Shown here piece by piece: positions 1-64,000 of a stretch of DNA of 64,000 nucleotides. Location: the NCBI GenBank assembly GCA_013200995.1, contig CP053688.1:2976001-3040000 (forward strand), given 5' to 3'. Source of the stretch: Arthrobacter citreus (GTDB lineage Bacteria; Bacillota; Bacilli; Bacillales; Bacillaceae_G). Both the position numbers and the translations under genes were made by a program. The notes under the pieces are model-generated. The model was given only the letters and a program-made list of their open reading frames with translations, was not told the DNA's origin and searched no databases. How positions within the stretch are numbered: position 1 is the stretch's first letter; each line of letters starts with the position of its first letter.

Positions 1-110
1 GTAAAGAATGTGAAGAAACCATTGAGTACGCGGAGTATAAAAAAGTAGTAAAAATCTATTCAACATGCGAACATTGCAAAACCGAAGAAAGTACTTCAAC
101 TTTAAAATAA
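1..110 (+). CDS. SR1P-like GapA-binding small peptide, 3' end only
   Basis: The frame open from base 3 ends at a TAA at 108-110 and gives the last 35 residues of a small protein. It shows a Cys, then a Thr-Ile-Glu stretch, a Lys-Val-Val-Lys-Ile-Tyr core and a C-x-x-C pair. This spacing matches the SR1P family, small peptides that in Bacillus bind glyceraldehyde-3-phosphate dehydrogenase GapA and are encoded by dual-function regulatory RNAs. The 5' part lies outside the window, so neither the start nor the first cysteine pair can be checked. A generic zinc-ribbon peptide is the alternative. Confidence 0.5.
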   Translation, partial: KECEETIEYAEYKKVVKIYSTCEHCKTEESTSTLK

Positions 111-159
111 TTTAATATACTAAAAAAATAGATAAATTTTGTTATCAAGGCTTTAATGC

Positions 160-200
160 AAAAAGGATCTTCCATTAAAAAAATGAAGATCCTTTTTGCT
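160..200 (+). terminator. Rho-independent terminator after the SR1P-like gene
   Basis: A 13-bp perfect stem (160-172 with 185-197) closes a 12-nt loop and runs into a T-rich stretch. It lies 50 bases after the stop of the preceding gene. Confidence 0.8.
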
Positions 201-440
201 TTTTATTTTACGAACATTAGTATTATTTTAAGTAAATTTGTAGACATGCTCATCGATACTATTACGCTATAAATTTGTTAAACCCGTTCAAGCTTTTTAA
301 AGGGTTCAAGAGGTAATTCAACACGGATAATCTAACAAGCGTTAATACCTCACATACTAATTTTAAGCCTTGTTTGTTCGTAGACAATTAAGTATTCCTT
401 TTTTTACAATCCTATTAGTTAGTACATAAAAAAGGGCGAT
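201..440. other. Intergenic, no feature recognised
   Basis: AT-rich sequence between the SR1P terminator and the terminator of the sulfur operon. I see no open frame with a ribosome binding site and no clear repeat here. Confidence 0.6.
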
Positions 441-483
441 AAAAAAACAGAAAAACTCTCTTTCAAGTTATTCTGCTTTTTTA
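441..483 (-). terminator. Terminator of the sulfur operon
   Basis: A 10-bp stem with one mismatch (448-457 with 466-475) is flanked by A7 on one side and T6 on the other, so it can stop transcription in both directions. It lies just past the stop of the TauE gene. Confidence 0.7.
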
Positions 484-496
484 TATAAATCCCTAT

Positions 497-1288
497 TCAA
501 GTAATCCATGTTTTAATAATCGTAAACCAAATTTTCAACGCAGTAAATCCGATTAACACTGCTAAAATTCCTCGTAAAACCTGCGTTTTTGTTTTTTTGC
601 CTATTTTTGCTCCTAATGGTGAAGCAATTAAACTGGCAATTACAACGATAATAGTAGGCAAAATTGTAACTTGACCAGTAGAGACTTTACCGATTGTTAC
701 ACCTATTGAAGAAATGAATGTAATCGCTAATGAGGAAGCAATTGTAATTCGTGTTGGTATTTTTAAGATTGTTAGCATGATTGGTACTAAAAGAAATGCT
801 CCGCCTGCTCCAACTATACCAGCACTAGTACCAACGACAAATGCTAAACCCGCCGCAAGCCAAATATTAATTGAAATTTGACCATTTTCTGCCATTTCAA
901 TCTCTTTTCTAGGAATGAACATTAAAACGACCGCAATCACTGCTAAAATACCGTAAACAAGATTAATCCCATGCTCTGAAAGTAAATTTGAGCCGAATCC
1001 ACCAAGAAAACTTCCGATTAGTACACTAATTCCCATACTTAATATAACTCGTTTATTTAAGTAGCCACTTTTACGATAGCTTAATACTCCACCTAAAGTT
1101 GCAAATACTACTTGTACGGCACTGATCCCCGAAACTTGATGAGAAGTGAAAGATGCAAATCCTAATAATGGAGGAACAAATAAAAGCATTGGATAGTTTA
1201 TAATCGCTCCACCTATCCCTACCATGCCTGAGATGAAAGAACCGATAAAGCCCACTAAAAACAGTACTAAAATTAAGGTCCAGTCCAA
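497..1288 (-). CDS. yrkJ: TauE/SafE family sulfur-compound exporter (YrkJ-like)
   Basis: A 263-residue integral membrane protein with about eight hydrophobic segments and the glycine-rich GIGGAII and GAGGAFL repeats, one per half, typical of the TSUP (TauE/SafE) family. Members move sulfite, sulfonates or other sulfur species out of the cell. It is the last gene of a seven-gene minus-strand operon whose order matches B. subtilis yrkD to yrkJ and resembles the CstR-controlled S. aureus cst region. Its likely role is export of sulfite or thiosulfate made when persulfides are oxidised. The substrate is inferred from context. Confidence 0.85.
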
Positions 1289-1327
1289 TTGAAGACCCCC
1301 TATAATTGAAACTATGAATCGATTAAT

Positions 1328-1555
1328 TTATCCTTTTTTGATCCAAAATTTTAATACATTATTTTCTTCTACATATTCTAGTAATTCATGACCACCTGAT
1401 TTAGCCCAAGCTGCTAGATCATTTTTAGCCCCTTTATCTGTAACATGAATTTCTAGTACGTCACCAACACCAATCTCTGCAATTGCTTTTCTTGTTTTTA
1501 CAATTGGGATTGGGCATGCTAAGCCTTTTGCATCTAATAATTTTGTAGATTCCAT
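1328..1555 (-). CDS. yrkI: TusA-family sulfur carrier protein (YrkI-like)
   Basis: A 75-residue protein with the TusA signature LACPIPIVKTRKA. Cys14 of the CPxP motif is the sulfane-sulfur carrying residue in this family. The length equals that of free-standing TusA proteins. A good ribosome binding site (GGAGGA) precedes the ATG. It lies between the persulfide dioxygenase and the TauE exporter genes with short gaps on both sides, so it is probably cotranscribed. It likely passes sulfane sulfur between the rhodaneses and the dioxygenase. Confidence 0.9.
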   Translation of the reverse strand: MESTKLLDAKGLACPIPIVKTRKAIAEIGVGDVLEIHVTDKGAKNDLAAWAKSGGHELLEYVEENNVLKFWIKKG

Positions 1556-1580
1556 TTTAGTTTCCTCCTAGTTTGTTTAA

Positions 1581-2708
1581 TTATCTTACCGCACATCGAT
1601 TTGGACCAATTTCCATTTCTCTTTGCGTTTCTTCGTCTAAATCTATTTTTCCCATATTCATTTCACGAATTTCTTGATATGAGTTTGGTTGTGGTGGTAA
1701 ATTCTCGGTAACTGTTCTTCTAAATTCGTTCTCATCTTCAATGTTCAAGCCATGATTCTCAGCAAATAAATAGCCAAGTTTTTTATAAACACTACCATCT
1801 TCATTTAATTCGCCAACTACCATGAAGTGTGATGGGAGTACGATTAATTCCGTTGATAAGTTTCGATATTTTTTATAAAGTGTCTCACGCAGATCACCTA
1901 CCCAATCTTCCGCCATCCCAGCTAGATCAGGTCTTCCAATTGAATCGATAAATAAAATATCACCGGAAAGAAGGAAGCTGTCGTCAACTACAAATGATGT
2001 TGAACCGATTGTATGGCCTGGTGAATATAAAGCCTCAATACTAATTGATGACTCACCAATCATTATTTTATTTCCATCTTCTAATGATCTATATTCAAAA
2101 GTTACGTCTGATGCATCTTTTGAAGATAACCAGTATGTTGCGTCCGTTAACTCAGCAATTTTTCTTCCACCTGAAATATGGTCTGCGTGAAGGTGAGTAT
2201 CTAATACATGTGTAATTTTAGCGTTTTTCTTGTTTGCAAAATCGATGTAAATATCCGTCATTCGAGTTGAATCGATAATAGCAGCTTCTCCATTTGAGAT
2301 AATCATGTAAGATAAACATCCTTTACCGATTCTCACAAATTGATATAGTTCTCCACCATTTTTTAACTCTGCAATTTTTACTGGTTCTAGATACTCGCTC
2401 CACTCTTTCATTCCACCTGCAAGATAAGCTACATCTAATCCCTCGTCTGAAAGCATCTCCGCGACCATAATAGAAGATCCTTCTTTCGCACACACTACTA
2501 AGACTTCTTTATTTGAAGGGATATTATGTAAAATATCCTCAACCCCATCAAGTAAATCAAAATAAGGTATATTTAAATGTTCAAAATTAAAACCTTCAAT
2601 TTTCCAGTCATTATAGTCGTCAGTATTTCGAACATCTAACATAAATAACTCTTCTTTATTCATTATTTTTTTTGTAATTTCTTCTGCAGACATTGAAGTG
2701 ACTGTCAT
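1581..2708 (-). CDS. yrkH: Rhodanese - persulfide dioxygenase fusion (YrkH-like)
   Basis: A 375-residue two-domain protein. Residues 1-110 form a rhodanese domain with the active-site loop CAKEGS (Cys73). Residues 120-350 form a metallo-beta-lactamase-fold domain with the THLHADH motif (His172, His174, Asp176, His177) and a later SPGHT motif, as in ETHE1-type persulfide dioxygenases. The expected reaction is oxidation of low-molecular-weight persulfides to sulfite, coupled to sulfur transfer to thiosulfate. The domain order is rhodanese first, opposite to S. aureus CstB, where the dioxygenase comes first. The start is supported by AGGGGG upstream. A weak CstR-like half site (ATACCCC at 2714-2720) overlaps that region. 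Confidence 0.88.
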
Positions 2709-2750
2709 TCTTCATACCCCCTACCGTATTATTTTTTCTAAAAAAATTAA

Positions 2751-3323
2751 TTATCCTCTAATGCTAACTGTTTCTCCAGACCACTCGCTCATTCCAGGTA
2801 TAACATTATATACGCTTGTAAAACCACTTGAAACAAGCATTTGAGCTGCAAGATCACTACGGCTTCCAGTCCTGCAAACAATATATATTTCTCTATCTTT
2901 ATTTAATTCAGTCAGGCGATTTTCTAATTCACCTAAAGGGATCGATACAGCATTTGGTATATGATTAAACACATATTCTGCTTCTTCTCTTACATCTAAT
3001 ATGATAGCATCTTCGCTTTGTAGCTTTTTGTTTAATTCATCATTCGATATGACATTTTCAAACTTTTTTTCTACTGTATTTTCATCCGAAGATTTTCTTA
3101 AATAATGTAATAATACTTCACCGTTTTCGATTGTTCCTAAATACTGATTTCCAGTACTTTCAGCCCAAGCTTTAATATCTGCCTTTGATCCTCTATCAGT
3201 TGCTTGAACCTCGATTACTTGCCCATTTTCTAATTCCTTCATTGCCTTTCTTGTCTTCACAATCGGCATTGGACATGCTAAGCCTTTAGCATCTAATTTT
3301 ACGTTTGATTTTATGAATTCCAT
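2751..3323 (-). CDS. yrkF: TusA - rhodanese fusion sulfurtransferase (YrkF-like)
   Basis: A 190-residue protein with an N-terminal TusA domain (LACPMP, Cys17) followed by a rhodanese domain whose active-site loop reads CRTGSR. The fusion allows sulfur to pass within one polypeptide between the carrier and the transferase. I chose the ATG at 3323 because GGAGG lies seven bases before it. The in-frame ATG at 3341 lies upstream of that ribosome binding site and has none of its own. It is part of the CstR-controlled persulfide operon and the counterpart of B. subtilis YrkF. Confidence 0.88.
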   Translation of the reverse strand: MEFIKSNVKLDAKGLACPMPIVKTRKAMKELENGQVIEVQATDRGSKADIKAWAESTGNQYLGTIENGEVLLHYLRKSSDENTVEKKFENVISNDELNKKLQSEDAIILDVREEAEYVFNHIPNAVSIPLGELENRLTELNKDREIYIVCRTGSRSDLAAQMLVSSGFTSVYNVIPGMSEWSGETVSIRG

Positions 3324-3344
3324 TTTCAGTCCTCCGTACATTAA

Positions 3345-3360
3345 ATACCGCCAGGGGTAT
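3345..3360 (-). promoter_or_regulatory. Weak CstR-type operator before the TusA-rhodanese gene
   Basis: ATACC and GGTAT arms face each other around a six-base centre, resembling the stronger operators at 4195-4261 and 4631. It lies 22 bases upstream of the chosen start. The central bases fit less well, so binding is uncertain. Confidence 0.4.
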
Positions 3361-3376
3361 CTATTTATTCAAAAAA

Positions 3377-3673
3377 TTATTCTACGCTTCCTTCCCAAGA
3401 AAGCATGCCGCCGATCATATTTGTTGCATTATACCCATGAATTTGTAGGAAATCCGTTGCACGACCACTTCTAGCACCAGAGCGACAGACCATGATATAT
3501 TCTTTTGATTTATCTAATTCGTGTAATCGAAATTCAATCAATCCAAGCGGTATATGAACAGCCTCAGGAATCTTACCTGCAGCAACCTCATCTACTTCGC
3601 GAACGTCGATTATATTTACTTCTTTACCAGTTTTTAAATGATTCTCAAGTTCAATCGAAGTTATTTCTTTCAT
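3377..3673 (-). CDS. Single-domain rhodanese
   Basis: A 98-residue protein made of one rhodanese domain: an IIDVREVDE strand near the start and the active-site loop CRSGAR near residue 65. The length equals a single catalytic rhodanese unit, the GlpE/PspE class. It transfers sulfane sulfur to thiol acceptors. The ATG at 3673 is preferred because AAGGGG lies about eleven bases upstream. A TTG at 3682 is in frame but only two bases from that site. It lies inside the persulfide operon between the DsrE and TusA-rhodanese genes. Confidence 0.88.
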   Translation of the reverse strand: MKEITSIELENHLKTGKEVNIIDVREVDEVAAGKIPEAVHIPLGLIEFRLHELDKSKEYIMVCRSGARSGRATDFLQIHGYNATNMIGGMLSWEGSVE

Positions 3674-3695
3674 GTTAATCAAGTCCCCTTTTTAA

Positions 3696-4172
3696 TTATA
3701 TAAATAAGTTAACTTTACCTTCCTCGGCTTCACCAATGTAAGCTGCTACACCTGCATACTCAATATTATCTAATAATTCTTCTGAATGAAGTCCTAGTAA
3801 ATCCATTGTCATTGTACAAGCAACTAAATTGATTTCTTGCTCTTGTGCCATCTCAATTAGTTGCGGCAATGGTAGTGCATTATGCTTTTTAATAATATCC
3901 TTAATCATTTTGGGCCCAAAACCGGCAAAATTCATTTTAGAAAGTCCCATTTTATTTGCGCCTCTAGGCATCATTTTTCCAAACATTTTTTCAATAAAAC
4001 CTTTTTTCGTTGCTACATGCTCATCTTTACGTAGAGCATTTAATCCCCAAAATGTATGAAAAATAGTTACTTCATGATCAAAAGCTGCTGCTCCGTTCGC
4101 AATAATGTAAGCTGCCATCGCTTTATCGTAATCTCCACTAAATAGAATGATATTTGTTTTCTTCGTTGTCAT
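3696..4172 (-). CDS. yrkE: DsrE/DsrF-family sulfur relay protein (YrkE-like)
   Basis: A 158-residue protein of the DsrE2 type. It starts with a hydrophobic beta strand (NIILFSGDYDKAMAAYIIANGA) and has the conserved cysteine near residue 119 in the ACTMTMDLLG segment, the position that carries sulfur in DsrE-like proteins. Members act with TusA and rhodaneses in sulfur trafficking. AAGGAG precedes the ATG. It is the first gene after the repressor and has its own pair of CstR-type operators, so it probably heads a transcript that runs to the TauE exporter. Confidence 0.85.
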   Translation of the reverse strand: MTTKKTNIILFSGDYDKAMAAYIIANGAAAFDHEVTIFHTFWGLNALRKDEHVATKKGFIEKMFGKMMPRGANKMGLSKMNFAGFGPKMIKDIIKKHNALPLPQLIEMAQEQEINLVACTMTMDLLGLHSEELLDNIEYAGVAAYIGEAEEGKVNLFI

Positions 4173-4194
4173 ATTCTTTCTCCTTATCGTTCTT

Positions 4195-4261
4195 TATACC
4201 CGCTGGGGTATATAACCAAATAAAAAAATATCTCTTATATATACTGTTACCCCTATGGGTA
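4195..4261 (-). promoter_or_regulatory. Two CstR-type operators before the DsrE gene
   Basis: Two palindromes of the form ATACCC-N4-GGGTAT occur in the 126-bp gap between the repressor gene and the DsrE gene. The site at 4195-4212 has perfect 7-bp arms (TATACCC/GGGTATA) around GCTG. The site at 4248-4261 has 5-bp arms (TACCC/GGGTA) around CTAT. This is the recognition form known for the CsoR/CstR repressor family. They imply a separate regulated promoter for the genes downstream. Confidence 0.8.
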
Positions 4262-4298
4262 TATGTTATGAAAATAAAAAACGGTGCAAATTCGCATT

Positions 4299-4559
4299 TT
4301 ATCTACTTTTTACAAGAAGATTTACAGCTTCTTTTACTAAATCTTCAGCATCTTGCCCATTTTCACTCGCATTTCGGACGCAATCAACTAAGTTCGAGCT
4401 TACTATTACACCAATCGTACGATCCAAAGCTGATTTAACTGCTGATAATTGAGTGATGACTTCTTTACAATCCTTATCATCTTCCATCATTTTTAAAATA
4501 CCACGAAGCTGTCCCTCTACTCGCCTTATTCTATTTTTTACTGGATCATTATATTTCAT
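4299..4559 (-). CDS. cstR: CsoR-family persulfide-sensing repressor (CstR/YrkD-like)
   Basis: An 86-residue all-helical protein with the family start NRIRRVEGQLRGI. Cys31 and Cys60 occupy the two conserved cysteine positions. The residue four before Cys60, which is His in copper-sensing CsoR, is Asn56. A Cys pair without that His is the mark of CstR, which senses persulfides by forming a di- to tetrasulfide link between the two cysteines. It lies directly before the persulfide operon and has an operator in its own upstream region, so it should repress itself and the operon until sulfane sulfur builds up. Confidence 0.88.
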   Translation of the reverse strand: MKYNDPVKNRIRRVEGQLRGILKMMEDDKDCKEVITQLSAVKSALDRTIGVIVSSNLVDCVRNASENGQDAEDLVKEAVNLLVKSR

Positions 4560-4630
4560 TAAATCACCCCTAACTGATAGAACTAAATAAATTTAACAAA
4601 GAATACATGTGGAATATTCTTATCCGTAAT

Positions 4631-4650
4631 ATATACCCCATAGGGTATAT
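4631..4650 (-). promoter_or_regulatory. CstR-type operator before the repressor gene
   Basis: Perfect 8-bp arms (ATATACCC and GGGTATAT) around CATA, 72 bases upstream of the cstR start. This is the best operator of the series and implies autorepression. Confidence 0.85.
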
Positions 4651-4743
4651 TGTCAATCAATTAATTTTAAACAAGTTTGGTTATCTAACGGCAATTTTTT
4701 CGTAAATCTTTACTATATTGAAAACTGCATGAAACTCTATCAG

Positions 4744-4772
4744 TAAAAAAGATCACACCAGAGTGATCTTTT
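4744..4772 (-). terminator. Terminator of the aminotransferase gene
   Basis: A 10-bp perfect stem (4747-4756 with 4763-4772) has T runs on both strands. It lies just past the stop of the minus-strand gene that ends at 4799. Confidence 0.8.
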
Positions 4773-4798
4773 ATAAAGTTATCAATACTTTTATGTTT

Positions 4799-6274
4799 TT
4801 AAGATTTCACTGCCATTTCTATCTCAAAATAAGTGCCCACTTCCATAACTGCTTCGTCTTTATGAATAAAATCATTTTTTTCTTTTAAATAAACATAGTC
4901 TTTTGACCATTCAACAATATTTTCAATAAGGTCTTTTAAAGCACTAGTAAAAATTAATACTTCTTCATCCGTTGTTGTTGGATGCACACTCATACGAATC
5001 CAGCCTGGCTTAACACTAATATTTCCATTGTCGATTTCATCTGTAATTGATTTAGACATTTCTCTTGTGATGTTTAGTAGCATATGTCCATAAGTTCCCG
5101 CACATGAACAACCACCGCGTACTTGGATTCCGAAACGATCATTTAATAATCTAACGACTAAATTATGATGAATATCCTTTAAGTAAAAAGAATAAAAGCC
5201 TAATCTAGGATTCATAGAATCTTCAAGTAACACAACATTTTCAATTGTTCTAAGCTCATCTAATACGATATGTGCTAATTCTTCTTCTCGATTTAATATA
5301 TTCGTTGTGCCCATTGCCTCTTTTACTTTTATAGCAAGAGCTGTTCTAATTGTTTGAAGAAATCCTGGAGTCCCTCCATCTTCTCTTTCTCGAATATTAT
5401 TAATATATTTTTTTTCACCCCATGGGTTCGTCCATTCAACTGTTCCTCCACCTGGGTGATCTGGAATTTTATTTTGATATAAAGAAGAATCAAAAATTAA
5501 TACTCCACTACTACCAGGTCCTCCTAAAAACTTGTGTGGAGAAAACAAAATTGCATCAAGTTTTTCCATTGGATCACTAGGATGCATATCAATGTCAACG
5601 TATGGCGCTGAAGCTGAGAAGTCAACAAAACAAACACCATTGTATTCATGCATTAATCTAGCTAGTTTATGATAAGGTGTAATTAAACCAGATACATTCG
5701 AGCAAGCACTAAATGATCCAATTAATTTTCGCTTATTTTTATAAAACTCAAGTCGTTCTCTTAAAAATTCTAAATCGACTACATGATTGGCACAATTAGG
5801 TATAATTTCTACATCACAAATTGTTTCTAACCATGAAGTATGATTGCTATGATGCTCCATGCTTGTTATAAATACAACCGGTCTTTCTTCTTTAGGTAAA
5901 CTTAAACGGAAATGAAAATTCTCATGAATTTTTAGCCCTAAAATACGTTGAAACTTATTCATTACGCCCGTCATTCCTGAGCCATCAGTTATGATTGTAT
6001 CGAAAGCGCTTGCATTCACATGCTCCTTTATGATCTTTAATGCTTCGTGGTAGCAATTCGTCATCGTACTTCCAGTTATATTAGATTCAGTATGTGTATT
6101 TGCAACATACGGTCCAAATGTTGAAACTAGTTTTTCTTCAATCGGTTGATATAATCTACCGCTAGCAGCCCAATCTAAGTAAATTATTTTTTGTTCACCA
6201 AATGGTGATAAAAATAATCTTTCATTTCCAATTATTTCTTTTCTAAATTGTGAAAAATACTTTTCTAAATTCAA
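4799..6274 (-). CDS. Class V aminotransferase, cysteine-desulfurase-like
   Basis: A 491-residue PLP enzyme, longer than typical NifS/SufS (about 400). The fold-type I landmarks are in order: YLDWAASG near residue 35, EHHSNHTSW near 140, VDFSAS near 218, then the PLP lysine Lys248 in SPHKFLGGPGSS. A C-terminal segment RGGCSCAGTYGH carries cysteines where desulfurases have their mobile catalytic Cys loop. It probably removes sulfur from cysteine or a related compound. The start is TTG, preceded by AGGAG. It has its own CstR-type operator about 85 bases upstream, which ties it to the persulfide response. The substrate is unknown. Confidence 0.75.
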   Translation of the reverse strand: MNLEKYFSQFRKEIIGNERLFLSPFGEQKIIYLDWAASGRLYQPIEEKLVSTFGPYVANTHTESNITGSTMTNCYHEALKIIKEHVNASAFDTIITDGSGMTGVMNKFQRILGLKIHENFHFRLSLPKEERPVVFITSMEHHSNHTSWLETICDVEIIPNCANHVVDLEFLRERLEFYKNKRKLIGSFSACSNVSGLITPYHKLARLMHEYNGVCFVDFSASAPYVDIDMHPSDPMEKLDAILFSPHKFLGGPGSSGVLIFDSSLYQNKIPDHPGGGTVEWTNPWGEKKYINNIREREDGGTPGFLQTIRTALAIKVKEAMGTTNILNREEELAHIVLDELRTIENVVLLEDSMNPRLGFYSFYLKDIHHNLVVRLLNDRFGIQVRGGCSCAGTYGHMLLNITREMSKSITDEIDNGNISVKPGWIRMSVHPTTTDEEVLIFTSALKDLIENIVEWSKDYVYLKEKNDFIHKDEAVMEVGTYFEIEMAVKS

Positions 6275-6358
6275 TTTTATCGCTCCTAATGAGAATATAG
6301 TTTGTGCTTTTTAATTCAAGAGCTCTGTTAAAAGTAATACAATAATACCAAGTATTCC

Positions 6359-6376
6359 AATACCCAATGGGGTATT
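6359..6376 (-). promoter_or_regulatory. CstR-type operator before the desulfurase-like gene
   Basis: Perfect 7-bp arms (AATACCC and GGGTATT) around AATG, the same form as the operators of the persulfide operon at 4195-4261 and 4631. It lies 85 bases upstream of the TTG start at 6274. Confidence 0.75.
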
Positions 6377-6392
6377 ATTTTTTTTGAAATAT

Positions 6393-6420
6393 AAGCCATC
6401 CGTTCATAACGGAATGGCTT
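6393..6420 (-). terminator. Hairpin, probable terminator of dsdA
   Basis: A 12-bp stem with one bulged base (6393-6404 with 6408-6420) and a 3-nt loop. In the minus direction it is followed by a moderately T-rich stretch. It lies between the end of dsdA (6579) and the CstR operator. The rest of the 6421-6578 gap shows no gene. Confidence 0.5.
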
Positions 6421-6578
6421 TTATCATCCATTTTTAACATAGCAATTAAAATGAAAATATCTTGCGCCAAAATCTAAATAGAAAACTTATTTACATATAC
6501 AAATATATGTCAAATTATTCTGCATTGAAAGAATTTTTTTCACTTTTAAAACATTAAAAAAATTCAACACTATACATT

Positions 6579-7916
6579 TTATTTAAAAAGTGAGCCTTTT
6601 TGATAGTACTCTTTCATCATTTTTTCAGGTACCATACTGCCACCCGTTCCCCAAATAATATGAGTACTATTCTCCATTTTTGCTAACAAATTATTTTTTA
6701 GTAAATATTTACTACCTTCTTTAAATAACTTTATTGGGCCGATCATACCAGCTAGTGCTGATGGTTCTAGATAAATATTTTCAGTATCAGCTAGATCGGT
6801 TAACATCGAATATAGTTTTTCATCACTGATTGTATAACTACCGCTTAAATGGGGCCCCATCACTTTTCCAACAAATCCAGATGGTCTACCAACAGCTAGC
6901 CCATCAGCTGCTGTTATATTATCAATTCCAAAATCTTGTACAGAAACTTTTTCATTTAGTCCAGTCATTAATCCAAGTAACATACAAGGAGAATGAGTTG
7001 GCTCTGCAAAGAAGCAGTGGACATTATCTTCGAATAATAATCTCAATCCAAATGCAACACCACCTGGTCCTCCTCCTACACCACAAGGCAAATAAACAAA
7101 TAAAGGATTATTTTCATCAATCGTAATATCCATTTCCTCTAATTGCTTTTTCAAACGGGAGGCTGCTACCGCATAACCTAGAAATAAATCATGTGAATTT
7201 TCATCGTCCACAAAATAACATGTAGGATCTGCTTCCGCCTGTTTTCGCCCTACCTCTACTGCCTTACTATAATCCGCTTCGTACTCAACAACATGAACGT
7301 TTTTACTTCTAAGTAAATCCTTTTTCCATTGCTTTGCATCTGCCGACATATGTACTGTTACTTTAAAACCTAACTTTGCACTAATAATCCCAATACTTAG
7401 TCCTAGATTCCCTGTAGAACCGACCGCGATTGAATATTGTGAGTAAAATTCTTTAAATTTGTCGCTTGCTAAAATCGAATAATCATCTTCTCGCGTAAAT
7501 AACTCATGCTCAAAAGCTAAGTCTTCGGCATGCTTTAAGATTTCATAAATGCCACCTCTTGCTTTTATAGAACCAGATATCGGTAAGTGACTATCACATT
7601 TTAATAATAGTTCTCCAGATATAGTTTGGTGATAATTTTTTTCTAATTCTTGTTTCATTGAGGGAATTTGTACTAAAGGAGATTCAATCATCCCATTTGT
7701 GACTTGAGTTTCTGGAAAAACCTTTGAAATATATGGGGCAAAGCGTATTAATCGCTCATCTGCGTCCTTTACATCATCTTGCGTAAGTGGTGAGTTTTTT
7801 ATCGCTGACTGAAACTCCACAAGATTAGGATTTAGCCAAAAATATTCATCTAAATTAATCAGTTGATCTAGCATAGGATACATTTTTTTATATATCTGGA
7901 TATTTATTTTCTCCAT
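6579..7916 (-). CDS. dsdA: D-serine ammonia-lyase (D-serine dehydratase)
   Basis: A 445-residue PLP enzyme, close to the 442 residues of E. coli DsdA. The PLP lysine sits in SGSIKARGG at Lys118, and the glycine-rich phosphate-binding loops GSTGNLGLS and CGVGGGPGG are present. It converts D-serine to pyruvate and ammonia in the cytosol, for nutrition or D-serine detoxification. AGGTGG precedes the ATG. It stands alone on the minus strand, divergent from the chromate transporter gene. No dsdC-like regulator or D-serine permease lies beside it. Confidence 0.93.
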
Positions 7917-8076
7917 CTATTTTCCACCTAACTTTAATCATTTTATATGTAGTTTAACAGATATCATGCACTTCCTGCCCTTAATGTAAATCTTATGTAA
8001 AAGTCTATGAAGCTGCATTGGTTTAGAAGATGAATGAAACTATACTATTTATAAGTAATTGCAACTGGAGGAAAAT

Positions 8077-9270
8077 TTGAATCTTAACCATAAAAATAAG
8101 AAGTTAAATGTTTTTCTAGAATTATTGATTGTTTCTACTAAACTAGGTTTAACTTGTTTTGGAGGACCTATTGCTCATTTAGGTTATTTCCATAAAGAAT
8201 ATGTAAGAAAAAGAAATTGGATTGACGATAAAAGCTATGCAGACTTAGTAGCATTATCACAGTTTTTACCAGGACCGGCTAGCAGCCAAGTGGGAATTGG
8301 TATTGGTGTATTACGTGCAGGAATAATAGGAGGCATCGTTTCATTTATTGGATTTACATTACCTTCTATAATCGCACTTATTTTATTCGCATTATTTCTA
8401 CACGACTTTAATCTAAACAATTCTGGATTAATTCACGGTTTAAAATTGGTTGCGGTCCCGATTGTCGCACAAGCTATTTTGGGGATGATAAAGAACTTAA
8501 CTTCTGATTTAAAAAGGAAAGCAATTGCGTTATTTGCAATGATGGCTACATTAATTTGGCAAACAACTTTCACTCAAATTGCGGTCATTTTAGTTTCTTC
8601 AACCTTCGGATATTTCCTATATCAAGATAATGAAAGTAGTGATGAAACTACACTTATTTCAAATATCTCAAAAAGGTTTTCCGTGATTTGTTTAGTCATA
8701 TTTTTTATGCTTTTAGTTCTATTACCATTAATTAATTCTTTTACATCTTCTAAATGGATATCTTTATTTGACAGTTTTTATAGGGCTGGATCAATGGTAT
8801 TCGGAGGAGGGCATGTCGTTCTTCCTTTACTTGAACATGAGTTTGTCCCAACAGGGTGGCTAAGCAAAGAAACCTTTTTGGCGGGATATGGCATAACACA
8901 GGCTGTACCTGGGCCATTATTTACGTTTGCAGCCTATTTGGGAACTATTATGAAGGGTTGGCAAGGAGGATTAATCGCAACGATTGCCATCTTTTTACCT
9001 GCATTCCTACTTATTTTCGGTACACTACCTTTTTGGTCAAGTATGCGTCGCAATTCAAATTTAAGGCGAGCTCTATTAGGGATAAACGCTGCAGTAGTCG
9101 GGATTTTAATCTCCGCTTTTTGTAACCCAATATGGAGTACCTCAGTGTTATCCATTTATGATTTTGTGATTGTGGCTGTATTGTTTAGTATGTTGGTGTT
9201 TATGAGATTGCCGCCTTGGATTATTGTAGTTGTCGGAGCTATTTGTGGAGAAATTTTATCTAGATTCTAA
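8077..9270 (+). CDS. chrA: Chromate transporter, two-domain ChrA type
   Basis: A 397-residue membrane protein of the long CHR family, made of two homologous halves. Each half has a GxxxFGGP-like motif (CFGGPIAHL early, VFGGGHVVLP later) and a PGP motif (FLPGPASSQ, AVPGPLFTF). Members export chromate, probably driven by ion gradients. I placed the start at the TTG at 8077, five bases after GGAGG. An in-frame TTG at 8059 lies before that site. No ChrR reductase or ChrB regulator is next to it, so chromate as the substrate rests on family membership alone. Confidence 0.88.
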   Translation: MNLNHKNKKLNVFLELLIVSTKLGLTCFGGPIAHLGYFHKEYVRKRNWIDDKSYADLVALSQFLPGPASSQVGIGIGVLRAGIIGGIVSFIGFTLPSIIALILFALFLHDFNLNNSGLIHGLKLVAVPIVAQAILGMIKNLTSDLKRKAIALFAMMATLIWQTTFTQIAVILVSSTFGYFLYQDNESSDETTLISNISKRFSVICLVIFFMLLVLLPLINSFTSSKWISLFDSFYRAGSMVFGGGHVVLPLLEHEFVPTGWLSKETFLAGYGITQAVPGPLFTFAAYLGTIMKGWQGGLIATIAIFLPAFLLIFGTLPFWSSMRRNSNLRRALLGINAAVVGILISAFCNPIWSTSVLSIYDFVIVAVLFSMLVFMRLPPWIIVVVGAICGEILSRF

Positions 9271-9329
9271 AGTAGTTGATGATTCAAATATGATTACTAA
9301 AAATTTAAAATAAATGCGCTTTTAAAGTA

Positions 9330-9371
9330 GATTGTTGATTTTCTTATACGACTAGTTGAACAAGGATTTTT
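9330..9371 (+). repeat. Degenerate island repeat, copy R0 (right arm only)
   Basis: The stretch from TTTTCTTAT to TTGAACAAGGATT matches the right arm of the repeat family whose fuller copies lie at 11385 and 13237. The left arm and terminator hairpin are not recognisable. It is the first element of the series and precedes the small gene at 9424. Confidence 0.5.
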
Positions 9372-9423
9372 GTACATAACGTCGAATAATATCTATTAAA
9401 TTTAATTTTATCAGGAGAGAAAA

Positions 9424-9657
9424 ATGAAAAGAAATATCATATATGTTGTGTTATCACCAATAATTTTTTATTTATTACTAAACCTTTTTATAATAATTGG
9501 ATTTGACACGGATAATGCATTTGCTATTACACTTTCTATATTTTTAGGAATTATTATAAGTCTATTAGTATCGATTAATAAAAGACTTTCAACAGATACA
9601 CCAAAATCCGATAAAGTAAAAGCTGCTTATGCCAATAATCTGAAAGAGAGGAATTAA
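9424..9657 (+). CDS. Small two-helix membrane protein
   Basis: A 77-residue protein that I do not recognise. Two hydrophobic segments (about residues 4-24 and 31-49) are separated by a short acidic turn and followed by a charged tail rich in Lys and Asn. CAGGAGAG precedes the ATG. It is the first gene of the repeat-punctuated island, lying between copies R0 and R1, and it has no partner gene. A membrane anchor or small regulator is possible, but nothing in the sequence points to a specific function. Confidence 0.6.
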   Translation: MKRNIIYVVLSPIIFYLLLNLFIIIGFDTDNAFAITLSIFLGIIISLLVSINKRLSTDTPKSDKVKAAYANNLKERN

Positions 9658-9681
9658 CAATTAAGCAGAGGAAATTAAATG

Positions 9682-9770
9682 AATTCTTATTTATCTAACA
9701 GTGCGATTCTTCAAAAACGAAGGATCGTTTTTCTTATGCAGCTAAATGACAGGATAGTTGAATAAGAATC
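9682..9770 (+). repeat. Island repeat, copy R1
   Basis: A copy of the roughly 90-bp repeat family. It has a left arm (CTTATTTATCTAAC), then a terminator-like hairpin (about 9703-9727, CGATTCTTC facing GAAGGATCG, then a T run), then a right arm ending in GATAGTTGAATAAG (GTTGAAT at 9757-9763). It starts 25 bases after the stop of the preceding small gene and so also serves as its terminator. Confidence 0.75.
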
Positions 9771-9928
9771 TGAGCATTTTCTATGAATATCGTATTCAAA
9801 TCTAGGTTACATAAATACGCTTCTCGGCAATAAAAACGTTGGTGAATATTAACATTCTAATAGGGAAATTTAACTATATTAATTATCTACGTAACTTATA
9901 TTCCCATTTATAATTTCTGCATTTGTAA

Positions 9929-10045
9929 TGTAATTGTTTTATGTTGGTAAAAATAACACGAATCGGGCCTTTTTTATTCTTCCTATTGATTTGCATCCAT
10001 TTAGTGGGAGTTAAAAGTTATTGCATCATGAAAGGATCTTATTGA
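9929..10045 (+). pseudogene. 3' remnant of a gerAA-type germinant receptor gene
   Basis: Thirty-eight codons open from 9929 end in TGA immediately before the gerAB ATG. The segment TRIGPFLFFLL followed by IHLVGVKSY resembles the C-terminal end of GerAA proteins (a hydrophobic stretch, then HLV, basic residue, SF/SY). An in-frame stop at 9926 and the absence of any upstream coding sequence show the rest is gone. Position and frame coupling to gerAB support the call. The similarity is short. Confidence 0.45.
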
Positions 10046-11152
10046 ATGAATATTAATAGTTCAACTGATCGAATTAGCAATTTTCAAGCAATTATGTTTT
10101 TAACAAACTTTATTTTAGGAACTGGAATCTTAGTTCTTCCTAAAGTAGTAACAGAAAAAGTAAAAACTCCAGATTCGTGGATATCAGTCATTTTAGGTGG
10201 CTTATTATGTATTCTTGTCGTACTTTTACATGTTAAACTATGCCAAAAATACCCGAATGAAACGTTTTTTCAATTTAATCAAAAAATTGTTGGAAAATGG
10301 ATAGGCTTATTTCTAAGCTTAATTGTAATTTTCTATTACATAGTGCTTTCAGCATTTGAAGTTCGAACCTTGGTTGAAACGATAGGAATATATATACTTC
10401 AAGGCACTCCAATGTGGGCTATTATGATACCATTTATTTGGATCGGTCTATACTTAGTACTTGGTGGCATTAATTCGTTGGCTCGAATGTTAGAGATTAT
10501 ATTTCCTATTACGGCTATCTGCTTACTATTAGTTATATTTTTAGGTATCGGTATATTCGAAGTTGATAATTTACGTCCTGTATTAGGGATGGGAGTAAAA
10601 CCAATCCGTAAAGGAATAATAACTGCTAATTCAGTATTCTCTGGATTTGAAATTATTCTCTTTATATTTATGTTTATGAAAGAAAAAAAACAAGCACCCA
10701 AAGTCGTTATTATTGGACTTGGAATTCCTATTTTTTTCTATACAATGACTACAATTATAGTAGTTGGAGCACTTTCAGTAGACGGAGTATCGTTACAAAC
10801 ATGGCCAGTACTCACATATATTCGAGGTTATGAAATTCCAGGTCTTTTTTTTGAAAGGTTCGACTCTTTATTCATTGTAATTTGGATTATGCAAATATTT
10901 ACTACGTATACAATTGGTCTTTTTCTATCCGCTTTAGGAATGACACAAATTTTGAAAAAAAAATCTATTCGACCTTTTCTTTTTGGTATAATTCCTATTA
11001 TTTTTATCATTGCCAGTGTTCCTAGGAATATCAATGAGGTATTTAAAATGGGAGGAATGCAAGGAAATGTTGCTATTTATTTATTTAGTATACTTCCAAT
11101 CTTACTACTAATCATCTCCTTTATAAGAGGAAATATAGGTGCGAAAATTTAA
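10046..11152 (+). CDS. Spore germination permease, GerAB family
   Basis: A 368-residue APC-superfamily protein with ten hydrophobic segments and the family start (SNFQAIMFLTNFILGTGILVLP). GerAB-type subunits sit in the spore inner membrane, bind the germinant and form an ion channel with GerAA and GerAC. AAAGGA lies before the ATG. The neighbours are truncated: a gerAA tail directly upstream and a broken gerAC start overlapping its 3' end. It is therefore an orphan B subunit. Whether it still works with A and C subunits from elsewhere cannot be told. Confidence 0.88.
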   Translation: MNINSSTDRISNFQAIMFLTNFILGTGILVLPKVVTEKVKTPDSWISVILGGLLCILVVLLHVKLCQKYPNETFFQFNQKIVGKWIGLFLSLIVIFYYIVLSAFEVRTLVETIGIYILQGTPMWAIMIPFIWIGLYLVLGGINSLARMLEIIFPITAICLLLVIFLGIGIFEVDNLRPVLGMGVKPIRKGIITANSVFSGFEIILFIFMFMKEKKQAPKVVIIGLGIPIFFYTMTTIIVVGALSVDGVSLQTWPVLTYIRGYEIPGLFFERFDSLFIVIWIMQIFTTYTIGLFLSALGMTQILKKKSIRPFLFGIIPIIFIIASVPRNINEVFKMGGMQGNVAIYLFSILPILLLIISFIRGNIGAKI

Positions 11153-11279
11153 CATATTTCGTTCATATAACATTATTTGGATGCTAGTACTTTTTCTTTC
11201 ACGTCTTACAGGATATTGGAGCAATAAGATCATTCATTTAAAATCGACTCCATCTTCTGTTGAAGGTATTCAATTCTAG
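11139..11279 (+). pseudogene. Truncated gerAC-type lipoprotein gene
   Basis: A GTG start inside the end of gerAB opens a 46-codon frame. It begins like Ger(x)C lipoproteins: a basic start, a hydrophobic segment, then LTGYWS where the family has LTGCWS. The lipobox cysteine is thus replaced by Tyr, and similarity ends after about 30 residues, where full GerAC proteins run to about 370. The overlap with gerAB is the normal gerAB-gerAC arrangement. I read it as a dead remnant. Confidence 0.65.
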
Positions 11280-11384
11280 TTAACATAATCATTGGTAATA
11301 TAAATGTATATTTTGATAACAAATCTAATTCTAAAGATTTATTTCTTTTAACTTGGTTTAATATATTTGCTTTAATATTTACAA

Positions 11385-11470
11385 GCTTATGCAACTAACG
11401 CATGCGACTCTTCAATAGAAGATCGCTTTTTTTTATTCAACAAAATGGCAAGATAGTTCAATAAGGAATT
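11385..11470 (+). repeat. Island repeat, copy R2
   Basis: Left arm CTTATGCAACTAACGC, terminator hairpin (GCGACTCTTC facing GAAGATCGC, then T8), right arm TTATTCAACAAAATGGC to GATAGTTCAATAAGG. The central hairpin sequence differs from that of the other copies while the arms are conserved. It follows the gerAC remnant. The stretch 11280-11384 before it shows no gene. Confidence 0.8.
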
Positions 11471-11480
11471 AGAGTTTATA

Positions 11481-12062
11481 ATGGATTTACAACAGTCAAA
11501 ACTAGCATGCGGAGGAAAAAATGCATCATTTTTTTATAGAGTACCTAGAAAAAATTTTGATTTTTTTTATGAAAAGCGAATAATTAACGATATGTCCATT
11601 ATTAACGAAAGTGGTGAATCTGTTTTTATTTTACAAAAACAAAAGCATCGATTTTTTGCTAATATAGTTCACGAATTAATAGATAGTGGATTACCTTTTT
11701 GTTACAAGATAAGGAATGTTCATGGTCAAACTCTATTTAGTATTAATTGTGCTTTTCCAGGATTTCGTTATATTTTAATTGAACATTTATCTGGACAAGC
11801 CATACCGATTACTAAACATAGAGAACTTTCAACTGAATTATCGTATACTTTTATGATTTCTAACAATGAATATTTTTTTAAAAAAGATTTTAAAGATGCA
11901 GGTCATTTAATATGCGACAATAAAGAAGTAGCTGCTGTATCTATGCCATTTGATTCAGATGATAATAGAGAATTTGATAAAATTATTGTAAATGCGTCAT
12001 CAGAAGAAATTGCCCCACTTGCAGTCGTTTTATTTCATACTTTTTATTATTATGGTAGGTAG
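11481..12062 (+). CDS. Tubby-C-terminal-like protein, probable frameshift near the start
   Basis: The open frame gives 193 residues. From about residue 30 it resembles the small Bacillus proteins with a tubby/LURP-one-like beta barrel: alternating strands, for example SGESVFILQKQKHRF and PFCYKIRNVHGQTLFSI. The ATG at 11481 has no ribosome binding site. An excellent GGAGG at 11511 precedes an ATG at 11521 in another frame. That frame runs through T7 (11529-11535), and one extra T would join it to the main frame. So either one T is lost here (mutation or sequencing error) or translation starts poorly. The function of the family is not established. Confidence 0.5.
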   Translation: MDLQQSKLACGGKNASFFYRVPRKNFDFFYEKRIINDMSIINESGESVFILQKQKHRFFANIVHELIDSGLPFCYKIRNVHGQTLFSINCAFPGFRYILIEHLSGQAIPITKHRELSTELSYTFMISNNEYFFKKDFKDAGHLICDNKEVAAVSMPFDSDDNREFDKIIVNASSEEIAPLAVVLFHTFYYYGR

Positions 12063-12224
12063 GTAGGTGGCAATCTGCGTATCATATAAACGTTGAGAAG
12101 TATTATTGGATGATGGTACGGTAGAGATAGGTAAGTTCATAAGTGATGAGTACTATTAAGACTACAATTAGAGACCTTATTTAGGGCTTTTGTGATTAAC
12201 TTTTTATATTCTTTATGCAACTAA

Positions 12225-12896
12225 GTCGAGTAGAATGGAGTCTCTTTACCTTACAGTAAATTGAACTCCACCCCCCTCCCAGAACCGTGCTTGCACTATT
12301 AATGCACACGGCTCCTCCAACTTATCATTCACAGAATGTAGCAATCTTAAATATTGCTAATTCTACTATCCTTAATAGTTTTGTTTCCATTTATTCTACC
12401 TCTGTGTGTAGTAAATGTGTCCTTATTAAGGGTGATACTTTGGTAGCAGTCTTTCCTCCATCGGCATTACCCAACTTCATAGGTACTACACTGCTATCCG
12501 ACTCCCTACATCGGCATTTGGTTTCCTTACTTGTTATCGCTTGTACACCATACTCTTCTATTAAATGAAAAGACCGGTAGGGTCTCCCGAGTTGCCGTAT
12601 CATATCAATGTGTTACGTGCCAAGGTCTCTGACTCCGGAGAGGCTTTACCCTTCTTGCCTTAACGAAAGGTAAAACGTTGCTTTCTGCTATGCGTAAGGC
12701 ATCAGCCCTCTCGATTTACTAACATTTCGAAGCTCAATCCCTTCAACCATTTGGCTTTCGGCCCGCAACCTAACTGTCTACGCTTAAAGATTAAAGTTAC
12801 CTTTAATCCTCCAAGACTCGCTACGAGTGAATGGCTAGTTCTTTCTCGACGGGAATCCCACCCGCTATATGATACGACCTAGGCTCGGCCGCACAC
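12225..12896 (-). mobile_element. ORF-less group II intron
   Basis: On the minus strand the element begins GTGCGGCC, the conserved group II 5' end. It contains a typical domain V at 12282-12314 (GAGCCGTGTGC paired with GCACGGTTC). Domain VI follows, with GGAGT/ACTCC and TTTAC/GTAAA arms. The likely 3' end is ...TCGAC at 12225. At about 672 nt it is a ribozyme core with no reverse transcriptase. A start codon and 21 codons at 12325-12390 look like the remains of the deleted ORF. It is inserted in the palindrome of repeat R3, opposite to the surrounding genes. The exact ends are good to a few bases. Confidence 0.85.
12325..12390 (-). pseudogene. Remnant of the intron-encoded reverse transcriptase start
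   Basis: An ATG followed by METKLLRIVELA and nine more codons ends in TGA just before domain V. The opening resembles the first residues of group II intron maturase ORFs at the expected place in domain IV. I infer an internal deletion that left only the two ends. Confidence 0.4.
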
Positions 12897-13059
12897 GCAT
12901 GCATTAGTTGAGCAAGGTATGGATGTTAATCTAAAATTATCGGCTTAAAAATGTTGTAATTTGTCGGTTAATGTTTAAAAGTTGAACGATTTTCTTAATA
13001 TAAAATCCCTATCAATTTTCATTATAATTAGTGTATATAAGTTAAAGGAGAGTTAAAAA

Positions 13060-13206
13060 TTGAATAGAAATCAAGATAATAGAAACAATCAAAATCATAG
13101 AAATGACGATTCGTTCGACCGTGCTTTTTTTGGAAGTCCAGGTGTTATGCTTACATTAATCGCTATTATTATTTTAGGTTCTATCATTTGGAATTACTTT
13201 AAGTAA
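13060..13206 (+). CDS. Small single-pass membrane protein
   Basis: A 48-residue protein that starts at TTG, nine bases after AAAGGAG. Residues 1-20 are rich in Asn, Arg and Asp. Residues 29-44 form one hydrophobic helix (MLTLIAIIILGSIIW), and it ends in NYFK. I do not recognise the family. It lies in the island between repeats R3 and R4, and R4 begins 31 bases after its stop. The strong ribosome binding site and clean two-part composition support a real small gene. Confidence 0.65.
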   Translation: MNRNQDNRNNQNHRNDDSFDRAFFGSPGVMLTLIAIIILGSIIWNYFK

Positions 13207-13236
13207 TTTCTATTTTTATTTCTCTATTTTATGATC

Positions 13237-13332
13237 CCTTATGCAACTAACTGATGCATTAGTTGAACAACCTAAAGCTACTTCGGTAGCTTTTTCTTAT
13301 TCAAGTAAATGGCAGATTAGTTGAATAAGGAT
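13237..13332 (+). repeat. Island repeat, copy R4
   Basis: The clearest copy. The left arm CTTATGCAACTAAC...TTAGTTGAACAA is self-palindromic. The central hairpin AAAGCTACTTCGGTAGCTTTTT is a classic terminator. The right arm CTTATTCAAGTAA ATGGCAGA TTAGTTGAATAAGG is a 13-base inverted repeat with one mismatch. GTTGAAT lies at 13320-13326. Confidence 0.85.
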
Positions 13333-13434
13333 TATCTAAAATCCTATGTGCCGAGTGTAGCGAAGAAGGGATTAATGAGCAAAAGGACGAATACTATAAG
13401 TAACTAGAAAATATTGGAAAGTGCTCCTCGACGT

Positions 13435-14114
13435 GCTCCTTGCTTCGCTTCGTCCGCCCGTGAAAACAGAGTGGAATGACGAAGGAATGAAACGAAGAGC
13501 GGAGCGAGCGAGCATAGCGAAGGGAGAGAGTATAGCGATGAAAAAAAGTCGAATTTTACTGAGTATCTTGTTAGTTGGCATATTAGCTTTAGCAGGTTGT
13601 ACATCAGGTAACACATCGAAAAAGAAACAGGTTGATCCGAACATTGCGATGATCAAAACGGTGTTAGAAAAACAGGTGACCGGTCCAGATGCTGATTTGA
13701 AGAAGGCACTTGAATCACCGAATCCGCCTGCTGGTATCGAAGCCTACACGAATAAAGAGTTCAAGAAGTATTTCACGGATGCATCGTTCGAATCGTTTGT
13801 TTCGGCGTATGCACTTCGCTTCACATTTGAAGCGCACAAAAACGGGTTCACCTTAGCATACAAGGATGCGAAAGTGAATGCGGTGAAAGGCGAAAAAGGC
13901 GCGTATGATTATACCGTCACATTTGTTGCCAAAAAGAGCGGCAAGGATGACCAGACAATTGAGGTAACTGGACGATTTAACGTCAATGACGATCATAAGA
14001 TCGTACACGTCCGCTACAACGACGAAGATTTCGCAAAGGCCATGGCCGCGAAATAAACGCGCTCCTCACTGCACTCGTCCGCGTGTAAAGAACGAAGCGT
14101 CGTACAGAGTGGGT
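13435..14114 (+). other. GC-rich segment with imperfect flanking direct repeats
   Basis: From about 13425 to 14114 the sequence is clearly richer in G and C than its surroundings and uses GC-ending codons. Its two ends (13435-13474 and 14061-14114) share GCTCCT, then TCGTCCGC, then GTG/AAA and finally ACAGAGTGG in the same order and orientation. This suggests acquired DNA from a higher-GC Bacillaceae with related ends. The lipoprotein gene is its only gene. Confidence 0.55.
13538..14056 (+). CDS. Predicted lipoprotein of unknown function
   Basis: A 172-residue protein with a lipoprotein signal: MKKSR, a hydrophobic segment, and the lipobox LAGC with the cysteine at residue 21. The mature part holds an N-terminal helix-rich region and an alternating-strand C-terminal half (YDYTVTFVAKK, IEVTGRFNV, HKIVHVRYND), like small Bacillus lipoproteins with a cystatin-like fold. 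The ATG at 13538 follows AGGGAGAGAG. The longer frame upstream (from 13421) is GC-rich flank, not protein. Base composition differs strongly from the neighbours, which suggests transfer. Anchoring outside the membrane is expected. Confidence 0.7.
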   Translation: MKKSRILLSILLVGILALAGCTSGNTSKKKQVDPNIAMIKTVLEKQVTGPDADLKKALESPNPPAGIEAYTNKEFKKYFTDASFESFVSAYALRFTFEAHKNGFTLAYKDAKVNAVKGEKGAYDYTVTFVAKKSGKDDQTIEVTGRFNVNDDHKIVHVRYNDEDFAKAMAAK

Positions 14115-14153
14115 GAACAAAGTTGCAATTTAAAAATAGAAATAAACTGAATT

Positions 14154-14251
14154 TCCTTATTCAACTAACGCATGCATTAGTTCAACAACTGATCGACGAT
14201 TTTGTCGGTCTTTTTTATTGAACAAAATGGCAGGAAAGTGAAATAAGAATT
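14154..14251 (+). repeat. Island repeat, copy R5
   Basis: Left arm CCTTATTCAACTAACGC with the near-palindrome AACTAAcGCATGCaTTAGTT, a central GATCGACGATTTTGTCGGTC hairpin followed by T6, and right arm ATTGAACAAAATGGCAGG to GTGAAATAAG. ATTCAAC lies at 14159-14165. It follows the GC-rich lipoprotein gene. Confidence 0.8.
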
Positions 14252-14376
14252 AAAATTTACATATTTTTGCAAAGTTAGAATCACGTCAATTTACCTTATT
14301 ATGAAAATAGGAGTTTTATTAGAAATATTCATTTCGAGGAAAGTAGAAAAACTAATTTTTTTTAGGGGGGATTTAA

Positions 14377-14625
14377 CTGAAAAAATATATGAGATTAATT
14401 ATGAGTATAGTAGTCTTTATAATGATTTTTATAGCACAGAATAATAAAAATATATTCATTCAAAAAACTTTATTTGGCATAATTGGTATAATATGTATTT
14501 TGTCAGTATTACATCTTTTAAAAAAACGAAAACAATATTTTAAAGAAAGAAAATCAATAACTTTAACACGTATTATTGCCCCTTTAATTCTGATAATTTG
14601 TTGTTTATGGGAAATATTTTCTTAA
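14377..14625 (+). CDS. Small two-helix membrane protein
   Basis: About 82 residues with two hydrophobic segments separated by a short polar loop, then a Lys/Arg-rich stretch and a third hydrophobic end. No family is recognised. The best ribosome binding site (AGGGGGG at 14364-14370) is six bases before an in-frame CTG at 14377. The first ATG (14389) is 18 bases away, so CTG initiation is likely, though ATG cannot be excluded. It lies in the island between repeats R5 and R6. Confidence 0.55.
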   Translation: MKKYMRLIMSIVVFIMIFIAQNNKNIFIQKTLFGIIGIICILSVLHLLKKRKQYFKERKSITLTRIIAPLILIICCLWEIFS

Positions 14626-14689
14626 TCAACTACTATGGGAGTACAATTTAAACTTCCATTCACTGTTGTTAATTCTGGATTCATGGATG

Positions 14690-14775
14690 GCTAACGCATG
14701 GCTTTAGTGTCAACATGATCGGCTGAAAAGTCGATTTTTTTGGGTTCTAAATTGGAATTTAGTTGAAGAAGAACC
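14690..14775 (+). repeat. Degenerate island repeat, copy R6
   Basis: GGCTAACGCATGGCTTTAGTGTCAAC matches the left palindrome of R5 with several changes. A GATCGGCTGAAAAGTCGATTTTTTT hairpin and a right end AATTTAGTTGAAGAAGAA follow. It is the last copy of the series. The rest of 14776-14899 shows no gene. Confidence 0.55.
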
Positions 14776-14899
14776 AGATTAATATAGTAATGTGCGATAT
14801 TATAGTTTTATATATAATTTCAGAAAACGATATGTAACAACATATTTTAGAACAAATAATTCAACATTTTAGTTTATCAGAGCCTAAAATAAAAATAAA

Positions 14900-14930
14900 A
14901 GCAGAAAAACTCTTTAAAGTTTTTTCTGCT
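14900..14930 (-). terminator. Terminator of the glycerate kinase / ycj-type operon
   Basis: A 12-bp stem with one bulge (AGCAGAAAAACT facing AGTTTTTTCTGCT) lies 13 bases past the glycerate kinase stop, with A-rich sequence on its left (T-rich on the minus strand). Confidence 0.7.
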
Positions 14931-14942
14931 TTTTCACTTCAA

Positions 14943-16064
14943 TTACTTTAATAGAATAGCAATATTCCTTGCCGTTCTTTCAACATTTTCAAATGCATTT
15001 TTCATAACATCTTCAATCGGCATGATTGCAGGAATCGTAGGAAAAATAGCATCTATCCCATGCTTATACAGTTCCTCTATTCCATTACCAATGCTGCCAC
15101 AAATTGCAATCACTTTCGCATTTGGAGGCGCACAAGCAGCTGCTCCAACAGGGGCTTTACCAAATACAGTTTGGCCGTCCATTCTGCCTTCACCTACGAT
15201 TACGATGTCTGCATCCTTACATACTTCTACCACATTTAATTGTTCAAGAACAAGTTCAATGCCTTTTTTTATGGTAGCATTTGCGAATAACATTAGACCT
15301 GCACCCATGCCTCCACCTGCTCCACTACCAGGTATTTCTGATACAGTTTTACATAGAAATTGTTCGGCAATCTGATAGAAACGTCCCATTGCCTCATCTA
15401 ATTCAGCTAATTGATTAGCTAAAAGTCCTTTTTGTGGACCAAAAATATAGGTTGCTCCGTTTTTACCAGTCAATGGATTAATAACATCTGCGGCAATCGT
15501 GATGTTCACTTTGTCTAAAAGTGGTGATTTGTTTCGATCACTTATTGATGCTACTTTTAGTAAGGCTTCACCATTATTTTCAACTTCTTCACCGTTTTGA
15601 TCGAAGAATTGATAACCTAATGCGGTTGCCATACCAATCCCACCATCATTTGTTGAACTTCCTCCAACACCAATAATAAGCTCAGAAGCTCCACGCTCAA
15701 TTGCATGTAAGATTAATTCACCGACACCAAATGACGTTGTTTGTAATGGATTGCGTTTTTCAACTGGTACAAGATGTAAACCGCATGCTTCAGCCATTTC
15801 AATGAACGCTGTTTTATGATCTTTTGAAAATGCAATTTTAGCTAGAACCTTTTCATTAAGAGGGCCAGTTACATTAATCGTTTCAATTGTGCCTCCATTT
15901 GAAGCGATTAAAGCTTGAACTGTACCCTCTCCTCCGTCCGCTAGAGGTAATAAGTGATACTCTGCATTCGGAAAAACTGTTTGAAAGCCGTTATGGATGG
16001 CTTTCGCTACATTCATTGCATCCAAGCTTTCTTTAAAAGAATCAGGTAAGATTACAACTTTCAT
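14943..16064 (-). CDS. Glycerate kinase (GarK/GlxK family)
   Basis: A 373-residue protein that begins KVVILPDSFKESLDAMNVA, the hallmark of the glycerate kinase type 1 family. It also has the GGxGTVQAL, GVGGSSTNDGGIGMATALG and GAGGGMGAGLM glycine-rich motifs. It phosphorylates D-glycerate, normally at C2 in this family, to feed glycolysis. GGAGGAG precedes the ATG. It is the last gene of the long minus-strand sugar operon, 13 bases after the GH65 gene. The operon's GH13_18 phosphorylase can release glycerate from glucosylglycerate, so this kinase probably disposes of that product. Confidence 0.9.
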   Translation of the reverse strand: MKVVILPDSFKESLDAMNVAKAIHNGFQTVFPNAEYHLLPLADGGEGTVQALIASNGGTIETINVTGPLNEKVLAKIAFSKDHKTAFIEMAEACGLHLVPVEKRNPLQTTSFGVGELILHAIERGASELIIGVGGSSTNDGGIGMATALGYQFFDQNGEEVENNGEALLKVASISDRNKSPLLDKVNITIAADVINPLTGKNGATYIFGPQKGLLANQLAELDEAMGRFYQIAEQFLCKTVSEIPGSGAGGGMGAGLMLFANATIKKGIELVLEQLNVVEVCKDADIVIVGEGRMDGQTVFGKAPVGAAACAPPNAKVIAICGSIGNGIEELYKHGIDAIFPTIPAIMPIEDVMKNAFENVERTARNIAILLK

Positions 16065-16077
16065 TTGTTCTCCTCCA

Positions 16078-18300
16078 TTAAAATAATGTGGAAATTTGAT
16101 TCTTCAAGTGAAATACTTCACCATTAATTTCGATTTCAATTTCCGTACCAGATTGCTTTGTCACAGTTACGGATTCATGTGTAATCGTAATTTCAAGATT
16201 TGTACCTTGAAAGTGGAACGGGAATGATAGTTTGTCCCAGTTTCCAGGTAAGTTTGGATTGATTTTTAAATTATTCTTTTCCATCGTAATGTTTGCAAAA
16301 CCAAAGATCGTTGCTAACCAATTGGCACCTAGAGATGCTGCATGTATTCCTTCATCTGATGACTTCGGATTTGAGCCTAAATCGATTAGACAAGCTTCTT
16401 GGAAAAATCGGTAAGCATTCTCTACATCTCCACATCTTGAAGCAACAATTGCATGTATTGCTTTACTAAGGGATGAATCGTGGATTGTATGCTGCTCGTA
16501 ATATTGCAAATTCATTTTCACTACATCTGCTTCAAATAAAGAAGGGAATAAATATAGTAACATCACTACATCAGCCTGTTTTAAAATCTGCATCTCATTC
16601 ACTTCTTGACGTGAATAATCTAGGAGTATTGCCTGGCTACCTTGTTTTTGTTTATAAATCGATAAATCAATCTCTGGTTTCGTTAAGAATGTATCATCTT
16701 GAGGAATAATTTTATCTTCGTTTGCTCGTGGTAAATAAATTCTTTTCAGAAAATCCTTTCCACTTTCAAATAATACCTCATCAATCTTATTATACTTCTC
16801 CATATATTTTAATGCTTGCTGTACATTATAATTAGCCATGTAATTTGTATAAGCATTGTTGTTAATATGTTCTGTATATTCATCTGGACCAATTACATCT
16901 TTAATAGAGAGTACTCCATTTTCATCCGTCGTGCGACTAATCCAAAAACGTGCTGTTTCTTTTAGTAGCTCTAGCCCAACACACTCCATAAATGCTTCAT
17001 CAAATGTATTTTCATAGTATTGACATACCGCATAGGCAATGTCAGCTACAATATGATGCTCAGCTAAAGCCGAGGCAACCTTTTGTCGTTTACCAGTTAA
17101 TATATTAATAGCTGCATATTCTGGAGTTTCTTCCATACCAGTAAACGCACTTTCCCAAGGAAACAGAGCACCAGCATAACCATTTTTAGCAGCTTTTTCT
17201 TTTGCTTCTTTTATATGAAGATATCGATACGTCAATAGTTTTCTAGCAACTTCTGGTTCAGTGAATAAATGAAAAGGTGCAATAAAAATTTCCGTATCCC
17301 AGAAAACATGTCCTTTATATCCTTCACCTGTTAAACCTTTTGCGCCAACACTAAAACGTTCGTCATGTGAAGGTGTCATCATTTCGATATGATATAGAGA
17401 AAAATCTAATGCAATTTGATCGGTCTCATCTTTTGAAGAAATGATTACACGCTTCTTTTTCCAAAAGTCTTCCCACATACTAGATGAACTTTCTAGTAAA
17501 CTTTCGTATCCTGCTGAGCTATTTTCTTGAACTGCATGAATACTAGCTTGCGCGGGATCTTCTTCTGACTTATCAATTGAAGTATAAACCGAACTAATTT
17601 TTTCAAATTCGAATGGCTGATCGACGATTACATCTTGTTTTATAATAGCCATAAGTTGACGATTTTTAGCCACAAATGAAACATCACTTGTATCCGGTGT
17701 ATTACATGATGTTGCTAAAGCAATCATGTGATTACTTTCAGTCGTTTTATAGACAGCATGTAATATTTTTTTATCAATCACTCGTATGTTTTCTTCTACT
17801 AAATGTTGCTTTCCGAAATTTGACGTTTGCGCATCAATACCAGTTGTTACTTTAATCGTTGCATCACAGTCTAAACTGATTACATTCATTTTAGATGCAA
17901 GTAAATGTAAGTTATCTTTTGATACAAATCGTTGAAATTTTATACAAAAACGGTTGCCATCTTTGTTTTTCCATACGATTTCTCTAGTTAGTTCACCTTT
18001 TTGCATATTTAAATTACGATTATAAGAAAGGATTTCCCCTGAAAGGACAGAAAAAATTTCGTCATTAATTTCAATTTTCATACCAACTAAATCTGGTAAA
18101 TTTACTAACTCTGTCACATCATTTTGCGTAGATTTATTATATATTCCTGCTACATACATGCCGCGAGTTTGTTCAGCATAATACTCTTCATGGCTTGCAC
18201 GTAAACCTAAATATCCATTCCCTAGTGCCATGATCGTTGCATACTTATTTATATATTGTAAGTCAAATTGGCTTTCATTCATTACATTTACTTCATTCAT
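16078..18300 (-). CDS. ycjT: Glycoside hydrolase family 65 disaccharide phosphorylase (YcjT-like)
   Basis: A 740-residue GH65 protein. It has an N-terminal beta-sandwich (about 1-270), a linker and an alpha/alpha barrel with the phosphate/substrate segment GHVFWDTEIF near 330. The general acid is Glu474 in GPDEYTEHINNNAYTN. GH65 enzymes split alpha-glucobioses (kojibiose, trehalose, maltose, nigerose) with phosphate to give beta-glucose 1-phosphate. E. coli YcjT, in the same operon context, is a kojibiose phosphorylase. The start overlaps the stop of the oxidoreductase gene (ATGA), which indicates translational coupling. The beta-phosphoglucomutase at 27678 would use its product. The exact linkage cannot be read from sequence. 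Confidence 0.88.
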   Translation of the reverse strand: MNEVNVMNESQFDLQYINKYATIMALGNGYLGLRASHEEYYAEQTRGMYVAGIYNKSTQNDVTELVNLPDLVGMKIEINDEIFSVLSGEILSYNRNLNMQKGELTREIVWKNKDGNRFCIKFQRFVSKDNLHLLASKMNVISLDCDATIKVTTGIDAQTSNFGKQHLVEENIRVIDKKILHAVYKTTESNHMIALATSCNTPDTSDVSFVAKNRQLMAIIKQDVIVDQPFEFEKISSVYTSIDKSEEDPAQASIHAVQENSSAGYESLLESSSSMWEDFWKKKRVIISSKDETDQIALDFSLYHIEMMTPSHDERFSVGAKGLTGEGYKGHVFWDTEIFIAPFHLFTEPEVARKLLTYRYLHIKEAKEKAAKNGYAGALFPWESAFTGMEETPEYAAINILTGKRQKVASALAEHHIVADIAYAVCQYYENTFDEAFMECVGLELLKETARFWISRTTDENGVLSIKDVIGPDEYTEHINNNAYTNYMANYNVQQALKYMEKYNKIDEVLFESGKDFLKRIYLPRANEDKIIPQDDTFLTKPEIDLSIYKQKQGSQAILLDYSRQEVNEMQILKQADVVMLLYLFPSLFEADVVKMNLQYYEQHTIHDSSLSKAIHAIVASRCGDVENAYRFFQEACLIDLGSNPKSSDEGIHAASLGANWLATIFGFANITMEKNNLKINPNLPGNWDKLSFPFHFQGTNLEITITHESVTVTKQSGTEIEIEINGEVFHLKNQISTLF

Positions 18301-19334
18301 AAAGATACACTCTCACCTTTTTCGGCTGATTGATAGATCGCTTCTACAAGTCGTTGAATCGCATATCCTTGTTTACCATCTGCTAGCATAACATTCTGCC
18401 CTAGGCAGCGATTAACAAAGGCAGCCATACTTTTTGTATGACGGTCGGGATCAGCTTCTTCTCTTTTTAAAAGGGATACAAGCTCTCCTTTTTCATCTGT
18501 ATAAATTTCCGCTGGAAACATCGAAGCACCAGCCTCATCTCCACAAAGTTCTACATTCATTTCTGATTTTTCTTTTATATTTAATGCAAAAGATGTTTCT
18601 AATTGAATTAAACATCCATTCTCTAATTCGATATGTGAAAATAAAGAATCTTCTACTTCAAATTTTGATGGATCCCATTTGCCAAATGCACCTTCATTTT
18701 TCTTATGACCAATCTTCTTAAACATTTTTGCAGTAACTTTTTTAACTTTTGGGTAATCCAAAACATATAGTGCCGCATCAAGCATATGAATACCTAAGTC
18801 GATTAGAGGACCTCCACCTTGGATTTCTTTATTTGTGAAAGTACCCCAGCCTGGAATTCCATTTCTTCTTAAAGCTTTTACTTTTACAAAATAAACATCA
18901 CCTAGTAAACCTTGATCAATTTTTTCTTTTAAAATCGTTACATCATCGGCAAAACGGTGGTGAAAATCATATGCAAGGATTAGTCCTTTTGCTAAAGCAG
19001 TTTCATGCATCTTTCTAGCATCTTCGGCTAAAATTGCTGGTGGTTTTTCACAAAAAACATCGCAATTATTTTCTAATGCTAACATGACATTTTCAAAATG
19101 AAATTTATTAGGTGTGCAAACGCTAACGATATCCGGTCTTTCTTTCTCGTACATTTCAACTGCATTAGTATAATAGTTTGGAATATGATTACGTTCTGCA
19201 AAGCTTTTAAGTGCTTCCTCATTTATACCAACAACAGCAACAATTTCGATTTCGGATCTAGTTTGATAGTAAGCAACGTGAACTTTTTCAGCTATTTGTC
19301 CCCCACCGATAATAGCTACCTTTTTTTTAATCAC
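18297..19334 (-). CDS. ycjS: Gfo/Idh/MocA family oxidoreductase (YcjS-like)
   Basis: A 345-residue NAD(P)-dependent sugar dehydrogenase. It has a Rossmann start VAIIGGGQIAEKVH, the CEKPPA motif near residue 97, and the active-site segment GGGPLIDLGIHMLD near 177. In the E. coli ycj pathway YcjS handles the 3-keto sugar step opposite to YcjQ, so that a guloside can be turned into a glucoside through keto intermediates. GTG start after GAGGGGGAG. It lies between the epimerase and GH65 genes with a 4-base overlap to the latter. Confidence 0.85.
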   Translation of the reverse strand: MIKKKVAIIGGGQIAEKVHVAYYQTRSEIEIVAVVGINEEALKSFAERNHIPNYYTNAVEMYEKERPDIVSVCTPNKFHFENVMLALENNCDVFCEKPPAILAEDARKMHETALAKGLILAYDFHHRFADDVTILKEKIDQGLLGDVYFVKVKALRRNGIPGWGTFTNKEIQGGGPLIDLGIHMLDAALYVLDYPKVKKVTAKMFKKIGHKKNEGAFGKWDPSKFEVEDSLFSHIELENGCLIQLETSFALNIKEKSEMNVELCGDEAGASMFPAEIYTDEKGELVSLLKREEADPDRHTKSMAAFVNRCLGQNVMLADGKQGYAIQRLVEAIYQSAEKGESVSL

Positions 19335-19347
19335 AATGCTCCCCCTC

Positions 19348-20142
19348 TCAAGCCAGAGCTTCTTTTATGTGGTGAAATGCTTTAATATATTCATCCTCTA
19401 AGTTATTTCCACGAACACGGCACTCAAATGTTAAAAACCCTTCATAACCATCACTTTTTAATTGATTAAAATGCTTTTTAAAATCTAATGAACCACTGCC
19501 AGGTTGGAAACGATGATTATCTGCAATGTGTACATGTTCAACTAAATCACGATTAGTGTGAAGTGCTTCTGATATACCATCTTCCTCGATATTCATGTGG
19601 TAAAAATCAGCAATTATTTTGACATGTTTAAACTGATTATCTTCAATATATTTGCGTGCATCAGCTAAAGTATTAATCATATGATCTTGATAACGATTTA
19701 AAGGTTCTAAGTAAATTGTAGTTCCAGTTTCACCTGCTACTTTATCTAGAAATACTAGAGAATCGGTTACAGCTTTTCGATCATCGTCTAAGCTTCTTGG
19801 TGAAGACATTGGTGGTAATCGGAATGTAAACATCCCCCATGCCGCAGGAACTACAATCCCTTTACCGCCAACTTCTTTTAATGCTTTTAAAATCTCTTCA
19901 ATTTCAGCTAACCCTCTTAAACGACGTTCTTCAATAAAGTCTCCTATCCAGCCATCATAACCACCGCAAGCTGTTGTTACTGGCAATCCAGTCTCTGCGA
20001 TTGCTTCTTTCACTTCGTCTAAATGTTCAACTAAATATTTGCCATCAATTTCAAAACCTTCAAAACCTATTTCTTTTAAATAGTTAAACTTTTCTTTAAT
20101 GTTCTCTGGGAAAAAAGCTTGATTTTGTGTTCCGATTTTCAT
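19348..20142 (-). CDS. ycjR: Sugar isomerase/epimerase, TIM barrel (YcjR-like)
   Basis: A 264-residue xylose-isomerase-like TIM-barrel protein. Probable metal ligands lie at the strand ends: Glu in YLEPLNRY (near 148), Asp in IADFYHM (near 182), His in HIADNHRF (near 208) and Glu in LTFECRV (near 244). E. coli YcjR epimerises 3-keto glycosides between the dehydrogenases YcjQ and YcjS. TAGGAGTGAG precedes the ATG. It is one of the core ycj operon genes here and has the expected neighbours on both sides. Confidence 0.85.
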   Translation of the reverse strand: MKIGTQNQAFFPENIKEKFNYLKEIGFEGFEIDGKYLVEHLDEVKEAIAETGLPVTTACGGYDGWIGDFIEERRLRGLAEIEEILKALKEVGGKGIVVPAAWGMFTFRLPPMSSPRSLDDDRKAVTDSLVFLDKVAGETGTTIYLEPLNRYQDHMINTLADARKYIEDNQFKHVKIIADFYHMNIEEDGISEALHTNRDLVEHVHIADNHRFQPGSGSLDFKKHFNQLKSDGYEGFLTFECRVRGNNLEDEYIKAFHHIKEALA

Positions 20143-20163
20143 TAATACTCACTCCTAAACAGA

Positions 20164-20184
20164 TGGGAGTGTAATACACTCCCA
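20164..20184 (-). other. Intercistronic hairpin between the dehydrogenase and epimerase genes
   Basis: GGGAGTG and CACTCCC face each other around a 5-base loop in the 58-bp gap. There is no T run, so mRNA processing or partial attenuation is more likely than termination. Confidence 0.5.
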
Positions 20185-20200
20185 AATAAATTAATATCGC

Positions 20201-21259
20201 TTACTTATTAAATTGAACACCCATCTTAATACTTAGCTCTGGCTTTTGGTCTACAAATTCCATATATGATTCCGCTACTTCATTAAATGAAACAACTGGC
20301 TCTATTAAATCTTCACAGTTTAAATAACCGTTCATTAATAATTCCCAACAAGTATTTTCGATTCGTTTACGATCCCAACGAGGGTAGTCAGGGTTTGGCT
20401 CACTACTGCCTCTTGAAAATACGATTTTAGCATTGTTAAAATGTGCCTCTCGACCAAGATTAAATCCTTCTGGGAACGGTTTAGCAAATGCAATATAAGA
20501 AATCGTTCCACCGTATGCAATTCCTCTTAATGCTGCTTGCAGCGCACTTGAAACACCACTTGTTTCAATAATTGAATCTGCACCTAGTTTATTTGTAATT
20601 TTTTTAATTTCATATCCTAAATCGCATGCTGTCGGATCAAAGCAATAGTCCGCTCCATTTTTTAAAGCGATATCACATCTGTGACTAATTGGATCTACAC
20701 CGATTACAATACTCGCTCCAGCTTTTTTCGCTAATTGAATCGCGATTTGTCCAATCGCTCCTAAACCGACAACTACTACATAATCACCAGCTCTAACATT
20801 TGCATCTCTAACTCCGCTCATCGCAAATTGTGCTGGATCATAATAAACTGCATTCTTCCAAGAAGAACCTTCAGGCATTTTACGTAATTTATAGTTATCT
20901 ACTGCATTCACAATGACAGTTTCCATAATCGGGCCGTAAGTACAAACTTGATCTCCTAGTTTATACTCAGTTACTTCATCACCAATTTCACAAATGCTAC
21001 CGACAACCATGTTTCCTAATTGAAATTCTCCGAAGACAATTCCTCTAGCAGTTCCTTCTTCACGTGGCATAAACATTTTCCACTCATCATTGAACTCCTC
21101 ATCAATAAATGGGCTAAGTCCTCTAAAATCAACAACTTCTGTGCCGTGCTTTGGAGATGCAAATTCTACTTTAATTTTCACTTCATTTGGTTTTACTTGG
21201 CGATCTTCATACTCAACTAATGCTGCAACTCTTGGTTCAACTGCTACTAACTTTTTCAT
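20201..21259 (-). CDS. ycjQ: Medium-chain dehydrogenase, keto-glycoside forming (YcjQ-like)
   Basis: A 352-residue MDR-family protein with a GroES-like N-terminal half and a Rossmann half (VVVVGLGAIGQIAIQLAKKAGAS near 160). The usual N-terminal Cys and GHE zinc motif of alcohol dehydrogenases is replaced by PKHGTEVVDF, as in the YcjQ branch. E. coli YcjQ oxidises glycosides at C3. Here it should start the glycoside interconversion with YcjR and YcjS. AGGGATG lies before the ATG. It follows the ABC permease genes with a 31-bp gap. Confidence 0.83.
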   Translation of the reverse strand: MKKLVAVEPRVAALVEYEDRQVKPNEVKIKVEFASPKHGTEVVDFRGLSPFIDEEFNDEWKMFMPREEGTARGIVFGEFQLGNMVVGSICEIGDEVTEYKLGDQVCTYGPIMETVIVNAVDNYKLRKMPEGSSWKNAVYYDPAQFAMSGVRDANVRAGDYVVVVGLGAIGQIAIQLAKKAGASIVIGVDPISHRCDIALKNGADYCFDPTACDLGYEIKKITNKLGADSIIETSGVSSALQAALRGIAYGGTISYIAFAKPFPEGFNLGREAHFNNAKIVFSRGSSEPNPDYPRWDRKRIENTCWELLMNGYLNCEDLIEPVVSFNEVAESYMEFVDQKPELSIKMGVQFNK

Positions 21260-21290
21260 TTAATGTTTCATCCCTTCAGTAAAAAATTGT

Positions 21291-22145
21291 TTAGCCTTTT
21301 ACTCCGCCTTCAGTTAAATTGCCTTTAATAAAGTGCTCTGATATTGCATACATAATAACTACTGGTATAGCTGTAACCAATGAGGCTGCCATCATACGAC
21401 CCCATACATAATCTGGCGTGCTAAATAAAGTATTTAATCCAATCGGTAACGTAAAGTTTTCTGAACTCGATAAGAAAATTGATGCAAATAAATAGTCATT
21501 CCATGCAATCATGAAAGCATATACGAAAACTGATACTATGCCCGAAATTGACAATGGAATAATGATATAGATGATTATTTTTATTCGACTTAAACCATCA
21601 ATCATAGCTGCTTCTTCTAAATCCTCTGGGATTGTATCGAAATAACTCTTTAACATAAATATTGCTGTTGGAAGGGTTTGAACGATCATCGTAATAATTA
21701 ATGCCAGTTTTGTGTCATATAACCCAAAGCCAGAAATGATTTTGAATAAAGGGACTACTAGTAAAATCCCTGAAAACATATAAACAGTGTAAAAACTAGC
21801 GTTGATCGTTACTCTTCCTTTAAATTTAAGTTTTGATAGAGCGTAAGCTCCTAATATTCCTAGCACAACTGATAATGCAGCTGCGATTAGCGAAACAATT
21901 AAACTATTTTTAAAGTAGTTTAAATATGGGAATATTGTCGGATTAAAAATATCGATATAATGCTGGAAAGTCCATTCATGCGGTAAGATTGTTGGATGTG
22001 TTGCAATTGCTTCTTTTGAACTTTTTAATGACGTCATTAGCATAATAAAGAATGGAAATAACATGATTCCTAAAAGAAGGATTAGTACAACGTAAAATCC
22101 AGTCTTCTTAATAATTTTGTTTCTTTTACTACTTACTGCTGCCAT
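21291..22145 (-). CDS. ycjP: Sugar ABC transporter permease, MalG type (YcjP-like)
   Basis: A 284-residue inner-membrane subunit with six hydrophobic segments and the EAAMIDGLSRIKIIIYIIIPLS coupling motif (EAA loop) near residue 192, which contacts the ATPase. It forms a heterodimer with the upstream permease, whose stop overlaps its start by 17 bases. Together with the binding protein it imports the operon's oligosaccharide or glycoside. No ATPase gene lies in the operon, so a shared MsmX-type ATPase from elsewhere is inferred. Confidence 0.9.
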   Translation of the reverse strand: MAAVSSKRNKIIKKTGFYVVLILLLGIMLFPFFIMLMTSLKSSKEAIATHPTILPHEWTFQHYIDIFNPTIFPYLNYFKNSLIVSLIAAALSVVLGILGAYALSKLKFKGRVTINASFYTVYMFSGILLVVPLFKIISGFGLYDTKLALIITMIVQTLPTAIFMLKSYFDTIPEDLEEAAMIDGLSRIKIIIYIIIPLSISGIVSVFVYAFMIAWNDYLFASIFLSSSENFTLPIGLNTLFSTPDYVWGRMMAASLVTAIPVVIMYAISEHFIKGNLTEGGVKG

Positions 22146-23013
22146 TTAAGTTCACCTTCTTTCTTGATACGATAATAACAATGAATAAGATAATGAATAA
22201 GATAACGGAAATTGCTGAAGCTTTTCCTAAATTATTGAAAGCAAACGCTGTTTCATATAAATAAATACCTAAAATATTTACTTTGTTTGTTAATAAATAA
22301 ACATCTGTAAACATATAGAACATCCAAATAAATCGTAAAGTTACAACAGTTAGAAGTACCGGCATGATCGCAGGTAAAGTTACAACTTTAAATTTTTGCC
22401 AAAGTGTAGCCCCGTCGATTTCAGCTGCTTCATATAATGTTTTATCAACCGTTTGCAAAATTGCTAAGAACGATATAAATGCATATGGGAAGTACTTCCA
22501 AATCGCGAAAACAACTACGACTATAAAACTACTAACTGGATTATCAAACCATAACGGAGCAGTTTTAAATAAATGGAAAACATCTGTACCTAAGTAATTA
22601 ATAATCCCATATGTGTTATTGAACATATATTTCCAAGCAAAAACTAGTGAAATAGATGGCGTTACATAAGATAGAATAATTAAAGAACGAGCTGTTTTTC
22701 GAAACTTAAATGGGCGATTGAAGAACAATGCTACTGCAAGCCCAACTGCTGTACTACCAACTACAGTTAAAACTGTATATAAAATCGTAATACCTAAAGA
22801 TTTATAAAACTCAATATCTTTAATAACATCAATGTAATGAGAAAGACCAACAAATGTAGCTGGTAATCTAGGGTTAATTGGTTGATCAAAAAAACTTATT
22901 TTAATATTAGACAACATAGGATAAGCAACTAGTAACAATAGTAAGAAAATACTTGGTAATAGTAATGCTAGCGCTAGTTTTATATCAGATTTTTTCCGGA
23001 CAATCGGTTTCAT
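22129..23013 (-). CDS. ycjO: Sugar ABC transporter permease, MalF type (YcjO-like)
   Basis: A 294-residue permease with six hydrophobic segments and an EAA loop (EAAEIDGATLWQKFKVVTLPA near residue 200). AGGAGGTA precedes the ATG. It is the partner of the overlapping MalG-type permease. A large stem-loop separates it from the binding-protein gene upstream, which would keep permease expression below that of the binding protein. Carbohydrate uptake family 1 (CUT1). Confidence 0.9.
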   Translation of the reverse strand: MKPIVRKKSDIKLALALLLPSIFLLLLLVAYPMLSNIKISFFDQPINPRLPATFVGLSHYIDVIKDIEFYKSLGITILYTVLTVVGSTAVGLAVALFFNRPFKFRKTARSLIILSYVTPSISLVFAWKYMFNNTYGIINYLGTDVFHLFKTAPLWFDNPVSSFIVVVVFAIWKYFPYAFISFLAILQTVDKTLYEAAEIDGATLWQKFKVVTLPAIMPVLLTVVTLRFIWMFYMFTDVYLLTNKVNILGIYLYETAFAFNNLGKASAISVILFIILFIVIIVSRKKVNLNGSSK

Positions 23014-23067
23014 AAATACCTCCTAAAAAACAATCTATTTCCTCGCTCGATAGATTGGTGATAAAGA

Positions 23068-23128
23068 AAAGTTGTTTAAAAAGCAACTTAGCTTGCTTTT
23101 CAAGCGTTCGTTCTTTTTAAACAACTTT
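23068..23128 (-). promoter_or_regulatory. Large intercistronic stem-loop after the binding-protein gene
   Basis: A perfect 15-bp stem (23068-23082 with 23114-23128) closes a 31-base loop. It lies between the highly expressed solute-binding protein gene and the permease genes. Such structures stabilise the 3' end of the upstream mRNA and limit read-through in many sugar ABC operons. Confidence 0.65.
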
Positions 23129-23175
23129 CAATAATTAAGAATTAAATAACTATTATAAATTGAATTAAAAAGTAA

Positions 23176-24465
23176 TTATTTTAATACACCTTTTAATTTT
23201 TCTCCTGCATCTTTAACAGCAGAATCTACACTTTTTCCACCAACAGTTACTTCATTAATTAACTTAGCAATTGCGCCTGAACTTGTAACATCGCCCATTT
23301 TTAAGTAGTTCTTGTTATCAACAAGACCGAATACTTGAATGTTATCAAACGAACTTGCGATTTCAGTTGAAAGCTCACCAAATGAATTTACAACTTTATT
23401 TTCTTTATATTCTTTGCTTTCTGTTACATCTTTATTTACAGGTTGAGATCCACCTGGAGACATTAATACTAACTTCGTATTATTTTCTGGTTCAGCCATA
23501 AACTCTACGAATTTTTTAGCTGCAGCTTTTTGTGCATCATCTAAACCAGAAGAAATTGTGTATGCAGATACTGTTCCATATACTGCTTTTGTTTTTTCAG
23601 TTGGAATCACAAATCCAATATTGTCTGTTTTACCTTCTTCATATACTGATGGAAGAATATAAGTTGAATAAACAGCCATTGGAGCAGAGCCATTCATAAA
23701 TGCGTCTTTTACTTCCGTAACATCGTTTGAACCTGGCATTGTGTATTTTGCTAATTCTTTATAGTAGTTTAAAGCTTCTTTCATTTCAGGCGTATTTAAT
23801 GTTAAATCACCTTTACTATCGAACATATTTGCATTGTTTGATAAAGCAAATTGTGAGAAAGCTTGCTCAGAGAAACCACCTTCAACAGTTGGGATTGCAA
23901 TACCATATTTCTTGCCTCCACTATTAGTAAATGCCTTCGCAACTTTTAAAATATCATCCCAGTTTTTAGGCTCAGAAAATCCTTTGTCCGCAAGCATTTG
24001 CTTGTTGTACCAAATTCCTTGTACCCAACCACTCATTGGTACACCTGTATAATCTTTTCCGTCCTCAGTTTTTAATAACTTTAATGCACCTTCGTAATAC
24101 TTATCTTCTCCTACTTTAGAGATGACTGATTTTACTGCATCTTTATCAATTAATTGATCCTTGTCCATAACTTTTGCATAATCTTGTCCTACTTCAATAA
24201 CTGCTGGAAGTTTACCAGAGCTTGCTAAAGTTACAACCTTTGTATTATAAGAATCTTCCTCAACAGGAACTTGCTTTACTGTAATATTTGGATTTGCTTT
24301 TTCAAATTTAGAGATTAAGTCTGTAATAACTGCTAATCTTTCTTGTTCAACTGAAGAATGCATAAACTCAATCGTTACTTTACCATTATCTTTTTTACCG
24401 CCACCACAAGCAGTTAATCCGACTGCTAACATTAAAACCAAGAACATACTTAGAAATTTCTTCAT
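23176..24465 (-). CDS. ycjN: Sugar ABC transporter substrate-binding lipoprotein (YcjN-like)
   Basis: A 429-residue extracellular binding protein. A lipoprotein signal ends in the lipobox LTACGGG, with the lipid-anchored cysteine near residue 20. The mature part has the family 1 solute-binding fold (EFMHSSVEQERLAVITDLISKFEKANP; the WYNKQMLADKGF hinge region). I start at the ATG at 24465, which has AGGAGG seven bases upstream. The upstream in-frame GTG at 24498 lies inside the preceding gene. It captures the operon's sugar substrate outside the membrane and hands it to the two permeases. Confidence 0.9.
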   Translation of the reverse strand: MKKFLSMFLVLMLAVGLTACGGGKKDNGKVTIEFMHSSVEQERLAVITDLISKFEKANPNITVKQVPVEEDSYNTKVVTLASSGKLPAVIEVGQDYAKVMDKDQLIDKDAVKSVISKVGEDKYYEGALKLLKTEDGKDYTGVPMSGWVQGIWYNKQMLADKGFSEPKNWDDILKVAKAFTNSGGKKYGIAIPTVEGGFSEQAFSQFALSNNANMFDSKGDLTLNTPEMKEALNYYKELAKYTMPGSNDVTEVKDAFMNGSAPMAVYSTYILPSVYEEGKTDNIGFVIPTEKTKAVYGTVSAYTISSGLDDAQKAAAKKFVEFMAEPENNTKLVLMSPGGSQPVNKDVTESKEYKENKVVNSFGELSTEIASSFDNIQVFGLVDNKNYLKMGDVTSSGAIAKLINEVTVGGKSVDSAVKDAGEKLKGVLK

Positions 24466-24476
24466 TGTTCTTCCTC

Positions 24477-26159
24477 CTAATTTACTGGTTTTAACCAAAG
24501 GAATTGATATGGATCTAAAGAATTAAATTCATTAAATTCTTCAACAACCCCAGTTAAAATATTCAAATACTTTCCATTTAAACCACATAAAACTTGTTCA
24601 TTTGATAGATTATGAAGAATGATGATGTGATCATCTTCACTCGTACGTTTAATAGCAAATATTTTCTCATTCAGTTCAAGTACTTCCATCTTTGCATTTG
24701 GATTAAATAGTTTTTCTTCTTTACGTACTTGAATAATGTTTGTCAGTTCTGTAAAAACCTTATTTCTTAAAGTTCCCTCTTCATTTAATTCTTTTTCAAT
24801 TTCAACAAGCGAATATTTTTGGCGATTAATTGAACGATTCATACCTGTTTTTTCAACGCCCGCATAATCATTTCTTGAGCCAAGCATACTTTGAATATAA
24901 ATTGCCGGTACTCCTTGGAATGTTAACAAGATTGAATGTGCTAGTAAGAATTTCTTTACTCGTTGGTCATCACTTGAAGATTGTTTATTTAAAGCATCTA
25001 GGTAAGTTACATTAATTTCATATGGACTCTCAGTACCGTCAGAATTCTTCTTATAATTTACTAATGCTCCTTCTTCTTTTAGCTCTTCTACTAATGATAA
25101 AATTTCTTCTTCAGGAATAATTCCACGAATTGGATTTAAACCAATTCCATCATGAGAAGCTAAGAAGTTAAAGAACGTAGTATCTTCTCCAGAACCTTCA
25201 AGATTCTTCGCCCAATTAGATAATGCGCTTCCATTTCCTTTATGAAGTGAATATAAGACTAATGGAGGCAGTGGAAATTGATAGACCATGTGAGCCTCAT
25301 CATGTCCGTTACCAAAGTACGAAATATTATCTAAGTGAGGTACATTTGTTTCAGTAATCATTACTGTACCCTTAGCTGCTTCATCTAATAAATCTCGGAA
25401 TAATTTAACGATTTCATGTGTTTTTTCAAGATGGATACAAGATGTACCTACCTCTTTCCACATATAGCCTACAGCATCAAGTCTTACATATTCTGCTCCT
25501 TGTTCAAGGTAAAATAGTAAAACATCAATCATATCTAATAAAACTTGTGGATTACTAAAGTTCAAGTCAATTTGATCATCACTAAACGTTGTCCAAATGT
25601 GTTTTTCCTCACCATTAGCTAGTTTGAATTTTGATAGCAATGGAAGTGCCCTAGGTCTAGTCACTGAGCTTAAATCAATTGATGGATCCATTTCAGTGAA
25701 ATAATCATTATATTTTGGATCATTGTTCAAATAGCCTTGGAACCACTCACTCTTACTAGAGATATGATTACATACATAATCAAACATGATTCTCGCTGAA
25801 TTTGATAAGCTTTCAATATGTGACCAATCCCCGAGTGTTGGATTTACTTTCTTATAATCAACAACTGAAAAACCATCATCAGATGTATAAGGGTAAAAAG
25901 GTAAAATGTGAACAAGTTCAAATTTATTTGATAAATGTTCATCAAACATTTTTTTGAAGGTTTCTAAAGTTGGTATTCCCTCTTCTTGAAACTGATCACC
26001 GTAAGTTATTAAAACAACATCTGACTCGTCCCAATTTTGTTTTCTTTTTTTTGAAATTTTTAATTTTGCTTCTTCAATTCGTTTCTCTATCAAACTATTA
26101 ATTCGATTTATATCTTCATTTTCATAAATAAAAGCTAATCTTTCTTTTATTTTACTCAT
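24477..26159 (-). CDS. ycjM: GH13_18 sucrose/glucosylglycerate phosphorylase (YcjM-like)
   Basis: A 560-residue GH13 enzyme of the sucrose-phosphorylase subfamily. The nucleophile region YVRLDAVGYMWKE (near 240), the acid region MITETNVPH (near 280) and FFNFLASHDGIGL (near 340) are all present. Subfamily members transfer glucose from sucrose, glucosylglycerate or glucosylglycerol to phosphate. E. coli YcjM acts on glucosylglycerate, and the glycerate kinase in this operon supports that substrate. The ATG at 26159 has GGAGGA seven bases upstream. An earlier in-frame ATG at 26264 would lie upstream of the transcription start. First gene of the operon. Confidence 0.85.
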   Translation of the reverse strand: MSKIKERLAFIYENEDINRINSLIEKRIEEAKLKISKKRKQNWDESDVVLITYGDQFQEEGIPTLETFKKMFDEHLSNKFELVHILPFYPYTSDDGFSVVDYKKVNPTLGDWSHIESLSNSARIMFDYVCNHISSKSEWFQGYLNNDPKYNDYFTEMDPSIDLSSVTRPRALPLLSKFKLANGEEKHIWTTFSDDQIDLNFSNPQVLLDMIDVLLFYLEQGAEYVRLDAVGYMWKEVGTSCIHLEKTHEIVKLFRDLLDEAAKGTVMITETNVPHLDNISYFGNGHDEAHMVYQFPLPPLVLYSLHKGNGSALSNWAKNLEGSGEDTTFFNFLASHDGIGLNPIRGIIPEEEILSLVEELKEEGALVNYKKNSDGTESPYEINVTYLDALNKQSSSDDQRVKKFLLAHSILLTFQGVPAIYIQSMLGSRNDYAGVEKTGMNRSINRQKYSLVEIEKELNEEGTLRNKVFTELTNIIQVRKEEKLFNPNAKMEVLELNEKIFAIKRTSEDDHIIILHNLSNEQVLCGLNGKYLNILTGVVEEFNEFNSLDPYQFLWLKPVN

Positions 26160-26173
26160 ATGATTCCTCCTTG

Positions 26174-26230
26174 TGGTATCGCTCCCACAGAGATGTAAAA
26201 AAAATTGGTACTCAATTGGTACCGCTCCCA
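26174..26230 (-). promoter_or_regulatory. Two LacI-type operators at the ycj-type operon promoter
   Basis: TGGTATCGCTCCCA at 26174-26187 and TGGTACCGCTCCCA at 26217-26230 are near-identical 14-mers. They are close to the CelR-like palindrome TGGGAGCGCTCCCA bound by related LacI-family regulators. The second covers the expected transcription start. The first lies in the leader just upstream of the ribosome binding site. Confidence 0.75.
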
Positions 26231-26235
26231 AACTC

Positions 26236-26264
26236 AATATATTATAGAAAGCGCTTACTGTCAA
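26236..26264 (-). promoter_or_regulatory. Sigma-A promoter of the ycj-type operon with a cre site
   Basis: On the minus strand TTGACA (26259-26264) and TATATT (26236-26241) are 17 bases apart. The spacer carries AGTAAGCGCTTTCT (26246-26259), a close match to the CcpA cre consensus. This implies carbon catabolite repression as well as control by the LacI-type repressor. Confidence 0.75.
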
Positions 26265-26427
26265 TTTAAAAAATTTATTTTTTTTTGATTTGAATTTACT
26301 CTGATCGATTCATTCGGATTTCTTAATTCTTTATGACTAAACATTTAGTATTGCTACTTTTTTATATTCTCCATATAATTGCCCTAGTAATAAATAGTTA
26401 ATTTTTCACTATGCTATGTTCACAGTC

Positions 26428-26500
26428 TTGACAAATTTTAAAAAAAGTCGTTACTATCATGATATATTATCAGCATTATTTTTTCTGGTAACCGCTCCTA
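26428..26500 (+). promoter_or_regulatory. Promoter and operator of the LacI-type regulator gene
   Basis: TTGACA at 26428-26433 and TACTAT at 26452-26457 (18-base spacer) form a plus-strand promoter. A third operator-like copy, TGGTAACCGCTCCTA at 26486-26500, lies about 25 bases after the expected start. A partial cre-like TGTAAACGTTTTTA occurs at 26591-26604. Autorepression is likely. Confidence 0.6.
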
Positions 26501-26635
26501 GTTACTAACCAGAAATAATATTTCGATATAACTTTACCGATTTAAATAGTTCTTTTCTAAAATAATTTAACTAATTAATTAAAGATAAAATGTAAACGTT
26601 TTTACTACATTATAAAAAATGAATGGAGCATACAA

Positions 26636-27655
26636 ATGGGCCCTACAATTTACGATATTGCTCGCGTGGCTAACGTTTCAAAGTCCACTGTATCTCGAGT
26701 ACTTAATAATAAAGAAAATATTTCAGAAGAAAGTCGCTTGCGAGTTTTGAAGGCAATAGAAGAATTAAATTACCAACCTAATAAGTTAGCTAGGGCACTT
26801 ACATCATCTGGATTTGATGCAATTTTGGTAATGTCTCGTTCGACGAAAACAACTGCTGGAAACACGTTTTTCTCTGAAATTATTCACTCTATTTCAACGA
26901 GATCAGAAGTAGAAAATTTCGATGTCATCATACAAACATCAAAAAATAGCAAAGATGAGTTAAATAAATGTATTGAGAAAATTCGCGGCAAAATGATTAA
27001 GGGAATTCTTATGTTGAGTTCGCCTGCAAATGAGGATTTTTTCAAAGAATTAGATAAATATGAAATTCCTGTAGTCGTTATTGGAAGAGTTGAAGGAAAC
27101 TATCAACACATCTATTCTGTGGATACTGATAATTTTAATGACAGCTATCAACTAGTCCAACACTTGATTAATCAGGGACATACTGACATTGCTTGCCTTC
27201 ATTCTTCTCTTGATTACCACGTTTCAATTGACAGATTGGAAGGTTATAAAAAATGTTTAATTGATAACGGAATTCCACTTCGTTCCGATCGAATTATTGA
27301 TAGCGGATACACAATGGAAAGAGCATATGAAACTTCAGAAACCCTTTTAAAATCTAAAGATTTACCAACTGCAATATTTGCAATAGATGATCTAAAAGTG
27401 ATTGGACTTTATAATACAACTGCAAAGTTAGGCATTTCAATTCCGAAAGATTTATCAATTATAGGATATAATAATGGCATTTTTTCACCGTTATTCTCTC
27501 CGCCTCTAACCGGGATCGAAATTCCAGTTATGAAGCTAGGTGAAACAGCGACAGATTTACTATTTAAACGCATAAAAAATGAACCAGAAAAAACAGAACA
27601 TATTATTGTTCCAACAAAGCTGGTCGAACGAAAATCAGTTGCCAAAATAAATTGA
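26636..27655 (+). CDS. LacI-family transcriptional regulator of the glycoside operon
   Basis: A 339-residue repressor with an N-terminal helix-turn-helix (TIYDIARVANVSKSTVSRVL), the hinge helix PNKLARAL, and a periplasmic-binding-protein-like sugar domain with the usual GYNNG motif. It is divergent from the large phosphorylase/ABC operon and directly followed by beta-phosphoglucomutase. Three copies of a TGGTA-CGCTCC operator lie in the shared 476-bp intergenic region. It is the positional counterpart of E. coli YcjW. The inducer is probably a sugar or sugar phosphate of the pathway. Confidence 0.9.
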   Translation: MGPTIYDIARVANVSKSTVSRVLNNKENISEESRLRVLKAIEELNYQPNKLARALTSSGFDAILVMSRSTKTTAGNTFFSEIIHSISTRSEVENFDVIIQTSKNSKDELNKCIEKIRGKMIKGILMLSSPANEDFFKELDKYEIPVVVIGRVEGNYQHIYSVDTDNFNDSYQLVQHLINQGHTDIACLHSSLDYHVSIDRLEGYKKCLIDNGIPLRSDRIIDSGYTMERAYETSETLLKSKDLPTAIFAIDDLKVIGLYNTTAKLGISIPKDLSIIGYNNGIFSPLFSPPLTGIEIPVMKLGETATDLLFKRIKNEPEKTEHIIVPTKLVERKSVAKIN

Positions 27656-27677
27656 TTGAAATGATGGGGGTACCATT

Positions 27678-28349
27678 TTGAAAAAACAAATTGAAGCAAT
27701 TATATTTGACTTAGATGGTGTAATTACCGATACAGCTGAATTTCATTATTTAGCATGGAAGAAGCTAGGTGAAGATTTAGGAATTCCGTTTGATCGTGAA
27801 TTTAATGAAACGCTAAAAGGTGTAAGTCGAACAGACTCATTAGAAAGAATCCTGAAACTAGGCGACCGCCAAAATGATTTCTCCGAAGCTGATAAAATTG
27901 AGTTAGCAACAAAAAAGAATACTCATTATGTTGAGTTAATCCGTAATATTTCTGAAAAGGATCTATTACCTGGAATTGAATCTTTCTTAATTCAAATAAA
28001 AAAAGAAGGCATTAAAATCGCAATGGCCTCTGCATCAAAAAATGCATTAATGGTAGCAAATGCTTTAGGAATTACTGACTATTTTGATCACATCGTTGAC
28101 GCTGCAACTGTCATTAATTCAAAACCGGATCCAGAAGTATTTTTAAAAGCTGCCCAAGCAGTTTCTGCTAATCCTGAAAATTGCATTGGTGTCGAGGATG
28201 CTGCTGCTGGTGTTGATGCAATTAATGCTGCAAATATGTACTCTGTTGCTATTGGGGACTCGACTGTTTTAAACCATGCTAATTTAGTTTTATCATCAAC
28301 AGAAGAATTAGAGCTTAATAGAATTATTGATAAGTATTTAATATCATAA
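27678..28349 (+). CDS. pgmB: Beta-phosphoglucomutase (PgmB/YcjU-like)
   Basis: A 223-residue HAD-superfamily enzyme with the nucleophile motif FDLDGVITDT, an early TAEFHYLAWKKL cap segment, ASASKN (motif II), Lys in INSKPDPEVF, and EDAAAG (motif IV). It interconverts beta-glucose 1-phosphate, the product of GH65 phosphorylases, with glucose 6-phosphate. TTG start after GGGGG. It lies 22 bases after the LacI-type gene, so the two are cotranscribed and divergent from the main operon. This links the GH65 enzyme at 16078 to glycolysis. Confidence 0.92.
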   Translation: MKKQIEAIIFDLDGVITDTAEFHYLAWKKLGEDLGIPFDREFNETLKGVSRTDSLERILKLGDRQNDFSEADKIELATKKNTHYVELIRNISEKDLLPGIESFLIQIKKEGIKIAMASASKNALMVANALGITDYFDHIVDAATVINSKPDPEVFLKAAQAVSANPENCIGVEDAAAGVDAINAANMYSVAIGDSTVLNHANLVLSSTEELELNRIIDKYLIS

Positions 28350-28390
28350 CTTACTAAGATTAATTATCTCGGAATAATAATAGAACTATA

Positions 28391-28430
28391 AAAAAACGAA
28401 AATCTCATTTTTAGAGATTTTCGTTTTTTT
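28391..28430. terminator. Bidirectional terminator between pgmB and bioB
   Basis: A perfect 16-bp stem (28391-28406 with 28414-28429) has A6 on one side and T7 on the other, between two convergent genes. Confidence 0.88.
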
Positions 28431-28432
28431 AA

Positions 28433-29428
28433 TTACGATAACATCAATTCTTGCTTTTCAACTAACTCAATTTCAAAACCTAAATCTTCAAGCATCGCAT
28501 GATCACGATTAGTTTCCTGTCCCTCCGTAGTCAAATAATCACCTATAAAAATACTATTTGCGGCGTAAAGTCCAAGTGGTTGTAAACTTCGAAGATTTAC
28601 TTCACGTCCTCCTGAAATACGTATTTCTTTTGTTGGATTAATGAATCGGAAAAGTGCCAGCACTTTTAAACAATAACGTGGATTTAATTCGTTCACACCT
28701 TCTAGTTTCGTTCCATTAATCGCATGTAAAAAGTTTACTGGAATAGAGTCGGCATCCAATAGTCGTAATGACCTCGCGATTGAAATAACATCTTGTTTTG
28801 TTTCCTTCATCCCTATAATAGCCCCTGAACAAGGAGATATACCTGACTGTTTAACTTTCTCGACCGTATCAATTCGATCCTGATATGTATGGGTTGTTGT
28901 TATATAATTATGATGCTCAGCTGAGGTATTTAAATTATGATTATAACGATCGACCCCTGCTTCTTTAAGTTCATTTGCTTGATGATCCTTAATAAGTCCT
29001 AAACAAGCACAAACTTTCAAACCATATAATTCTTTAATTTCCTTAACTGCATCAGTAACAACATTTACATCCTTGTTAGTCGGCCCGCGTCCACTTGCGA
29101 CTATACAATATGTTCCTGCCTTTAAATCAAAGGCGCGCTTTGCTCCCTCAAGAATTTCTTCTTTCGATAGAAAAGCATATTTCTCGATTGGTGCACTTGA
29201 AATTGAAGACTGTGAACAATAGCCACAATCCTCAGGGCAATAACCACTTTTAGCATTAATGATCATATTAAGTTTAACTTTTTTTCCATAATAGTGTTTG
29301 CGAATAATAAATGCCCCTTGTAAAAGTGAAAGTAAGTCATCATCTTCACATGATAATATACTTAATGCTTCTTCGTCCGAAATTTCCTTACCTAAAATAA
29401 CTTCATGTGCCAAATTAGTCCAATTCAC
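28433..29428 (-). CDS. bioB: Biotin synthase
   Basis: A 331-residue radical SAM enzyme with the CxxxCxxC cluster motif in SGYCPEDCGYCSQS (near residue 65). It also has the auxiliary [2Fe-2S] ligand regions CACLGL and NHNLNTS, and SGGREVNLR near the C-terminus. It inserts sulfur into dethiobiotin, the last step of biotin synthesis. GTG start after AGGAGC. It lies 23 bases downstream of bioD on the minus strand and is controlled from the BirA operator at 30247. Other bio genes are not in the window. Confidence 0.96.
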   Translation of the reverse strand: MNWTNLAHEVILGKEISDEEALSILSCEDDDLLSLLQGAFIIRKHYYGKKVKLNMIINAKSGYCPEDCGYCSQSSISSAPIEKYAFLSKEEILEGAKRAFDLKAGTYCIVASGRGPTNKDVNVVTDAVKEIKELYGLKVCACLGLIKDHQANELKEAGVDRYNHNLNTSAEHHNYITTTHTYQDRIDTVEKVKQSGISPCSGAIIGMKETKQDVISIARSLRLLDADSIPVNFLHAINGTKLEGVNELNPRYCLKVLALFRFINPTKEIRISGGREVNLRSLQPLGLYAANSIFIGDYLTTEGQETNRDHAMLEDLGFEIELVEKQELMLS

Positions 29429-29451
29429 TTTGTATCGCTCCTACTCATTTA

Positions 29452-30132
29452 TCATTTCGTCAATAATTGTTGAATTTCAAAAATATGATCTTCCGTAAAA
29501 AAGTCCGACTGTTCCGGTATAACGCCTAGTATGATTTGACCAGTTAATTTCTCTAGCATCATTAAATTATCTTTTTCCATTTCACTCATCGTAGACGGTA
29601 CCTTATTAATAAGTAAGCCTAAAATATTAATTTGGTGTGACTTTAAGTACTCAGTTGTTAAAACTGTATGATTAAGCGTTCCTAGCCTTAATGTAGTAAC
29701 AAGAATTACAGGTAGATTTAACAGCTTAATTAAATCAATCGTTCCAAAGTTTTCTTTTAACGGAACTGCAACTCCGCCAGCACCATCAACAAGAACAACA
29801 TCATGTTTGTTTTCTAATTGCTTATATTTTTCCAAAATAACTTGCTCATCAATAAACACATTTTCTAGTTTACTAGCTAAATGTGGTGAAACAGGTGTTT
29901 CAAGTGTGTAGGTATTGTAGTAATGATCGTCTTCTAAAAGCGGTAATTTTTCTTTATAGAACGCTACATCTTCGCCTATAAATCTATCATTTACTTTAAC
30001 TACACCACTCTGAATTGGTTTATAAGGAATGGCATCAATACCTTTACGTTGCAAGCATGCTACCATTTGAGTAGTTACATAGGTTTTTCCAATATTTGTA
30101 TCAATTCCAGTAACAAAATATCCTTTTCCCAT
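29452..30132 (-). CDS. bioD: Dethiobiotin synthetase
   Basis: A 226-residue P-loop ATPase. It has the Walker A variant GIDTNIGKTYV, the KPIQSG segment that binds the substrate and the DGAGGVAVPL switch. It closes the ureido ring of dethiobiotin from diaminopelargonate, CO2 and ATP. I start at the ATG at 30132, about ten bases after AAAGGTGG. The open frame extends upstream to 30240 but lacks a ribosome binding site there and would run into the promoter. First gene of a bioD-bioB operon. Confidence 0.93.
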   Translation of the reverse strand: MGKGYFVTGIDTNIGKTYVTTQMVACLQRKGIDAIPYKPIQSGVVKVNDRFIGEDVAFYKEKLPLLEDDHYYNTYTLETPVSPHLASKLENVFIDEQVILEKYKQLENKHDVVLVDGAGGVAVPLKENFGTIDLIKLLNLPVILVTTLRLGTLNHTVLTTEYLKSHQINILGLLINKVPSTMSEMEKDNLMMLEKLTGQIILGVIPEQSDFFTEDHIFEIQQLLTK

Positions 30133-30246
30133 CTTAAGCAGCCACCTTTTTTTCATTGTCTCTAGCCTTAGCAACATTAATTTTTGAGTTTGAAAAATTA
30201 GTAAAATTTGACAATCTAACAAAATTAAATTTACATGCAATTAAAT

Positions 30247-30284
30247 TATATGTCAACCTTGTTTTAATTTTAAGTTAACATATA
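30247..30284 (-). promoter_or_regulatory. BirA operator of the biotin operon
   Basis: Arms TATATGTCAAC and GTTAACATATA (one mismatch) are 16 bases apart. This is the form of the biotin repressor site known from Bacillus bio operons. It lies about 115 bases upstream of bioD. Confidence 0.85.
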
Positions 30285-30449
30285 CATTTTTGGAGAATAA
30301 CATTTATAAACCATTAACTATATCGGGAATTATCTTAAAAAAGTTACCAATTTTTACATATGTCTTTTTACTGCATTCTTGGTTTATTTGAAATATTCAA
30401 CTTAGCTAAATGTAAAACCGTTGAAAATAACATGACAGGAGTATTTATA

Positions 30450-30816
30450 ATGAAAAGATTAATTAGTATAACGTCGTTTGCTTTTGTTTTTTTTATTTTA
30501 GTTAGTAGCTGTAGTTTAAAAGCTGAGAATCATAGTTTAAGGGGAACCTATTTATGTAAAAAACTACCTCGAGTGACTATGGTATTTGATCAAGTGAGAT
30601 CACAATAAATTCTATTATTATAATCCGGATTTATCTGTAAACAGCAAAGTAGATATTGGTACATATGTAAAAAAATCAAACTTAAAATATATAATAAGGA
30701 GTAAAAAGTTTAACAACGAAGAGCTTACTCTTAGTAAAAAAGGATTTACAATTTTTATAAATGGTCAAAAATATTATTTTTATCAATTTAGTAGTGTACC
30801 CACAATTGAAGAATAA
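30450..30816 (+). pseudogene. Small lipoprotein gene broken by a frameshift
   Basis: An ATG after AGGAG opens a lipoprotein signal (MKRLISITSFAFVFFILVSSC), and the frame runs through FDQV to a TAA at 30606. The adjacent frame continues at once with KFYYYNPDLSVNSKVDIGTY and ends, after IRSKKFNNEELTLSKKGF and FINGQKYYFYQF, at TAA 30814-30816. Removing one base near 30595 would give one continuous protein of about 121 residues with the repeated pattern GTY...FYYYN...GTY. I do not know its function. The break may be a real mutation or a sequencing error. Confidence 0.65.
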
Positions 30817-31016
30817 CCACTTATACAAAGTGCAACTTAAAAATACTAGAAAACATTTCCTGTAATAGTACTTTTTTACAAAATTAAAAAATAATTATAC
30901 ATTTAAAAATTAAAATTATTGAGAACTTAATTGGAATCCTCTCCTTATAGTAGTCAGTAAAAAGAAAGATTCTATATTGTCTACTAAATGGAGAATTTTA
31001 TAGGAATAATGAGCTG

Positions 31017-31067
31017 GCAATGCAAACTAAAACCTTGTCTTAATGACAAGGTTTTAGTTTGCATTGC
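31017..31067. terminator. Perfect 23-bp hairpin
   Basis: A perfect 23-bp stem (31017-31039 with 31045-31067) has a 5-base loop TTAAT, followed by TATTTTAT. It is unusually long for an intrinsic terminator. The stretch 30817-31016 before it holds nothing I recognise. Confidence 0.6.
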
Positions 31068-31216
31068 TATTTTATATAGGATGCTGGTTTGAATTCCATA
31101 TCTAATTCAATCGCTTTTTCATACTGATTAAGCTCAATATAATATGAATATAATTTTTCCCCATACTGCTCGTAATAACTAATATTATTAGAAGGTGTAA
31201 TAAAACAAAAATATGA
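31067..31216 (-). pseudogene. Possible C-terminal remnant of a TPR-type regulator
   Basis: About 49 codons without a start codon end in TAG. They read ISYYEQYGEKLYSYY, then ELNQYEKAIELDMEF, a helical repeat pattern like the end of XRE/TPR regulators such as the gene at 58376. It overlaps the start of the LysR fragment on the other strand, so two broken genes meet here. The similarity is weak. Confidence 0.3.
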
Positions 31217-31697
31217 TTTTGGCCTAATTCAATTTCGAGATTATTTAATGAATAATATAAAAAGTGCTCAGTCAGAAGTTATACTGACAAGTCCTATTCA
31301 TATTTGTGTAAGTAAGTCATCTCATTTAGCTTTAAAAAATTCTGTCACAATTAACGATTTAAAAAATGAAAACTTTGTCCTTTGTAATGAAGACTATATA
31401 AACTCTTTATCTGAGTATTTAAGAGATTTTCCATTGAATGTATTATTTGTAACTGAAAATTTAGAGGTTATAAGGGGTGCAGTAATTGAAGACTTGGCAA
31501 TCACATTTGATACAAGTATTTCCTTAAAAAATGAGGCCTCCATATTGAATGGACAGACTGTTTCAATACCTTTAATCCATGTGGAGCCTTCTACAATACC
31601 AATCGGATGGGTTCGTTCAAATAACTCAGTTTCGTCGATGCTGTATGATAAATTTATAAAACTTTTAAAGATTGAGTTAGAATGTCTTGATAATTAA
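31183..31697 (+). pseudogene. LysR-type regulator fragment, effector domain only
   Basis: The frame is open from 31183. The first ATG is at 31248, without a good ribosome binding site. The product reads like the second half of a LysR substrate-binding domain: KYDFGLIQF, then TSPIHICVSKSSHLA, NDLKNENFVLCNEDY and a C-terminal strand with GWVRSNN. The DNA-binding helix-turn-helix and the first 120 or so residues are missing, so it cannot act as a regulator on its own. A terminator follows at 31711. Confidence 0.6.
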
Positions 31698-31710
31698 ACG
31701 ATCAAAAATA

Positions 31711-31748
31711 AAGAATCCCCGTATAGTGTTTACTACGGGGATTCTCTT
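31711..31748. terminator. Bidirectional terminator
   Basis: A 12-bp stem (AGAATCCCCGTA at 31712-31723 with TACGGGGATTCT at 31734-31745) between the LysR fragment and the convergent DedA/PAP2 gene. Confidence 0.75.
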
Positions 31749-31782
31749 TGTATAGATTTTTATTTAATAAAGACTATTTAAT

Positions 31783-33087
31783 TCACGCTTTTATCAATTT
31801 TTCCTTACTTATATTCTCTTTTAACAGCGAGACAAAACGAAACAACTCCAGTGAGAATAGGATTCCACTTAGCCAAACTGAGCTGAATACGAATCCAGCA
31901 GCAATGTCGCTAGGCAATAAGTGGTGTAAATAGACGCTGCTAATGGAAAATAGTACTACAACAAATATAAAACAGAAGAACATAATCGTATTAAGCATAT
32001 AAGCTTTGTTGTGCCGAATTAACATAATGATGAAGTAACCTAATACTGTCAGAATCAACATAGACTTTTCATTTGGAAAGTTTTTACCTACATGACTACC
32101 TAGCATAAAGTTGAAAATCCAAGGTATCCCTACGGATAGTATAAGGATTCCAGCTAAACTTGCGATTAGAAAGAGCAACTCTAGCCATTTATTTTTATTA
32201 TTTATTAAAATGACTATTATAGTAGCAAGTGAGACTGTCAATAAAACCTTCCAGGTCGATAATGAATAAATAAAGTTCATCGGCCCATGCCAGTGTTGAT
32301 TAAATAAATTAAACACAATGGTCTTAAATACGGAATTGAATTTATCAAATTCATTGCTAATTGTGTTTTGAATTAGCCCTACCATTAAGATAACAAACGT
32401 AACGAAAAAAATTAAACACGTTAAGATGAGCAATTTTATTTTCATGAAGCTTTTAAATCTCTTAAAACTTGATTCAAATATTAATATTAACGATTCTTTT
32501 ATTAATTCTTTTTTTGCTTTTACAACAATAAAAGTGAGAACTATGATACCTAATAATATGCTACCTAATACTAACCATTTTTTTATTTCTACTTGGTATA
32601 TATCCCAGTTTGGTCCCATTACCTTTCCTAACCAAATAAACGTTCCAATCCAAAGAAATACACCAATATATGAAAAAATGGCAAATGAGCGATAAGGTAA
32701 TTTGATAATCCCTGAAATAATGCTTGCGAAATGTCTAATACCTGGAATAAAGAACGATACTAGTAATAATACCTTCCCATATTTTTCATACCATTTTGAC
32801 ATTCTCTCTATCTTCTCTGGGCCCATATGGATATAATGACCAAATTTCCGAAAAAACGGTGTACCTAGTTTATATCCTAACCAATAAGAAATAGTAACCC
32901 CAACAATTCCTCCAAGGCCGGCAGAAATAATGGACAATACTATATTCATTTCCCCATGAAAACATAAAACCCCAACATAACTCATCAATGCTTCATTTGG
33001 AATAGGAACTATGATCAATTCCAACATCAATGATAAAAATAAAATGATATAACCATATTCATTTAATAAATGGATGATTTCGTTCAT
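31783..33087 (-). CDS. DedA family / degenerate PAP2 fusion membrane protein
   Basis: A 434-residue protein with about ten membrane segments. Residues 1-180 are a DedA (SNARE-associated) domain with PIPNEALMSY, the FFRKFG segment and FIPGIRHFASIISG. Residues 215-420 look like a PAP2 phosphatase domain: the later FPNEKSM replaces the usual PSGH, so its active-site His is Lys or absent, while YLHHLLPSDIAAGF keeps the third motif. DedA proteins act in lipid scrambling and envelope homeostasis. PAP2 enzymes dephosphorylate undecaprenyl pyrophosphate and other lipids. It is downstream of and probably cotranscribed with a two-component system. Confidence 0.8.
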   Translation of the reverse strand: MNEIIHLLNEYGYIILFLSLMLELIIVPIPNEALMSYVGVLCFHGEMNIVLSIISAGLGGIVGVTISYWLGYKLGTPFFRKFGHYIHMGPEKIERMSKWYEKYGKVLLLVSFFIPGIRHFASIISGIIKLPYRSFAIFSYIGVFLWIGTFIWLGKVMGPNWDIYQVEIKKWLVLGSILLGIIVLTFIVVKAKKELIKESLILIFESSFKRFKSFMKIKLLILTCLIFFVTFVILMVGLIQNTISNEFDKFNSVFKTIVFNLFNQHWHGPMNFIYSLSTWKVLLTVSLATIIVILINNKNKWLELLFLIASLAGILILSVGIPWIFNFMLGSHVGKNFPNEKSMLILTVLGYFIIMLIRHNKAYMLNTIMFFCFIFVVVLFSISSVYLHHLLPSDIAAGFVFSSVWLSGILFSLELFRFVSLLKENISKEKLIKA

Positions 33088-33130
33088 ATTCAGACCTCAA
33101 TCTTTCAATACTCTAAAGTACTTACTATCT

Positions 33131-34489
33131 TCACATAATCCCATTTAATGGAAATACTATCTCTACTTCCGTCCCTACATTTTCAACACTTTTTATACTA
33201 ATTTTCCCATTATGCAAGTTAATTATATTCTTAGCTATCGACAGACCAAGTCCAGTACCTCCACTGATTTCACGGCTACGTGCTTTATCGACTCGATAAA
33301 ATCGTTCGAAAATATTTTCTAATTCTTCCTCTCGAATACCAATTCCATAATCTTTTATTTTAAGAATAACGGCTTCACTCTTACAACTAATCCTTACTTC
33401 AATTTTGTCGGAACTGTACTTTATTGCATTATCTAAAAAGATAATAATAACTTGTTTAATTTTAAGTTCATTTCCATTAATTATTATTTTCTGTTTTTGT
33501 GCATGTAATGTAATTTCTCGTTTATATACACTTTGCAGTTGCACTAGCGTTGAATGGCACAATGCTACTAGATCTACTGGATTCATTTCGATATTCTTTA
33601 AATGTTCCGATTCGGCCAATGTTAATAATGTTTTCGTTAAATCTTGCATTCGATTGGCTTCAGAATATATCGTCTCAATAGCTTCCATTGCCATTTCCTC
33701 ATTTTTAAACCCACGTCTTCTTAATAAGTTAGCAAAGCTACTAATGACAGTAATTGGAGTTTTTAGCTCATGAGATGCATCTGAAACAAACTGCTTTTGT
33801 TTCTCAATGTTTTCTTGCAGCCTGCTAATCATTCGATTAAACGTGCTTGCCATTTTGTGTAATTCATCTTTCGTTTCATTTTTGATTAAAATCTTTTTGG
33901 GAACTCCACTTTGTTCAATATCTTCCATAGTTGTAATCATAGAAGTAATCGGGTTCATTATAATGCGTGTTAACCATCTTCCAGCCATCATTGATAGTAT
34001 TGCAGAAATGCCAGTAACGATTGTCATAATTGTTAATAACATATCTTTTCGACTTTCAAGTCCAACTAACAACTCCCCAATTTCTAGTGTTCCAATTACT
34101 TGTTGGTTCTGTATAATTGGTACGCGCACGACTATATTTTGATGCTCACTAAAAGGGATTAGTTTTGTCTCTTCTTTTCTAGTGAACTTAGGTTTTATAC
34201 GATTCAGTAATTTATCGTTACTAATTTCTGTCACAATTTTTGAGTTTGGATCAATAATTCGAATATAAGAATGATTGGACATAAATGGATATAATCCTTC
34301 ATTTTTCATATTCAATTTTTTAGGTATTTCAAGTTTTTTTAAGATTTCATGTGCTTTTTGGCTGACAACATGTTCTTCCATATTTACAGTCGTTTTCATA
34401 AACAAATAAAAAACTAAACCGTTAATTAAAATGAGAATGATTAAGATCCATGAAGTGATTAATAAGTTTATTTTAGTCGTTATTTTCAT
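33131..34489 (-). CDS. Sensor histidine kinase
   Basis: A 452-residue membrane kinase. It has a TM helix at 9-31, an extracellular sensor of about 125 residues, a second TM near 155-175, and a HAMP segment. Next come the HisKA H-box FVSDASHELKTPI (phosphorylated His near 245) and the HATPase boxes DNAIKYS (N), DYGIGI (G1) and GGTGLGLSI (G2). The architecture and length resemble ArlS and B. subtilis YkoH. It starts directly after the response regulator stop, so the pair is translationally coupled. The signal is unknown. The DedA/PAP2 gene downstream suggests cell-envelope stress. Confidence 0.92.
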   Translation of the reverse strand: MKITTKINLLITSWILIILILINGLVFYLFMKTTVNMEEHVVSQKAHEILKKLEIPKKLNMKNEGLYPFMSNHSYIRIIDPNSKIVTEISNDKLLNRIKPKFTRKEETKLIPFSEHQNIVVRVPIIQNQQVIGTLEIGELLVGLESRKDMLLTIMTIVTGISAILSMMAGRWLTRIIMNPITSMITTMEDIEQSGVPKKILIKNETKDELHKMASTFNRMISRLQENIEKQKQFVSDASHELKTPITVISSFANLLRRRGFKNEEMAMEAIETIYSEANRMQDLTKTLLTLAESEHLKNIEMNPVDLVALCHSTLVQLQSVYKREITLHAQKQKIIINGNELKIKQVIIIFLDNAIKYSSDKIEVRISCKSEAVILKIKDYGIGIREEELENIFERFYRVDKARSREISGGTGLGLSIAKNIINLHNGKISIKSVENVGTEVEIVFPLNGIM

Positions 34490-34490
34490 C

Positions 34491-35189
34491 TTAACCCTTC
34501 CTCATTGTGTACCCCACACCTCGTATCGTTCGAATTAAAGGAACATCAAATTCCTCTTCAATTTTCTTTCTTAAGTGTCTAATATACACATCAACAACAT
34601 TTGTCTCACCTTCGTACTCATAACCCCAAACTGTTGTAATAATACCTTCTCTTGTCACAATTTTATTTTGATTTGTTAATAGATAAACTAATAAATCATA
34701 CTCTTTTGGTGTTAATGCAATAACTTTATCATTTCGCTTTACTTCTCTAGATTCCAAATTAACAACTAAATCCTCAATCGCTAAAGTAGGTTCAGAGTCT
34801 TCATTTTTCTTAAATTCATGAACAAGATTGCTTGATCTAAGACATGAACGTATCCTTGCTAATACTTCTTCGATTTCAAAGGGCTTTGTAATATAATCAT
34901 TTGCACCATAATCAAGACCAATAATCTTATCATGTGTAGCATTCCTAGCTGTTAATAAAATGACAGGAACAAATTGATTTGTTTTTCTTATTCTTCTTAA
35001 TACTTCAATTCCACTCAATTCAGGTAACATAACATCTAATAAAATTAGATCTACATTGTTATTCAGAGCAGATTCTAGACCGGATTTTCCATTATGTTCG
35101 ACTAGTACTTCAAAACCCTCATATTCTATTTCTAATTTTAAAACTCGAGCAATATTCACTTCATCCTCGATAATTAAGATTTTCGTCAT
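34491..35189 (-). CDS. OmpR-family response regulator
   Basis: A 232-residue regulator. The receiver domain has acidic residues in EDE (9-11), the phospho-acceptor Asp52 in LLDVMLPEL, Thr in LLTARN and Lys in YITKPFE. A C-terminal winged helix follows (TPKEYDLLVYLL to IRTIRGVGYTMR). It works with the kinase encoded one base downstream. The RND pump gene at 35476 is divergent from it across a 286-bp gap and is a reasonable target, though no operator could be recognised. Confidence 0.93.
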   Translation of the reverse strand: MTKILIIEDEVNIARVLKLEIEYEGFEVLVEHNGKSGLESALNNNVDLILLDVMLPELSGIEVLRRIRKTNQFVPVILLTARNATHDKIIGLDYGANDYITKPFEIEEVLARIRSCLRSSNLVHEFKKNEDSEPTLAIEDLVVNLESREVKRNDKVIALTPKEYDLLVYLLTNQNKIVTREGIITTVWGYEYEGETNVVDVYIRHLRKKIEEEFDVPLIRTIRGVGYTMRKG

Positions 35190-35475
35190 CTAACTCACCT
35201 ATTTCTATTAATGGTTTAGTGTGTCCACAAACTCTATTCTAAATTTAAGACTGATAGAAAACATTAGTCTTTAGTAGTTTGAAACCGTACAAGGAGTGAT
35301 GTTTCCAATCTATTTCTCTTCTTGTATACATGCCATTATAGAACTTTTAAATCGCATTTTTTTCATTTTAATCTAAATTTAATTGATTATTCATTAAAGT
35401 TTCAGTTAGGAATTTTACAATGACATGGAATTGATTGAACAAACTTTCTTAAAATTTAAAAATAGGAGGAGAATA
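35190..35475. other. Intergenic region between the response regulator and RND pump genes
   Basis: Divergent promoter region. I could not identify a direct-repeat operator for the OmpR-type regulator. A perfect GGAGGAG at 35464-35470 serves the pump gene. Confidence 0.5.
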
Positions 35476-38400
35476 ATGAAAAAAATTGTAGAAGGGACCA
35501 TGCAAAGAGCAATATTAATGATTGTCTGTGTAGTGATGATCGTAGCTTGGGGTGCTATATCAGCTTTCCAAATGCAACGTGATTATTTACCAAGTATTAA
35601 TAATACGACTCTTACAGTTAGCATGCGTCTACCAATGTACCAAGCTGATCAAGTAAAACAAAATATTACCAATAATCTTGAAAGTGCTGTAAGAGCAACA
35701 GAAGGATTAGAAGATATTGAAACTAGCTCTTATGATGGTGGAGTTTTTATGAGTCTGTATTTTCCAATGAATACAGATATGAAGCAAGCCGAAATTGATG
35801 TAAATAGAGCTTTAGAAAATGCGGATATTCCTCCTACAATTACATCAAAACCACTCGTTACTAGACTTACTACTAGTTCATTTCCAATCTTAACTTATAG
35901 TTTAACTAGTGATTCATTAGATGATAATACATTAAAATCAATTACTCAAATGGATATTGTACAACATCTTAAAACTGTTCCTGGTGTATCCGATGTATCA
36001 GTATTCGGTGGTGCTAAAGATGGTTATGTGCTAACTGTTAGAATGAAAGACCTTGCAAAAAACAATTTAACTTTAGACGACTTAAATAAAGCATTAGCTA
36101 TATCAGTTCCATCCTTACCTGAAGGAACGATTTTTCAAAATCAATTGTCCATTCCAGTTAAATTTGATAGTTTAAAAATAAATGAGAAACAAATAAGCGA
36201 CGTAAAAATCAAAAATTCAAATGGTGACCAAGTTCCACTTTCAGCATTTGCAACTGTTACTCACGCTTTAAATGATGTAAAAACTGTTGCAAGAACAGAT
36301 GGAAAAACAAGCGTTCAATTAAACGTTATTAAAACCCAAAGTGCAAACATTACCGACGTAGCTAAGGCTGTAAAGGAAAGAATTAGTGGTTTACAAGAAG
36401 TTAAAGACGGTACTGTCAAATTGACTCCGCAATTAGACCGTGAAAAAGAATTAAACGATTCATTAAATGGTTTAATACGTGAAGGTTTACTTGGATGTCT
36501 TTTCTCAATGATTTGCGTATTTTTCTTCTTCCGCAATGTAAAATCAACATTAGTCATTGCGATTTCATTACCAATTTCTTTATTAGCAACAACAGCTATA
36601 CTAAAATCAATGGGCATTACACTTAATATTTTAACGGTTTCAGGTTTAATTGTCGCGATGGGCCGTATTGTTGATGATTCAATCGTTATCCTTGATAATA
36701 TGTACCGTAAAAGAGAACAAAATTCTGATCAACCATTACTATCTTCATTAAGTTCGGCAGTTTATGAAATGACACCTGCAATTTTAGGATCTACACTTAC
36801 GACAATTGCTGTTTATATTCCAATTGCCTTTGTAGGTGGAGCAATAAGTGCTTCATATAGCGGTTTTGCATGGTCTGTTGTAATTTCATTAATTATATCG
36901 TTCTTTGTAGCAATCCTTGTAATTCCAGCGCTTGCGTTAATGGGTTGGAAAAACAATGCAAAGAAAACAAAAGCAGTTTCTTTAGAACCACTGATGAAAC
37001 CAATCCTAAAATCATCATTTAAGAAGAAAAAACTTACAATTTTCATTTCAGCTTTATTATTTATTTTTGCAGTAGCCTTTGGTTCATTTTTACCAGTTTC
37101 ATTCTTGCCAAGTGCTAAAACTGGTCAAGTTGCAATTAAACTAGAATTACCTCAAGGAAGTACACTAGCGCAAGTAGATACAGAGGTTCAAAAGGTAGAG
37201 AACCAATTAAAAGAAAATCCAAAAGTAAAATCTTATACATCTAATTTTGGAACGACTAACACGCCTCAAAGTGATGATGTATTTGACCAAGGTGGTGGAT
37301 TCCTACAAAAACCTAATGTAGCAAATCTTTCTGTTGTATTAAAGGATGATAAAGACTCAGACCAAGTTATTAAAGAACTTGGAAATCAGCTACCACAATT
37401 ATCGAAGAATGTAGCTTATACTGTTTCAAGTCAAAGTATTGCTGGTGATGATTCATTATTGAAAGTAATGTTTACTGGCTCTGATCAAGCAACACTAGAT
37501 AAGGTTGCAGATCAAATGAGATCAAAACTTATGAAAATTAACGGTCTAAGTGTTGATGGTAAAATCGATTTAACATCCGGTCTTCCAAAATATAAAATAA
37601 CATTTAACCAACAAGCAATTGATCAAAACGGAATTCAATTAGCAGATGTAATGAAAGTGATTAATCGTTATATGTCACAATCTAAAGACGCTACATTTGT
37701 AGTGGACCATATGAGTCTACCCGTGGACATGTACCTTGATCAAATCAGTAGTGGAAAAATGCAAGTTCAATTAAATGCATCACCTGCGGATGTAATCAAT
37801 TCTCTTAAAAATGAAACTTTCCTAACAAAAGGAAATAAGACAATTAAACTTGAACAACTTGCATCTATTACGAAAGATAATGCTCCTTCAACGATTAATG
37901 AACGGAATGGTGAGCCTTATTCAATCGTAACGGGACAAATTACTTCAAATGATATTAGCCAAGTTTCTAAACAAGTTGATGACGTAATTAGTAAACAAGC
38001 TCTTCCTAAAGGTGTAAGTTACTCAATGGGAGGTATAACTCAACAAGTTAAAGACATGATATTTGATATGTCAATTGCGGTAGCCTTCTCTATTCTTTTA
38101 GTTATGGTCATTACTTCAACCTTATTTAAGGGATGGAGAGCTCCAGTTTCAGTATTATTAAGTATCCCACTAGCATTAAGTGGTGTTGTCATCTCTTTAG
38201 TAATCGCAGGTGGAGAGTGGAATTTAGCAGCATTAATTGGGGTATTAATGTTAACAGGAATTGTAGTGACAAATGGGATTGTACTTGTTGATAAGATTGA
38301 ACGTAATCGTAAAAACGGTATGAACATTGAAGACGCCGTTATTTCAGGAAGTCTTTCAAGGATTAGACCAATTTTAATTACAGCAGCTACAACAATTTTA

Positions 38401-38589
38401 ACACTATTACCACTAGCATTTTCACATCAAGGTGATACAGTTATTTCACAGACATTAGGAATAGTTGTAATAGGCGGAATGATCACATCTACTCTAAATA
38501 GCTTTTTAGTCATACCAATTATTTATCAATGGTTGCACAAAAAGCAGTCGAATAAAGTAATTTCAACTGAGGAAGTTAATTCACTTTAA
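35476..38589 (+). CDS. RND efflux transporter, SwrC/AcrB-like
   Basis: A 1037-residue RND permease with two repeats of one TM helix, a large external loop and five TM helices. The charged TM4 segment reads VAMGRIVDDSIVILDNMYRKRE (Asp pair for proton transfer). The second-half counterpart is VVTNGIVLVDKIERNRKNG. The nearest Gram-positive relatives are SwrC-type pumps for surfactin, fatty acids and drugs. The ATG at 35476 follows GGAGGAG. The upstream ATG at 35425 has no ribosome binding site. No adaptor protein or outer-membrane partner gene is present, as expected in a Gram-positive. Confidence 0.9.
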   Translation: MKKIVEGTMQRAILMIVCVVMIVAWGAISAFQMQRDYLPSINNTTLTVSMRLPMYQADQVKQNITNNLESAVRATEGLEDIETSSYDGGVFMSLYFPMNTDMKQAEIDVNRALENADIPPTITSKPLVTRLTTSSFPILTYSLTSDSLDDNTLKSITQMDIVQHLKTVPGVSDVSVFGGAKDGYVLTVRMKDLAKNNLTLDDLNKALAISVPSLPEGTIFQNQLSIPVKFDSLKINEKQISDVKIKNSNGDQVPLSAFATVTHALNDVKTVARTDGKTSVQLNVIKTQSANITDVAKAVKERISGLQEVKDGTVKLTPQLDREKELNDSLNGLIREGLLGCLFSMICVFFFFRNVKSTLVIAISLPISLLATTAILKSMGITLNILTVSGLIVAMGRIVDDSIVILDNMYRKREQNSDQPLLSSLSSAVYEMTPAILGSTLTTIAVYIPIAFVGGAISASYSGFAWSVVISLIISFFVAILVIPALALMGWKNNAKKTKAVSLEPLMKPILKSSFKKKKLTIFISALLFIFAVAFGSFLPVSFLPSAKTGQVAIKLELPQGSTLAQVDTEVQKVENQLKENPKVKSYTSNFGTTNTPQSDDVFDQGGGFLQKPNVANLSVVLKDDKDSDQVIKELGNQLPQLSKNVAYTVSSQSIAGDDSLLKVMFTGSDQATLDKVADQMRSKLMKINGLSVDGKIDLTSGLPKYKITFNQQAIDQNGIQLADVMKVINRYMSQSKDATFVVDHMSLPVDMYLDQISSGKMQVQLNASPADVINSLKNETFLTKGNKTIKLEQLASITKDNAPSTINERNGEPYSIVTGQITSNDISQVSKQVDDVISKQALPKGVSYSMGGITQQVKDMIFDMSIAVAFSILLVMVITSTLFKGWRAPVSVLLSIPLALSGVVISLVIAGGEWNLAALIGVLMLTGIVVTNGIVLVDKIERNRKNGMNIEDAVISGSLSRIRPILITAATTILTLLPLAFSHQGDTVISQTLGIVVIGGMITSTLNSFLVIPIIYQWLHKKQSNKVISTEEVNSL

Positions 38590-38600
38590 CTTCAAATTAA

Positions 38601-38645
38601 AGGGGCTGTCCATAAAGTCAAATGACTTTTTGGGCGGCTTTTTTA
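38601..38645 (+). terminator. Terminator of the RND pump gene
   Basis: An imperfect stem (GGGGCTGTCC facing GGGCGGC, with an inner AAGTCA/TGACTT pair) ends in T7 about 45 bases after the pump stop. Confidence 0.7.
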
Positions 38646-38703
38646 TTTGTCATCGAGTAATTGAATGATGGAGATGAATGGCAGGAAATACGAACAAATT
38701 ATG

Positions 38704-38808
38704 TACTTTGTTCATAAAACTGTGAACTTTGTACATAAAGTAAAGAATTTTGTTCATAAATCTAGGTTTTTTGTTCATAAAACAGTGCATTTTGCTCATA
38801 AATTTGAT
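38704..38808. repeat. Tandem array of five 21-bp units
   Basis: Five consecutive 21-base units share TTTTGTTCATAAA (for example TACTTTGTTCATAAAACTGTG), each differing at several positions. A 72-codon plus-strand frame (38665-38883) runs through it and gives a repeating FVHK pattern, but this follows from the 21-base period. I do not call it a gene. The rest of the 38590-39142 gap shows no gene. A related array lies at 43499. Confidence 0.8.
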
Positions 38809-39142
38809 CAGACAGTTTTTAAGTTATTGAAATTATGTCTTTTGAAATCAAAGAGCACGTACAATATGTCAACTCGGAGTTAATATTGATAGTACTGGCC
38901 TAATTATCACCTGAACCCGCGATTGGAACGTTTAAAAATTACATACAAAAACAGCACTCAGCTTGTTTTACTGGAAAAAAAGCCCATTAATTTTTAGAAA
39001 TATTTTTTAGACTAAAACCTTGTACTTATTTTCATCTAAATAAATAAAGTAAGTATAGTCAAAAACACTGACAAGCTGTCCAAGTTAAACATATTAATAG
39101 TTAGAAGACCTAAATAAAACTATTTTAATGGGTGATATTTAA

Positions 39143-39910
39143 ATGAAAGATAGACTTAAGCCAATTAAACCACCGTGTCCACCAACTCCACCTTGTCCGC
39201 CGAGTCCACCGAGCCCACCGAGTCCGCCGAGTCCACCGAGCCCACCGAGTCCGCCAAGTCCACCGAGTCCGCCAAGTCCACCGAGTCCGCCAAGTCCACC
39301 GAGTCCGCCAAGTCCGCCAAGTCCGCCGACTCCACCTTGCCCACCTTGTCCACCGTGCCGACCATGTCCTCCTTGTCCGCCATGCCATTGTTGTGAACAT
39401 AGGAAGTGTGACTGCTGTGAACACAAGTGTGATTGCCACAAACATCGTGATTGCGATTGCCACAAACATCGTGATTGCGATTGCCACAAACATCATGACT
39501 GCGATTGCCACAAACATCATGACTGCGATTGCCACAAACATCATGACTGCGATTGCCACAAACATCATGACTGTGATTGCCACAAACATCATGACTGCGA
39601 TTGCCACAAGCATCGTGATTGTGAATGTCATGAGCATAAAAAATGCGATTGTCATGAGCACAAGAAATGTGATTGCAGTATTAAGGTGAATATTAATATT
39701 GATTGTGGTTGTAAAAAAAATGAATGTGACTGCTGTGAAGACCATGAATGCGACTGCTGCAAAGACCATGACTGTGACCGTCACGATCACAAGAAATGTG
39801 ATTGTTGTACAGATTTAATTGCTAAAATATTAAGTGCTGTACAAAATAGTCAATCATCATCTCATTGTGATAAGCAAATTACTATTAATATCAACATTAA
39901 CAATAAATAA
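39143..39910 (+). CDS. Proline-rich, cysteine/histidine-rich repeat protein
   Basis: A 255-residue protein in four parts. Residues 1-20 are a Pro/Cys start. Residues 21-62 are about fourteen SPP triplets. A C-P-P segment with many cysteines follows. Next come about eight 8-residue repeats CDCHKH(H/R)D plus two CHEHKKCD variants, then a CDCC-EDHE region and an end with ITINININ. About 48 of 255 residues are Cys. The layout suggests a stiff polyproline stalk attached to a metal-binding or disulfide-crosslinked head. A spore coat or exosporium role is plausible in a spore former but is not shown. There is no signal peptide and the ribosome binding site is weak (GGGTGA). No family was recognised. 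Confidence 0.75.
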   Translation: MKDRLKPIKPPCPPTPPCPPSPPSPPSPPSPPSPPSPPSPPSPPSPPSPPSPPSPPSPPSPPTPPCPPCPPCRPCPPCPPCHCCEHRKCDCCEHKCDCHKHRDCDCHKHRDCDCHKHHDCDCHKHHDCDCHKHHDCDCHKHHDCDCHKHHDCDCHKHRDCECHEHKKCDCHEHKKCDCSIKVNINIDCGCKKNECDCCEDHECDCCKDHDCDRHDHKKCDCCTDLIAKILSAVQNSQSSSHCDKQITINININNK

Positions 39911-39946
39911 GTAATTTCTCTTGATGAATCTAACTCAAACAAAGGC

Positions 39947-39990
39947 AAAAAAATAGAGTGTAGAAACCTAGTGTTTCTCACTCTATTTTT
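39947..39990. terminator. Bidirectional terminator
   Basis: AAATAGAGTG at 39951-39960 pairs with CACTCTATTT at 39979-39988, with an inner AGAAAC/GTTTCT stem. A and T runs flank it. It lies between two convergent genes. Confidence 0.85.
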
Positions 39991-40315
39991 ATTTATTGAA
40001 ATCTTCTTTCCTTGTTGAAATGCCTTTTATTTCTTCTAATGAATTAAAATAAATCTCAATTTCACTCATTTTAAGTTGAATTTCTTCAATTGCATCTTCT
40101 AATATTTTAGTTAATTCCTTTTGCACTTGTTTAATCACTTCATCAGTATTTTCCAGACCTTCTAATCTGATATTACGGTCTATTTTGAGTTCTTCAAGTG
40201 CCATCTTCATTTCGATTTTTGAAACAACCTCTTTCATTAAACGATTTATATTTTTTTCAAAATATTTCTCTTTTGCTTGTCCTAAGCCTGTAGTATTTGA
40301 ATGTTCGAAATTCAA
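39989..40315 (-). CDS. Small coiled-coil protein of unknown function
   Basis: A 108-residue, mostly helical, acidic protein with heptad-like spacing from residue 15 to 95 (for example EVVSKIEMKMALEELKI and VQKELTKILEDAIEEIQLKM). I do not recognise it. The start is a TTG at 40315, nine bases after AAGGGG. The frame remains open upstream to 40429 but has no ribosome binding site there. It is convergent with the Cys/His-rich gene and shares its terminator. It could oligomerise through the coiled coil. Confidence 0.6.
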   Translation of the reverse strand: MNFEHSNTTGLGQAKEKYFEKNINRLMKEVVSKIEMKMALEELKIDRNIRLEGLENTDEVIKQVQKELTKILEDAIEEIQLKMSEIEIYFNSLEEIKGISTRKEDFNK

Positions 40316-40560
40316 ACCATGTACACCCCTTCCGCAATTTATCACATACCAATATATGCAAAATTTAGAGAGAGTGGTACAAGTAACATTTAAAAACTCA
40401 TTTAGTTTTGCAATAAATAATTTTAGCAAATTAAAAACGTGTCGTAGCTGCTTTTTACAGTTGTTAAAGTAAAAATATTCTTATATTACTAAATTAATGA
40501 TTTACTTTATTTATTATTTTAACTACTATCTAATTAGTAGATAAAAGAAAGGTAGATTTG

Positions 40561-41328
40561 ATGATATTCCATCTTGATCCATCGTTATTATTAACTTTAA
40601 TTGTATTTGGATTTTTAGCTGCATTTATTGATTCCGTAGTTGGTGGCGGAGGATTAATTACTTTGCCAGTATTGTTATTTACTGGGCTTTCTCCCGCTGC
40701 TGCCGTTGCAACGAACAAATTAGCTGGGTCAATTGGATCTTTAACGAGCACAATCATGTTTTATCGTTCAGGTAAGCTTGATATAAAATCTGTTTATAAG
40801 TTATTCCCACTCACTTTTATTGGTTCTATTTTTGGAGCTTGGACTGTCCATTTAATAGACCCTACAGTTCTTAAACCTCTTATGCTTGTAATGCTTGCGG
40901 CAGTCGCAATTTATACTATTTTCAAGAAAAATTGGGGAGATACTACTTCCAACAAAAAGCTGTCAGCTACTCGTATTATCTTGTTTATGGTTTTGATTTT
41001 TGCAATTGGTTTTTATGATGGTTTTATTGGTCCTGGAACAGGTTCATTCTTAATATTTGCTTTTTTAATGATAGGATTTGATTTTTTAAAAGCAGCAGGG
41101 AATGCAAAGTTTTTAAATTTCGGAAGTAATATTGCTGCATTATTGATGTTTATGTATTTAGGACAAATTCATTATGTCTATGGTTTAGCTATGGGAATTG
41201 CACAGATAGCTGGTGCAATTTGTGGTTCAAAATTTGCAATTAAAAAAGGAAGTGGCTATGTTCGCATCCTATTTATCACAGTAACCTTTTTATTGTTAGC
41301 AAAAAATACTTTTGATTATCTTCATTAA
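40561..41328 (+). CDS. TauE/SafE (TSUP) family membrane transporter
   Basis: A 255-residue membrane protein with about eight segments. The TSUP motifs are VVGGGGLITLPVLLFTGLSPAAAVATNKL in the first half and GFYDGFIGPGTGSFL in the second. This subgroup (YfcA-like) is distinct from the YrkJ-like protein at 497. The substrate is unknown; sulfur oxyanions or organosulfur acids are usual for the family. The ATG at 40561 lies eight bases from GAAAGG. A TTG three bases earlier is also in frame. A YeiH-type exporter gene follows. Confidence 0.85.
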   Translation: MIFHLDPSLLLTLIVFGFLAAFIDSVVGGGGLITLPVLLFTGLSPAAAVATNKLAGSIGSLTSTIMFYRSGKLDIKSVYKLFPLTFIGSIFGAWTVHLIDPTVLKPLMLVMLAAVAIYTIFKKNWGDTTSNKKLSATRIILFMVLIFAIGFYDGFIGPGTGSFLIFAFLMIGFDFLKAAGNAKFLNFGSNIAALLMFMYLGQIHYVYGLAMGIAQIAGAICGSKFAIKKGSGYVRILFITVTFLLLAKNTFDYLH

Positions 41329-41364
41329 GATGTTGATGTTGAAGTCCTCTAATGAAATATTCTA

Positions 41365-41407
41365 TAAAGGATAAGCAAAATTTCTAATAATTTTCTTATC
41401 CTTTTTT
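41365..41407 (+). terminator. Terminator of the TSUP gene
   Basis: AAGGATAAG and CTTATCCTT pair, with a further AAAAT/ATTTT pair inside, and the stem is followed by T7. Confidence 0.8.
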
Positions 41408-41576
41408 TATAAGATACTTTTTAAATGATTCACTAACATCAAGAATGATAGCAGTTAATCCATTTCATCTTCTTATTATCGTATTTACCTATCATAACTA
41501 TAATAATTATTTATTTTCCTTATAGTAAATGATTCGATAGGATAAATATAAAGAACCCCACAAGGAGATGAACAAG

Positions 41577-42617
41577 ATGGAACAAAAAGCTATAATTGCT
41601 ACAAAACCTGATCAACAAAAAAAACCTTCTAAACAATTAAATGTTTCTATGATATATGGAATCACTTTTACATTCATCATAGCTGCTTTAGGCTTTCAAT
41701 TGGCAAAGTTACCAGGATTCGATCATGTTGGACCACTTGCATGTGCCATTTTGCTAGCTCTAGTTTATAGACAATTTTTTGGATATCCTGAAAAATTACG
41801 AGCTGGCATTCAATTTTCTTCAAAAAGACTTTTAAGATGCGCCATCATTCTGTACGGTTTGAAATTGAACATGGTTGTTATTTTTAACGATGGTTTGCCT
41901 TTATTATTAAAAGGTGCTGGAACAATCATCTTTTCGATAGTTGTTCTTTTGGCTATTGCAAAATGGCTTAAAGCAGATTTTAATCTGTCATTATTATTAA
42001 GTATTGGAACAGGTATTTGTGGTGCTGCTGCAGTCGCTGCCGTATCTCCAATCATTAAATCGAAAGATGAAGACACCGCTATGGCCGTCGGTATCATAGC
42101 ATTAGTTGGCACAATTTTTTCCATTATTTATACTTTAATCTATCCATTATTACCGATTAGTCCAACTGAATACGGGGCATGGGCCGGAATAAGTCTTCAC
42201 GAGATTGCTCATGTTGCTTTAGCAGCTGCTCCTGCTGGTCAAGATGCTCTTGCTCATGCACTTCTTGCCAAACTTGCACGTGTTTTTCTATTAATTCCGG
42301 TTTGTTTTATCCTTTTATTCTGGATGAAAAGAAAAGGAAAATTAGACGGAGAAGCAAAATTGGAGTTCCCATGGTTTTTAATTGGATTCCTCATTATGAG
42401 TTTTGTAGGGAGTTACATTCTTGGTAAGGAAGTTCCAATCTCAAAAAAATCCATGTCAGACATTGCTGCCTTTACATCTTTTATCTTAACAATGTCTATG
42501 ACTGGCTTAGGATTTAATATTAACCTAAAAGAACTACGTACTAAATCCTTACGCCCTCTAATCGCCATAATCATTACATCAATTCTTCTGTCTTTCGTAA
42601 CTTATATTTTTATTTAA
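41577..42617 (+). CDS. YeiH family putative sulfate exporter
   Basis: A 346-residue membrane protein with about ten segments and the YeiH/UPF0324 marks: the GTGICGAAAVAAVSPIIKSKDEDTAMAVG block (near 140) and AGISLHEIAHVALAA (near 210). The biochemical role of the family is weakly established, and annotation as a sulfate exporter is by transfer. The start at 41577 is nine bases after AAGGAG. The ATG at 41568 abuts that site. It lies after the TSUP gene but has its own leader and terminator. Confidence 0.85.
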   Translation: MEQKAIIATKPDQQKKPSKQLNVSMIYGITFTFIIAALGFQLAKLPGFDHVGPLACAILLALVYRQFFGYPEKLRAGIQFSSKRLLRCAIILYGLKLNMVVIFNDGLPLLLKGAGTIIFSIVVLLAIAKWLKADFNLSLLLSIGTGICGAAAVAAVSPIIKSKDEDTAMAVGIIALVGTIFSIIYTLIYPLLPISPTEYGAWAGISLHEIAHVALAAAPAGQDALAHALLAKLARVFLLIPVCFILLFWMKRKGKLDGEAKLEFPWFLIGFLIMSFVGSYILGKEVPISKKSMSDIAAFTSFILTMSMTGLGFNINLKELRTKSLRPLIAIIITSILLSFVTYIFI

Positions 42618-42633
42618 CAACTACCCTTTAAAT

Positions 42634-42677
42634 CAAAAAAATCAGAGAAACGATACGCCTGTTTCTCTGATTTTTTA
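42634..42677. terminator. Bidirectional terminator
   Basis: A perfect stem of about 15 bp (AAAATCAGAGAAAC facing GTTTCTCTGATTTT) with A and T runs between two convergent genes. Confidence 0.85.
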
Positions 42678-42689
42678 TTTATCTAGTGG

Positions 42690-43229
42690 CTATAATACAT
42701 TCGATTTCTTATGTTTTGCTTTCTTCATTGCGTTTAATAAAAATCCACCTTTAAATCTTCTCGCTTCATATGAAATAATAAAGGCACTCGGTTCATAATG
42801 CTCAATAAGATCCATTAGTTCAGGTTCTCTATTTCGCTTTGTCAATATATCTAAATGATACCTCTCACTGTCTCTTCCTTCACCTTGGAAAACCGTCACC
42901 CCGAATCCTTCCTCGCGAAGTCGGTTAATAAGCAATTTATTTTTATTCGTTAAATTAACTACTAATGTCGTATAGCCAATCGCTAAGCGATTTTCTACGT
43001 AACTTCCAATTAGAATACCAATTCCAAATCCAACCGCATAAACAATCATTGATAACGTACTTTGGTCTCCAGAAAACACAAGTGATAATCCAAATACATA
43101 AATAATTGCTTCTAAAAAACCAAAAAGCGCGGCAGACACACTCAAGCCTTTAACAAGGAAAATAGTTCTCAAAGTTAAGACAGGTACATAAATCAATTGC
43201 AATAATAAAATCAGCAAAATATCTTTCAA
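42690..43229 (-). CDS. UPF0316 / DUF2179 membrane protein (YebE-like)
   Basis: A 179-residue protein with three N-terminal membrane helices containing the conserved PVLTLRTIFLVKG segment. A soluble DUF2179 domain (GFGVTVFQGEGRD, DILTKRNREPEL) follows, a fold shared with YitT-type proteins and thought to bind a small ligand. The function is unknown. I place the start at a TTG at 43229, six bases after GAGGTG, which gives the usual family length. The frame continues upstream to 43280 without support. Confidence 0.82.
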   Translation of the reverse strand: MKDILLILLLQLIYVPVLTLRTIFLVKGLSVSAALFGFLEAIIYVFGLSLVFSGDQSTLSMIVYAVGFGIGILIGSYVENRLAIGYTTLVVNLTNKNKLLINRLREEGFGVTVFQGEGRDSERYHLDILTKRNREPELMDLIEHYEPSAFIISYEARRFKGGFLLNAMKKAKHKKSNVL

Positions 43230-43498
43230 TGTTGACACCTCAAAGTTCAAATTTCGGGAAAGCAATTTTATGTAAATCATTCACTCTAAGCCTTACTTTT
43301 AAACCCTTTTGCTAGTGGTTCAAAGTGAAAGCCTAGTAGAAATGACGGATTAATGAATGCTCAATGCGACTACATTTTTAAATTGTTTTTTGTATTATTT
43401 ACCAGTTGTAGTATGTAATTCAACTTGTTCAATTAAATTCCTGCTTTTCTTTAAGGACATTCTAAAGATTAAAATATTGAATTATGCGAACAAATTTT

Positions 43499-43624
43499 GA
43501 ACATTGTTGATAAAGTTGTGAACTTCGTTGATATTTTGCTAATGCTCGTTGATATATCGCTGATTCTCGTTGATAAATTGCTGAAATTCGTTGATATATG
43601 CGAATACTCGTTAATATTTCACTA
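43499..43624. repeat. Tandem array of about six 21-bp units
   Basis: Units such as GAACTTCGTTGATATTTTGCT and GATTCTCGTTGATAAATTGCT repeat every 21 bases. The first units (GTTGATAAAGTTGTGAACTTCG) match the array at 38704 (GTTCATAAAACTGTGAACTTTG). A 75-codon minus-strand frame (43462-43689) crosses it, giving an YQR-containing heptapeptide repeat. I treat that frame as a by-product. The rest of the 43230-43690 gap shows no gene. Confidence 0.8.
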
Positions 43625-43689
43625 TAACCGGTTCGTAAATCATCCATTCTGAGTCGCACTTCACTAATTTTGCTTAATATCATCTTCAA

Positions 43690-43735
43690 ACAAATAAAAA
43701 AACCGCCAGGAATTCATTCACAATTCCCAGCGGGT
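43690..43735 (-). terminator. Terminator of the TetR gene
   Basis: A 12-bp stem with two central mismatches (CCGC..GGAATT facing AATTCC..GCGG) is followed on the minus strand by T7, 30 bases past the TetR stop. Confidence 0.7.
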
Positions 43736-43763
43736 GTTCTAACAACTTTCAAATCATCTTTTT

Positions 43764-44387
43764 TTATTTTTTACCCATTATTCCATTCCAAAAGAAATCT
43801 ATGATTTGTTCGGCCATTTCATCTATTGTCGAAAAGATTGACTTTTGATTTGTGTCTTTATAATTTCCAATCGATAGAATTGCAAAGAACAATTGAGTAT
43901 AGAACTTTGGATTCCCTTGAGGTATTTCTCCGTTCTCAATTGCAGTTGTCATTGCTTTTTCAATCACATTATACATCTTCTCTTCAGCGTTATTCATCTG
44001 TTGTAATTGTTCATCTGATAAAGAAACTTTCGCTTCCTTCGTAAAAGTTTTTAAATCAATTTCAAAGGTTGCTCTTAAATGGACTTTTACCATTTCGTGG
44101 AGGTTTTCTTTTAAAGACTGTTCCGTTGATAAAATCTCAGCAATTCGGTCACTTATTCGTAGCATCATTTGAACCATTGCATCCGTAAAGAGATCTGCTT
44201 TTGTTGGATAATAGTAATAAACCGTTGCTTTGGTCACACCACACTGTTTAGCTACGTCATCCATTGAAACTAATTGATATCCGTTTTGAAGAAACAATTG
44301 GATTGCATTTTCAACGATTATTGTTTTAGTAGGCTTTTTTTTAGAATCCTGTGGCGGTCTACCGAGGGGACGTTTCATTTGTTCCAA
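43764..44387 (-). CDS. TetR/AcrR family repressor of the MMPL pump
   Basis: A 207-residue regulator with an N-terminal helix-turn-helix (IQLFLQNGYQLVSMDDVAKQCGVTKATVYYYYPTKADLF) and a helical ligand domain. TTG start nine bases after AGGAG. It is divergent from the MMPL transporter gene. The intergenic ACTGACCAGT palindrome between the -35 and -10 of the transporter promoter is its likely operator. It would release the promoter on binding a substrate of the pump. Confidence 0.9.
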   Translation of the reverse strand: MEQMKRPLGRPPQDSKKKPTKTIIVENAIQLFLQNGYQLVSMDDVAKQCGVTKATVYYYYPTKADLFTDAMVQMMLRISDRIAEILSTEQSLKENLHEMVKVHLRATFEIDLKTFTKEAKVSLSDEQLQQMNNAEEKMYNVIEKAMTTAIENGEIPQGNPKFYTQLFFAILSIGNYKDTNQKSIFSTIDEMAEQIIDFFWNGIMGKK

Positions 44388-44441
44388 TATGCTTCTCTCC
44401 TAACCTTTTAATTCCCTTTCATTATATCATATTAAAAGTTC

Positions 44442-44471
44442 TTGAATAATTAACTGACCAGTATATATAAT
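44442..44471 (+). promoter_or_regulatory. MMPL promoter with TetR operator
   Basis: TTGAAT (44442-44447) and TATAAT (44466-44471) are 18 bases apart. The spacer holds the near-palindrome ACTGACCAGT at 44453-44462, suited to block RNA polymerase when the TetR protein is bound. Confidence 0.7.
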
Positions 44472-44505
44472 TATGGTAATCAATTTTACGAGAGGTGAAT
44501 TCCAT

Positions 44506-46746
44506 ATGAAACATCACCCCTTTCATTCATGGGGCAAATTTGTTGGTAGTAAACGTACAAGATGGATAACATTGTTGGTGTGGGTTTTATTAACGGTAGT
44601 ATTATCTTTTACTTTTCCATCTGTAAATGAAGTAGAAAATAATGCAGCAGATAACCTCCCAAAGCAATCTATGTCGCAAAAAGCAGAGCAGTTAATTAAA
44701 AAAGAGTTTCCAACTGATTCTGGAAACCCTTTATTAATTGTTTGGAATCGTAAAGACGGTCTAAATGGAGAAGATTTCAATGCCATTAATAATGTTTATA
44801 AAGCGCTCCGAAACAATCCATTGGAAAAACAATTAACATCACCGTCATATGATTTGATGCCTACCGAGGCAATTAAACAAAGTTCTTCTGAGGATGGCAC
44901 TACAATCATTACAGCTGTTCTTTTTGATAAAAAAGCTGATGATAAAGTACTACAAAAAAATATCGACAAACTAGAAAAGTTAATTAAAAATAATACGGGT
45001 GATGACCCAGTTAAACGAAAATTATCAGAATCTGGTCTAAAAGTTCGCTTTTCCGGTCCAGTAGGTATTCAAACAGACGCTGTCAGTTTATTTTCACAAG
45101 CCGATGTTAAACTTTTATTATCTACTGTATCACTTGTATTAGTTTTCTTAATCCTTTTATATCGTTCACCAATTATGGCAATTGTCCCGTTAATAGTAGT
45201 TGGTTTCGCTTACGGAATCGTTAACCCTTTATTAGGTGTTTTAGGTGAAAAAGGTATTATTACAGTTGATTCACAAGCCGTTTCGATCATGACAGTATTA
45301 TTATTTGGTGCAGGTACTGATTATTGTTTATTTTTAATATCTAGATATCGTGAATGTTTACTTAATGAAGAAAATAAATATAAAGCATTGCAACTCGCAA
45401 TTAAAGAATCTAGTGGGGCCATTTCGATGAGTGCTTTAACGGTCGTTATTGGGTTAGGCACACTCTTATTTGCTCATTATGGTGCGTTCCATCGTTTCGC
45501 AGTTCCATTTAGTTTGGCAGTTCTTATTATGGGTATTGCTGCAATAACAATTCTTCCCGCCCTACTTTCTATATTTGGTAGAGTTTCATTTTATCCTTTT
45601 ATCCCTAGAACAAAAGAAATGGAAACATTAAGAGCTAAGAAAAAAGGAAAATTAATAAAAAAAGAGCAAACCAAAGTGTCAATTAATCAAAAAATAGGAA
45701 AACTAGTTACTCATAAACCTTGGACAATTATTTTAGCTTCTACCATTCTATTAGGTGGGCTAGCTCTATTTGTGCCTCGAGTACAATACACATATGATCT
45801 GCTTCAATCATTTCCTAAAGATATGCCTTCTAGAGAAGGATTTGATTTAATATCAGACCACTATTCATCAGGTTTATTGGCACCTGTTAAAGTGATTATC
45901 GATACAGAAAATAAAAATATTCCTGTAAAAAAAGAATTAGAATCACTTTCATTCGTAAAAGAAGTTTCTGAACCGATTAAAGGTAAAGATCATAAAAATT
46001 TACAATTATATGAGATTTCATTAGTCGATAATCCTTATTCTATTAAAGGTTTAGAGCGAATTCCTCAACTTGAGAAAAAAATTAACAAGCTATTGAACAA
46101 AAATGATATCCAAAAAGTAAATAAGCATTACTGGATTGGTGGAGAAACAGTAACTAATTTAGATACAAAAAATACAACTGAAAGAGATCAATCAGTTATT
46201 ATTCCGGTCATGATTGGATTGATTGCATTATTGTTGTTAACTTACTTACGTTCCTTTACGGCAATGATTTATTTAATTCTAACGGTCATATTATCATATC
46301 TTTCGGCATTAGGTGCTGGCTGGTTAATTCTTCACTACGGTTTTGGGGCTAGCGCAATACAAGGTTCAATTCCTTTATATTCATTTGTATTTTTAGTAGC
46401 ATTAGGTGAAGATTATAATATATTCATGGTCTCTGAAATATGGAAAAATAAAAAGAAACAACCCCATCGTGATGCAGTATCGAATGGAGTCGCAAAAACT
46501 GGGGCCGTTATTTCATCGGCTGGTTTGATCTTAGCTGGTACATTTCTAGTGTTAGCAACACTACCAATTCAAGTATTAGTACAATTTGGTATCGTTACTT
46601 GTGTTGGAGTATTAATTGATACATTCATCGTTCGACCACTTTTAGTTCCAGCAATCACTACTGTTTTAGGTAGATTCGCATATTGGCCAGGCGAACTCTC
46701 GAAAAAGAATTTTGACCATAAGCAAGAATTTCAAATAGAAAAATAA
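44506..46746 (+). CDS. MMPL family transporter
   Basis: A 746-residue RND-superfamily transporter of the MMPL type (B. subtilis YdfJ-like). It has two halves, each with one TM helix, an external loop and five TM helices. The first half carries the GAGTDYCLFLISRYRE proton-relay motif (near residue 260) and the second the matching GEDYNIFMVSEIW motif. Substrates may be lipids, drugs or peptides. The ATG at 44506 follows GAGAGGTGA; the ATG at 44473 has no ribosome binding site. It is controlled by the divergent TetR gene. Confidence 0.9.
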   Translation: MKHHPFHSWGKFVGSKRTRWITLLVWVLLTVVLSFTFPSVNEVENNAADNLPKQSMSQKAEQLIKKEFPTDSGNPLLIVWNRKDGLNGEDFNAINNVYKALRNNPLEKQLTSPSYDLMPTEAIKQSSSEDGTTIITAVLFDKKADDKVLQKNIDKLEKLIKNNTGDDPVKRKLSESGLKVRFSGPVGIQTDAVSLFSQADVKLLLSTVSLVLVFLILLYRSPIMAIVPLIVVGFAYGIVNPLLGVLGEKGIITVDSQAVSIMTVLLFGAGTDYCLFLISRYRECLLNEENKYKALQLAIKESSGAISMSALTVVIGLGTLLFAHYGAFHRFAVPFSLAVLIMGIAAITILPALLSIFGRVSFYPFIPRTKEMETLRAKKKGKLIKKEQTKVSINQKIGKLVTHKPWTIILASTILLGGLALFVPRVQYTYDLLQSFPKDMPSREGFDLISDHYSSGLLAPVKVIIDTENKNIPVKKELESLSFVKEVSEPIKGKDHKNLQLYEISLVDNPYSIKGLERIPQLEKKINKLLNKNDIQKVNKHYWIGGETVTNLDTKNTTERDQSVIIPVMIGLIALLLLTYLRSFTAMIYLILTVILSYLSALGAGWLILHYGFGASAIQGSIPLYSFVFLVALGEDYNIFMVSEIWKNKKKQPHRDAVSNGVAKTGAVISSAGLILAGTFLVLATLPIQVLVQFGIVTCVGVLIDTFIVRPLLVPAITTVLGRFAYWPGELSKKNFDHKQEFQIEK

Positions 46747-46751
46747 ACCTT

Positions 46752-46804
46752 AAAAACACCACAACGTAATTCCCTCTACGGAAATGATGCGTTGTGGTGT
46801 TTTT
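46752..46804 (+). terminator. Terminator of the MMPL gene
   Basis: A stem of about 15 bp (AAAACACCACAACG facing CGTTGTGGTGTTTT) around a 23-base loop, followed by T5. Confidence 0.85.
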
Positions 46805-46842
46805 CGTTAGAACTATCTTTTTATTGAATTGAATTAAGTAAA

Positions 46843-47145
46843 TTATTTATTAGTTGGATTAGGCTGTTTCATCGTCAAATTAATCAATTGATACAAGCCA
46901 TATAAACCCAAGTAAGAACCAGAAATAATAAAATAAATATTAAGAAAAACAGCATGAATATTTGTCATAAAAACAACATTATGTTTTATAATTTCATAAA
47001 TTGATATTGCTGCTATTCCCCCAAAGACTATATAACAAATAATTGCTATGAAATTAAAAACGGTATTAAGTATAGGATAAGTTCTTGCTAATCCATACAT
47101 GATAATAGGGAAAATAATAATGCTACCGATTAGTAAAGTTTTCAA
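46843..47145 (-). CDS. Hypothetical membrane protein
   Basis: About 100 residues with three hydrophobic segments (roughly 4-20, 28-50 and 65-90), and a short polar end. No family is recognised. I place the start at a TTG at 47145, six bases after AAAGGA. The in-frame TTG at 47160 precedes that site. It is a single gene convergent with the MMPL gene and lies next to the IS element. Confidence 0.55.
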   Translation of the reverse strand: MKTLLIGSIIIFPIIMYGLARTYPILNTVFNFIAIICYIVFGGIAAISIYEIIKHNVVFMTNIHAVFLNIYFIISGSYLGLYGLYQLINLTMKQPNPTNK

Positions 47146-47346
47146 GTGAATTCCTTTCAAATTTATTATTTGGTTGTGATTTGATTATTATTTTCATATT
47201 TTCATTAAATATCCAATTAATTAGACAAATACTTCCCTAAAAATACCAAAAAAAGCTTGGTGACTTGATATTATCCCTTTATAGTAGACACGGGAAAAAG
47301 CCTATCCCTTATAATGGATAGGTAATCTACTATAGGGGGATTTATT

Positions 47347-47670
47347 ATGCCTTTAAAAGGGACTAAATTTAAGAAATATTCGATTGAATTCAAGCTTAAG
47401 GCAGTAAAACGTTATGAAGATGGATTTGGCAGTTATGTTTCGATTTCGGAAGAACTAGGTCTACGAAGTTCTACCCAGCTTAAAGAGTGGGTAAAAAAGT
47501 ATAGAAATGGTGAGTTATTTGATGATCAAAGAGGAAAATCTAAAGCTAATAATCCATTTGCAGATTTTACTAAAACTGAATTTAGCTCAATTGAGGAAGA
47601 AAATAAATATTTAAAAGCGCAGATAGAATACTTAAAAAAGCTCTATCCAAATATACTCGAGGAGGGATAA
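47347..47670 (+). CDS. IS3-family transposase OrfA
   Basis: A 107-residue helix-turn-helix protein (SIEFKLKAVKRYEDGFGSYVSISEELGL...STQLKEWVKKY) with a leucine-zipper-like C-terminal part (SIEEENKYLKAQIEYLKKL). It binds the inverted repeats. AGGGGGA precedes the ATG. The frame crosses A AAA AAG at 47634-47640, where a -1 ribosomal frameshift joins it to OrfB to make the OrfAB transposase. Confidence 0.93.
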   Translation: MPLKGTKFKKYSIEFKLKAVKRYEDGFGSYVSISEELGLRSSTQLKEWVKKYRNGELFDDQRGKSKANNPFADFTKTEFSSIEEENKYLKAQIEYLKKLYPNILEEG

Positions 47671-48533
47671 TTCCAAAGGGAGTTCGATTTGAAATAATTA
47701 ATGAGATGAAAGCACGTTACCCAATAACGATGCTTATTCGAATCGCAAAAGTTTCAAGAGCTGGTTTCTATAAATGGAAAAAATTGATTGTTTATAAATT
47801 AAGGAGAACTAATCTTGAGGACGCGGTTAAATCCCATATTCAAGCCATTCATACAATTCGACCATATTACGGATATCCTAGAATTACTGACCGTTTAAGA
47901 GATGAAGGGTTAATTATTAACCACAAAAAGGTGTATCGAATAATGAAGGAATTAGACATTAAATCGGTCATACGTAAGAAAAGAAAATATTTTGGTGTAG
48001 AACCATCTAATATTTATCCTAATCTATTAAATCGCCAATTTAAACAAGACTTACCAAACGTTGCATTTGCGACAGATATCACGTATATCAAAGTAGGGAA
48101 TAAATTCTATTATCTATCAGTTGTACAAGATCTTTATAATAATGAAATCCTGTCTTGGAAGTGTTCAGAGCGAAATGATCTTAAACTAGTCCTAGAAACA
48201 ATTAAAGACTTATGTAAAAAAAGAAACGTGCATGGAAGTATCCTGCATTCAGATCAGGGATTCCAGTACACGACTCCAAAATACAACCAGTTCCTAGAAA
48301 AGAATAATTTATTAGGCAGCCACTCTCGCAAAGGAAACTGCCTAGACAACGCATGCGTTGAATCGTTCTTCTCACACTTCAAATGTGAATTGGTGTATCT
48401 ATCTAATTTTAATTCAGAACAGGCACTTATTCAAGCAATTGAAGAGTATATTCATTTCTATAATAATGAACGTACACAAAAACGATTAAACCGTTGTTCC
48501 CCTGTAAAATACAGGTTAACAACGGCTGCTTAG
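47640..48533 (+). CDS. IS3-family transposase OrfB (DDE catalytic part)
   Basis: The -1 frame entered at the slippery site runs from 47640 to the stop at 48533; the first ATG in this frame is at 47706. The product has the HTH_21 segment HIQAIHTIRPYYGYPRIT and the retroviral-integrase core. The catalytic residues lie in FATDITY (Asp), LHSDQGFQY (Asp) and CVESFFSHFK (Glu). Nothing is truncated. It cuts and joins the element ends as part of OrfAB. Confidence 0.93.
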   Translation, partial: ALSKYTRGGIIPKGVRFEIINEMKARYPITMLIRIAKVSRAGFYKWKKLIVYKLRRTNLEDAVKSHIQAIHTIRPYYGYPRITDRLRDEGLIINHKKVYRIMKELDIKSVIRKKRKYFGVEPSNIYPNLLNRQFKQDLPNVAFATDITYIKVGNKFYYLSVVQDLYNNEILSWKCSERNDLKLVLETIKDLCKKRNVHGSILHSDQGFQYTTPKYNQFLEKNNLLGSHSRKGNCLDNACVESFFSHFKCELVYLSNFNSEQALIQAIEEYIHFYNNERTQKRLNRCSPVKYRLTTAA

Positions 48534-48752
48534 AAAGTCTTTTTTATGTGTGTCTACTTGACAGGGTTAAGACCAACTAATCAAGCTTTTCTGGTTTAAT
48601 CATATGAAATAGGGGTTGGGGAATTTTCATTACATTAAGGCTTTTTGGCACCACTTATCAATACCGGGGTGGTTTGTATTAACTGTTGCCATATTTAAAT
48701 GATAATGATTATCAATTTCAATGTCAATGTTTTTTATCTACTAAATAATCAC

Positions 48753-49163
48753 TTACATATATTTCTTCATAATAACGTATTGTTTGCCATCTTTTATAAA
48801 ACTAGCATTAGTCTCTTCTAAGCCAAACTTTTTATAGAAATTTGCTTTATTCATTCTGGCATTACACCAAATTTTCTTCACACCATTATTTTGCGCTTCT
48901 TTCATAGCATAGTCTAACAGAGAACTTCCATATCCTTTACCTTGTTCTTGATGAAGAGTTGCAAATTTACGAAACTGGCATTCACTATTACTTATAAAAA
49001 GAGAAATGACTGAAATTAAAGTAGATTCTTTAAAAAGTCCAAAATGCATCCCAAGATCATCATCATTTAATTTTATATAATCAAAAGCCTTATCTGGCCA
49101 CATAACTTTATGTCTTATTTCCCACACTTCTTCTTTAACTACTTGCCTAATTGTGATTTCCAC
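48753..49163 (-). CDS. GNAT family N-acetyltransferase
   Basis: A 136-residue acetyltransferase with the acetyl-CoA loop HQEQGKGYGSSLLDYAMKEA (near residue 73; motif A Q/RxxGxG/A) and the C-terminal YKKFGLEE segment. The substrate is unknown. It is the third minus-strand gene after a MarR regulator and another GNAT gene, with a 34-base gap, so it probably belongs to that operon. The 48576-48752 gap before it holds no gene. Confidence 0.82.
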   Translation of the reverse strand: MEITIRQVVKEEVWEIRHKVMWPDKAFDYIKLNDDDLGMHFGLFKESTLISVISLFISNSECQFRKFATLHQEQGKGYGSSLLDYAMKEAQNNGVKKIWCNARMNKANFYKKFGLEETNASFIKDGKQYVIMKKYM

Positions 49164-49197
49164 ATTTTACTCCTTTGCTTCGTTCCAATAAATGAAG

Positions 49198-49737
<540 letters not shown>

Positions 49738-50190
49738 TCAATAGTTTCTCTTGTTTCCTTTTTTTACAAATTCCCAATCTTTTTCTACATTTTTTCTTAC
49801 TCTTTGTAGGAGATCAAAAACCGTTTCTATTTCACTATTTTTAAATCCCTCTAATGCAACGAGGTTAGAATAATCATTTTCTCTTTTTATAAATGGGTAA
49901 ACATTTTCTCCTTGTTCAGTCGCAAAAAGTTTTTTTATTTTTTTATTCTCCTTATCCTCTTTCTTTTCAATAAAGCCAGCAATTTCAAGTTTCTTTATAG
50001 CCCGTGCAGCTGTTGTTCGATCTACTTTTATCATCTCAGCTAACTTTTCTTGAATGATTCCTGGATTTTCAACTATTCGTACGAGATACAAATACTGTCC
50101 TTTTGTAAGGTCATATTCTTTAAATTCAATATTGCTGATCGAATCTAATGCCCTTGCAATCATTCCAATTTCACGAAGTATTTCCTTCAT
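49738..50190 (-). CDS. MarR family transcriptional regulator
   Basis: A 150-residue winged-helix protein with the DNA-reading helix in IIQEKLAEMIKVDRTTAARAIKKLEIAGFIEK and the wing KEDKENKKIKKLFATEQG. It heads a minus-strand operon with two acetyltransferases and is divergent from a third acetyltransferase and a YczE-type membrane protein. Two identical-type operators lie in the intergenic region, so it probably represses both directions. Confidence 0.9.
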   Translation of the reverse strand: MKEILREIGMIARALDSISNIEFKEYDLTKGQYLYLVRIVENPGIIQEKLAEMIKVDRTTAARAIKKLEIAGFIEKKEDKENKKIKKLFATEQGENVYPFIKRENDYSNLVALEGFKNSEIETVFDLLQRVRKNVEKDWEFVKKGNKRNY

Positions 50191-50210
50191 AATTAACTCC
50201 TTGTAATCAT

Positions 50211-50280
50211 TTTTGTTGTAAATGCAATAAAATTTGTATATATTTAATTTAATCTAATTTTGTTGTATTTGCAATAAAAC
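50211..50280. promoter_or_regulatory. Two MarR operators in the divergent region
   Basis: Two near-identical 23-mers at 50211-50233 and 50258-50280 (TTTTGTTGTAAATGCAATAA and TTTTGTTGTATTTGCAATAA), each a near-palindrome of the form TTRTTGYA-N2-TRCAAYAA, start 47 bases apart. They lie between the divergent MarR and GNAT genes. Confidence 0.78.
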
Positions 50281-50306
50281 ACTCTGAATTAAAAGGACTG
50301 ATAGAA

Positions 50307-50747
50307 ATGAATGCAAAAAAAGTAATAAATGATGAGGATTTAAAGATCGCGTTTTCTATAAGAAAAGATGTATTTGTGAAAGAGCAAGGCGTACCACTAG
50401 AAGATGAATTTGATCAATTTGATACACTAGATGGAATTTGCGAACACATATTAGTTCATTACAATGAGAAACCAGTCGGAACCGGAAGAATTAGGTTTGT
50501 TGATGGAGTAGGTAAACTGGAAAGAATCTGTCTCCTTGAGTCTTTCCGTAAATTCGGTCTGGGTAAAATTATTATTAAAGCACTAGAAAAAATCGCGGTA
50601 GAACGCGGAGCCACGAAAGTTAAATTGCATGGTCAAACACATGCAGAAGGTTTTTATAAAAAACTTGGCTATCATACTTCATCTGATATCTTTATGGAAG
50701 ATGGAATTCCACATATTCTAATGCAAAAAGAATTGTCTGCTAATTAA
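50307..50747 (+). CDS. GNAT family N-acetyltransferase (YjcF-like)
   Basis: A 146-residue protein with the ElaA/YjcF-type layout: IRKDVFVKEQGVP at the start, KLERICLLESFRKFGLGKIIIKALE as acetyl-CoA loop, and HAEGFYKKLGYH to HILMQKE at the end. The substrate is unknown. It is the first plus-strand gene past the MarR operators, and its stop is followed at once by the ATG of the YczE-type gene, so the two are coupled. Confidence 0.85.
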   Translation: MNAKKVINDEDLKIAFSIRKDVFVKEQGVPLEDEFDQFDTLDGICEHILVHYNEKPVGTGRIRFVDGVGKLERICLLESFRKFGLGKIIIKALEKIAVERGATKVKLHGQTHAEGFYKKLGYHTSSDIFMEDGIPHILMQKELSAN

Positions 50748-51404
50748 ATGTTAAATCGAACAAGGAAAATGAGTTATGTTTTTTTTGTATTAGGAATTTT
50801 GATTTTAGCACTTGGTGTTTCGATCACTATTCAATCGAACCTTGGAGTTCCCCCTTTTGATGCACTTTTAGTAGGGTTATACAAAAATGTGGGGCTTACT
50901 GTTGGAAGTTGGGAAATAATTATTGCTTTACTATTGATATTTTTAAATTCAATTTTAAAAAGAAAAAGACTAGAATTTTTAGGGCTGATAACTGCATTTA
51001 TAACAGGTGCTAGTATTGATATGTGGCTTTTTATATTACACGATTTTTTAGTACCCGAGTTATGGTATAGCAAAGTTATTTGGTTTGGAATTGGCCTAAT
51101 TGTTTCAGGACTAGGAACTTCAACCTATTTACACACAAATTTCGCCCCGATTCCAGTTGATCGACTAACATTAATCATACAGGAATTAACTAAAACAAAT
51201 TTATTTTTTTCAAAAACATTAATCTATCTCATATTCTTCATAATGGCATTAATTTTTAAGGGACCAATTGGCGTTGGAACTGTAATAACAGTTTGTTTTG
51301 GAGGTATAATACTCAATTATTTTATGCCCTTTACTAAAAAAATATTGGATCATGTATTAAGTCATTCTAGTAGCTATGATCAAGAAAAAAAACATTCTAT
51401 TTAG
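50748..51404 (+). CDS. YczE/YyaS/YitT-type membrane protein
   Basis: A 218-residue integral membrane protein with about five segments and the family motif LGVSITIQSNLGVPPFDALLVGL near the start, repeated in form later (TYLHTNFAPIPVDRLTLI). B. subtilis YczE is needed for bacillaene production in some strains, but the molecular function is unknown. It begins directly at the stop of the GNAT gene, in the MarR-controlled divergent unit. A terminator follows at 51438. Confidence 0.8.
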   Translation: MLNRTRKMSYVFFVLGILILALGVSITIQSNLGVPPFDALLVGLYKNVGLTVGSWEIIIALLLIFLNSILKRKRLEFLGLITAFITGASIDMWLFILHDFLVPELWYSKVIWFGIGLIVSGLGTSTYLHTNFAPIPVDRLTLIIQELTKTNLFFSKTLIYLIFFIMALIFKGPIGVGTVITVCFGGIILNYFMPFTKKILDHVLSHSSSYDQEKKHSI

Positions 51405-51437
51405 CATAAATAAACCTATTATTTCTCGAATGCTGAA

Positions 51438-51488
51438 TAAACTAAAAAACAGAAAACCTTAATTTTGGCTTTTGTGTTTTTTAGTTTA
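51438..51488. terminator. Bidirectional terminator
   Basis: AAACTAAAAAACA pairs with TGTTTTTTAGTTT, with further pairs inside, between the convergent YczE-type and methyltransferase genes. Confidence 0.7.
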
Positions 51489-51496
51489 TTTCACTA

Positions 51497-52306
51497 TCAA
51501 GGCTTTTTACCAATTACAATTGTAGCGTCGAATTCTCTATTATATAGAGAATTCGCTACTAATCCACATTGTGTAAAAAATTCTACAGTTTGAGGAGCTT
51601 GCATCTTGCTTGTCTCTACTAATAGATGGCCACCTGAAGCTAACCATAAAGGGGCATCTTCTGCTACTCTTTTATGAATATCATTACCATCAATACCGCC
51701 ATCAAGTGCCACTTTTGGTTCATATAGCCGTGCTTCCAGAGGAAGAGATTTTATTGCCCCAGTTGGAACATATGGCGCGTTTGCTACTATAATATCAACA
51801 TTTCCAAGTAAGCGAGCAGGCAATGAATTATAAAGGTCACCTTCAAATACAAAACCACCTTGTTTAGAAACATTGCGTTTAGCACATTGTACTGCATTAT
51901 GATCAATATCGACTGCGTACAATTCAACCATCTCCACAGCATTGGAAATCGCTACACCTACTGCGCCAGTACCACAACAAAGATCGATCACTTTGACACC
52001 AGGTATCGAAAATTCAACAGCCTTTTGAACAAGGAATTCTGTCCGGCGGCGCGGAACAAATACAGCTGGGGCTACTTCGATTTTTATGCCGTAAAACTCT
52101 GCCCAACCTAGTATGAGTTCTAAAGGGGAACCAGTTGCTCGAAGGTTTACCATATATATAAGTTCTTCTAATGTTTGAGCTTTTGAAATTAGTAATTCAG
52201 TCTCTTCTTCTGCATACACACATCCAGCGTTCCGAAGTTTCTCTATAATTTTATTTTCTATTTGCCCACTACCATAAATTTGATTTAGCTTTACTATAAT
52301 TACCAC
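51497..52306 (-). CDS. PrmC-like putative protein N5-glutamine methyltransferase
   Basis: A 269-residue SAM-dependent methyltransferase with a PrmC-like helical N-terminus (PLELILGWAEFYG, then VFVPRRRTEFLV). Motif I is VIDLCCGTGAVGVAI, and the active-site motif reads NAPYVPTGAI, where PrmC has NPPY. The changed second residue and the low overall match suggest a paralogue rather than the housekeeping release-factor enzyme. The substrate is uncertain. The GTG start at 52306 has no clean ribosome binding site, so the start is tentative. Confidence 0.75.
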   Translation of the reverse strand: MVIIVKLNQIYGSGQIENKIIEKLRNAGCVYAEEETELLISKAQTLEELIYMVNLRATGSPLELILGWAEFYGIKIEVAPAVFVPRRRTEFLVQKAVEFSIPGVKVIDLCCGTGAVGVAISNAVEMVELYAVDIDHNAVQCAKRNVSKQGGFVFEGDLYNSLPARLLGNVDIIVANAPYVPTGAIKSLPLEARLYEPKVALDGGIDGNDIHKRVAEDAPLWLASGGHLLVETSKMQAPQTVEFFTQCGLVANSLYNREFDATIVIGKKP

Positions 52307-52452
52307 CCAATCTTTATAATGTTTATTATTGGGTGTTCGTTAAAAAATGGAGTATACCTTCTTTTGCTAGTAGTAAAATTTTATTACAAAAAAAGAATAG
52401 CCTCTAGTGAGATATTCTAGTTTTTTGGGCTTTTTATTTATTGTTACGTACA

Positions 52453-52926
52453 TTAAGACATATTTGCCAGGTATTCTTCAAGACGTTCCATTGTCTGTTC
52501 AGCACCTGGAACGGCATATGTTTTCACTTTATCGAATATAGTAGATTCTTCTTCAAAAAGCGATCTATAAGTCAGTTTCGTCTTATCATCAAACTCCTCA
52601 AAGATTGCTGTCGCAACAAAATGGGGAAAAACATCGTGTTTGAATACGATTCTCTCGAGTTGAACGACCTCGACAATAAGGTTAGTATTAGGAAAATCAA
52701 CTCCATCTGGCCCATGCATAATAAACTCCCATATACCACCGGGCTTCATTTCAAACTTTTGAAAAGTTGATGTAAACCCATTAGGACCCCACCATTTTGA
52801 CAAGTGCTCCTCTTTCATCCATGCATCAAACACAAGTTCACGTGGAGCATCAAAAATTCGGGTAATCACAATCTCATTATCACCTACTTGAGTTGTGATT
52901 TTACTTGCTGCGTTATTTTGGTCCAT
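52453..52926 (-). CDS. SRPBCC / AHSA1 domain protein
   Basis: A 157-residue START-like protein with the AHSA1 pattern: ITRIFDAPRELVFDAWMKEEHLSKWWGP near the start, PGGIWEFIMHGPDG in the middle, and a long C-terminal helix GAEQTMERLEEYLANM. The fold makes a hydrophobic ligand pocket, and the bacterial function is generally unknown. The second ATG (52926) is six bases after GGAGGG, whereas the first (52932) touches that site. It stands between the methyltransferase and isochorismatase genes. Confidence 0.85.
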   Translation of the reverse strand: MDQNNAASKITTQVGDNEIVITRIFDAPRELVFDAWMKEEHLSKWWGPNGFTSTFQKFEMKPGGIWEFIMHGPDGVDFPNTNLIVEVVQLERIVFKHDVFPHFVATAIFEEFDDKTKLTYRSLFEEESTIFDKVKTYAVPGAEQTMERLEEYLANMS

Positions 52927-52991
52927 GACCATCCCTCCATTTATTCTATAAAACTAAGTTTATCCGCATGTTGTATAGAGTTATTCAACTT

Positions 52992-53510
52992 TTAGCTAGA
53001 TACTTCATCCTCTATGAACTTTAAAAATCTCTGATTCCATATATTTTCATAAAAATCTATCGTCTCTTTTGCAGACATAAACTGATTATTTAATGTAGAC
53101 GTTGCTCTATGTACCATCATGTTTTCGTAGCCTAATCCGTGAGCAAATTTCATTGTAGCGTCCATACAGTATTCCGTTTGTGCTCCGCAAAATTCTATAC
53201 TACGTATATCTAATTGATCTAAAAGTTTATTTAAGTTCGTTTTGTAAAAAGAATTTGCATGTATTTTCTGAATAAAAAAATCTTGTTCTTGAACATCAAG
53301 ATTAGCATGTATAGCCCAAAGTTTTTCTCCTGGTATTAATTCTTCATCACAATGTTGAACAAAAACAATTGGTTTATTCAATTTTCTATATAAGGAAATT
53401 CTTTTATTTACTTTAAAAAGTAAATTTTCTAATTCAAATAAGTTCTCTCCGCTGTTACATACTCCGTTTTGCAAATCGATCACAATTAAAACATCTGCAC
53501 ATGTATTCAT
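52992..53510 (-). CDS. Isochorismatase-family cysteine hydrolase
   Basis: A 172-residue hydrolase with the family triad: Asp12 in LIVIDLQNG, Lys in FIQKIHANSF (near 88) and Cys in CGAQTEYCMDATMK (near 120). Members hydrolyse nicotinamide, isochorismate or other amide and ester substrates. The substrate here is unknown. The ATG at 53510 is preferred, being preceded by GAGGTG at good spacing; a GTG at 53519 overlaps that site. Confidence 0.87.
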   Translation of the reverse strand: MNTCADVLIVIDLQNGVCNSGENLFELENLLFKVNKRISLYRKLNKPIVFVQHCDEELIPGEKLWAIHANLDVQEQDFFIQKIHANSFYKTNLNKLLDQLDIRSIEFCGAQTEYCMDATMKFAHGLGYENMMVHRATSTLNNQFMSAKETIDFYENIWNQRFLKFIEDEVSS

Positions 53511-53582
53511 TACTTTCACCTCAATTAAATTAGTATTTTATTTATCATTTTATCATTTAAAGGGGTAGTATTCGTTTTTATT

Positions 53583-53777
53583 TTAATCATAAGGTTTGAG
53601 TGTATTGTTCCAAATTAAAACGTATAAGTTTAATCTCCACTCTATTTGCTTATCTCTGTCATCTATACCTCCATAAAGGTAACGTAGATAACATGATGAT
53701 TGAGTTGCTTTATTTTCCCGATAAAATTCGACAAGCTTCTCTCGATTTTTTTTAAAGTTTTCATTGTACTTATATTT
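53583..53777 (-). pseudogene. Start-less coding remnant of unknown family
   Basis: A 64-codon minus-strand frame has no usable start codon and ends in TAA. It has protein-like composition (REKLVEFYRENKATQSSCYL, GGIDDRDKQIEWRLN, VLIWNNTLKPYD). It may be the tail of a lost gene. The remaining gap up to 53876 holds only the terminator of the protease gene. Confidence 0.35.
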
Positions 53778-53821
53778 TTAAATCTTTCTTTTTGGTGATA
53801 TGTCATTTCTATATCTTGAAC

Positions 53822-53848
53822 AAAAAAGACTCCGGTTTTATACCGGAG
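53822..53848 (-). terminator. Terminator of the S8 protease gene
   Basis: A stem CTCCGGT/ACCGGAG (53830-53836 with 53842-53848) is followed on the minus strand by T6, just past the protease stop. Confidence 0.8.
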
Positions 53849-53876
53849 CCCTTAACTCTATAAATTTATGATTCTA

Positions 53877-56800
53877 TTACTTAATTCCTAATGCACTCTT
53901 TACAGTTTCTAAAGTTTGTCCTTTAAATTTCGTTTGAGGTGTTGGTGCATAGTTAATTGTTGGGTTTTGCATTAAGTAGTTATTCTCTAAATATGCCATA
54001 TCTTTTTCATCAACTACACCGTCAAAGTTAATATCTGCTTCACGTTTATTTGTTCCCCAGTATGTTTGTAAGTAAAGTGCATCCTTTACATCGATGACAT
54101 CATCTTTATTTACATCCCCTGCGTAAGTTGGTTGTAATCCATATAGATAAAGGTTTTGATGAGTTACTTTTCCATCTTCATGGAATCCAATCGTAAAGTT
54201 TTTGTGGACTGTAAAATGTCCAGGGATATTGACTTGAAGCTCGTACGTATCATCCGTAAATGGTAAATTTGGTACTTGGAATGTATTAGTAGAATCATTT
54301 AACCCCTGGTACACAGTACCGTTTGAACTTGTTGCTGTTATTTTTATACCCAATTTAGAATAATCAAGCGAAGTTCCATTTATTGGTTGACCATTTGGAG
54401 CCAAGAATGCTTCTGCAGCTTTCGGGCCACGAAGTAAAGAATAAGTCGGGTCCATGTATGCTACGACTGGGTTGCCAGCCTGAACTGCAGTTGTCGAGTT
54501 ATTGCTATCAGTTACTGTCACGCTACTTAATCCTGCTAACCCTTCGTAAATGGCAGGAGCTGCAGTATACGTATTACTCATTTTAAATGCTGCATCCGCA
54601 AGTTTTAAATCACCTGATAATGGAGCTACTCCATCTTTTGTTTTGATTGTAACTGTAGTTGTATAATTACTTGCTCCTGGAGCAACCGGATTATCTGTCA
54701 CAGTCATGTCCACTTTATCAGCTACACTTGGATCAAGTGAAATATTCATTGATGCAACATTTGCATAATGAGTAAATTTATAAACAACTTGTTTGACATC
54801 TTTTGCTTTGTTTAACATGAATGTAGCATGAGTTGTTTCACCCATTTTTGCCGAACGATCTTGAGGTTGTATATATCCATATGTTACATCATCACGAGTA
54901 ACAAATATATCTCTACCGCCTACATAAGTTTTATTCGTTGCCGCATCAACTGCATAGAAATTAAGTTCCATTGATCTTGTTGCAACTGTTGGAATTGTTA
55001 CAGAGAATGTACCGTCAGGATTTACTGGTACTGCAATATCTCTTCCACCTAAATAATCTTTATAATAAACTTTTGTACTTCCTTGATTAAAGTTCATGCC
55101 TAGCTTTTGCATTTCTTCTGTTTCTTTATCGTAAACTGAACCAGTGAATGTGACACTAGATTCACCATTTTTATATTTAACAATATCTGGAGCATTTACT
55201 GTTAGTTTAGGAGCTGTGTTATCAAAATAAATTGGTGCTTCTTGTGAAAATGTTTTGCCTGCATCATTCGTACCAATTATTTTAATTTTGTAGTATCCTG
55301 GTTTTGCCATATCTGAAGTGTACTCGAATGGTTGGTCGTCGTTTCCTGTCGGCTTGTAATATTGGCCATTAAATACATTATTTACTGTGTATTTAATATT
55401 TTCATCCATTCCGAGACCGTCCATTGATCCGATATACCCTATTTCTTTACCTGTATTGCCATCTTCAAGAATCGCGTCAAATGTACGCATATGTGATTTT
55501 AGACTCATCATCGCATTTGTATACACTAATTGGCCTGGAATCGCATAGTCAAATACTTGCGTAATTGCTTGTGGTGTAAACGATATTGGATTGATTCCTT
55601 CTTCCACTGTTTTAATTGCGAAAGGTAATTGGTATGTTTCAGCTGGATTATCATGGTTTGTATACGTTACAAATCCTTCGTAAATACCTAATTTAGCAGA
55701 TTTTGGTACAGTAATCACTACGGTTGATTTCTTTTTCGAATTTGCACCAACTTTAATGGATTTATCCGTCACAATTTGCACACCATTGTCGTCAGCATTT
55801 AATGATCCTCTTCGATCAGCTTGGTACGTTACTTTTACATCATATGTTTTTGCTTGATTACTATTGTTGTAGATATTGACTGAACGTTGGTCACTTATAT
55901 TTTGTCCAGCTGGTGCAAACACACCAAATGCAAGCGCACCTGTTAAATCTTTAACTGTTTTAAGATTTCCTTTTTTATCTACTGCACCCTTCGTTTCGTC
56001 CACTACTTCGATTCTCGTTTGTGAATGAATAGCTTCATAAGGATCTACTTGTCCAGCACCAGTTTCAAATACACTATAATCACCATTTAATGGATCAGCT
56101 GTATTCATTAATGTTTGTTTCACTTGTGCTGGTGTTAAATTTGGATTTGCTTGTAATAATAAAGCTGCAACTCCAGCTACGTTAGGTGTAGCCATCGATG
56201 TACCAGATAAATTATCGTACGCATACTGATAATTTCCAATTTGATCTGCACCATGCATATAGGATGGAACTGTTGAGAATACTGCAACACCTGGTGCAGT
56301 TACTTCAGGTTTAATATCATATGTGATACGAGCTGGTCCACGAGAACTGAATGACGCCAATGTACTTCCTGGATTCGTTATTTGTCCCATTTCATCAAAT
56401 GAGAAAGTTGGCGCACCTGTCCCAAGTTTAGCGATCAGGTCATTACCTTGCTCATATGACATAGAGAAGGTCGGAATCATTCCATAGCCCGCACCTAAGT
56501 ATGCTGGAATAAACCCTTCACCAGCTATATTGTCAGCCATAAGAACTGCTGCTGCACCATGTTTTTGGGCAATTGTGATTTTATCAATCAGCGCATTTAA
56601 ACCTCGTTTTACGAGTACGATTTTACCATTCACATCGATATTTTTATAATCCGTATCTGCACCGTAATTCGGTACTAAAACGATTGGTAAATTTTTACCT
56701 TTTAAACTATCTACATTGTCGTTTAAACCTTTACCTAATAATTTTAAATCAGCACTTACATCAGACGTTCCGTGTAATGTGCCTTTTGATGTAGCAATGA

Positions 56801-58061
56801 CTGTTTTTGTATCATTCGCACCAACTGTAATTGGTAACGCCGCAGCTCCAGGTGCACCTACCGTATACATGCCATTCCCAGCATTACCAGCCGCTACAAC
56901 TGCCGTTACACCGGAAAGGACCGCGTTGTTTAATGCAAGACTTTCAACATTTTCTGGATCATTTATGCTAGCCCCAAGTGATAAATTGATGACATCCATA
57001 CCATCAGATATTGCCTTATCAATTCCACCTAAAACATTTTCTGTTGTACCTGAACCAAATTTTCCTAATACACGGTATACATACAAATCAGCATCAGGTG
57101 CTACACCCGTTACAGCATAGTCCGTATTATTTTTACCGCGACCAGCGATGATTCCTGATACATGTGTTCCATGTTCTGTGTAGTACGCTTCACCAGTAAG
57201 TGGATCTTTTTCCCCTAATCCCGATTTTTTCCAATCATCATAAGTTGTTTCCATTGGATCCGCATCATTGTCAACAAAATCCCAACCCTTTACAGAACTA
57301 GGACTGATTGTCTTTGGATCAACACCAGGTTGTGCACGATAGCCTTTATAAGCATCCGTTAAATCCGGGTGATTATAATCAATACCTGTATCAATGACTC
57401 CTACTTTAACGCCTTTTCCAGTAAATCCTTCTGCGTGTAATTTACTAACACCAGGAAATACTTCCGTTTCCGTTTTCGTTGTCGTACCTTGTGCACTTTC
57501 AGTTGCTTTTTCTGGCTCAATTTGAATCACATTATTTGGCCAAACAGCTTTAACAGTCTTAGATTTTAACAATGACTTAACTTTATTCGCTGGCAAGTCC
57601 ATCGCAACACCGTTTAAGGTATTTTTGTATGTTCTGTTAATTTTATAAAGATTCTTATTTTCTTTTAAATCATCTTTAAAAATGGTTTGTAAATCAGTTT
57701 TAAATGTATCTTGAGCATCGTCTGCCTTTTGTTTTGCATCATCTAGAGATAAACTGTTACCTTCTGCAGCCTCTTCTAAAACGGCAACTTTTGCTGGCTG
57801 TTCTTTAAACTCGACGATTACTGATAGATTTTTAGAACTCTGTAAGTCTACTGAAGAAGGTAACTGTAATCCTTCTTGACTAGTAACATCTAATTTTTTT
57901 AAAGCTTGACGCTGCTCAGGCGTAAGCTTTGCAAGCACTTCTTCAATTGAAGATTGTGTTGCAGCCTTTACAATCGACTGATGATGAGTTACTGGAAATG
58001 CATTGAATAATACACCAGTACTTAATGTCAAAACTGCTGTACTTTTGATTAAACGCTTCAT
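53877..58061 (-). CDS. Secreted S8 subtilisin-like protease with C-terminal dockerin-type repeat
   Basis: A 1394-residue secreted protease, much longer than B. subtilis Vpr (806). It has a signal peptide ending near VKA (residue 35) and an I9-type propeptide to about 180. The S8 catalytic domain has Asp in VGVIDTGIDYNHPDL, His in EHGTHVSGIIAG, an oxyanion Asn in VAAGNAGNG, a PA-domain insert, and Ser in GTSMATPNVAGVAALL. Several beta-sandwich domains follow. Near the end lies a dockerin-like pair of calcium loops (DVNKDDVIDVKDAL and DINFDGVVDEKDMAYL), then a tail KGQTLETVKSALG. The ATG at 58061 follows GGGGGA. A paralogous end occurs at 62647. Confidence 0.9.
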   Translation of the reverse strand: MKRLIKSTAVLTLSTGVLFNAFPVTHHQSIVKAATQSSIEEVLAKLTPEQRQALKKLDVTSQEGLQLPSSVDLQSSKNLSVIVEFKEQPAKVAVLEEAAEGNSLSLDDAKQKADDAQDTFKTDLQTIFKDDLKENKNLYKINRTYKNTLNGVAMDLPANKVKSLLKSKTVKAVWPNNVIQIEPEKATESAQGTTTKTETEVFPGVSKLHAEGFTGKGVKVGVIDTGIDYNHPDLTDAYKGYRAQPGVDPKTISPSSVKGWDFVDNDADPMETTYDDWKKSGLGEKDPLTGEAYYTEHGTHVSGIIAGRGKNNTDYAVTGVAPDADLYVYRVLGKFGSGTTENVLGGIDKAISDGMDVINLSLGASINDPENVESLALNNAVLSGVTAVVAAGNAGNGMYTVGAPGAAALPITVGANDTKTVIATSKGTLHGTSDVSADLKLLGKGLNDNVDSLKGKNLPIVLVPNYGADTDYKNIDVNGKIVLVKRGLNALIDKITIAQKHGAAAVLMADNIAGEGFIPAYLGAGYGMIPTFSMSYEQGNDLIAKLGTGAPTFSFDEMGQITNPGSTLASFSSRGPARITYDIKPEVTAPGVAVFSTVPSYMHGADQIGNYQYAYDNLSGTSMATPNVAGVAALLLQANPNLTPAQVKQTLMNTADPLNGDYSVFETGAGQVDPYEAIHSQTRIEVVDETKGAVDKKGNLKTVKDLTGALAFGVFAPAGQNISDQRSVNIYNNSNQAKTYDVKVTYQADRRGSLNADDNGVQIVTDKSIKVGANSKKKSTVVITVPKSAKLGIYEGFVTYTNHDNPAETYQLPFAIKTVEEGINPISFTPQAITQVFDYAIPGQLVYTNAMMSLKSHMRTFDAILEDGNTGKEIGYIGSMDGLGMDENIKYTVNNVFNGQYYKPTGNDDQPFEYTSDMAKPGYYKIKIIGTNDAGKTFSQEAPIYFDNTAPKLTVNAPDIVKYKNGESSVTFTGSVYDKETEEMQKLGMNFNQGSTKVYYKDYLGGRDIAVPVNPDGTFSVTIPTVATRSMELNFYAVDAATNKTYVGGRDIFVTRDDVTYGYIQPQDRSAKMGETTHATFMLNKAKDVKQVVYKFTHYANVASMNISLDPSVADKVDMTVTDNPVAPGASNYTTTVTIKTKDGVAPLSGDLKLADAAFKMSNTYTAAPAIYEGLAGLSSVTVTDSNNSTTAVQAGNPVVAYMDPTYSLLRGPKAAEAFLAPNGQPINGTSLDYSKLGIKITATSSNGTVYQGLNDSTNTFQVPNLPFTDDTYELQVNIPGHFTVHKNFTIGFHEDGKVTHQNLYLYGLQPTYAGDVNKDDVIDVKDALYLQTYWGTNKREADINFDGVVDEKDMAYLENNYLMQNPTINYAPTPQTKFKGQTLETVKSALGIK

Positions 58062-58330
58062 CCTTTTGTCTCCCCCATTTAAAAATTTCTCTTTCAAAAT
58101 TGATTATACGGAGAGTTTACAGTTTCGACATTTTGACAAAAGTTATCAATTTCATCATTTTTATCGATAAATTCCGACAATTCCCAACATTAAAACAATT
58201 ATTTTCGACTAAATTTTAATCTAAATCTATTTTTTTCTAATGAATTTCGACAAAATCAAATCTCTAAATTTAGAAATTAATAGCTAATTTTATGTAATTC
58301 TCAGCAATATTTTCATTAATATACAAATAA

Positions 58331-58364
58331 AAAGGCTCTGGTTTAATGCATACTCAGAGCCTTT
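58331..58364 (-). terminator. Terminator of the XRE/TPR regulator gene
   Basis: A perfect 10-bp stem (58331-58340 with 58355-58364) is followed on the minus strand by a T run. The rest of 58062-58330 holds the protease promoter region but no gene. Confidence 0.75.
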
Positions 58365-58375
58365 CTAATAATTAT

Positions 58376-59614
58376 TCAACTTAAAATACGAATATATTTT
58401 TCTTCTAATTCATTACTTAAAAAATCACGATAATGCCAGATTGCTATTAGACATTTTTGAAATCTCTCGTGAATTTCAGAGTTTTTCACCTTTAATGCCA
58501 CGTTTAAAATTTCATCTAAGCCTTCGTTTATTTGATTTGTTTCACATTTTAACACACCAAGCGCATAGCAGTAATCTAAATAAAGATGTTGTTTTAATAA
58601 ATTAGTAGAATTGCTCATGTCGACGATTTGGTCATGGTGATTTTCAATAAAGTTTTCAGCATCTTTTAAACGCCCTAATTTGACATAACTTTCTAGAATT
58701 CTTGGTATTCCAACATAAAAATCATCACGGCTACGCAACCAATTAAAATATGAATCAACAACTTGAACATCACCAAAATCAATCTGCGCTACATATCGAT
58801 TTCCTGCAGCAAGATCTGCATAATAGTCATTAATTTCTTCATATCGATCAATTAAGTTTAAAACCTCATCTAAATTGTTACCTAGTCTAGTTAAAGCAAA
58901 TGCTTGGTACATTAATGCACGGCCTAAATGGTCTTTTATTTTCGCAATTTTTTCTAATCGCTTAGCATAATGTAAAACCTCATCCCATTGTTTTAACATA
59001 TAGTAAGTAGCCGTAATCCATAAGATCGTTAATTCTTGAAATTTTGGTGGCATATATGAAATATATTCTAAAACACGAACTAAAACTAAACTCCCTTCGT
59101 TTGTTAAACGCGTCATATAAAACTTTCGAAAATAACTAATTGCAACTTCCTCTGTCGCTGTATTAGGCATATGTTCAATAATTAGTTCGTATAAAGGTAA
59201 TGCTTCTTTTTCTTTCCCTTCTAAAAACAGTTGTTCAGCAGTAAAGAATAAATTTTGAAAATATTTAGTTCGAATTGCCTTTGACTTTTCCTCAATCATA
59301 ACTGATAAAATATAAGATAATTCCGATTTAAAACCATTTTTCGCACACTCATAAACAAAAGCATCACTTCTTCTTTTATCTAAAAGATTTCGTTCATTAA
59401 AGCATAGCTTTACATACCCCTTATAAAAGGATCCTTTAGGTAGATCGAAAGCTTCTGTTATGGCATCCAAATAATGTAAAGAAAGTGCTTTTTTGTTATT
59501 AAAAATTCTACTCATGTCACTGTAATGAATATCAGCATTAAATGCTAACTCTTTAAGATTCCATTTTTTTTTCTTCATCAACTTGGTAAATTCATAAAGT
59601 AGAAAATCATTCAT
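58376..59614 (-). CDS. XRE-type HTH regulator with TPR repeats (RRNPP-like)
   Basis: A 412-residue protein with an N-terminal helix-turn-helix (LMKKKKWNLKELAFNADIHYSDMSRIFNNKKALSLHYLDAI) and about nine helical pairs of TPR type (for example AEQLFLEGKEKEALPLYELII, and RALMYQAFALTRLGNNLDEVLNLI). This layout is that of peptide-sensing RRNPP regulators such as NprR, PlcR and AimR. No secreted-peptide gene follows it; a terminator does. The ATG at 59614 follows GGTGGGG. The protease gene downstream on the same strand is a possible target by position. Confidence 0.82.
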   Translation of the reverse strand: MNDFLLYEFTKLMKKKKWNLKELAFNADIHYSDMSRIFNNKKALSLHYLDAITEAFDLPKGSFYKGYVKLCFNERNLLDKRRSDAFVYECAKNGFKSELSYILSVMIEEKSKAIRTKYFQNLFFTAEQLFLEGKEKEALPLYELIIEHMPNTATEEVAISYFRKFYMTRLTNEGSLVLVRVLEYISYMPPKFQELTILWITATYYMLKQWDEVLHYAKRLEKIAKIKDHLGRALMYQAFALTRLGNNLDEVLNLIDRYEEINDYYADLAAGNRYVAQIDFGDVQVVDSYFNWLRSRDDFYVGIPRILESYVKLGRLKDAENFIENHHDQIVDMSNSTNLLKQHLYLDYCYALGVLKCETNQINEGLDEILNVALKVKNSEIHERFQKCLIAIWHYRDFLSNELEEKYIRILS

Positions 59615-60333
59615 GTTGCACCCCACCCACCTAATATTAATAATTTTTAATCTCTAAATATAAAAAGCAAAAATGCCATAAACCATTTTACAAATGGTTT
59701 ACAGCATCAAAATTATTGTTTATTGGAATTAAATATGTTGAAATGCAAAGATGCTGTTTAAACCTGCGAGTATAAAATTTTGTGATTAATCCCATTTTCC
59801 ATGTAGCTGCAACAACGACAAATATAACTTGTCCGGTGCTAGAGAGGATTGCATTCTGAATTCAACATCCACATAACCTGTCCATACTCATATTAAGTGA
59901 ATCGCAACAAGTTAATATTTCCCAATAGTAATAAATAACAATAATGAGGAAAAAATGAATAAAAAAATTATTATAGAATACAAAACCAAATGCACTTCCA
60001 ACTTAATCTAGTTAAAAAAGCAACAATTTTAATATTTTTGTTTTTTTCTAAAATTTCAGAAAAGGAACCACTTAAACTACCCAAATATTATATTATCTAT
60101 ATTGTAGTTATTTGAATTTGTCCTGTAAAACGCATAATAGTTTACAACGTATTAAGTATTTCTTAATCATGTAATTTCCAGTAATTATATTTGCATAATA
60201 ATTGGTAAAACTATTCACAAACATAAAAATAGTAAATTTTACCATTATCATATTACTTATTAATAATTTAAAATGTTTAGAAACATATATATAAATAATT
60301 TATTTACGTTTGATGGGGGAGAAGTAATTAGCA
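59615..60333. other. Long AT-rich intergenic region
   Basis: The region holds a hairpin at 59674-59706 (TGC, then TAAACCATTT facing AAATGGTTTA, then GCA) that could be an operator or leader structure of the regulator gene. At 59955-60011 an 18-codon plus-strand frame has a GAGGA ribosome binding site and begins MNKKIIIEYKTKC. It is too short to call. I see nothing else. Confidence 0.5.
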
Positions 60334-61224
60334 ATGAATATTGAACAATTAAAATATATCGTTGAAATATCGAAGGAAGAATCGATCACTAAGGCGGCTA
60401 AAAATTTACATATTTCTGCTTCAGCCGTTAGTCAAGCTCTTAGAGAGTTTGAAAAGAGAATAAATTTGAAGTTATTTATCCGTTTAAAAATGAAGACAGT
60501 TCCTACTGAAGCTGGCAAAGAAATCATTAATCAAGCTAAGAAAATATTAAATGAATTTGAAATATTAGAGGAAAAGATTGCAATTCAAAATGATACAAAT
60601 CAAACTCAATTAAAAATTGCAACCCCTCCTGGATTAGTTTATTTAGTAAACGAATCGATTATTAATTTCAAAAAAGATTTCCCAAAGATTGATGTTCAGG
60701 TTTATGAATATGCTCCAGACCAAGTCCTAAATAATATACCAGTTGGTCAACCAGATATTGCATTCATATTTTCAGATGAAAGTAAACTAAAAGAAAATAA
60801 AGATGTACAATATGAACTTTTGACAATGACTAAATATTGCGCACTTGTTGGAAAAAAGTCTCCTTTGTATAATTTAGACGAAGTTACACCTGAAGATTTA
60901 CTCCATGAAAATTTTGTCCTGTATAACACTCCTTCACTTGTAGAGCACAGTCGTCAAATCGTAAAAAATATGAATATACATTTTATTTCAAATAATACAG
61001 AAAGTATACGAGAGGCAGTAAAAAATGGTTTAGGGATTAGTTTTGTCCGAGATATTACAATCAAAAATCATCCGGATACTTTTTCTGGTCAACTTAAGTC
61101 AATTCCTTTAAAATTCTCACCATATATTAGTGATGAACTCTGGACTGTTTATCTTAAAAGTAAACCTCTTACTAAAATTTCTAAAATCTTTATTAATTAT
61201 ATTCAAGCTAGTATAGAGAACTAA
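60334..61224 (+). CDS. LysR family transcriptional regulator
   Basis: A 296-residue protein of normal LysR length. The N-terminal helix-turn-helix reads YIVEISKEESITKAAKNLHISASAVSQALREFEKR. An effector domain follows with IATPPGLVYLVNESI and the second-half strand NGLGISFVRDI. GGGGGAGAAG precedes the ATG. No divergent target operon is adjacent. The effector-domain fragment at 31183 resembles this protein's C-terminal half, so both may belong to one paralogue set. Confidence 0.88.
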   Translation: MNIEQLKYIVEISKEESITKAAKNLHISASAVSQALREFEKRINLKLFIRLKMKTVPTEAGKEIINQAKKILNEFEILEEKIAIQNDTNQTQLKIATPPGLVYLVNESIINFKKDFPKIDVQVYEYAPDQVLNNIPVGQPDIAFIFSDESKLKENKDVQYELLTMTKYCALVGKKSPLYNLDEVTPEDLLHENFVLYNTPSLVEHSRQIVKNMNIHFISNNTESIREAVKNGLGISFVRDITIKNHPDTFSGQLKSIPLKFSPYISDELWTVYLKSKPLTKISKIFINYIQASIEN

Positions 61225-61242
61225 CATCAAAATTATATCCAA

Positions 61243-61272
61243 AAAGACCAAATCTTTAGTGATTTGGTCTTT
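61243..61272 (+). terminator. Terminator of the LysR gene
   Basis: A perfect 12-bp stem (AAAGACCAAATC with GATTTGGTCTTT) 19 bases past the stop. The stretch 61273-61487 holds a further hairpin (GCAATGAAA/TTTCATTGC at about 61448-61471) and no gene. Confidence 0.75.
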
Positions 61273-61487
61273 GTAAATTATATTAGAATTCTATTATTAC
61301 TTCATTACAAGAGCACTTTTTATCCGTTTTCCTTTGTAATAATAGAATAGGATATCTAACGGTTTAGTATGTTTTGGACATCTATTTTTGCAAAAAAAAC
61401 CTTCTAATTGAAGATCTTTAAGAGTTTTATTGAATCAATATATGTAAGCAATGAAAAGTAGATTTCATTGCTCGGCATAGAAATAAT

Positions 61488-61799
61488 TTATAATATACTC
61501 ACATCATACATCAAATTGCAATTTGAAACAGAATTCTTTCTTAGTGAGTTAACTTTTTCTTCAAACTCCTCATATTTCTTTAATACTTCGTTAACTATAC
61601 TAATAATTCCTAATCCCTCAAATGTGGGTACCACTTTAGAATCGTCATCACACTCAATTAATTTAAAACCAAATTCAATTTCTAAACAAATAATCGATTC
61701 TCTAATAACCTCTTCACTTACTAAAAATACTTCTGCTGCAATACGATAGGAACCACTTTTTATTATTTCATTAAGATGACTTAATTGTTCAATTTTCAT
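61488..61799 (-). CDS. LysR-type protein truncated to the DNA-binding domain
   Basis: A 103-residue protein that aligns with only the first third of LysR regulators: KIEQLSHLNEIIKSGSYRIAAEVFLVSEEVIRESIICLE (helix-turn-helix) and the linker helix (NEVLKKYEEFEEKVNSL). The effector domain is absent, and the next bases do not continue it in any frame I could follow. AGGAGG precedes the ATG at good spacing, so it can be translated. It may be a decayed gene or a stand-alone DNA-binding protein that competes with the LysR gene at 60334. Confidence 0.6.
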   Translation of the reverse strand: MKIEQLSHLNEIIKSGSYRIAAEVFLVSEEVIRESIICLEIEFGFKLIECDDDSKVVPTFEGLGIISIVNEVLKKYEEFEEKVNSLRKNSVSNCNLMYDVSIL

Positions 61800-62080
61800 A
61801 CAGTTCCTCCTATATTACACCACTTAATATATAAATAATAAAATCTAACAGGGAAGGAGAAATCTTATTTAAAAATAAGATTCCTCATAGCAAAATCTAA
61901 ACTGTTATCATTTTAGTTGGCAATTTCATTATATGCATAGTTGATTTGATTTTAATTTTGAAAAAAAATATCAACCTGAACTTTTTTTTAATTATTTGTA
62001 ATATAACTCTCACAATAAAAATTACACAAGCACCACTTTCTACTCGTTTTAATATAGTTATTTTAAAAGGAGTGATCAAA

Positions 62081-62305
62081 ATGCCTTGGACTCAAAAAGT
62101 TAGATATTTAATCGGTCAACCCGTTGGAGTTTCATTTACAAACGGGCAAGGTACATCAGGTGTATTGTGTGGTGTATCCGGTAATAAGCTTCTAGTTTAT
62201 GAATATATGTACCAAGCACAATTTGCTTTAAAACAGTACGATTTCCATACGATACAAGATATTAATGGATTTCCACCTTGTCATACTCAACAACCACTTT
62301 ATTAA
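62081..62305 (+). CDS. Small protein with SH3/Sm-like beta pattern
   Basis: A 74-residue protein starting at an ATG nine bases after AAAGGAGTG. Its core alternates short strands (VRYLIGQPVGVSFTNG, GTSGVLCGVSGNKLLVYEY, FHTIQDINGF) in a pattern reminiscent of DUF2642-type and other small barrel proteins seen among Bacillus spore proteins. It has two Cys. I do not recognise an exact family. It stands alone with its own terminator. The frame runs further upstream (from 61946) without support. The 61800-62080 stretch has no other gene. Confidence 0.6.
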   Translation: MPWTQKVRYLIGQPVGVSFTNGQGTSGVLCGVSGNKLLVYEYMYQAQFALKQYDFHTIQDINGFPPCHTQQPLY

Positions 62306-62384
62306 TGTAATGAATCATTTTTCTAGGTATTTATTTTTTCATTCACTTGCCTTAGATCACATTGTAAACATTAAAAAGAACAAT

Positions 62385-62413
62385 AAAGACCTGCATATTA
62401 TATGTAGGTCTTT
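62385..62413 (+). terminator. Terminator of the small-protein gene
   Basis: A 13-bp stem with one mismatch (62385-62397 with 62401-62413) and a 3-base loop, continuing into a T run. Confidence 0.85.
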
Positions 62414-62511
62414 TTTTATTTAAAATTATATTAATATATAAAAAAGCAGTGATTTATCGCCTTTTCAAATAGTCTTCCACAATGCAACAATGATTATATT
62501 GGTATAATTTC

Positions 62512-62575
62512 TCAAAAAAATCCCCTTTATAAAAAGAAATTCAATAAGTTTGACTGTCTTTTATAAGGGGATAAA
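62512..62575 (-). terminator. Terminator of the second dockerin protein gene
   Basis: ATCCCCTTTATAAAAAG pairs with CTTTTATAAGGGGAT (two small bulges) around a 21-base loop. On the minus strand it runs into T7. It lies about 70 bases past the stop at 62647. Confidence 0.65.
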
Positions 62576-62646
62576 TTACATTACATTATTTCAAAACCTA
62601 AAAACTTAAATGTCTTCTAGTACTGCTATAAAAATGAAATTAAGTT

Positions 62647-64000
62647 TTACTGCAATCCTAAATCACTTTTAATTGATTCTAACGTACTACCTTTATATTT
62701 TTTGACTGCCTTTGGTGCTACTGTCACAAAAGGATTTGCCATTAAATAGCTTTTCTCCACTAATGCTAAGTCTTTTGCATCAACAATTCCATCAAAATTG
62801 ATATCAGCACTTCGCTTATTCGTGCCCCAATATGTTTGAATCATTAAAGCATCCATCACATCAATAACATTATCTTTGTTAATATCACCTGGCTTAGCAC
62901 CAACTGTTGAGTAGTTAACTGCTTCTCCAATATTAATTCCTCTCTCTGTTCTGCCAATTTCTAGCGGTGTATACGTCGTGAAATGTCCTGGAATATCCAT
63001 AATTACTGTATATTTTTGAACAGCTGCAGGAATGCCTTTAAACGTAACATTTCCATTTTTTTCAATTGCTCCATCGTACATAACACCATTCGTGCCTTTT
63101 AGCTTCATCGTTGCTCCAACTTTCGTATAATCAATGCTACTGTTGTAAGTACCTGCAGCCGTATATAAGCCAACACCATTGATCTTAGCTGTTGCAGTAG
63201 AGTAGATTGGATACATCGGTAATGTACCTAAAATGATTTGAAGTCTATTTGCACTTTCGTTATTTACTTGCATCGTAGTAAAACTGAAAATTGAAGCAAA
63301 TGGGTTAAGAAATTCATTGGCATTTGTATCAACGTTCATGTCAAATAACGCCACATCTCCAGCAATTCCATCTCCAGGGACAGTAATATTCACTGCCGTT
63401 GTTTTACTTGTTGTTCCTGTAATAGTTGTTGTCACTTGCGATCCTACTGGTAAATCTTGAGACTTACTAAAATCTACACTGTCAAAGTATTTGGCTACAT
63501 AGTCCATTTTGAAATTAAGTGAATTAGCTTTTCTTAAATTATGTGCATAGAACGTATAAGTAATTTTGTCACCAAATTGAATTGCATCTTTATTTGGTTT
63601 TGCATAGATGTAGGAAGCTCCTGGCTTCGTGTAATAAACCATTTTAGGTAATGTTGCATTACCTGCGTAATCAGCACCTACATATTGGATTGGATTAATC
63701 GTTCCAGCCACACTAACATCAGTTTTAAACTTTCCATTTTCATCTGCACTTATTGAATACGCTGATGATGAACCAGGACCATAAAATAATTTATTATTCG
63801 CTTGTGTAAGAGGAATTCCTGCTTCTTGTGTTTTGTTTATTTCAGGGTCCAATATCGTTCCAGAAACTGTTACCGTATTTTGTCCTTCTGCCAGTTCTAC
63901 AATTTGGGTATCCCCTTTTGGCATTGCATTTGTGTCATCGAACTTGATTGTTGGTCCATTATTATCAACACTTACTTTCGATGTTTTCACAAATTGTTTA
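62647..64000 (-). CDS. Secreted dockerin-bearing protein, C-terminal part (probable second S8 protease)
   Basis: The frame is open to the window edge, so the gene continues beyond it; a GTG at 63990 is not a real start. The visible 451 residues are beta-sandwich domains like those of the protease at 53877. They end in the same module: two calcium-loop repeats (DINKDNVIDVMDALMI and DINFDGIVDAKDLALV), both followed at the same place by shared YWGTNKR and YLMANP/YLMQNP stretches, then KGSTLESIKSDLG. By this similarity it is probably another long S8 protease. The catalytic part is not in view. Confidence 0.75.
   Translation of the reverse strand, partial: KQFVKTSKVSVDNNGPTIKFDDTNAMPKGDTQIVELAEGQNTVTVSGTILDPEINKTQEAGIPLTQANNKLFYGPGSSSAYSISADENGKFKTDVSVAGTINPIQYVGADYAGNATLPKMVYYTKPGASYIYAKPNKDAIQFGDKITYTFYAHNLRKANSLNFKMDYVAKYFDSVDFSKSQDLPVGSQVTTTITGTTSKTTAVNITVPGDGIAGDVALFDMNVDTNANEFLNPFASIFSFTTMQVNNESANRLQIILGTLPMYPIYSTATAKINGVGLYTAAGTYNSSIDYTKVGATMKLKGTNGVMYDGAIEKNGNVTFKGIPAAVQKYTVIMDIPGHFTTYTPLEIGRTERGINIGEAVNYSTVGAKPGDINKDNVIDVMDALMIQTYWGTNKRSADINFDGIVDAKDLALVEKSYLMANPFVTVAPKAVKKYKGSTLESIKSDLGLQ

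Follow-up and report, generated by a model that had tools for sequence, protein, structure and literature searches.

Arrays of alternating gene and terminator modules in Gottfriedia and a candidate Xer-like recombinase for their movement

In this study, we analyzed a 64,000-nucleotide stretch of the Arthrobacter citreus genome (the window; contig CP053688.1), which belongs to the genus Gottfriedia, and found an island of small genes separated by structured repeats. We assign a probability of about 0.78 to the reading in which this island forms a small satellite array within a site-specific gene/terminator cassette system that is moved by a dedicated Xer-like tyrosine recombinase. A preliminary description, made from the letters of the window, had reported six plus-strand gene units and seven repeat copies or remnants, all in one orientation, and this layout was confirmed. 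Its overall interpretation, which wavered between a cassette array and an interspersed repeat, is partly supported.

Each complete repeat consists of two 34-bp two-armed sites, L and R, that flank a terminator. The L site follows each gene and is made up of a gene-side arm, the spacer C[GT][CG]ATGCA, and a terminator-side arm; the R site precedes each gene and is made up of a terminator-side arm, the spacer ATGGCAGN, and a gene-side arm. Site logos gave a 13-8-13 geometry for both sites, with L and R in opposite orientation. The arrays are built of gene modules that alternate with terminator modules, bounded by alternating L and R sites.

The island is read on the plus strand, and all profile E values given for R0 to R6 refer to a search of the 64-kb window. 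It opens with a leader, AAAGTAGATTGTTGA (positions 9324 to 9338), that precedes a lone R site; the leader also lies upstream of several other array starts, as judged by a pattern search with at most two mismatches, in which several of the 25 matches were due to chance. The lone R site, R0 (9343 to 9365; CTTATACGAC/TAGTTGAACAAGG, identified by eye), has lost its spacer and forms the array start. It was not detected in the window by the repeat profile at an E value of ≤10, and this one site is all that R0 comprises. Unit 1 is an open reading frame for a 77-amino-acid (aa) small protein (9424 to 9657) without a Pfam or PHROG match, and it is followed by R1 (9686 to 9766; E = 2.3e-9), which has an L site, a terminator, and an R site. 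Unit 2 encodes a 368-aa spore germination permease (10046 to 11152; PF03845, E = 9.2e-93) and precedes R2 (11386 to 11465; E = 6e-12); unit 3 encodes a 193-aa Tubby_C_like protein (11481 to 12062; PF23728, E = 2.6e-17). R1, R2, R4, and R5 were complete by the profile.

R3, previously placed at 12209 and 12897, proved to be the remnant of an L site split by a group II intron. The sequence has the gene-side arm of this site at 12213 to 12224, an ORF-less intron of about 670 nucleotides on the minus strand at 12225 to 12894 (Rfam RF02005, 168 bits; RF00029, 43 bits), and the spacer and terminator-side arm at 12895 to 12917 (plus strand; profile E = 0.37); reading of the sequence downstream of this second part revealed neither a terminator nor an R site. 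The insertion point matches that of introns in other L sites. The introns in sites lie mostly in array orientation, whereas the window copy is antisense to its array. Group IIC-attC introns similarly home to a cassette recombination site, according to the available text of PMC7923331, although the introns described here are assigned as group II only.

Beyond R3, unit 4 is a 48-aa open reading frame with a TTG start and a hydrophobic segment (13060 to 13206), followed by R4 (13238 to 13329; E = 1.2e-20), in which the L site (13238 to 13271), a terminator hairpin, and the R site (13296 to 13329) succeed one another. Unit 5 fills the interval between R4 and R5 (13330 to 14155) and encodes a 172-aa lipoprotein-like protein (13538 to 14056; signal and cysteine recognized by eye), whose match to DUF7926 fell below the cutoff. 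R5 (14156 to 14247; E = 4.8e-17) has a degenerate right arm. Unit 6, an open reading frame for a 78-aa small hydrophobic protein (14389 to 14625), and a degenerate repeat, R6 (14691 to 14771; E = 7.3e-5), end the island.

The repeat was present in all 13 Gottfriedia genomes. A search of its own genome with the R4 stretch gave 178 candidates, of which 40 were scored; with at least 40 matches, a chance origin of the repeat is excluded. We found 879 copies in 1.95 Mb of array stretches; neighboring repeats lay on the same strand in 707 cases and on opposite strands in 53, and the longest open reading frame was on the strand of the repeat in 443 of the 497 between-repeat units, with 44 opposite-strand genes. 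The 53 neighbors and 44 genes on the opposite strand are exceptions that count against the one-orientation rule. Sites consisting of R only lacked an upstream neighbor in 14 of 19 cases, compared with 61 of 449 for complete repeats; they mark array starts.

Comparisons between arrays indicate that single gene units are mobile one at a time. The array at 3.29 Mb on C1 of the same genome contains an 826-bp copy of unit 5 with 100% identity, set between unrelated flanks. Homologous unit pairs were in the same orientation in 88 cases and in opposite orientation in 1, and among those 88 pairs the neighbors were never homologous (0/45 downstream and 0/52 upstream). The island was missing from all nine relatives that retain its flanking gene pair; in one of these, G009, the pair is 1,872 bp apart, and the intervening DNA had no repeat (best profile E = 0.26) and no match to the island. 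The searches for copies, reordering, and loss suggested in the preliminary description thus favored its cassette-array alternative.

The junctions of moved units fall within R upstream and within L downstream, so that the breakpoint predicted in the right arm is half of the picture, the other half lying in the left part of the repeat. Of 15 unit pairs at least 95% identical, all differed in L28-32 and one differed in the last three cassette bases. The upstream terminator core was common to 5 of 17 pairs and the pair's own downstream core to 0 of 6; a gene does not keep the terminator half behind it, and terminators re-assort. The junction likelihoods disagreed on position, which counts against the main reading. 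The left junction likelihood peaked at -7 for pairs at least 80% and at least 92% identical and at -22 for those at least 96% identical; the right junction peaked at L14 for all pairs and at L2-6 for pairs at least 92% identical. An initial estimate from 17 left and 13 right pairs placed both breaks in the outer arms; more pairs broadened this estimate, and consequently we claim no cut position.

The outer arms of R4 can pair, as had been noted; however, over 193 repeats their variable positions showed no covariation with either their own or the preceding partner. Integrons would lead one to expect that a left arm matches the tail of the right arm in the repeat before it. This expectation failed: z scores for the variable positions were close to 0, and the high values at positions 10 and 11 stem from comparison with a different set of right arms. 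Tails complementary at seven of seven positions numbered 6 for the repeat's own arms and 8 for the preceding repeat, against a permuted mean of 10.3. Of 231 repeats, 71 had an attC-like outer-arm fold as their minimum when the top strand was folded and 61 when the bottom strand was folded, compared with 79 when right arms were exchanged between repeats. RNAalifold gave no consensus fold and no pairs for the repeats, which are mutually about 75% identical; for this reason, the detection model (named R1, like the repeat) was built from sequence only.

The preliminary description had also asked whether a tyrosine recombinase gene lies near any array. The second replicon of this genome encodes a strong candidate for the mover of the cassettes, a 292-aa Xer-like recombinase (C2:127788-128663). 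Its gene lies inside an array, runs antiparallel to it, and is preceded by a lone R site, 55 bp ahead of its start. Among 11 stretches, the lone site was clear in seven, weak in two, and absent from two. The protein scored 213.8 bits against NF040815 (cutoff, 220), 203.5 against XerD, and 200.6 against XerC, but only 93.1 bits against TIGR02249 (IntI; cutoff, 265); in a PDB comparison, XerA (4a8e) gave 117 bits versus 55.6 for IntI4, and 4a8e and 1a0p were the nearest solved structures. It resembles XerA, XerC, and XerD in sequence; it differs from them as a second, accessory copy found on arrays and plasmids and, in Gottfriedia, by falling below the curated cutoffs. A point against this protein as the mover is that the genome encodes 12 Phage_integrase proteins, host XerC/XerD types included.

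At 20 recombinase loci across the order, 75 repeats were antiparallel to the recombinase and 7 parallel, and controls gave 0; three loci had no repeat match and two had parallel matches only. In the genus, on a Sporosarcina plasmid, and at most of these loci, members of the 292-aa family come with the lone R site and with antiparallel repeats. Threshold-based searches of 397 sampled genomes of the order gave, among the matches listed, the recombinase in 66 and the repeat in 111; 34 genomes had both (P = 9e-6), 77 had the repeat without the recombinase, and 32 had the recombinase without the repeat. Among eight plasmid or metagenome-assembled genome (MAG) loci, palindromic sites exceeded those in shuffled sequences at three (L104, L106, and L107), and the palindromic pattern gave no sites at L105, L108, L109, L037, and L040; L105 and L107 to L109 had weak model matches, and repeat searches around the distant MAG recombinases L037 and L040 gave no array. 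A search of plasmid DNA with part of the C2 array returned mainly group II introns.

It can be proposed that the recombinase, encoded antiparallel in one array beside a lone R site, would act on pairs of like sites, joining one R site to another and one L site to another. The pieces excised and reinserted, presumably by way of circles, would be small units, either a terminator plus a gene or a gene plus a terminator; genes would thereby pass between arrays, terminators would be re-assorted, and each terminator would insulate the preceding transcript. We infer the agency of the 292-aa enzyme, the circular intermediate, and the exact cut.

The system works like an integron crossed with the plasmid dif (pdif) modules of Acinetobacter, and by the tests applied it qualifies as neither. 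As in integrons, a recombinase gene lies antiparallel beside a primary lone site, the cassettes of the long one-orientation arrays mostly hold one gene, each gene is followed by a repeat, satellite arrays lack a recombinase (CALINs), site variants differ per host, and group II introns lie in sites. This layout, the four-box repeat with its variable central hairpin, and the left junction peak in the outer right arm would also fit a true integron branch, in which attC repeats fold single-stranded and are cut in the right outer arm, lone R is attI, and the enzyme is a divergent IntI. We consider that reading quite improbable: the recombinase is of Xer type and far under the IntI cutoff, each repeat has its terminator between two two-armed sites, the arms do not covary and swapping them makes no difference, exchange occurs in both halves, and in none of six cases does a cassette keep its own following site intact. 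The findings on arms, exchange, and following site leave the suggested attC membership unsupported. As with dif modules, alternating two-armed sites divide the DNA into two module types, and movement of modules in pairs is expected. The same arrays could accordingly be a Bacillales version of these modules, moved by host XerC/XerD, with the 292-aa protein as a passenger; XerD-like proteins of the genome (31% identical to the 292-aa query) and the persistence of arrays in genus members whose recombinase gene is disrupted or was not detected speak for this. We nevertheless regard it as unlikely, given the association of the lone site and antiparallel repeats with the 292-aa family, a candidate recombinase of their own. 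One module type here is a terminator only, and the arrays are chromosomal and comprise tens of co-oriented units. The dif sequence of B. subtilis, which is not known to resemble the L and R sites, also counts against host Xer proteins. According to the available text of PMC13141974, dif modules likewise have two-armed sites, inverted in alternation, and are added in pairs; their XerC/XerD sites have a 6-bp spacer, versus 8 bp here.

Two further explanations dispense with a site-specific recombinase or with cassettes altogether. RecA-dependent homologous recombination between dispersed repeats could draw short homology from their identity of about 75% and would be compatible with arrays that persist without the recombinase; it is nonetheless very improbable, since the homology is diverged and shorter than 100 bp, breaks are confined to the sites, and a conserved recombinase and docking half-site lie within arrays. 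That the repeat is a terminator-carrying MITE or bcr-like element, with intervening genes there by chance, is hardly credible. It is short, palindromic-ended, and multicopy, has no gene of its own, and stands singly in some places in its own genome; the copies, however, are clustered and co-oriented rather than scattered singly in both orientations, the 497 gene units lie mostly in one orientation, and whole units have moved with breaks inside repeats.

The available text of PMC9024848 reports that IntegronFinder 2.0 found one complete integron (in Limnochorda pilosa) and a few CALINs in Firmicutes, where classical integrons are close to absent. Our literature search, which covered few subscription papers and almost no preprints, turned up no account of comparable Bacillales arrays, and an earlier description is possible. 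On balance, it seems probable that Bacillales have an independently evolved integron counterpart in dozens of genera, in which a recombinase of Xer descent is combined with a lone docking site and with arrays of two module types (gene plus terminator). If true, this would help to explain the near-absence of classical integrons in Firmicutes. If the cassette reading holds, these arrays would have a separate origin, with seemingly double-stranded sites and the terminator as a second exchangeable module; many small unannotated Bacillales genes would be mobile units, and how cassettes gain and lose sites would become testable in easily grown soil bacteria. Bacillus-related soil bacteria carry long rows of small genes, each flanked by the same two recombination sites, that have moved singly, apparently by their own Xer-type recombinase, in an integron-like shuffling that uses different parts than the integrons of other bacteria.

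When the genome (5.47 Mb, three contigs) was searched with R4, a copy of the island's repeat, the 40 matches scored, out of 178 candidates, were clustered, each cluster in one orientation: plus on contig C1 at 716-796 kb and in the window (C1:2976001-3040000), minus at C1 3288-3292 kb and on the second replicon, C2, at 129-177 kb; besides these clusters there were a few single copies. Copies were mapped with a sequence-only model built from 39 copies and with nhmmer profiles, and 83 stretches (1.95 Mb), chosen for holding repeat matches, contained 879 repeats, 492 of them complete. In the largest run, which spans 59 kb, 71 of the 73 repeats are plus and 2 are minus. Neighbouring repeats less than 4 kb apart lay on the same strand in 707 cases versus 53 on opposite strands, and the longest open reading frame in the 497 units between neighbours lay on the repeat's strand in 443, on the opposite strand in 44, and was shorter than 50 aa in 10; the single orientation that the preliminary description had noted in the island likewise prevails outside it.

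In 352 repeats from eleven genomes, of which 300 left and 331 right halves entered the analysis, the order is L site, terminator, R site. The L consensus is CTTAT[TGA][CGT]AACTAA - C[GT][CG]ATGCA - TTAGTTGAACAAC and the R consensus TTTATTCAAC[AT]AA - ATGGCAGN - TTAGTTGAATAAG; each site has 34 bp, which we divide, by our own convention, into 13-bp arms and 8-bp spacers. Among the 349 complete repeats, 307 have five consecutive T in the core between the two sites, and the hairpin of this core varies from copy to copy. Linkage (n = 193) was strong within L17-34 and within the left part of R, but the outer L arm was only weakly linked to the remainder; therefore, the parts of the repeat do not have one common history. 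In the arrays of Gottfriedia genomes G006 and G008 (loci L071-L079 and L138-L157), the L spacer is often CTGGCGCG and not C[GT][CG]ATGCA, as if each species had its own site dialect.

In the window, the profile recovered R1, R2, R4, and R5 as complete repeats and R6 as a degenerate one; R0 and R3 are also present, R0 only as a lone R site that has lost its spacer and R3 only as an L site interrupted by a group II intron (12225-12894). Sites of the R type alone tend to mark array starts: the 3 kb upstream were free of repeats on the same strand for 14 of 19 such sites, compared with 61 of 449 complete repeats. Upstream of R0 (9313-9342) and of lone R sites at other array starts (loci L014, L027, L052, L067, and L086) runs a leader like GGCTCTGTTAAAGTAGATTGTTGATTTT, which resembles the terminus of a mobile element. 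The fetched loci contained the 5'-end pattern of the window intron 15 times after identical flanks had been collapsed to one: clear L sites accounted for 12, directly after the spacer (the window, L016, L017, L019, L023, L024, L046, L053, L084, L088, L102, and L128), R-like sites for two (L160 and L165), and a weak site for one (L105). A single intron type uses the same insertion point in L sites and sometimes in R-like ones; 11 of the 12 in clear L sites lie in the L forward direction, the window intron being reversed. Group IIC-attC introns of integrons are much alike in inserting into a recombination site.

Arrays and the movement of single gene units are well supported. Among the 497 units there were 88 homologous same-strand pairs (70 at ≥80% and 39 at ≥90% identity) and one opposite-strand pair, and in tests on homologous pairs the neighbouring unit was homologous too in 0 of 45 cases downstream and 0 of 52 upstream. 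Unit 5, a lipoprotein-like gene unit between R4 and R5 (13330-14155), recurs with 100% identity over its 826 bp as a unit of the C1 3.29-Mb array, between unrelated flanks. The chromate-transporter and glycerate-kinase genes that flank the island are kept as a pair in nine relatives, with 108-137 bp between matched ends in eight and 1872 bp in G009, and neither a repeat (profile E ≤ 0.1) nor an island match was found between them in any of the nine; G004, G006, and G008, in which the two genes do not lie together, are uninformative on island absence. The G009 insert (L118; G009 C133:11001-13800) is 1.87 kb, unrelated, and without repeats; therefore, this spot takes insertions more than once.

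In pairs ≥80% identical, compared at 34 left and 48 right junctions, identity begins inside the R site and stops inside the L site; the breakpoints proposed for the right arm are only half of this picture, since right junctions lie inside L. L28-32 differ in 15 of 15 pairs ≥95% identical, the last three cassette bases in 1 of 15. The likelihood maximum shifts with the set of pairs: for the left junction it lies in the outer arm, at -7, with 34 as well as with 17 pairs, and at -22 with the 12 pairs ≥96% identical; for the right junction it lies at L14 when all 48 pairs are used and at L2-6 with the 23 pairs ≥92% identical. A core was counted as shared when its similarity exceeded 0.83, the 99th percentile of 500 random pairs. 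By this measure, 0 of 6 pairs ≥90% identical share the core that follows the gene, and 5 of 17 pairs share the one preceding it. The break and core-sharing results suggest that both L-L and R-R exchange occur and that terminators are re-assorted. We infer a circular intermediate, as we do the cut position.

A tyrosine recombinase near an array, which the preliminary description had proposed looking for, was found: one of 12 Phage_integrase proteins of this genome, Xer-like and of 292 aa, is encoded antiparallel inside the C2 array (C2:127788-128663), and a lone R site precedes its start by 55 bp. We take GCR, GKG, HQLRH, GH, and Y, readable in its sequence, to be the likely catalytic residues. 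It is XerA/XerC/XerD-like but under those cut-offs, and among solved structures it is closest to XerA-type 4a8e and XerD 1a0p. A second tyrosine recombinase, of 388 aa, lies 2 kb away in the C2 array (L018:14408-15571). Of 11 stretches upstream of such 292-aa-type genes, ten from Gottfriedia and one from Sporosarcina, 7 had a clear lone site, 2 a weak one, and 2 none. Between the gene start and this site, a stretch like AGAGGAATTATTGCC is conserved in many genera (L158-L173), possibly for recombinase regulation or as part of a docking site. Uninterrupted full-length genes occur in G000, G001, G006 (two), and G008; in the eight remaining genus members the gene is broken or partial, or a distant 31% XerD-like match is all there is, despite which all 13 genus genomes carry repeats.

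Database proteins matching the recombinase at E ≤ 1e-60 numbered 814, of which 120 were listed. Across 397 genomes of the order, it was found in 66 (E ≤ 1e-90) and the repeat in at least 111 (E ≤ 1e-5, best ten candidates scored per genome): both in 34, recombinase only in 32, repeat only in 77, and neither in 254 (Fisher p = 9e-6), or 27, 32, 72, and 254 outside the genus (p = 3e-4). At 20 loci picked from the 66 genomes, one each, with intact genes and varied genera preferred, the Gottfriedia profile (E < 0.1) found repeats at 17: 75 antiparallel to the recombinase and 7 parallel, with antiparallel repeats at 15 loci, only parallel ones at 2, and none at 3. No repeats turned up in three Markov-resampled sets of these loci or in their reversed sequences. 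A Sporosarcina psychrophila plasmid has this layout too, with a site variant of its own.

The link between the arrays and one recombinase family is well supported, and we infer its role in cassette movement. The alternative of a cassette array, raised in the preliminary description, stands as to arrays, unit movement, and a linked recombinase; its resemblance to integrons does not extend to the enzyme, which scores far under the integron integrase cut-off. The system works like an integron, with sites like those of dif modules, and is filed under neither.
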